Virus record (IMG/VR): IMGVR_UViG_3300018424_000258
Location: 1-23,829 of that record
Origin: a virus
Length of the DNA: 23,829 nucleotides
Reading direction: 5' to 3' (one strand)
Shown piece by piece: positions 1 to 23,829 of the stretch; positions within the stretch are counted from its first letter, which is position 1, and each line of letters opens with the position of its first letter. The translations under genes were made by a program, and so were the position numbers. The notes under the pieces were generated by a model that was not told where the DNA came from, made no database searches, and saw only the letters and a list, made by a program, of their open reading frames with translations.

Positions 1-2
1 AG

Positions 3-197
3 GCTGGTTCGGTTGAGGAAGCGAAGACAATCCACGAGACCCTTCAAAGCACAGTGGCGTCCACTCCCCAGAGAGGACCACAATCACTAAGCGAAGCTAT
101 CACCCGTCCAACTTCCATTATCCGTGCATCTCGCAAGGAAGAGCCCAAAGTGGATCCTTTCCAAGCAAGAATGCGTAAACTAGCAGGTTTAGAATAA
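3..197 (+). CDS. Probable prohead scaffold/core protein, 3' end only (gp22-like)
   Basis: An open frame enters from the left edge and ends at TAA 195-197, leaving the last 64 residues. The piece is polar and ends in a short basic segment (FQARMRKLAGLE). It lies 28 nt upstream of the major capsid gene, where T4-like phages carry the prohead core scaffold (gp22) after the protease (gp21). A basic C-terminal helix that contacts the capsid is typical of scaffold proteins. The assignment rests on position and this C-terminal character. A prohead protease or another core protein cannot be excluded because the diagnostic part is outside the window. Confidence 0.55.
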   Translation, partial: AGSVEEAKTIHETLQSTVASTPQRGPQSLSEAITRPTSIIRASRKEEPKVDPFQARMRKLAGLE

Positions 198-208
198 ATC
201 AAAAATTT

Positions 209-216
209 AAGGAGGA
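209..216 (+). promoter_or_regulatory. Strong ribosome binding site of the capsid gene
   Basis: AAGGAGGA lies 9 nt before ATG 226. It is a near-perfect Shine-Dalgarno sequence, consistent with very high expression, and it fixes the start of the major capsid gene. Confidence 0.8.
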
Positions 217-225
217 TTTATAATT

Positions 226-2070
226 ATGTCTAGTATTGTTGAAAGATTGACCGAAGGCGTTGTCAATCGTGATATGCGTGCTGAGTCCCACGCACTTCTT
301 TCCAAGTGGAAGAAGACTGGTCTCCTAGAGGGTCTTGAGGGTGAGCGTCAGGCTAACTCCATGGCTCGCCTACTTGAAAACCAAGCCAAGGAGCTTCTCC
401 GTGAGAGCACCACCATGTCAAGTGGTGATGTCGAAGGTTTCGCTGCTGTTGCTTTCCCCATTGTCCGTCGCGTTTTCGCTGGTCTTATCGCCAACGATCT
501 CGTCAGCGTTCAGCCCATGAGCCTACCTTCTGGTCTCATCTTCTTCCTCGACTTCACCTTTTCTGGTGAGCTTGGTGGTACTGATGTTTCTGGTCGTAAC
601 CGTTTCGGCAACGTTGATGGCAAGTCCATCTACGGCACCGATCAGGTTGGTTCACAGGTTACCGGTGGTGTTGACCTCGTAGCCTCAAACGGTTCTGACC
701 TATCTGGTCCCCGTGCCTCCGCTCGTGGTTACGCTTACGCTAGCCCAACCGGTAGCTCCACTCTTAGCACCGCTGGTAAGGTTTGGCGCACTTTCGCCCT
801 AACCTCATCAATGACTGATGCTCAGAGAAAGCTTGTTCAGTACGATCCTGATATTCTCGCTCTTGAGACTACCCTTGGTACCGCTGCAACTCACGCTGTA
901 GCAGTTGTCCGTGTTCCTCTTACTGATATTTCACCATCAGATGGTGGTTCTGCTGCTGATCTAGACAACTTCTCAGCTTTTAGAGTTGAATCTGCTAATG
1001 CAACCTTCGCTACTACTACTGGTGATGCAGTTGTTGAAGCAAGTAACACCCTAGCTCGTCGCTTGACCAGATACGCTGATGCTGATAGAAGCCTTGTTTA
1101 CCTCACATTCGTTGGTACCACCGGCTCTGACGACCAGATTCGTGTTGGTAGTGCAGGCGGTGGTGTTGCTGATGATACCGCTCTTGCTGATGGTAACTCT
1201 AAGCTTCAGGTTCCAATCACTGACAAGTTCCAGTCCGGTGCTAACACCGACCTTGGTGCAGTCCGTGGTGCAACTGAGTGGGGTCTTGAAGGCTCTGCCG
1301 ACATCCCTGAGATCGACATCAAGGTCGATTCCATTGCTGTCACCGCTCAGACCAAGAAGCTCAAGGCCAAGTGGACCCCAGAGCTTGGTCAGGACCTCAA
1401 CGCATACCACAACTTGGATGCAGAGGTTGAGCTTACCAGCCTTCTCTCCGAGCAGATCGCTCTAGAGATTGACCGCGAGATCCTTGCTGACCTCGTTAAC
1501 GGCGCTACCGCAGCTACCCGTTACTGGTCACGCGCACCCGGTCTCTTCGTTGATTCCAACGGTAACGAGATTGGTGCCAGCGCTAAGGCTCCTGACTTCA
1601 CTGGTACTGTCAGTGAGTGGTACGAGACCCTCGTTGAGACCATCAACGATGTCTCTGCTCAGATCCATCGTAAGACTCTACGTGGTGGTGCTAACTTCGT
1701 CGTTTGCGGACCCGAGGTTGCCAACATCCTTGAGTTCACCGCTGGCTTCCGTGCAAGCGTCACTCACACCGACGAGAAGGGCTCCATTGGCGCTCTCAAG
1801 GTCGGCGCTCTCAGCAAGAAGTTTGATGTCATCGTTGACCCCTACTTCCTACGCAACGTCATTCTAGTTGGTCGTCGCGGTGGCTCTTTCCTCGAAAGCG
1901 GCTACGTCTACGCGCCTTACGTCCCACTACAGACTACTCCCACAATCTTCGGACCTGAAGACTTCGTGCCACGTAAGGGTGTTATGACCCGCTACGCGAA
2001 GAAGATGGTTCGTCCAGATATGTACGGTCTAGTCGTCGTTCGTGGTCTACTAGGTGAGTCAGGCGCCTGA
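226..2070 (+). CDS. 23: Major capsid protein (T4 gp23-like)
   Basis: This 614-residue protein forms the hexameric lattice of the head. The N-terminal part matches the T4 gp23 layout: an LLSKWKKTGLLEG segment, an ENQAKELL helix, then the conserved block VRRVFAGLIANDLVSVQPM (about residues 80-98), followed by LPSG and the start of the HK97-type core. T4 gp23 is 521 residues, so this one carries roughly 90 extra, probably in the Gly/Ser-rich region near residues 115-180 and in later loops. The prohead protease of T4 cuts after (L/I)xE. LRE at residues 58-60 fits this and would remove a 60-residue propeptide, close to the 65 of T4. Codons are rich in C- and GGT-type choices, unlike the AT-rich baseplate genes. 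The family call is firm; the cleavage site is inferred. Confidence 0.95.
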   Translation: MSSIVERLTEGVVNRDMRAESHALLSKWKKTGLLEGLEGERQANSMARLLENQAKELLRESTTMSSGDVEGFAAVAFPIVRRVFAGLIANDLVSVQPMSLPSGLIFFLDFTFSGELGGTDVSGRNRFGNVDGKSIYGTDQVGSQVTGGVDLVASNGSDLSGPRASARGYAYASPTGSSTLSTAGKVWRTFALTSSMTDAQRKLVQYDPDILALETTLGTAATHAVAVVRVPLTDISPSDGGSAADLDNFSAFRVESANATFATTTGDAVVEASNTLARRLTRYADADRSLVYLTFVGTTGSDDQIRVGSAGGGVADDTALADGNSKLQVPITDKFQSGANTDLGAVRGATEWGLEGSADIPEIDIKVDSIAVTAQTKKLKAKWTPELGQDLNAYHNLDAEVELTSLLSEQIALEIDREILADLVNGATAATRYWSRAPGLFVDSNGNEIGASAKAPDFTGTVSEWYETLVETINDVSAQIHRKTLRGGANFVVCGPEVANILEFTAGFRASVTHTDEKGSIGALKVGALSKKFDVIVDPYFLRNVILVGRRGGSFLESGYVYAPYVPLQTTPTIFGPEDFVPRKGVMTRYAKKMVRPDMYGLVVVRGLLGESGA

Positions 2071-2095
2071 TAGGTAGTCAACTCTAAAACCTAAG

Positions 2096-2124
2096 CCCCC
2101 TGCCCTGCGCAGGGGGTTTTTGTT
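2096..2124 (+). terminator. Rho-independent terminator after the capsid gene
   Basis: CCCCCTGC (2096-2103) pairs perfectly with GCAGGGGG (2109-2116) around a 5-nt loop, and TTTTTGTTT follows directly. It lies 25 nt after the capsid stop and probably ends the abundant capsid transcript before the neck genes. Confidence 0.9.
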
Positions 2125-2132
2125 TATGCTCT

Positions 2133-2145
2133 CACTATTTACTAC
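2133..2145 (+). promoter_or_regulatory. Candidate late-promoter element CACTATTTACTAC
   Basis: This 13-nt sequence lies between the capsid terminator and the gp13-like gene, 18 nt before its start codon. The same 13 nt recur exactly at 23397-23409, again just before a gene. Shorter CTATTTA/TTATTTA variants precede the sheath, tube and tape-measure genes. T4 late promoters are TATAAATA boxes read by gp55. This related AT-rich box may play that role here, but no transcript data support it. Confidence 0.35.
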
Positions 2146-2163
2146 GATTAGGAGGCTCTATGA

Positions 2164-3441
2164 ATGCCCACAAACTTACAACCATTATCCGAGACTAGCG
2201 CAGTAATTCTTTCTTCTGCCGGTGATCCTTCGGCTGTTGCAGCAGCAGTTCCTTTTGGAATTTACAATGATTCAAATTACTTTCTTACAGGAGCAGCAAA
2301 ACAAGTAGATTTTGTTTACAAGCGACTCGGTGGCGATGTCGTTGATATCGAGCTTACAAACGCAAATGTGTACGCTGCATACGAAGAGGCAGTATTAGAA
2401 TATTCATATATCCTCAACATGCATCAAGGGAAGAACATTCTTCCTGACGCACTTGGTAAGGCAACCGGCACTTTCGATCACTTGGGTGATTCTGTTTCCG
2501 GTCCTTCAGGAGTAAATCTCCAGTATTCAAAGATTACTCTTTCCTATGCAAATAAAGTTGGTGATGCAGTGGCAACTATGGCTGGCTTTGGCGGCACCAC
2601 TGCTATTTATTCTGCTTCATTTACAACTGTCAAAAACAAACAAGACTACGATCTTCAATCTATTATCTCATCTTCCTCTGCATCTGGTGTTGATGACACT
2701 GGTGGCGCTGTACCTTATGCTGGAAAAGTTGGAGATTCCAGAGTTATAATCGATAAAGTTTTTTATCGCTCTCCAATCGCGATGTGGCGCTTCTATGGCT
2801 ACTATGGTGGCATAGGTGTTGTTGGCAATTACTCAACCTACGGTCAGTATGCTGACGATTCTACTTTTGAGATTGTGCCAACTTGGCAGAACAAACTTCA
2901 AGCAATAATGTATGAAGATTCTCTCTACACCAGAACTTCGCACTATTCATTTGAGATCATAGATAACAAATTGAGACTATATCCGACACCTCGTGGTGAC
3001 GATAACTTTGCAGGGTACCTTGATCGTATTTGGGTTCGCTTTAGAATCGCAGACAATTCATGGGGAGAGGATGGAGATACAAATACTGGGGTGAACGGTG
3101 TTAACAACATTAACACTCTACCATTTGACAACATTCCATACGAGAACATTAACTCCATGGGCAAGCAATGGATTCGTAACTATGCTCTCGCATTATGCAA
3201 AGAAATGTTGGGACAGATTCGTGGTAAGTTCCAGTCTGTTCCCATCCCCGGTGAGTCAGTTACTCTAAATTACTCTTCTCTTCTATCCGAGGCACAAAAA
3301 GAAAAAGATGATCTACGACAGAAACTAGCAGATATGCTAAAAGAAATTGAATACCCAGAACTCGCAAAAAAAGAACAAGAGAAGGTCACGGCAGCAGAAG
3401 AAACTCTTCGTCGCTCTCCGCTACCCATCTTTGTAGGATAA
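2164..3441 (+). CDS. 13: Neck protein (T4 gp13-like)
   Basis: This 425-residue protein joins head and tail. The N-terminal block FVYKRLGGDVVDIELTNANV, followed by a helix YEEAVLEYSYIL (about residues 50-83), matches the opening of T4 gp13 (CVRRLGAPVIKLNI with ALEFWGDYHF). The C-terminal block with WIRNYALALCKEMLGQIRGKF, then PIPGE and a coiled helix (about 339-395) matches the end of gp13 (KKYATALIKRQWGENLSKF, QLPGG, EAVQEIEKL). It is longer than T4 gp13 (309), with extra sequence in the middle (about residues 85-220). The start is ATG 2164 behind AGGAGG at 2150-2155. The ATG at 2160 opens only a 12-codon frame. It is the first gene after the capsid terminator and heads the 13-14-15 neck cluster. 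Confidence 0.8.
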   Translation: MPTNLQPLSETSAVILSSAGDPSAVAAAVPFGIYNDSNYFLTGAAKQVDFVYKRLGGDVVDIELTNANVYAAYEEAVLEYSYILNMHQGKNILPDALGKATGTFDHLGDSVSGPSGVNLQYSKITLSYANKVGDAVATMAGFGGTTAIYSASFTTVKNKQDYDLQSIISSSSASGVDDTGGAVPYAGKVGDSRVIIDKVFYRSPIAMWRFYGYYGGIGVVGNYSTYGQYADDSTFEIVPTWQNKLQAIMYEDSLYTRTSHYSFEIIDNKLRLYPTPRGDDNFAGYLDRIWVRFRIADNSWGEDGDTNTGVNGVNNINTLPFDNIPYENINSMGKQWIRNYALALCKEMLGQIRGKFQSVPIPGESVTLNYSSLLSEAQKEKDDLRQKLADMLKEIEYPELAKKEQEKVTAAEETLRRSPLPIFVG

Positions 3442-3444
3442 ACT

Positions 3445-3675
3445 ATGAAACTATTATTAGAAAATTGGAAAGATTACATCAAAAACCCAGATGAAGAGCG
3501 TGAATGTCTTACGCCGGGTGCGATATATGATATGGATATTGGTTCCAATGTTGTTGGAGTTAAAGTTCGTTTACCAATGAATATTGATATATCAGAAGAA
3601 GAAGCAATACAATTGGAAAATGAAATGCACGATGCCCTTGAGGCAATCCTATCAAAGTATTTTAGAGGCAATTAA
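3445..3675 (+). CDS. Small acidic protein of unknown function in the neck cluster
   Basis: The product is 76 residues, mostly hydrophilic and acidic, and ends in a helix (EEEAIQLENEMHDALEAIL). It has no signal peptide, membrane segment or metal site. I do not recognise a family. It starts 3 nt after the gp13-like stop, with TAGGAT overlapping that stop as a weak ribosome site, and its TAA directly abuts the next ATG at 3676. This tight packing between gp13-like and gp14-like genes argues that it is a real gene, expressed with them and perhaps linked to neck assembly. T4 has no separate gene at this position. Confidence 0.65.
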   Translation: MKLLLENWKDYIKNPDEERECLTPGAIYDMDIGSNVVGVKVRLPMNIDISEEEAIQLENEMHDALEAILSKYFRGN

Positions 3676-4167
3676 ATGTCAGATAACGAATGGTCCAGAC
3701 CAGCAGCACCTCCACCTCCACTCTTTCTTGGTAAGAAGGAGCGCGATCTTGTTAAGCAAGTTAACGATGAACTCGTAGAAAAGGTTATTGGACAGCAAAT
3801 ACTCTACTATCCTATTGATATGGAGACAACAAATTTCCATGACCTATATGGCGAGGCAATAGAAAAAACATTCTTGCCTCCTGTCAGAGTGTATGCTCTT
3901 GTTAAGTTTGATCAAGACGATACCTCATACCTTGACTCTGTTGGTATTGATAACATGTCAGAAATTACAATTCATTTTCATAAGCGCAGACTTGCTGAAG
4001 ACCAAGATCTATTTGTAAGAGAAGGCGATTTTGTTCTCTACGGAGACCTTTATTATGAAATCATGGCACTATCTTCACAAAGAAGATTGTTTGGACAAGT
4101 AAACCAAACATTTGAAATCTCTGCTAAATGTAAGAGAGCACGTAAGGGACTATTCGATGCTACCTGA
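3676..4167 (+). CDS. 14: Neck protein (T4 gp14-like)
   Basis: This 163-residue product shows the plan of gp14 family neck proteins: an early helix followed by a YYP motif (ILYYPIDMET, about residue 42), a LYGEAIEKTF segment (compare IFGED in relatives), then a beta-rich part with ITIHFHKRRLAEDQ, VREGDFVLYGDLYYEI and a final FGQVNQTFEISAKC strand. Relatives show the equivalents VTFVISKRRF, REGDLIYFP and FYQLGKLHTYKLTCELF. T4 gp14 is 256 residues, so the C-terminal part is missing here. It lies between gp13-like and gp15-like genes, as in T4. Identification comes from remembered motifs and gene order. Confidence 0.7.
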   Translation: MSDNEWSRPAAPPPPLFLGKKERDLVKQVNDELVEKVIGQQILYYPIDMETTNFHDLYGEAIEKTFLPPVRVYALVKFDQDDTSYLDSVGIDNMSEITIHFHKRRLAEDQDLFVREGDFVLYGDLYYEIMALSSQRRLFGQVNQTFEISAKCKRARKGLFDAT

Positions 4168-5044
4168 TAATTTTGATTTTGCACAACTACCAGAAGATAG
4201 GGACAACTTTACTCTCAAAGAGATAGGATTACTTGCTTCTCGTATTGAAGATATTGATTATGCTATGGTATCTTGGTTGAAAGAAGATCTTGATTTGACA
4301 ACATTAACCAACGAAGGGTATAAACGTGTCCCTGTTCTTTGGCAAACACCCGAACGCGCATTTCAAATCAAGAACAATAAAGATTTAAGAGTTCCTGACG
4401 ATCATAGCTCTGGAGCGATTACACTTCCTGTTATTACCATTGAAAGAACAGGCATAGTAAAAGATCCCGCAAACAAAGGCTCGTTCCAAGCGCATCTATA
4501 CTCCGACAAGAAAAATGGAAGAACAGGTCGCATGGTCATTGCTAAAAGAATTAAACAAGATAAGACAAGAAACTTTGCTGTTGTAGGAAATACAAGAACA
4601 AACAGTGATGGCACAAGACAAAAGTTTTTTCCAAGAGTAAATAAAAAAGTAGTTATTGAAACTCTTTCGATACCGATTCCCATCTATGTCAATCTTGACT
4701 ACAAGATTATAGTAAAAACTGAGTATCAACAGCAGATGAATGATCTTACTCAGCCTTTCATGACGAGAACAGGACAAATCAATTCCTTTGTAATGCGTAG
4801 AAATGGTCACCTTTACGAAGCTTTTATTGATCAGGGCTTCAGTCAGTCTAACAATGTTGCTAATCTTGGAGAAGACGAAAGACAATTTACTAGTGAAATT
4901 ACTATAAAAGTCTTAGGATATCTCATTGGTGAAGGCAAAAGTGATGATAGACCTATTGTCACAAAAGAAGAAAGTATAGTTGAGGTTGCATTCCCCCGCG
5001 AGTCAGTTGTTCCAGCAGGAAATGATAACTTTTTTATGGACTAG
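4157..5044 (+). CDS. 15: Tail completion / sheath stabiliser (T4 gp15-like)
   Basis: This product of 295 residues would cap the tail tube and last sheath ring and bind the neck. Evidence is the position after gp13/gp14-like genes and before sheath and tube, plus gp15-type features: KRVPVLWQTPERAFQI followed by a strand ITLPVITIER (compare VPI.Y and LPRISFE in gp15), then IPIYVNLDYKIIVKTEYQQQ (compare the PYD-SL-I-VKN strand). The size is close to T4 gp15 (272). An in-frame ATG at 4112 would overlap the previous gene by 56 nt. I prefer ATG 4157, which has AAGGGA at 4144-4149 and overlaps the gp14-like stop by only 11 nt. A head-completion protein is the alternative. Confidence 0.6.
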   Translation: MLPDNFDFAQLPEDRDNFTLKEIGLLASRIEDIDYAMVSWLKEDLDLTTLTNEGYKRVPVLWQTPERAFQIKNNKDLRVPDDHSSGAITLPVITIERTGIVKDPANKGSFQAHLYSDKKNGRTGRMVIAKRIKQDKTRNFAVVGNTRTNSDGTRQKFFPRVNKKVVIETLSIPIPIYVNLDYKIIVKTEYQQQMNDLTQPFMTRTGQINSFVMRRNGHLYEAFIDQGFSQSNNVANLGEDERQFTSEITIKVLGYLIGEGKSDDRPIVTKEESIVEVAFPRESVVPAGNDNFFMD

Positions 5045-5077
5045 TGATATCCTGAAGTGTTTTGGAAATCAACCTTA

Positions 5078-5084
5078 CTATTTA
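5078..5084 (+). promoter_or_regulatory. Candidate late-promoter element CTATTTA before the sheath gene
   Basis: CTATTTA sits in the 92-nt gap before the sheath gene, 52 nt from its ATG. It resembles the boxes at 2133, 8064, 9805 and 23397. The longer distance leaves room for a leader. The support is the recurrence only. Confidence 0.25.
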
Positions 5085-5136
5085 AACTATGATTGATAAT
5101 GCTTTCTAGCATATTTTATAAAGTGAGGAATAACTA

Positions 5137-8034
5137 ATGCCCGTAAAAAGTTTTAAATTTGTGTCTCCCGGTGTGTTTATCAACGAAATTGATAACTCAT
5201 TCCGTCCACGTAGACCAGATGCAATTGGTCCAGTAGTCGTTGGACGCTCTGTCAGAGGTCTTGCAATGCAGCCTGTCAAGTTGGAATCATTTTCTGACTT
5301 CCTGACCATGTATGGAGATACTGTACCCGGTAACGCTGGTGGTGATATTTATCGCGATGGCAACTACCAATCACCAATGTACGGCACTTACGCTGCAAAA
5401 GCCTTCTTGAACGCTTCTGTTGCCCCTGTAACTTACGTTCGTCTTCTTGGATCCGAAAACACCAACGCAACTGCTGCAGGTAAGGCAGGCTGGCAAACTA
5501 CCGAAAATCCCGCAGATCGTGGTGGAAGTATAGATAGTAACGGCGGCGCGTTCGGTCTTTGGGTATTCCCATCAAGCTCAAACGACAGTTGTGGCGAGGG
5601 TGGTGGCGCTACTGATAACCTCGGTACTGCTATTTTGAGTGCTGTCTGGTACATAGATGAAGATTGTTCAATACAGCTTTCTGGAACCCTTGCTAACGCA
5701 TCTTCTAAAGAAGAGGGTGTAGCCAAGGTAATCGAATCTGATGCCAGTGGCTTATTCACTGCTGTTGTTAAGGGCTCTAAGGCTTCCACAGAGGGTGACG
5801 AAACATTTACTTTCAACTTTGACGATACAGATCAAAAGTTCATTCGTAAGGTATTTAACACAAACCCACAGCTTGTTGATGGTGGCAACTTTTATGCACC
5901 ATCACTAGAGCGTAACTACTGGCTTGGTGAAACATTTGAACAGGAACTTCGTGAAGCACAAGACGGAGTTGGCTCAATAACTGGAAGTTCAGGTACCAGT
6001 ATTGCTTCACAAAAAATGTTTGGTGTTATTCTTCCAATTAGAAATGGCTCCAGCGGACCTAACTCAATGAAACTTGGAACCCAAGAGGCACAAACTGGCT
6101 GGGTTATTGGTCAGGATATCGGCAACGCTGCCTCTTGGGTTCCAGAAGAAGCATACAAGCTATTCAAGCTTAAGGGTCGTGGTCATGGCGAATGGTTGCA
6201 TAAGAATGTCAAGGTTTCAATTGAGAAAATTCGCTATTCTGGCACACAGACTAGTGACTTTGGTACATTCTCAATTGTTCTCCGTTCCTTAACTGATACT
6301 GACGCTAACCCGGTTGTTCTTGAAAGATTTGACAATGTAACTCTCGATCCACGTTCACCAAACTATGTTTCAAGAGTCGTTGGTGACCAATATTATCAAT
6401 GGAATGAGACCGAAAGAAGACTAAGACTATACGGGGAGTATCCAAACCAGTCCAAGTTTGTATATGTCAGCGATATAAACGAAGGCAATATTCAGAACGC
6501 CAACTCACTTGTTCCATTCGGATATTACGGTCCTCCTAACTTCTCTTCCGTCACTAACTGGAGTGGTTCACTTGGGGACCCAGCAGTTGCAGATAGCTAC
6601 ATTCGTGTATCTGCTCTACCTTTTAGTGCTGGTAATGATGGTATGCTTTCTGGTGCTGCCGGTAACTTCACTGGTTCACTAGTGTGGCCAAAAGTTAGAC
6701 TACGCCACTCTGCTTCAGATGGCGGTCTTTCCGACCAGACCGACGCTTTCTTTGGTATGCAGACTACTAGAACACTCGGTAGCAGCCGTGGCGATATGTC
6801 AGTCAAGGATTATCACAGAAGATGGATTGCTGAAGCTGGCAACTGGGGCTCAGTCGCAGGTGCTGTTGAACAAGATTACATCTTCACCATGGATGATATT
6901 GTAACAAGCAGTATTGGTGCTTACTACTCCTCTGGCTCAAGAGCATCAGAGACAAGTTACACTGCACAATCAGGTAAGACCTACAAGGATCTCATTGACC
7001 TTGGTTACGATAAGTTCACAATGCCTCTATGGGGTGGCTTTGACGGCTTCGATATCACCAAGCCAGATCCACTCTACAACACAGGTATTACTGATACTGC
7101 AACCGATACTACAAGTTATGCCTATAACACTTACAAGAGAGCAATTGATACAGTTGCCGACCCAGAGTTTGTAGACATGAACTTACTTACAGTTCCCGGT
7201 CTTACAAAAGAAGGTCTAACTACACACATGGTTAATGTTTGTGAAGCGCGAGCAGATGCTCTTGCGTTAATTGATCTTCCCGGTGTTTACTTGCCAGCGC
7301 ATGAAAAGTACGAATCAGATATTGCTGACCGTCAGACCAAGAGCCCATCACAGGCAGCAAACGATCTTCGTCAGCGCCAGATTGACTCATCCTACGGTGC
7401 TACATTCTACCCATGGGTACAGACTGTAGACGAAGGAACTGGTCAGGCACTATGGATTCCGCCTACTGTCGCTATGATGGGTGTACTTGCAAGCTCCGAG
7501 AGATCATCGCAAATCTGGTTTGCTCCAGCAGGCTTCAATAGAGGCGGTCTTTCCGACGGCGCAGCAGGTATCCCTGTCACTAGCGTCTCACGCAGACTAA
7601 CCTCTAAGGAGCGTGATGTTCTTTACGAGGCTCGCATTAACCCAATCGCAAGCTTCCCAAGCACTGGTATTGTAGTGTTCGGTCAGAAGACCCTACAAGA
7701 ACGTCCATCTGCTCTAGATCGCATCAACGTGCGTCGTCTAGTCATCTACCTCAAGAAGCAGATCTCCATCTTTTCTACTCAAATTCTCTTTGAGCAGAAC
7801 GTACAGGCAACTTGGAACCGCTTCAAAGGTCTTATTGAACCATTCCTTGCAAACGTCAAGACTCAATTCGGTATCACTGATTACCGTCTAATTCTAGACG
7901 AGAGCACCACAACACCTGACCTTATCGACCAGAATGTTGTTTATGCTAAGATTATGATTAAGCCAGCTAGAGCAATCGAGTACATCGCTATCGACTTCAT
8001 CGTTGCTTCAACCGGCGCATCATTTGACGACTGA
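5137..8034 (+). CDS. 18: Tail sheath protein (T4 gp18-like), enlarged
   Basis: This 965-residue protein is the contractile sheath subunit. The start SFKFVSPGVFINEID (about residues 5-19), followed by GPVVVGRSVRG and ESFSDFLTMYGD, is the classic sheath opening. The C-terminal third holds the conserved core: VPGLTKEGL, YYP-type FYPWVQ near 765, PPTVAMMGVLASSER, and the last domain with INVRRLVIYLKKQI and NRFKGLIEPFL (about 865-910). T4 gp18 is 659 residues. Most of the extra 300 lie in the middle (about residues 110-600), where Gly/Ser-rich beta-like sequence suggests added outer domains facing the solvent. The ribosome site GAGGAA is at 5125-5130. Expressed with the tube gene that follows. The family call is secure; the nature of the insert is inferred. 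Confidence 0.95.
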   Translation: MPVKSFKFVSPGVFINEIDNSFRPRRPDAIGPVVVGRSVRGLAMQPVKLESFSDFLTMYGDTVPGNAGGDIYRDGNYQSPMYGTYAAKAFLNASVAPVTYVRLLGSENTNATAAGKAGWQTTENPADRGGSIDSNGGAFGLWVFPSSSNDSCGEGGGATDNLGTAILSAVWYIDEDCSIQLSGTLANASSKEEGVAKVIESDASGLFTAVVKGSKASTEGDETFTFNFDDTDQKFIRKVFNTNPQLVDGGNFYAPSLERNYWLGETFEQELREAQDGVGSITGSSGTSIASQKMFGVILPIRNGSSGPNSMKLGTQEAQTGWVIGQDIGNAASWVPEEAYKLFKLKGRGHGEWLHKNVKVSIEKIRYSGTQTSDFGTFSIVLRSLTDTDANPVVLERFDNVTLDPRSPNYVSRVVGDQYYQWNETERRLRLYGEYPNQSKFVYVSDINEGNIQNANSLVPFGYYGPPNFSSVTNWSGSLGDPAVADSYIRVSALPFSAGNDGMLSGAAGNFTGSLVWPKVRLRHSASDGGLSDQTDAFFGMQTTRTLGSSRGDMSVKDYHRRWIAEAGNWGSVAGAVEQDYIFTMDDIVTSSIGAYYSSGSRASETSYTAQSGKTYKDLIDLGYDKFTMPLWGGFDGFDITKPDPLYNTGITDTATDTTSYAYNTYKRAIDTVADPEFVDMNLLTVPGLTKEGLTTHMVNVCEARADALALIDLPGVYLPAHEKYESDIADRQTKSPSQAANDLRQRQIDSSYGATFYPWVQTVDEGTGQALWIPPTVAMMGVLASSERSSQIWFAPAGFNRGGLSDGAAGIPVTSVSRRLTSKERDVLYEARINPIASFPSTGIVVFGQKTLQERPSALDRINVRRLVIYLKKQISIFSTQILFEQNVQATWNRFKGLIEPFLANVKTQFGITDYRLILDESTTTPDLIDQNVVYAKIMIKPARAIEYIAIDFIVASTGASFDD

Positions 8035-8039
8035 TAACC

Positions 8040-8055
8040 GGGGGCTTTTGCCCCC
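8040..8055 (+). other. GC hairpin between sheath and tube genes
   Basis: GGGGGC and GCCCCC form a 6-bp perfect stem around TTTT, 5 nt after the sheath stop. No T-run follows, so it is not a standard terminator. It may stabilise the 3' end of a processed sheath message or attenuate read-through. Confidence 0.55.
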
Positions 8056-8063
8056 ACCTACTA

Positions 8064-8071
8064 CTTATTTA
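8064..8071 (+). promoter_or_regulatory. Candidate late-promoter element CTTATTTA before the tube gene
   Basis: CTTATTTA ends 23 nt before ATG 8095 and lies just upstream of the AGGAGA ribosome site (8080-8085). Spacing is like that of the 2133 element. This supports separate transcription of the abundant tube protein but is unproven. Confidence 0.3.
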
Positions 8072-8094
8072 TGAAACATAGGAGAACCTAACAA

Positions 8095-8682
8095 ATGCCA
8101 TTCTGGTCAGAAAACTTTGGTGATGGGACTAACAAAAAAGACCCAAAAAGAAATTTTAGATTTATCGTAGAATTCGGCGGTATTAATGCTACTCCCGGTG
8201 GTGCTGTAGCTTGGTACGCTAAAACTGCTCAAAAGCCTTCATTTGCTATTGCAAATGCAGAGCACAAGTACCTTAACCACACTTTTTATTATCCCGCAGG
8301 TGTAACTTGGAACCCGATTTCAATTACCATGGTTGATCCTGTCGACCCTGATATGTCAGCCACTTTCTCCGATATCATAACCGCAGGCGGCTATCGTCCC
8401 CCGACTGATACTACTTCTCTTGGTACCATGTCTAAGGCAAAGGCTGCCTCTGCTCTCGGTACTGTTACTGTCACTCAAATTGATTCAGACGGTAAACCAC
8501 TTGAGACTTGGACTCTTTGGAACCCATTCATTGAAGATATCAAGTATGGCGACACCCTTGATTACACAAATGCAGAACTTACAGAAGTTTCCGTCACTCT
8601 CCGTTATGACTGGGCAAGAATTGAAACTTCGACTGACTCTTCTGCTGTAAGTGCCGGTGGCCGTGAGTTCTTCAAGGTATAA
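8095..8682 (+). CDS. 19: Tail tube protein (T4 gp19-like)
   Basis: This 195-residue protein polymerises into the rigid inner tube. It begins MPFWSENFGDG followed by a KRNFRFIVEF strand, the usual opening of T4-type tube proteins, and has the central features AWYAKTAQKPSF (about 40-51), HTFYYPAGVTWNPISITMVDP (about 62-83), and a late WTLWNPFIEDIKYG (about 140-153). It ends with VSVTLRYDWARIE. T4 gp19 is 163 residues; the extra length sits mainly near residues 95-125 and at the C-terminus. It directly follows the sheath gene as in T4. Ribosome site AGGAGA at 8080-8085. Confidence 0.9.
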   Translation: MPFWSENFGDGTNKKDPKRNFRFIVEFGGINATPGGAVAWYAKTAQKPSFAIANAEHKYLNHTFYYPAGVTWNPISITMVDPVDPDMSATFSDIITAGGYRPPTDTTSLGTMSKAKAASALGTVTVTQIDSDGKPLETWTLWNPFIEDIKYGDTLDYTNAELTEVSVTLRYDWARIETSTDSSAVSAGGREFFKV

Positions 8683-8712
8683 TTTAGACAATAATTAAAC
8701 GCGAGGTGTAAA

Positions 8713-9537
8713 TTGTCAAGAAACCAAGATCGTCTGGGCGGCGTTCAACAGCCCGACACGAGCCCCCCACCACAGATAGCTGGTGAGGGTTTCTCGTTTG
8801 TAATTCCCACTGAATTTGTGGATCTTCCATCACTAGGAAGATATTATCCAGAGAACCACCCTCTTCATAATAAAGAAAGTATAGAAATTAAGCAGATGAC
8901 TGCAAAAGAAGAGGATATTCTCACATCAAGAACGCTATTAAAGAAAGGTCTTGCTTTGGAGAGGTTGTTACAAAGCTTGATTGTAGACAAATCAATCGAC
9001 CCGACAACTTTGCTTGTTGGAGATCGTAATGCAGTAATAATTGCTGCTAGGGTTTCTGGATACGGTAGTGATTATGCTGTTTCTGTTGACTGTCCTGCTT
9101 GTGGTACGAATCAAGATTATGGATTTAATCTAAAAGAGTTACAAATTACTCATGGAGATGTAGATCATACAATGGATGTTACAGATAACTTAGATGGAAC
9201 AATTACTTGTATTCTGCCAAAGACTGAAATTACTGTAGTTGCCAGACTATTAACGGGCAAAGAAGAGAAAACAATTACTAACATCATAGGCGGAAACAAT
9301 TTGATATCAAAACAGCTTGAATCATTAATTGTTAGTGTAAACGGAGACTCTTCTAGAAAAGCAATCCAATATGTTGCCAATAATATACCTTCAATTGATT
9401 CACGTCACTTGCGTATGGTTGTGAAAGAAGCTACTCCCAATGTTGATTTAACTCAAGAATTTTCTTGTACCAATTGTGGTCATACGCAAGAAATGGAGGT
9501 GCCGCTTACGGCAAACTTTTTTTGGCCTGACCGATGA
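8713..9537 (+). CDS. 26: T4 gp26-like baseplate/tail assembly protein with Cys4 site, TTG start
   Basis: The product is 274 residues and resembles the T4 baseplate family containing gp26 (Pfam T4_baseplate). After a Pro/Gln-rich leader come FVDLPSLGRYYP (about 35-46), EIKQMTAKEEDIL (58-70) and a KKGLALERLL helix. Two CxxC pairs, C127/C130 and C252/C255, could bind one zinc. T4 gp26 is needed for hub assembly but is not found in the finished baseplate, so a chaperone-like role is plausible. The start is TTG 8713 behind GAGGTG (8703-8708). Its 3' end contains seven T in a row (9517-9523), and the next reading frame overlaps it and has no own start. This arrangement, right before the tape measure, resembles the G/GT tail chaperone pair of other phages. 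Confidence 0.7.
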   Translation: MSRNQDRLGGVQQPDTSPPPQIAGEGFSFVIPTEFVDLPSLGRYYPENHPLHNKESIEIKQMTAKEEDILTSRTLLKKGLALERLLQSLIVDKSIDPTTLLVGDRNAVIIAARVSGYGSDYAVSVDCPACGTNQDYGFNLKELQITHGDVDHTMDVTDNLDGTITCILPKTEITVVARLLTGKEEKTITNIIGGNNLISKQLESLIVSVNGDSSRKAIQYVANNIPSIDSRHLRMVVKEATPNVDLTQEFSCTNCGHTQEMEVPLTANFFWPDR

Positions 9538-9763
9538 TTATAATGAGGGAGTCTATGAACAAATTTTCTTCCTCAAATATACAGGCGGCTGGAGTTTTTC
9601 TGAAATATATAACCTCCCTGTAGGGCTCAGAAACTGGTTTGTTAAACGCACAGTCAAACAATTAGAAGATGAGGCACAAGCAATCAAAGAAGCATCAAAT
9701 GGCGGCGGTAATTCGCAGACGCTAACAGTTCACAATCAGCCAAAGATGCCGAAAACCTTCTAA
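9476..9763 (+). CDS. Overlapping downstream frame, probably expressed as a frameshift fusion to the gp26-like protein
   Basis: The frame is open from 9452 to TAA 9761-9763. The protein-like part starts near 9524 (GLTDDYNEGVYEQIFFLKY, then GGWSFSEIYNLPVGLRNWFVKR and a charged helix). No ATG or TTG occurs in this frame. The only common start is GTG 9476 within the gp26-like gene, which lacks a ribosome site and would add an unlikely basic stretch. A +1 (or -2) slip on the T7 run at 9517-9523 would join gp26-like residues 1-270 to 79 new residues, giving about 349. The GG-S---MP/LP--R-WFV pattern is reminiscent of tail assembly proteins of T4-like phages. The coordinates given are those of the open frame from GTG. 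Expression by frameshift is an inference. Confidence 0.55.
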   Translation: MVIRKKWRCRLRQTFFGLTDDYNEGVYEQIFFLKYTGGWSFSEIYNLPVGLRNWFVKRTVKQLEDEAQAIKEASNGGGNSQTLTVHNQPKMPKTF

Positions 9764-9766
9764 CTT

Positions 9767-9795
9767 AGGCACCCACCGGGTGCCTTTGCTTTTTT
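9767..9795 (+). terminator. Rho-independent terminator before the tape measure gene
   Basis: AGGCACCC (9767-9774) pairs with GGGTGCCT (9778-9785) around a 3-nt loop, followed by TTGCTTTTTT. It lies 3 nt after the chaperone-frame stop, so it separates the tail/chaperone transcript from the tape measure. Confidence 0.85.
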
Positions 9796-9804
9796 GTAGG
9801 AAGC

Positions 9805-9811
9805 CTATTTA
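9805..9811 (+). promoter_or_regulatory. Candidate late-promoter element CTATTTA before the tape measure
   Basis: CTATTTA lies 19 nt before ATG 9831 and directly after a terminator, where a new promoter would be expected. One concern is that a start 6 nt downstream would cut into the GGGAGAGG ribosome site at 9814-9821. Confidence 0.28.
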
Positions 9812-9830
9812 TAGGGAGAGGTAATCTTGT

Positions 9831-12260
9831 ATGTCAAGAAGAACAGGTCGCACAGCCGATCAATTTAGTAAATTACGTCAAGAAATTGAGGCGTTAAACG
9901 CTGCAATACAGCAACTAATTGAAAGTCAACGCCAAGCAAATGCTGAGGCGCGTGCAGAATATGAGAGAAAAGAAAGAGTAACCGCTGCTTCTGATGCTAG
10001 ACGTACTGCATCAGAAGACGCACGCGACGAAAAAGAAAGGCAACGCCTTGCAAGAAATGAGAAATTATTGAAGCAACAAGAAAAAAGGGTTGAAAAAGCC
10101 CAAGAAGAGTTTGACCAAGCTTCAAGCATACAAAAAAAGTTGGAAAAATTATCACAATTACAAGAAGAGCAACTTGATTTAGAGAAGAAAAAACTCGATG
10201 AAATGGACGCAACTGATGAAAAATATGCCGACCAACTTCAGAAAATACAAGATATACAAAATGGTATTAAAAATACCAATGAGAGCACAAAACAATTTAA
10301 TAAAAAACTTGATGAAACAAGAGAAAAAGTAAATTCTATAAGTGAAACCGTTAAAAGTTTTACCTCTAGTCTCATGACCATTGCTAAAGGCGATTTTGTG
10401 AATGGATTTAAACAATTCGGTGGTGCGATGGGTTCTGTAGTCAAAAAATTTGCTAGTAAAAAACTCAAAGCTGGTACTGAAAGCTTATTAAATCGGATAT
10501 CGGCAATGGGCACAAAAATGCCAGAGGCAGCCCAAGGTGCCTCACAGGCAGGGGCAGCAATAAGCTCGCTTGGTTCATCTTCTATTGCAGCGACTGGTGG
10601 TGCGATAGGTCTCGGTGTTGCTCTTGGAGTTGTAATCGCTGCTCTTCTTGCATTGGCAGTAGCAATTGGTGCTGCCATGATACTAGCAAAATTTACTTTA
10701 GAAATTGAAAACTCTTCACGCGAACTTGCAAAAATTACTGGACTATCAAAAGATTTTGCTCATTCTATGCACGAAAATGCAATGGAATTACGAACAGCGG
10801 GTGTGTCAGCGCAAGACCTAAATGGCGCACTAATTTCACTAAATGCTACATTTACTGATTTTAGTATGCTCTCAACTTCAACTGCAAAGAAAGTTGCCGA
10901 TACAACGGCAGTACTAACAAAATTAGGAATGTCTACCGATGATGCTTCTAGAGGATTCCAAACCCTAACCAAAGGTATGGCACAAACTCCTGATGAGGCT
11001 GCCAACACAATGATAGCAATGGATGCTCTTGCGAGAGATTTGAATGTCAGTACATCGAAAATTGGTGCTGATTTTGCAGGGGCTGCAAGCCATCTACAAA
11101 AGCTATCAGGACCAGAAGCAATACGAGCATTTAAACAATTGTCAGTTGTTTCAAAGGCAACAGGTATTGAGGTATCCAGACTGCTTGCAATAACTGAAAA
11201 ATTTGACACGTTTGAAGGCGCAGCCACGCAGGCTGGCAAACTTAATGCTGCTCTTGGTGGCAACTTTGTAAATGCTATGGAGCTTATGACAGCGACAAAC
11301 CCAGTTGAGCGTTTTGAAATGATCAGAGATTCAATACTTGATTCGGGCTTGGCATTTGATGAAATGTCATACTTTCAAAAGAAATTCTTTGCCGATGCAG
11401 CAGGTATGGCAGATGTAGGTGAACTTGCTCTTGCTATGAGTGGAGATTTTGGTGCAGTTAACGCAGAAATTGGTAAGACACAAGCAGACTACGAAGCCGC
11501 AGCAGAAAGAGCAAAGAGTTTTCAGTCAGTTCAAGAACAATTAAAGAATTCTTTTTATCAATTAATACCTGTTATAACTCCGCTTATTGAAAAAATCGAT
11601 GAATTTACTGATAAATTTACACAATTTGTTAAAGAAAACCAAAATGAAGTTCAAGATGTTTTTCGCGAACTTGGCGATGTTATGATCACTTTGGCTGATA
11701 CATTTATTACTCTTGCGCCACTTATATCAGTTTTGCTAAAATCATTTGCTAAAATAGTTCAGATGGTCATGAAAGTCAACAATGAGATTGGTATTTTAGC
11801 AGTTCTAAACAGCGCACTTAAAGACTCAATGACTGTAAAAAAATCACCATCACTACTTGATGCTGTTGTTATGTTATCTGAAGGTCTGGCAGGCATAGGA
11901 GAAGGGGTGTCCAAAATATTGTCACCAGTCGGGGCACTGACCACTGGAATGAAAAAATTAAAAGATTCAATATTTGGTGGCGAAGACGGGCTGACAGCCA
12001 ATGTTCAAATGACTGCTGCTGCTGTAGCGGGCGTTGGTGATGCCTCCGCACGAAGTGCTGCTGCCGTGAGGGCAACAGCACCTACAATTGCCAACAACAC
12101 TGCAATTAGAAATGCAACAAACAATACAACGATTAACAACACAAACGGTGGTTCCAATACAGGAATCAGTATTAAGTTTGATAACAAGAAGTTTGCCGAT
12201 CTCTTTGATGTTCAAGTTGAGAAGTCAATTGGCAGAGCAGCAAGAAAGGCGGTAATATAA
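9831..12260 (+). CDS. Tail tape measure protein (T4 gp29 analogue)
   Basis: The product of 809 residues has the build of a tape measure protein, which sets tail length and may be ejected with DNA. Residues 1-175 are highly charged and predicted coiled coil (Glu/Lys/Gln/Arg). Residues 257-286 form a Gly/Ala/Val/Leu hydrophobic segment long enough to cross a membrane. The middle is Ala-rich helical sequence with repeated MA/DA patterns, and further hydrophobic stretches occur near 615-650. The last 60 residues are Asn/Thr-rich and then basic. It follows the chaperone-like pair and precedes the tube initiator, the usual place. T4 gp29 has 590 residues, so the tail should be longer than that of T4 if length scales. 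Ribosome site GGGAGAGG at 9814-9821. Confidence 0.8.
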   Translation: MSRRTGRTADQFSKLRQEIEALNAAIQQLIESQRQANAEARAEYERKERVTAASDARRTASEDARDEKERQRLARNEKLLKQQEKRVEKAQEEFDQASSIQKKLEKLSQLQEEQLDLEKKKLDEMDATDEKYADQLQKIQDIQNGIKNTNESTKQFNKKLDETREKVNSISETVKSFTSSLMTIAKGDFVNGFKQFGGAMGSVVKKFASKKLKAGTESLLNRISAMGTKMPEAAQGASQAGAAISSLGSSSIAATGGAIGLGVALGVVIAALLALAVAIGAAMILAKFTLEIENSSRELAKITGLSKDFAHSMHENAMELRTAGVSAQDLNGALISLNATFTDFSMLSTSTAKKVADTTAVLTKLGMSTDDASRGFQTLTKGMAQTPDEAANTMIAMDALARDLNVSTSKIGADFAGAASHLQKLSGPEAIRAFKQLSVVSKATGIEVSRLLAITEKFDTFEGAATQAGKLNAALGGNFVNAMELMTATNPVERFEMIRDSILDSGLAFDEMSYFQKKFFADAAGMADVGELALAMSGDFGAVNAEIGKTQADYEAAAERAKSFQSVQEQLKNSFYQLIPVITPLIEKIDEFTDKFTQFVKENQNEVQDVFRELGDVMITLADTFITLAPLISVLLKSFAKIVQMVMKVNNEIGILAVLNSALKDSMTVKKSPSLLDAVVMLSEGLAGIGEGVSKILSPVGALTTGMKKLKDSIFGGEDGLTANVQMTAAAVAGVGDASARSAAAVRATAPTIANNTAIRNATNNTTINNTNGGSNTGISIKFDNKKFADLFDVQVEKSIGRAARKAVI

Positions 12261-12261
12261 A

Positions 12262-13338
12262 ATGGCACTAGAATTTGATATCAGAAAATATAAAGACGAT
12301 GGACAAATAATTGTCGATGGTTCTGATGCTTTAGCAAACCAAGCACAACAAGTCATATCTTTTCAAAATGTTAGAAATGAACAAGATGTATTTTTTAAAG
12401 CATTTATTACAGCTTTCAATGAAACCTATACTCCAAGCTTTAATGCTACAGAGGTTTTTGGTAGAGTTGACCCAATACAACAATACAAAGGCACTACTAG
12501 AAATATAACCCTTGCTTGGAAGTTACCTGCTGCATCAGAAAGTGAGGCATACGAAAACCTTGGTAGAGTTCAAAAATTGTTATTAATGTTATACCCAAGT
12601 TATCTTGATTTAGACCCCGGCATGAACCCCAATGCCCTCACGCTTTCCGAAGCCCCCCTTGTAAGGCTAAAGGTCATGAACTTGTTAACTTCTCATCCCG
12701 GCAATAATTTTGAAACAGACGAAGAATACGATGAAAATTCTGAAAAATTTAGAAATATAAATGAACCAAACACATCAAACCAGTTGCTAAGATACAGGTC
12801 TGATTCTAATAGTAGTCTTGGGATGCTTGGCGTCATTACTTCTTGCAATGTAAATCACAATTTAGAAGGTGTTGATGGAGTTTTTCAAAGAGTTGATAGT
12901 TTAGATTTTGGTGTTCCCGAAGCTATTCCAAACACTATCCTTCCTAAATTAATAGATGTTAATATCTCTTTCACGCCCTTACATGAATTTACCCCTAATT
13001 CAGAAACAACACCAATTTTTCCCTATGGTGTAAAGCTTGGCAAAACAGACGTTAAAAAAAGAACAGTTGAACAAGGCAAAACTTTAGAAGAATTAAGAGA
13101 GATTAAAAAGACCCTTGAAGAAAAACGCAGAGCAGCAGCGTCAGCGCAGCAATTAATAGATAAAAAACAGGCACAACTTCAAAAGACCGTAAATCGATTT
13201 ATGAATGCGAGAGAAGGCTCTAGACGTGAAGAAAGGTTAGAATCAAAAGGACGGATATTGGCTGCCCAAATAGAAAGACAGTCAGAAATAACTGAAGAAT
13301 TTAATAGTTACAGTGAAGAATTTGAGGATCTAATCTAG
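12262..13338 (+). CDS. Baseplate tube-initiator/cap protein (T4 gp48/gp54-like)
   Basis: This 358-residue product has the fold signature of the tube-like proteins that sit between hub and tube. Residues 45-100 read FFKAFITAFNETYTPSF, then FGRVDPIQQYKGTTRNITLAW, then a helix with LGRVQKLLLMLYPSY. Gp48 and gp54 of T4 show the same RVDPI-Y-GT-R-I pattern and a yP motif. The middle has TSCNVNHNLEGVDG and a later LIDVNISFTPLHEF strand, also typical. After residue 268 comes a Lys/Glu/Arg/Gln-rich coiled coil of about 85 residues that is not needed for the tube fold. T4 gp48 is 364 and gp54 is 320, and I cannot tell which it replaces. It begins 1 nt after the tape measure stop. Confidence 0.7.
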   Translation: MALEFDIRKYKDDGQIIVDGSDALANQAQQVISFQNVRNEQDVFFKAFITAFNETYTPSFNATEVFGRVDPIQQYKGTTRNITLAWKLPAASESEAYENLGRVQKLLLMLYPSYLDLDPGMNPNALTLSEAPLVRLKVMNLLTSHPGNNFETDEEYDENSEKFRNINEPNTSNQLLRYRSDSNSSLGMLGVITSCNVNHNLEGVDGVFQRVDSLDFGVPEAIPNTILPKLIDVNISFTPLHEFTPNSETTPIFPYGVKLGKTDVKKRTVEQGKTLEELREIKKTLEEKRRAAASAQQLIDKKQAQLQKTVNRFMNAREGSRREERLESKGRILAAQIERQSEITEEFNSYSEEFEDLI

Positions 13339-13348
13339 GATAACACAA

Positions 13349-13690
13349 ATGGCAAACATACGCAACCAAAGACAAAACCCAATCGTAAACGATTCAGAAC
13401 ACTACAAAGAACTCTATGAGCGCAGAGGATTAAAGAAAATTACTCATTTTCCTACTGCCAGATTAAGACACCCCACTGTATCCGAGAGAGCAAATATAAA
13501 CACCGTAGGTCATGTATGGGCTTATGGAGATAGGTTCTACAAATTGGCACATCAATACTATGGAGACGTTCGATTTTGGTGGGTCATAGCTTGGTGGAAC
13601 GGATACCCAACAGAAGTAAGCGTACAGACAGGCGACTTCTTGGATATACCACTTGATATTGCCGCAGCACTAGACGCTTTGGGAATTTAA
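13349..13690 (+). CDS. 53: LysM-like baseplate wedge protein (T4 gp53-like)
   Basis: A small 113-residue protein. The central block GHVWAYGDRFYKLAHQYYGD followed by FWWVIAWWNGYPTE and GDFLDIP (residues about 53-105) is a LysM-like module as found in gp53 and in small phage baseplate proteins: a 'time to fix on the peptidoglycan' fold reused as a structural connector. T4 gp53 is 196 residues, so this is a short form. TAGGAT, overlapping the stop of the preceding gene, serves as its ribosome site. The location between tube-cap and hub-like genes supports a baseplate role. Confidence 0.7.
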   Translation: MANIRNQRQNPIVNDSEHYKELYERRGLKKITHFPTARLRHPTVSERANINTVGHVWAYGDRFYKLAHQYYGDVRFWWVIAWWNGYPTEVSVQTGDFLDIPLDIAAALDALGI

Positions 13691-13691
13691 A

Positions 13692-16600
13692 ATGTCAGAA
13701 TGTATTCAAGATTCAACAGATTTATCAAAAATACAAGATTTATCTGAAGGGTATAGTGACAAGTTTGCAAGCGTACACCAAGCAAATGTGGATAGTGGTA
13801 GATGGGCTGATACAGTTTCAGGCACAGAGGTCTACAAAGAAAAATATTCAGGCACCCTAAGCGAAAGTCCAACCGCCGAGGACTTATTAAAGCAAGCAGA
13901 GTTTGCAACTACCTCTGTTAAATTAACAAGACTCAATTCTTCATACGCAGAATATGAAAAAATAAAAAACTTAACTGAATCATTAGATTTAAATTTAGTT
14001 ACGAATGATGGTACAGCATTTAACCTTTTAGATGAAATAGATACTAGTACAATCTCTTATGAAAGTATTAAATCTTTTAATAGTATCAGGCAAAAAATTT
14101 ATGATTTTTCTCAAATTCAATATGATGGTAGTGATAGCGGACTTAACACTGAATCTTACCAAAAAGCATTAAATCAAATAGATTCTTTAAATCAAATTAT
14201 AGATTCGGCAAATTATTTAAATGATCCTACTGTTAAGTCTCTAATACAAACGTGTCCCGAACAATTAGAACAACATGCTGAAAAAGAATATATTGAAGGC
14301 GTGCAAGAGCTACTGGAACCGGTTAATGGACCGGCGCGGACTGCATCAGATATTGCAGCAGAAGCAGCAGTAACGGCTGCTGTTGCGGCAGTCTCACCCA
14401 CATCCGCCCTCCTCCGCACTGCTGGAACCATTGCCTCAGTGATTGGCGAAGATGAAAAAGCAAAATTAGCAGAAAAACAGAAAAAAGAAGCTGAGGCAGG
14501 AATTGAAGCATCGCTTGCAGAAGAAGTTATATTCCAAGAACAATGTTTTTTATTAGCAAACTTGGCTGAATTAGTAGAACATAAGAAATCTTTATCTGGC
14601 TCCTTTGAATTGCCATACGCAGGCGGGATAGTGCCATCAAATCATCCGATTCACATACAAGGAGACGCATTTGCTTTTACCAATAAGTTAGCAGTTAGCC
14701 CAACACAAAAAGAACTTTTTGAGTTGACAGAACCAGAGTTGTCTTCACTGACTCCGCACATGAGATTTTTCAAAGTTGAAAGCGGAGATGACGGCAAAGA
14801 CATAGAAGTAGAAATAAAGTTTGATAGTAATTCCTCTAATGATTTAAATCATTACATGTCTCGACGTAAAACAAAAACTGGTGGTCGTGGACTCGGCGTG
14901 GGTGTTAAAAGCTTTACGTTCAGTTATGATGGTACAGACCCATTTTCTGCAAAGAAAGCAATTAGTGCAAAACTTTCAATTTATTCTCCATCATTTACTG
15001 AGCTTTTAAAAGATCGTGGAGAATACAGATATGTTGACTTAGCTTTGAAAACTGGAGCCTATAAGACAGCCGATATAAAAGCAGCAGAAAAACTTAAAGA
15101 AACATTAAGTGACAAAGAGAGGCAAAATTTAGATAAACTTAATTTTAGATTAAAAGTGTTGGTTGAGTGGACTGCTTCTCAACAGGCGACAAAACTTCTT
15201 GATTCTACAAAAAAGAAAGCGCTTTATAATTCTGCAATTTCAATCTATCTTACACCAACAATACACGAATTTGATTTTGATGATGCTGGTGGAGTTGAGT
15301 TTTCAATAAACTATCTTGCATATATAGAAGATTATTTTGCTCAACCAAGCTTTGATATATTCGGATCTCTAGGTCCAGACAAAAAAGCAAGAAACTTTGC
15401 ATTTGAATATTTAAGACAGACAGATTGTGATTATGGTGGAGTAGATTACTCTCAGTTTAGAGCAAATGACGAAACATATATTTCTAAATCCAACGCTTTT
15501 GCTTTACAAAAATTTATAAGAAAAATTAGAAAAAATGATAAAATGTATTATTTGTCAATTTCTAAAAATCAAATGAGAAAATGGCTAAAAGAGCCATGGA
15601 AAAATGATTATATTACACAAAATCCTCCAAAGCAAGATTTAAGCATTGACAAACAAATAGTGACAGAAGCAGCAAAAGCGGCTGCTAAAGTCGATGAGGA
15701 TAAACGAAGTGCCTTCAGGCTCTCTTTGGTTTCCAACTCAGACCTTGTAGAAAATATTTCTTTTATGTATGTTTCTGATTTAATTGATGCTGCTATGTCA
15801 AATGTAGAAGAATCTCTAAAAGATACAACAAATATTTTGGATACAAATTATGTTAAAGGTGTTTTAAAATCGGAAATTGAAGGTTCAGAATTTATAGAAA
15901 GATATATTAAGGAAAAAGATTCTCAAGAAAGACAATCAAAAAAATTAGCAACAATTGAACAATTTAAAAAAATTAGAATAGTTTTAGGACCAATGGAAAT
16001 TGTACCATATAGTGTTAACTCTTCTTCCAAGCGTGCAATATCTTGCACAATTGGTGATATACCAATATCTTTAAACTATTTTCTAGACTTTATGTCTGAA
16101 AAAATATTGTCAAAAGATTTTGTAGAATATCCGTTTTCGAAATTTGTAAAAGATTTATTAAATGATTGTATTAGAAATTTCATAAACTCTGATAGTTGTT
16201 TTTCCACTGACACATCACAAAAAGTTTCAATTAATTCCACTTCAGTGTTAGCTTATAACATGAAAGAAGGTGGTGCAAAAGATGATTTATCAAATCTAAT
16301 TTTAGAGGGTATAGGAGGTGGATTTTCAAAAAAGAACTGTTTATTGTTAAACAATGAAATGTTAAAAAATAAATTACCGATTTTAAAAATCTCTGGACCT
16401 CAAGAGGATTTTAGAAAAACTCTTAATATTGAAGATATGATCAATTATTATATTTTTACAATTGGAAGAAAATATCCTATAGATGCTTACACAGGCGATA
16501 AACAGAAAGATTCAGAAAACGGTGTTTTTCACTATGTTTTGGGAGCAAGAAAAGGTATTGTCAAAAATATTTCTCTTGACAAAACAACAACCCCCGGTCT

Positions 16601-16979
16601 TAAAGAATTGAGGTTTGAGCAAGAGGGCTTTGATGGGCTAACACAATTAAGAGAAGTTTATAATGCAAATATTACAACATTTTTAAATCCACAAACATTC
16701 CCCGGAACATATATTTATGTTGAGCCAAGAGGTTTTGATCCAACATCCACTGAGGATCTGACAAGATATGGTATTGGGGGCTACTACATGATAACAAAAA
16801 CTACTCACCAAATTAGCCCCGGAAATGCCGAGACTGTTCTAAATGCAGCTTGGGTTGCTAGCAAAGGCGGCAAGGCTATAAAAGATGAGGGTGGTGAAAA
16901 AAGAGAAAAACAAAACAAGCCTGAAAATGTAAAAAAATGTAAAGTTCAAGCTTTACAATCAACAGTAAACGAGAGATAA
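13692..16979 (+). CDS. Large virion protein, probable baseplate hub component
   Basis: The product of 1095 residues is the largest in the window and has no certain T4 counterpart. The first 200 residues are helical and polar. Residues 219-249 are Ala-rich and hydrophobic. Beta-rich domains follow: VKSFTFSYDGTDPFSAKK with AKLSIYSPSFTELLKDRGEY (about 405-455) and a second strand set with AISIYLTPTIHEFDF and EFSINYLAYIEDYF (about 515-550). A C-terminal module (about 950-1060) contains LGARKGIVKNISL, LRFEQEGFDGLTQLREVYN, FPGTYIYVEPRG and IGGYYMITKTTHQI, a pattern I know from large phage hub and tail structural proteins. The AT content is visibly higher than in capsid or sheath genes. It starts 1 nt after the gp53-like stop. 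A gp27-like hub role is possible but not shown. Confidence 0.6.
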   Translation: MSECIQDSTDLSKIQDLSEGYSDKFASVHQANVDSGRWADTVSGTEVYKEKYSGTLSESPTAEDLLKQAEFATTSVKLTRLNSSYAEYEKIKNLTESLDLNLVTNDGTAFNLLDEIDTSTISYESIKSFNSIRQKIYDFSQIQYDGSDSGLNTESYQKALNQIDSLNQIIDSANYLNDPTVKSLIQTCPEQLEQHAEKEYIEGVQELLEPVNGPARTASDIAAEAAVTAAVAAVSPTSALLRTAGTIASVIGEDEKAKLAEKQKKEAEAGIEASLAEEVIFQEQCFLLANLAELVEHKKSLSGSFELPYAGGIVPSNHPIHIQGDAFAFTNKLAVSPTQKELFELTEPELSSLTPHMRFFKVESGDDGKDIEVEIKFDSNSSNDLNHYMSRRKTKTGGRGLGVGVKSFTFSYDGTDPFSAKKAISAKLSIYSPSFTELLKDRGEYRYVDLALKTGAYKTADIKAAEKLKETLSDKERQNLDKLNFRLKVLVEWTASQQATKLLDSTKKKALYNSAISIYLTPTIHEFDFDDAGGVEFSINYLAYIEDYFAQPSFDIFGSLGPDKKARNFAFEYLRQTDCDYGGVDYSQFRANDETYISKSNAFALQKFIRKIRKNDKMYYLSISKNQMRKWLKEPWKNDYITQNPPKQDLSIDKQIVTEAAKAAAKVDEDKRSAFRLSLVSNSDLVENISFMYVSDLIDAAMSNVEESLKDTTNILDTNYVKGVLKSEIEGSEFIERYIKEKDSQERQSKKLATIEQFKKIRIVLGPMEIVPYSVNSSSKRAISCTIGDIPISLNYFLDFMSEKILSKDFVEYPFSKFVKDLLNDCIRNFINSDSCFSTDTSQKVSINSTSVLAYNMKEGGAKDDLSNLILEGIGGGFSKKNCLLLNNEMLKNKLPILKISGPQEDFRKTLNIEDMINYYIFTIGRKYPIDAYTGDKQKDSENGVFHYVLGARKGIVKNISLDKTTTPGLKELRFEQEGFDGLTQLREVYNANITTFLNPQTFPGTYIYVEPRGFDPTSTEDLTRYGIGGYYMITKTTHQISPGNAETVLNAAWVASKGGKAIKDEGGEKREKQNKPENVKKCKVQALQSTVNER

Positions 16980-18173
16980 ATGTCAACATTTTATAAAGAA
17001 TCTGATTCTGAATCAACTGAAAATCTATATGATAAAGGAATTGTTTATCGTTCTGAACTATTGCAACTAGCTCAAAAATATTCTTGCCTTGTAGATTTTA
17101 ATTTTGCAGAAAAGTTCTTATATGGCAGAGTAAACAGAGACTTTGTTTCTATTGAACCAAATCAAGGATTTGTAAGTATAGAATCTTTGCGACAATCTGA
17201 CAGCACAACTGGAAGAATAAAAGTTATGTCTTTTGTTGCTCTTGCATTTAATATGTTACACAGACATTTTGAAAGATCGGCACAGACTGGCAAGATACGA
17301 AAATCAGATCCATATTTGTCTACTCTCAAACCATATGAGGGATACCAAAACTCGAATACAGCTTATGCAAATTATTTCAATAGTGTTGTTTCAGCCATGA
17401 AAACACTAAAAAATGAAAAAAAAGCTGTAATAACAAATTTTGATGAGTTTATAGAATTTTTGAAAAGTTTTTCTAAATCTGTTGGTCGATCATTTCCAAT
17501 AACAAAAACAGGTTTTGTGAGAAGTCGATATAACTCAATAATGAATAATGGCTTGTCAATTGAAATATCTGATTTGGTATATGAAAACGATGATCAAAAA
17601 ATTACAGATTTTGTTGAATCTCCAAATTTTGAATATTACTTAAATGCTTGCAATTCTTTTGGTTTTATGGTTGATATAAATGCACCATGGAGAATAGTGG
17701 CAGACTTGGATTCAATAGCGATGCAAGATTTTGCTAAAAGATTTGGCTATGCAAACACAGACTCAGTAATTAATATTGCATTCAGAACAGTTCATTATTC
17801 ATATTATACAAACTTACAATCACAATTATTAAATTTATATAATATACTTTCAAGTAAAGCAACAAAAATTGATGATTGTACTGGAAAAATAATTATTATT
17901 ACACCAAAAGAATACACTATAGAACAAATTAATAATTTATATAATGAAAGTTATTTTATAAAGTTATATTGTATGTTAAGATTTTTAGAAGAAGAAGATC
18001 AACATACAAAAGCAAAGCAGGATCTAATTATAACCGATATTGTGAATTTGTCAAGGGTAAAAGATCTTCGCACTGCTCTTGGCTACTTTGAAAGATTTGT
18101 ATCTCAACCGTTTGACTACAGAGGATCCCTGAGTTATATTGTTAGGGACAGAGCAAAACGTGAGGACGGATGA
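16980..18173 (+). CDS. Probable virion-associated protein of unknown role, T4-like family
   Basis: This 397-residue protein starts directly after the hub-like TAA. The central section has FVRSRYNSIMNNGLSIEI (about 179-196), then EYYLNACNSFGFMVDINAPWRIVADLDS (about 219-246) and a MQDFAKRFGYANTDSV helix. I recognise this combination from uncharacterised proteins of marine T4-like phages, usually encoded near baseplate genes. There is no catalytic motif, signal peptide or membrane segment. It is mostly helical and AT-rich in codon use like its upstream neighbour. Its stop overlaps the polymerase start (ATGA), so translation of the polymerase is coupled to it. Confidence 0.6.
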   Translation: MSTFYKESDSESTENLYDKGIVYRSELLQLAQKYSCLVDFNFAEKFLYGRVNRDFVSIEPNQGFVSIESLRQSDSTTGRIKVMSFVALAFNMLHRHFERSAQTGKIRKSDPYLSTLKPYEGYQNSNTAYANYFNSVVSAMKTLKNEKKAVITNFDEFIEFLKSFSKSVGRSFPITKTGFVRSRYNSIMNNGLSIEISDLVYENDDQKITDFVESPNFEYYLNACNSFGFMVDINAPWRIVADLDSIAMQDFAKRFGYANTDSVINIAFRTVHYSYYTNLQSQLLNLYNILSSKATKIDDCTGKIIIITPKEYTIEQINNLYNESYFIKLYCMLRFLEEEDQHTKAKQDLIITDIVNLSRVKDLRTALGYFERFVSQPFDYRGSLSYIVRDRAKREDG

Positions 18174-19360
18174 TATTCCAAACACTTGATGACAAATCAG
18201 AATGTGTTGGTGTCTATGTTGATGGAAAGCTGAATTTTGACAGTATTCCAACAGGACTTACCAAGACATGGAAATACACAGGCTCCATAACTGATCCCAA
18301 TATCAGATATGCTTGGCTGTATTGTGGTGGCAAAAAGCTTGAGGAAGTCTGCCCACCAGAACTAAAAGAAGAGCTTTCTGAACTACAGAAAACTTTCAAG
18401 GCTTATCTCAAATCGTTTCAGATTGCCAAGATCAACTTGACAGATAACTGCTTCTTTGATCTCGTGCCAAGCGACTTCTTGTTACAGTTTTGTGAAATGA
18501 GAAATAACATCACAGAGCACGTCTTTGAGACCTACTCACCACCACAAAACTACGATCACCTTGATCGTACTTACAAGTTGCTACATAAGATCAGATACCA
18601 GAAGTTGAACATCAATGTAGATGGCTGCCGCCACCTAATGACCACTACAAGCGACCGAGAAGACATCAGAATGCTTGTAAAAAATAAGTCGCACTACGTT
18701 GACTATAATCTTTTTGGAACTGTCACAGGGCGTCTTACAACCAAAAGAACAAGCAATCCTATTCTGACCATGAAGTCAAAGTTTCGTGAACTAATCAAGC
18801 CCACAAACGACTGGCTTGTGTCTTTCGACTACAATGGCGCAGAGGTCAGAACCTTTTTGTCGCTCTCGGGGCATGGGCAACCAGAAGAAGACATTCACTT
18901 GTGGAACATGAGACACCTTTACAGGGATCATCCCATTGATCGTGATGAGGCGAAGGTCCGCTTTTTCTCGTCATTCTACAATTACAACGATATGTCCCTA
19001 AACGGCTCTGTTTATAATCGTGAGCGTGTCATCGGTGACTATTTCTATGGTGATCGTGTCAAAACAACCTTTGGTCGTGAAATTCCTGTTGATGAGCGCA
19101 GAGCTTTCAACTATATCATCCAGAGCACCACTGCCGATCTCACTATCGATCGTGCTGTAGAATTTGATCGCGTCCTTCAAAATACAGAATCAAAGGTTGC
19201 TTTCATTGTTCATGATGAAATTGTCCTTGACATTAAGGAAGAAGACAAATATCTTATACCTGAACTAAAGGAGGTGTTTGAAAACAATAAACTTGGCAGA
19301 TTTATGGCAAATGTAAAGGCAGGCAAGAACTACGGAAAGTTGAAGGAATTGAAACTATGA
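18170..19360 (+). CDS. Compact family A DNA polymerase, no 3'-5' exonuclease domain
   Basis: The 396-residue product has the palm/fingers motifs of Pol I-type enzymes. TGRLTTKRTSNPILTM (about 186-201) matches the TGRLSS-PNLQNIP region. Motif A is SFDYNGAEVR with catalytic D220. Motif B is R258...K262...F266...Y270, keeping the exact R-K-F-Y spacing of the O helix. Motif C is VHDE with H348, D349 and E350. Aligning D220 to E. coli D705 leaves only a thumb-sized N-terminus, so no proofreading domain is present. Gaps between motifs are shorter than in E. coli Pol I (38 against 49, and 90 against 127). T4 itself uses family B gp43. The 5' nuclease is encoded separately at 22431. Start ATG 18170 overlaps the preceding stop by 4 nt, with GAGG at 18162. 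Confidence 0.85.
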   Translation: MIFQTLDDKSECVGVYVDGKLNFDSIPTGLTKTWKYTGSITDPNIRYAWLYCGGKKLEEVCPPELKEELSELQKTFKAYLKSFQIAKINLTDNCFFDLVPSDFLLQFCEMRNNITEHVFETYSPPQNYDHLDRTYKLLHKIRYQKLNINVDGCRHLMTTTSDREDIRMLVKNKSHYVDYNLFGTVTGRLTTKRTSNPILTMKSKFRELIKPTNDWLVSFDYNGAEVRTFLSLSGHGQPEEDIHLWNMRHLYRDHPIDRDEAKVRFFSSFYNYNDMSLNGSVYNRERVIGDYFYGDRVKTTFGREIPVDERRAFNYIIQSTTADLTIDRAVEFDRVLQNTESKVAFIVHDEIVLDIKEEDKYLIPELKEVFENNKLGRFMANVKAGKNYGKLKELKL

Positions 19361-20217
19361 TTTCGCTGATAGGCATAGGCGAAGCAGGCTGCAATATGGT
19401 TTCTCTATTCGAGAACCATAAAGAATATAATTGTTTCTTGTTCTCTCCTGAGCAAGAAAACACAAAGTATACGAGAAAATTACCAAGAGTAGCAAAAGCA
19501 GAAGATTGTGAGAGAGAGGCACCCAAACTATCTTCTTACAAGACAAAAGAAGCAATACAAAGCAGAGTTCAGGTGTTCCTTTGCGGATCATCATTTTCTG
19601 CGAACTATACACTGGCAATACTGGAACAGATAAAGGACAGGCAGATAGACATTTTCTACATAAAGCCAGATGTAGACCTATTAATTGGAGAAGTAAAATT
19701 ACAAGAGAGAGCAATCTTTGGTATCCTACAAGAATACGCAAGATCTGGTTTGTTCAACAGTTTTACAATCTTCTCTAACCCAGCCATCGAGAAGACAATA
19801 GGTGAGATACCAATAAAAAAATACTTTGAGATGATAAACAAAAACATCTATTATGCTGTTCATTATCTAAATGTATTTGATCATACGACACCGCTTGTAG
19901 GTAATCTTTCCAAGCCCTCAGAGGTACAGAAAATACGCTCTGTTGGCATCATTTCGGTTGACAAACTAAGCGAGCAATGGTACTATGATTTACAGGAAGA
20001 TCGTGACGTAGCATACTATTTATGTATAGCAACTGAGCGCTTAGAGAACGATGGCAAGCTTCATGCGAAGGTAGTCCAGAGTCTCAAAAGCAAACCCCGG
20101 AATGCATTCAAGAATGTGACTTATGCTATCTATGAGTCACCCTACGAAAGCGATTTTGGATTCTGCGTAGCACATACAAATTTTATTCAAGGATTAGTAC
20201 TTGACAGCACAGGCTGA
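19357..20217 (+). CDS. Divergent FtsZ/tubulin-fold protein
   Basis: The 286-residue product looks like a reduced FtsZ/tubulin protein. Residues 2-19 contain LIGIGEAGCNMV, matching the FtsZ T1 loop pattern GxGxxGxNxV. A second strand CFLFSPEQEN (26-35) sits where FtsZ has AVNTD. CGSSFSANYTLAILEQI (76-92) lies where FtsZ has GGGTGTGAAPVIAE. Then come a strand with KP (about 98-105) like TKPF, a helix, FTIFSNPAIEKTIGEIP (136-152) like VIPNDKLL, and a long helix like FtsZ H7-H8. The T4 phosphate loop lost most glycines and no NxDxxD T7 loop is visible, so GTP hydrolysis is doubtful. Its ATG overlaps the polymerase stop by 4 nt, with AAGGAA at 19343. A general Rossmann-type protein is the alternative. 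Confidence 0.55.
   Translation: MISLIGIGEAGCNMVSLFENHKEYNCFLFSPEQENTKYTRKLPRVAKAEDCEREAPKLSSYKTKEAIQSRVQVFLCGSSFSANYTLAILEQIKDRQIDIFYIKPDVDLLIGEVKLQERAIFGILQEYARSGLFNSFTIFSNPAIEKTIGEIPIKKYFEMINKNIYYAVHYLNVFDHTTPLVGNLSKPSEVQKIRSVGIISVDKLSEQWYYDLQEDRDVAYYLCIATERLENDGKLHAKVVQSLKSKPRNAFKNVTYAIYESPYESDFGFCVAHTNFIQGLVLDSTG
19958..19986 (+). promoter_or_regulatory. Sigma70-type promoter inside the FtsZ-like gene
   Basis: TTGACA (19958-19963), a 17-nt spacer and TACTAT (19981-19986) with an extended -10 TG (19978-19979). It lies in coding sequence 371 nt before the gp32-like start, upstream of two more promoters of the same design. It could be a chance match. Confidence 0.45.
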
Positions 20218-20229
20218 TCACGTTACATT
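20201..20229 (+). promoter_or_regulatory. Sigma70-type promoter P1 for the gp32-like gene
   Basis: TTGACA (20201-20206), 17-nt spacer, TACATT (20224-20229). The stop codon of the FtsZ-like gene lies inside the spacer. It is the upstream copy of a tandem pair. Confidence 0.7.
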
Positions 20230-20276
20230 AGAGATGAGCAAGGGAACGCTCTAAACATCACCCAAAACAAATACGC

Positions 20277-20305
20277 TTGACAGGACTTGGAGAGCGTGTT
20301 ACATT
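20277..20305 (+). promoter_or_regulatory. Sigma70-type promoter P2 for the gp32-like gene
   Basis: TTGACA (20277-20282), 17-nt spacer and TACATT (20300-20305) with an extended -10 TG at 20297-20298. GAGCGT (20292-20297) and ACGCTC (20319-20324) form an inverted repeat around the -10 box, a possible operator. The leader to ATG 20357 would be about 45 nt. Confidence 0.75.
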
Positions 20306-20356
20306 GAGATGGCGAGGAACGCTCGTCATACTATAGCCCAACACAAGGAGAACATT

Positions 20357-21118
20357 ATGGGAATCAACATGGAACTTATGCGGAAGAAGCTCGCCGCACT
20401 TCGTGGAGAAGGAAAGAGCGACCGAACCAGTGTGTGGTTCAAGCCAGAAGAGGGAGATACTGACATTCGTATCGTACCCGCAGCAGACGGAGACCCACTC
20501 AAGGAAGTCTTCTTCCACTACAACATCGAAGGTCATCGCGCTGGTGTGATGTGCCCGAAGCGCAACTTCGGTGAAGAGTGCCCGATTTGCGATTTTGCAT
20601 CACAGCTTTGGCGTGATGGTACTGAAAGCAACGACGAGGAAACCAAGAAGCTTGCAAAGTCTCTCTTTGTTCGCACTCGTTACTTCTCACCGGTAGTTGT
20701 TCGTGGTCTTGAGTCCGAGGGCATCAAGGTCTATGGTTACGGCAAACAGGCATACGAACTGCTTCTTGGTTACATCCTTGACCCAGAGTATGGTGACATC
20801 ACCGATCCCAAGGGCGGCACTGACATCACTATCACCTACACCAAGCCAACTCGTCCGGGTGCATACCCACAAACCAACATGAAGATGCGTCGTAACACCA
20901 CTGCACTTCTTGAGGATGCAGACGCAATTCCGGGTCTGCTCCAGAACATGCCCGACATTGACGCACTTTTCACCCGTCATAGCCCGAAGGAAGTCAGTGC
21001 AATTCTTGACTCCATGCTTTCGGGTGACAAGTCTGCTGAGTCTCGTTCCCGTGAGACTACACAATACAACCAGAAGTCAAGCGTTGATAAGGCGTTTGAT
21101 GATCTGATGGCTGGCTAG
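20357..21118 (+). CDS. 32: Single-stranded DNA-binding protein (T4 gp32-like)
   Basis: This 254-residue protein coats ssDNA in replication and recombination and partners with UvsX. The N-terminus MELMRKKLAALRG is a basic helix like the cooperative (LAST) region of gp32. The zinc site is H54-x11-C66-x8-C75-x2-C78, almost the T4 spacing (H64, C77, C87, C90). The core continues with KSLFVRTRYFSPVVVRG and KVYGYGKQAYELLLGYI, resembling gp32 strands. The C-terminus has a short acidic piece (DKAFDDLMAG) that fits a protein-contact tail. T4 gp32 is 301 residues. I prefer ATG 20357 with AAGGAG at 20345-20350 over an in-frame ATG at 20309, which lies 4 nt after the P2 -10 box and so would not be on that transcript. 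Two or three promoters precede it. Confidence 0.88.
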   Translation: MGINMELMRKKLAALRGEGKSDRTSVWFKPEEGDTDIRIVPAADGDPLKEVFFHYNIEGHRAGVMCPKRNFGEECPICDFASQLWRDGTESNDEETKKLAKSLFVRTRYFSPVVVRGLESEGIKVYGYGKQAYELLLGYILDPEYGDITDPKGGTDITITYTKPTRPGAYPQTNMKMRRNTTALLEDADAIPGLLQNMPDIDALFTRHSPKEVSAILDSMLSGDKSAESRSRETTQYNQKSSVDKAFDDLMAG

Positions 21119-21140
21119 TAAAAGCGTACCGCTCCAGTCG

Positions 21141-21169
21141 CCCCCACCCCTAAAAAGGTGGGGGTTTTT
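21141..21169 (+). terminator. Rho-independent terminator after the gp32-like gene
   Basis: CCCCCACC (21141-21148) and GGTGGGGG (21157-21164) form an 8-bp stem with an 8-nt loop, followed by TTTTTG. It separates the ssDNA-binding gene from the UvsX promoter, which starts 3 nt after the T-run. Confidence 0.92.
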
Positions 21170-21171
21170 GT

Positions 21172-21200
21172 TTGCACTTTTGCTTTTGGTATGTTATAAT
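21172..21200 (+). promoter_or_regulatory. Sigma70-type promoter of the UvsX gene
   Basis: TTGCAC (21172-21177), 17-nt spacer and a perfect TATAAT (21195-21200) with extended -10 TG at 21192-21193. Transcription should begin near 21207, leaving a leader of about 60 nt before ATG 21269. Confidence 0.85.
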
Positions 21201-21207
21201 TACTAAT

Positions 21208-21219
21208 GAGCTTCGGCTC
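21208..21219 (+). other. UUCG-tetraloop hairpin at the 5' end of the UvsX message
   Basis: GAGC-TTCG-GCTC forms a 4-bp stem with a UUCG loop, closed by C-G, an unusually stable combination. It begins one base after the predicted transcription start, so the message would start with this hairpin, followed by an A-rich unstructured stretch up to the ribosome site AAAGGAG (21256-21262). A 5' end protection role is plausible. Confidence 0.6.
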
Positions 21220-21268
21220 GAAATTAAAGAAAAATAAAGAAAAGAAAAATTAAATAAAGGAGAACTAT

Positions 21269-22387
21269 ATGGCTAAAGCAACAGCTAAGGCTGGGCGTGT
21301 ATCTATGTCCGATCTTAGAGCAATGATAAACAAGAAGGCAAAGCGTAATGTCGCACATGACCTTCGTGAAGATAACCCGACAGAAGTAAAGTTATGGATT
21401 CCTACAGGATCTCGATGGCTTGACTCAATTATCTGCAAGGGCAAGTACGCAGGTATTCCAGTTGGAAAGGTAACAGAACTTGCAGGACTTGAGGCAACAG
21501 GTAAGTCTTTCCTCGCAGCACAGATTGCAGCAAATGCACAGAAGATGGGTATTGGAGTTGTATACTTTGATTCAGAGTCTGCAATTGATCCCGGTTTTTT
21601 GGAACGTGCAGGTTGTGATCTAGAAACACTTATGTATATTCAGACACCATCTGTTGAGTTTGTGCTTGAGACAATTGAAGACATTCTTGGTGCGACAGAC
21701 GACAAGATGTTATTTATCTGGGACTCCCTCGCATTCACTCCCTCAGTATCAGATGTTGAAGGGGACTTCAACCCACAATCTTCAGTGGCAACCAAGGCAC
21801 GTATTCTTGCCAAGGGTATGTCAAAGTTGATTGTGCCGCTTGCAGATAAACAGGCAACTTTCCTTGTCCTCAACCAGTTGAAGACAAACATCCCACAGGG
21901 ACCGATGGCTCGTCAAATTGCAATGACAACCCCTTACATCACTCCGGGCGGTAAGGCAATGCACTACTCCTATTCTCTTCGTATCTGGCTTACAGGTCGT
22001 AAGAGCAAGGCAGCATACATCGAAGATGACAACGGTTTCCGTATTGGATCCGAGGTTAAGGTAAAACTTGAAAAGTCTCGCTTTGGAACACAGGGAAGAA
22101 ACTGTACATTCCGTATTCTTTGGGGAACAGACCATGTTGGCGTTCAAGATGAGGCATCTTGGTTTGAGGCTCTCAAGAACTTTATGGATGTTTCAGGTTC
22201 TTGGTATACTTTTCAGCATGGCAGCTACTCCAAGCGGTTCCAGCCCAGCAAGTGGGTAACTCTTCTTGAGAAAGACGAAGAATTTAAGAAGCATGTTATG
22301 GAAAAGATGGATGAAGTTGTAGTCCAGAAGTTTGATAAGCGTGAAGGCGATGCTTCAGAGTTCTATGAGGTAGACAAAGCCTCTTGA
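21269..22387 (+). CDS. uvsX: UvsX/RecA-like recombinase
   Basis: A 372-residue strand-exchange ATPase that forms filaments on ssDNA for recombination-dependent replication and repair. Walker A is GLEATGKS (73-80), the catalytic glutamate lies in FDSES (E103), and Walker B is MLFIWDS with D152. Motifs typical of RecA follow: FLVLNQLKTNI (about 204-214) and PYITPGGKAMHYSYSLRIWL with the GGKA loop (about 225-245). The length is near T4 UvsX (391). ATG 21269 follows AAAGGAG at 6 nt spacing. It has its own promoter and stands between the gp32-like protein and the 5' nuclease. Its TGA is part of the -35 box of the next promoter. Confidence 0.95.
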   Translation: MAKATAKAGRVSMSDLRAMINKKAKRNVAHDLREDNPTEVKLWIPTGSRWLDSIICKGKYAGIPVGKVTELAGLEATGKSFLAAQIAANAQKMGIGVVYFDSESAIDPGFLERAGCDLETLMYIQTPSVEFVLETIEDILGATDDKMLFIWDSLAFTPSVSDVEGDFNPQSSVATKARILAKGMSKLIVPLADKQATFLVLNQLKTNIPQGPMARQIAMTTPYITPGGKAMHYSYSLRIWLTGRKSKAAYIEDDNGFRIGSEVKVKLEKSRFGTQGRNCTFRILWGTDHVGVQDEASWFEALKNFMDVSGSWYTFQHGSYSKRFQPSKWVTLLEKDEEFKKHVMEKMDEVVVQKFDKREGDASEFYEVDKAS

Positions 22388-22412
22388 CAGCGTGCCTCCA
22401 CCCTGTTATATT
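22384..22412 (+). promoter_or_regulatory. Sigma70-type promoter of the 5' nuclease gene
   Basis: A perfect TTGACA (22384-22389), 17-nt spacer and TATATT (22407-22412) with extended -10 TG at 22404-22405. Transcription would start near 22419, only about 12 nt before ATG 22431. Confidence 0.85.
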
Positions 22413-22424
22413 ATGGGGTGGAGG
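22395..22424 (+). promoter_or_regulatory. Hairpin that would mask the ribosome binding site of the 5' nuclease gene
   Basis: CCTCCACCC (22395-22403) is perfectly complementary to GGGTGGAGG (22416-22424), with a 12-nt AT-rich loop. The right arm contains GGAGG, the Shine-Dalgarno site for ATG 22431. The promoter -10 box lies in the loop, so transcripts from that promoter lack the left arm. Only read-through messages from UvsX would fold. There is no T-run, so a terminator is unlikely. Confidence 0.7.
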
Positions 22425-22430
22425 TAATCT

Positions 22431-23396
22431 ATGAAGCGTGTACTCGTTATCGACGCCCTCAATATGTTTTTGAGGGCGTTTATTGTTGATCCCAGTCTGT
22501 CTCAGCACGGACAGCCAATCGGTGGCATCAAGGGATCATTCAAGATTTTACAAAAATTGGTAAGAATTACAAAGCCAAATGAAATTGTTATCTGCTGGGA
22601 TGGACCCAATGGTTCACAAAAGCGTAAGACTCTGAACTCAAACTACAAAGAAGGTCGTAAGCCCCTGCGTTTGAACCGCGCTGTTCACAATCTAACTGAA
22701 AATGAAGAGCTACAGAACAAATTGTGGCAGCAGATGAGAACAATTGAATACTTCAACCACATGCCCATCATTCAGCTTATGTTGGAAAGGGTTGAGGCAG
22801 ATGATATCATTTCGTATGTTTGTAATTCTCGACATTATGATGGTTGGCAAAAGGTAATTGTCTCAAACGACAAGGACTTCTTGCAATTGTGTGACGAGGA
22901 AACTGTAGTCTACAGACCAACGACAGATAAGATTGAAACAAAGAAGACTGTGGTTGAGTCACTCGGTATCCATCCGACAAACATGGCTCTCGCCCGCGCA
23001 ATGGTTGGTGACTCAAGCGATAACCTTCCGGGTGTTAGTCGTGTTGGCTTCAAAACAATTGCTGGTAAGCTACCCTTTATGGCAGAGGAGCGTTCTATCA
23101 CAATTGATGAACTCATTGATCATTGTGAGAACATAGAATCAAAACTAAAAGTTTATAAGAACATTGTTAGTTCTCGTGCCCTTATCGAACACAACTACGA
23201 CATGATGCAGCTATATTCTCCTCTTATCTCTGTTCAGGGCAAGCAGACCATTGATTATGGGCTTGAAAACTTTGAATGTGATTTTCAAAAAACAGAACTT
23301 CTCAGGCTTATGTTAGAAGATGGCTTTGGTGAGTTAAATTGGGAAGAGTTAAAAACATTCCTAAACAAAATTTCAAGGGAATGTAATGAGAAATGA
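22431..23396 (+). CDS. rnh: 5'-3' exonuclease / flap nuclease (T4 RNase H and Pol I 5'-nuclease family)
   Basis: The 321-residue product would remove RNA primers and flaps. Acidic metal-binding residues are in place: D8 (VLVIDALN), D57 (ICWDGPNG), E122/D124/D125 (VEADDI), D147/D149 (SNDKDF), D194/D197 (VGDSSDNLPGV). The helical-arch stretch NYKEGRKPLR (71-80) and the helix-hairpin-helix after DNLPGVSRVG (about 198-210) complete the family pattern. T4 RNase H has 305 residues. Given the polymerase at 18170 lacks this domain, the two may act together in trans as in Pol I. Start ATG 22431 has GGAGG 6 nt upstream. The gene symbol follows T4; orthology rests on motifs. Confidence 0.88.
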   Translation: MKRVLVIDALNMFLRAFIVDPSLSQHGQPIGGIKGSFKILQKLVRITKPNEIVICWDGPNGSQKRKTLNSNYKEGRKPLRLNRAVHNLTENEELQNKLWQQMRTIEYFNHMPIIQLMLERVEADDIISYVCNSRHYDGWQKVIVSNDKDFLQLCDEETVVYRPTTDKIETKKTVVESLGIHPTNMALARAMVGDSSDNLPGVSRVGFKTIAGKLPFMAEERSITIDELIDHCENIESKLKVYKNIVSSRALIEHNYDMMQLYSPLISVQGKQTIDYGLENFECDFQKTELLRLMLEDGFGELNWEELKTFLNKISRECNEK

Positions 23397-23409
23397 CACT
23401 ATTTACTAC
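23397..23409 (+). promoter_or_regulatory. Candidate late-promoter element CACTATTTACTAC (second exact copy)
   Basis: Exact 13-nt copy of the element at 2133-2145. It begins immediately after the 5' nuclease stop and ends 13 nt before ATG 23423. It suggests that the following gene is expressed like the structural genes. Confidence 0.35.
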
Positions 23410-23422
23410 CGAGGTGTAGTAA

Positions 23423-23829
23423 ATGGAAGAACTTTACGAATTTGATGAAGATTTTCTCAACGAAGAGGAAGTTGAATTAGATGAAAAGAAGAAAAAGAAA
23501 AGTGGCGGCAAGAAAGACGCCTGCTATCACAAGGTAAAGGCTCGCTACGATGTGTGGCCATCTGCCTACGCCAGTGGCGCACTTGTCAAATGCCGCAAGG
23601 TTGGTGCTGCTAACTGGGGCAACAAGTCAAAGAAAAAGAACGAAGGCATCGAGTTTGACGATCACCTTCTTCAGATCATTAAAGAGGAATACGCAGCCGT
23701 CATAGCCGAAAAAAAAAAGTTAACGGCTAAGCCTTCTTCCGAGAGTAGCCTCAAAGACTGGTTTGGTCGCAAGGGTGCTCCCGGCAAGAAAGGAGGCTGG
23801 GTTGACTGCAATACTTGTCGCAAAGACAA
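23423..23829 (+). CDS. Acidic/lysine-rich Cys protein, 3' end outside the window (DUF5872-like)
   Basis: An open frame runs from ATG 23423 to the window edge, giving 135 residues without a stop. It starts with an acidic stretch (EELYEFDEDFLNEEE), then a poly-lysine patch. A conserved-looking block DACYHKVKARYDVWPSAYA followed by GALVKCRKVGAANWGNKSKK comes at about residues 36-76, and a second block at about 115-135 with KDWFGRKG, GGWVDCNTCRKD. These two blocks recur in small proteins of aquatic phages and giant viruses, and the second starts a Cys-rich, zinc-ribbon-like end (CxxC). The function is unknown to me. GAGGTG at 23411-23416 is the ribosome site. The two domain blocks could bind nucleic acid, given their basic charge. 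Confidence 0.7.
   Translation, partial: MEELYEFDEDFLNEEEVELDEKKKKKSGGKKDACYHKVKARYDVWPSAYASGALVKCRKVGAANWGNKSKKKNEGIEFDDHLLQIIKEEYAAVIAEKKKLTAKPSSESSLKDWFGRKGAPGKKGGWVDCNTCRKD

Follow-up and report, generated by a model that had tools for sequence, protein, structure and literature searches.

A conserved hairpin predicted to mask a nuclease ribosome site encloses a sigma70-type promoter downstream of uvsX in uncultured phages

The stretch of DNA analysed here (the window, 23,829 nucleotides) is a 23.8-kb virus fragment carrying T4-like head, tail and replication genes, among them genes for the major capsid protein, sheath, tube, baseplate, DNA polymerase, SSB, UvsX and a 5'-3' nuclease. A DNA search against named phages gave no match and a protein search recovered distant relatives only; Rfam covariance models likewise gave no match at E up to 1 across positions 20000-23829. 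Many relatives are present in IMG/VR, and 28 distinct sequences from that collection form our set of close relatives. The region from the end of the SSB (gp32-like) gene to the nuclease gene is organised as follows.

21140-21170, + strand: intrinsic-terminator-like hairpin with a T run, between the SSB gene and uvsX; kept in close relatives
21171-21200, + strand: promoter-like site of uvsX, TTTGCA-18-TGTTATAAT; kept in most close relatives
21269-22387, + strand: uvsX-like recombinase gene (open reading frame; PHROG 97, E 1.9e-56)
22431-23396, + strand: 5'-3' exonuclease or flap-nuclease-like gene (open reading frame; PHROG 107, E 6e-27)

The uvsX stop (22385-22387) and the nuclease ATG (22431) are separated by a gap of 43 bases, and a scan of this intergenic space found no terminator between the two genes; because of this, a polymerase starting at the uvsX promoter would be expected to continue into the nuclease gene. 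Since uvsX is preceded by a terminator and has a promoter of its own, the read-through RNA that reaches the nuclease gene probably comes from the promoter-like site at 21171-21200, whose -35 is poorer than that of the nuclease promoter described below. Read-through from late genes, as a reason for masking the nuclease, was set aside on the same grounds.

Other signals were noticed in the window. The uvsX leader starts with a small hairpin, GAGCTTCGGCTC (window 21205-21222), in which both strands of the stem differ in relatives (GGGCTTTGTCCC, GGGCTTGGACCC) and which is perhaps a 5' stabiliser. The leader of the SSB gene (window 20306-20330) is also foldable, as ATGGCGAG..CTCGTCAT, and relatives show paired changes there (ATGGTGAG..CTCATCAT and ATGGTAAG..CTTACTAT); by analogy with T4 gene 32 it is a possible autoregulatory site. 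Shortly 5' of two genes (window 2134 and 23398) is a motif, ACTATTTACTAC, that is conserved in the related G001 and G003, resembles a site 5' of the endonuclease inserted in L148, and is a candidate late promoter; CTATTTA is also found 5' of other structural genes.

The junction between uvsX and the nuclease gene holds a hairpin and a promoter that overlap, and the nuclease coding region contains another hairpin.

22384-22389, + strand: -35 element TTGACA, overlapping the uvsX stop TGA; invariant in the 28 close relatives
22393-22406, + strand: left arm of the hairpin, within the promoter spacer; pairs with the Shine-Dalgarno arm, by fold and covariation
22407-22412, + strand: -10 hexamer TATATT, forming the whole six-base hairpin loop; extended TG at 22404-22405
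22413-22426, + strand: right arm of the hairpin, with the predicted transcription start inside it
22420-22424, + strand: nuclease Shine-Dalgarno sequence GGAGG, in the right arm; masked in read-through RNA by the predicted fold
22452-22480, + strand: second hairpin, 11 pairs, inside the nuclease coding region (z -5.0; terminator-like in the scan)

A sequence-only reading of this DNA had described a perfect 9-bp stem here. The stem is real and lies where that reading put it, and it is longer than claimed, running to 14 pairs (22393-22406 with 22413-22426) with G-U pairs included; by computation the RNA from 22388 to 22430 folds into this single hairpin at -24.5 kcal/mol (z -5.4), and none of 200 dinucleotide shuffles was as stable. 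The GGAGG-containing arm upstream of the ATG was placed correctly too, as was the near-consensus promoter with its -10 in the loop: TTGACA-17-TGTTATATT matches 11 of 12 consensus bases, has 17-nt spacing and an extended TG, and is the best promoter-like match on both strands of 21200-23829. From the position of the -10 we infer that nuclease transcription starts at about 22418-22420, in which case the leader of the nuclease's own transcript would measure just about 11-13 nt. This promoter is one of numerous TTGACA-N15-GTTANNTT sites in these phage genomes, which are concentrated 5' of small genes and have an early appearance; the gene that it serves encodes a replication/repair nuclease. Because the nuclease and uvsX promoters both appear sigma70-like, a timing advantage of the arrangement is not evident.

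Synonymous variation at nuclease codons 8-16, at the second hairpin, is among the lowest in the gene, and in distant relatives the pairing at 22452-22480 tends to be preserved through synonymous change (permutation p 0.0008, kinship not removed). Any part of this hairpin in the mechanism considered below is unproven.

The consequences of the fold for the ribosome site were computed as the cost of opening GGAGG, which is 14.5 kcal/mol on the read-through RNA and about 2.5 kcal/mol on the nuclease's own RNA (1.9-3.0 for starts at 22418-22420). These values lend computational support to the earlier proposal that the Shine-Dalgarno sequence would be masked on the former and free on the latter. At 105 sites with a promoter, a Shine-Dalgarno sequence and an open reading frame, from nine genomes or contigs, the same difference between read-through and own RNA had a median of 0.9, and the seven largest differences all belonged to the uvsX-3' locus. 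Similarly, the nine strongest duplexes between spacer and downstream sequence, among 288 TTGAC-type promoters, were the uvsX-3' promoters, each genome or contig contributing one. Because the top opening differences and the strongest duplexes all fall at this locus, the masking hairpin is special to it, and is no general habit of promoters in these phages.

A general palindrome at all promoters was considered and rejected, as pairing between spacer and downstream sequence is barely above that of cross-paired controls except at the uvsX-3' locus and at a few pre-tRNA promoters. The latter, upstream of tRNA-Met and tRNA-Leu, have inverted repeats of 6-7 bp around the -10 and no Shine-Dalgarno sequence there to hide (L083 16144-16190 and 17325-17370, corresponding to G001 36044 and 37225; G003 444; G007 12435), with one paired change between phages, from CCCTCC/GGAGGG to CCCTCT/AGAGGG. 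Dozens of promoters of the form TTGACA-N15-GTTACATT lie in the 35-55 kb region of G001 (L083-L084); GTAAC or ATAAC comes next, 5' of the Shine-Dalgarno sequence, so that the -10 is complementary to the beginning of the promoter's own leader.

Conservation of the paired arms, which the sequence-only reading had proposed as a check, was found throughout the 28 close relatives. A 13-pair stem is retained in 98.1% of pair cells, and double-sided changes occur at four different pairs (A-U to U-A, C-G to G-C, and, at two pairs, C-G to U-A); the arms read, for example, CCTCCAGCCC/GGGCTGGAGG in L037, CCTCCTCCCT/AGGGAGGAGG in L041 and CCTCCACTCT/AGAGTGGAGG in L005. This covariation was matched by none of 500 shuffles, a count inflated by the relatedness of the sequences, and was lost when the partner was slid by 1-3 columns; as the four double changes sit at four different pairs, they represent at least four change events. 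Promoter conservation is distinct from that of the stem: TTGACA, G-14, T-13, T-12, A-11 and T-7 are invariant and positions -10 to -8 vary, the pattern expected of a functional -10. Overlap of the uvsX stop with the -35 is retained in nearly all close relatives. Since pairing and promoter are both conserved in relatives, the alignment indicates that both are under selection and do not reflect chance.

More distant phages, with UvsX 74-79% identical, have a promoter at the same spot 3' of uvsX (TTGACA-17-TATACT or TTGACA-17-TATAAT) and GGAGGG in the right arm, with different arms and different downstream genes. In subtype B, AGCCCTCCTG...TAGGAGGGCT surrounds TATACT, often 5' of genes other than the nuclease; its right arm is almost invariant in the alignment, so that double changes are few, and the subtype B alignment was left out of the covariation evidence. 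In subtype C the element reads GGCCCTCCGATTGGT-TATAAT-AAATCAGTCGGAGGG followed by seven T, and scores as a 16-pair terminator (fold -25.2, z -5.7). This recurrence with unrelated arms, and the single occurrence of the arm pair per genome, further strengthen the core of the earlier proposal.

The same observations bear on the idea that the inverted repeat acts as DNA, as a binding site through which a dimeric protein would repress or activate the promoter. A palindrome centred on the -10 box would suit a repressor, and the arms could change jointly along with a changing protein partner. Nevertheless, the arm pair is present just once per genome or contig, and with no second copy in any of them a regulon sharing this operator was rejected; the arms are wholly different between subtypes, yet always pair with GGAGG; and at four pairs the bases changed (among them C-G to G-C and A-T to T-A) without loss of pairing, G-U pairs being tolerated, which fits pairing in RNA. 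We regard an operator as hardly likely at all.

A G+C-rich stem followed by a T run is found in two relatives, L066 (subtype C) and L149, the latter with subtype A arms and then five T. Both score as terminators, and the subtype C hairpin probably also terminates upstream RNA. Two still more distant phages have, as read from their sequences, ordinary terminator-like hairpins at the same place, between uvsX and the next gene. These cases would suit a hairpin whose main role is to end or pause the uvsX RNA, with masking of the Shine-Dalgarno sequence secondary. We think this very unlikely, as the stem in the window and in nearly all close relatives runs into TAATCT, without a T run, and the scan calls no terminator there. 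The simplest reading of the variants would be a recurring need to separate the uvsX RNA from the next gene.

How widely masking extends can be judged from 71 distinct promoter-bearing regions with a scorable start, in 51 of which opening the Shine-Dalgarno sequence on the read-through RNA costs at least 8 kcal/mol; the medians across these regions are 13.0 on read-through and 1.4 on own RNA. Roughly one in four of the relatives that carry the promoter have weak masking or none, and the hairpin is thus not essential family-wide. Thirteen regions have no promoter, and among these none of the three that were scorable was masked. In a few relatives (L031 2900-3005, L033, L052, L148 and L146) homing-endonuclease genes or remnants, HNH-like or GIY-YIG-like by reading, sit just 3' of the hairpin Shine-Dalgarno sequence and displace the nuclease start; in L031, L033, L052 and L148 the hairpin and promoter are still present despite the insertion.

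The strongest of the rival explanations is translational coupling, in which the hairpin blocks free ribosomes, but one that finishes uvsX would sit on the base of the left arm and expose the Shine-Dalgarno sequence, making nuclease yield from read-through RNA proportional to UvsX. In the window the uvsX stop lies just 5 nt 5' of the left arm, a ribosome at the stop would extend to about 22397, and the opening cost falls from 14.5 to 6.7 kcal/mol if the RNA is free from 22398 and to 2.1 kcal/mol if it is free from 22400; the overlap of stop and -35, maintained in nearly all close relatives, also speaks for coupling. Subtypes B and C, however, keep hairpin and promoter though the stop is well upstream of the arm, beyond the ribosome's footprint. 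The hairpin would also refold once the ribosome departs, with the nuclease start 44 nt further 3', and coupling has no need for a full conserved promoter in the loop. Moreover, several of the 13 promoter-less regions place the nuclease start beside or over the uvsX stop, without a hairpin. We therefore judge coupling unlikely as the reason for the element. The mask may nevertheless be less tight whenever a terminating ribosome sits on the outer left arm, a point against the explanation favoured below.

The explanation that we favour, and consider probable, is that hairpin and promoter together form an insulated promoter, tying nuclease output to the nuclease's own promoter and uncoupling it from uvsX transcription. 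The long RNA begun at the uvsX promoter would fold the 14-pair hairpin and bury GGAGG, leaving the nuclease untranslated or poorly translated. A polymerase starting at the sigma70-type promoter, whose -10 is the loop, would begin within the right arm; its RNA would lack the left arm, GGAGG would be free, and the nuclease would be translated. Insulation is thus the purpose that we infer for an element whose anatomy, folding, conservation and compensatory changes are computed directly, with the start site and the effect on translation following from them as predictions. A broader version of the insulated promoter, which we hold to be possible though doubtful, makes the single hairpin a composite part: an insulator against upstream RNA (by masking the Shine-Dalgarno sequence in subtype A, by termination in subtype C), a core promoter and the next gene's Shine-Dalgarno sequence, with arms and downstream genes swapped and the composite part kept. 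Polymerases ending at the subtype C hairpin might even restart there.

An insulated promoter of this kind would be a compact and portable means of separating adjacent genes without a terminator. The case rests on covariation and not on one sequence, and spans a broad group of uncultured phages, mostly marine to judge from the sample depth of the relatives; the family also offers natural variants with masking only, with a terminator-like hairpin or with no hairpin. In the literature searched, which covers few subscription papers, we found no report of an early or sigma70 phage promoter whose -10 is the loop of a hairpin masking a Shine-Dalgarno sequence.

The closest known systems are T4 e, soc and 49 and the intron endonuclease I-TevI, in which late promoters lie within hairpins that mask the Shine-Dalgarno sequence (PMC3014915, PMC2988022); the sequence-only reading had invoked e, soc and 49 as precedents, and the review (PMC3014915) bears this out. 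As in these genes, the Shine-Dalgarno sequence is hidden on RNA from upstream promoters, here as predicted from the stem, opening energy and covariation; a promoter in the 5' part of the hairpin yields an RNA unable to fold, here given the predicted start; and the arrangement is conserved among relatives. The T4 promoters, in contrast, are late promoters of the form TATAAATA, without a -35, and silence late genes on early RNA. That sequence was not found in the window, where, as the earlier reading had it, a sigma70-type promoter with a consensus and invariant -35 (TTGACA-17-TATATT) takes the place of the late promoter, the gene encodes a replication/repair nuclease, and the -10 hexamer makes up the entire loop. 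The element works like the T4 hairpins but does not have a late promoter, and so is not a member of that class.

A second functional parallel is found in the protective hairpins of IS200, which guard against impinging transcription by ending the incoming RNA or hiding the ribosome site (PMC3196728) and so, as is predicted for the phage element, keep outside transcription from making protein; unlike it, they are a transposon device, and that paper does not report a masking hairpin with a promoter -10 in its loop. The Aeh1 mobE and T4 segB endonuclease hairpins mask the ribosome site within a longer transcript (PMC2988022), as is predicted here, but those are homing endonuclease genes with late promoters, whereas the element described here precedes a core phage gene and has, in some relatives, homing-endonuclease genes inserted just 3' of it. 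Set beside these systems, the uvsX-nuclease junction suggests that the T4 logic, in which the origin of an RNA is read from the presence of the left arm, also operates at a core replication locus with a promoter of the ordinary sigma70 type.
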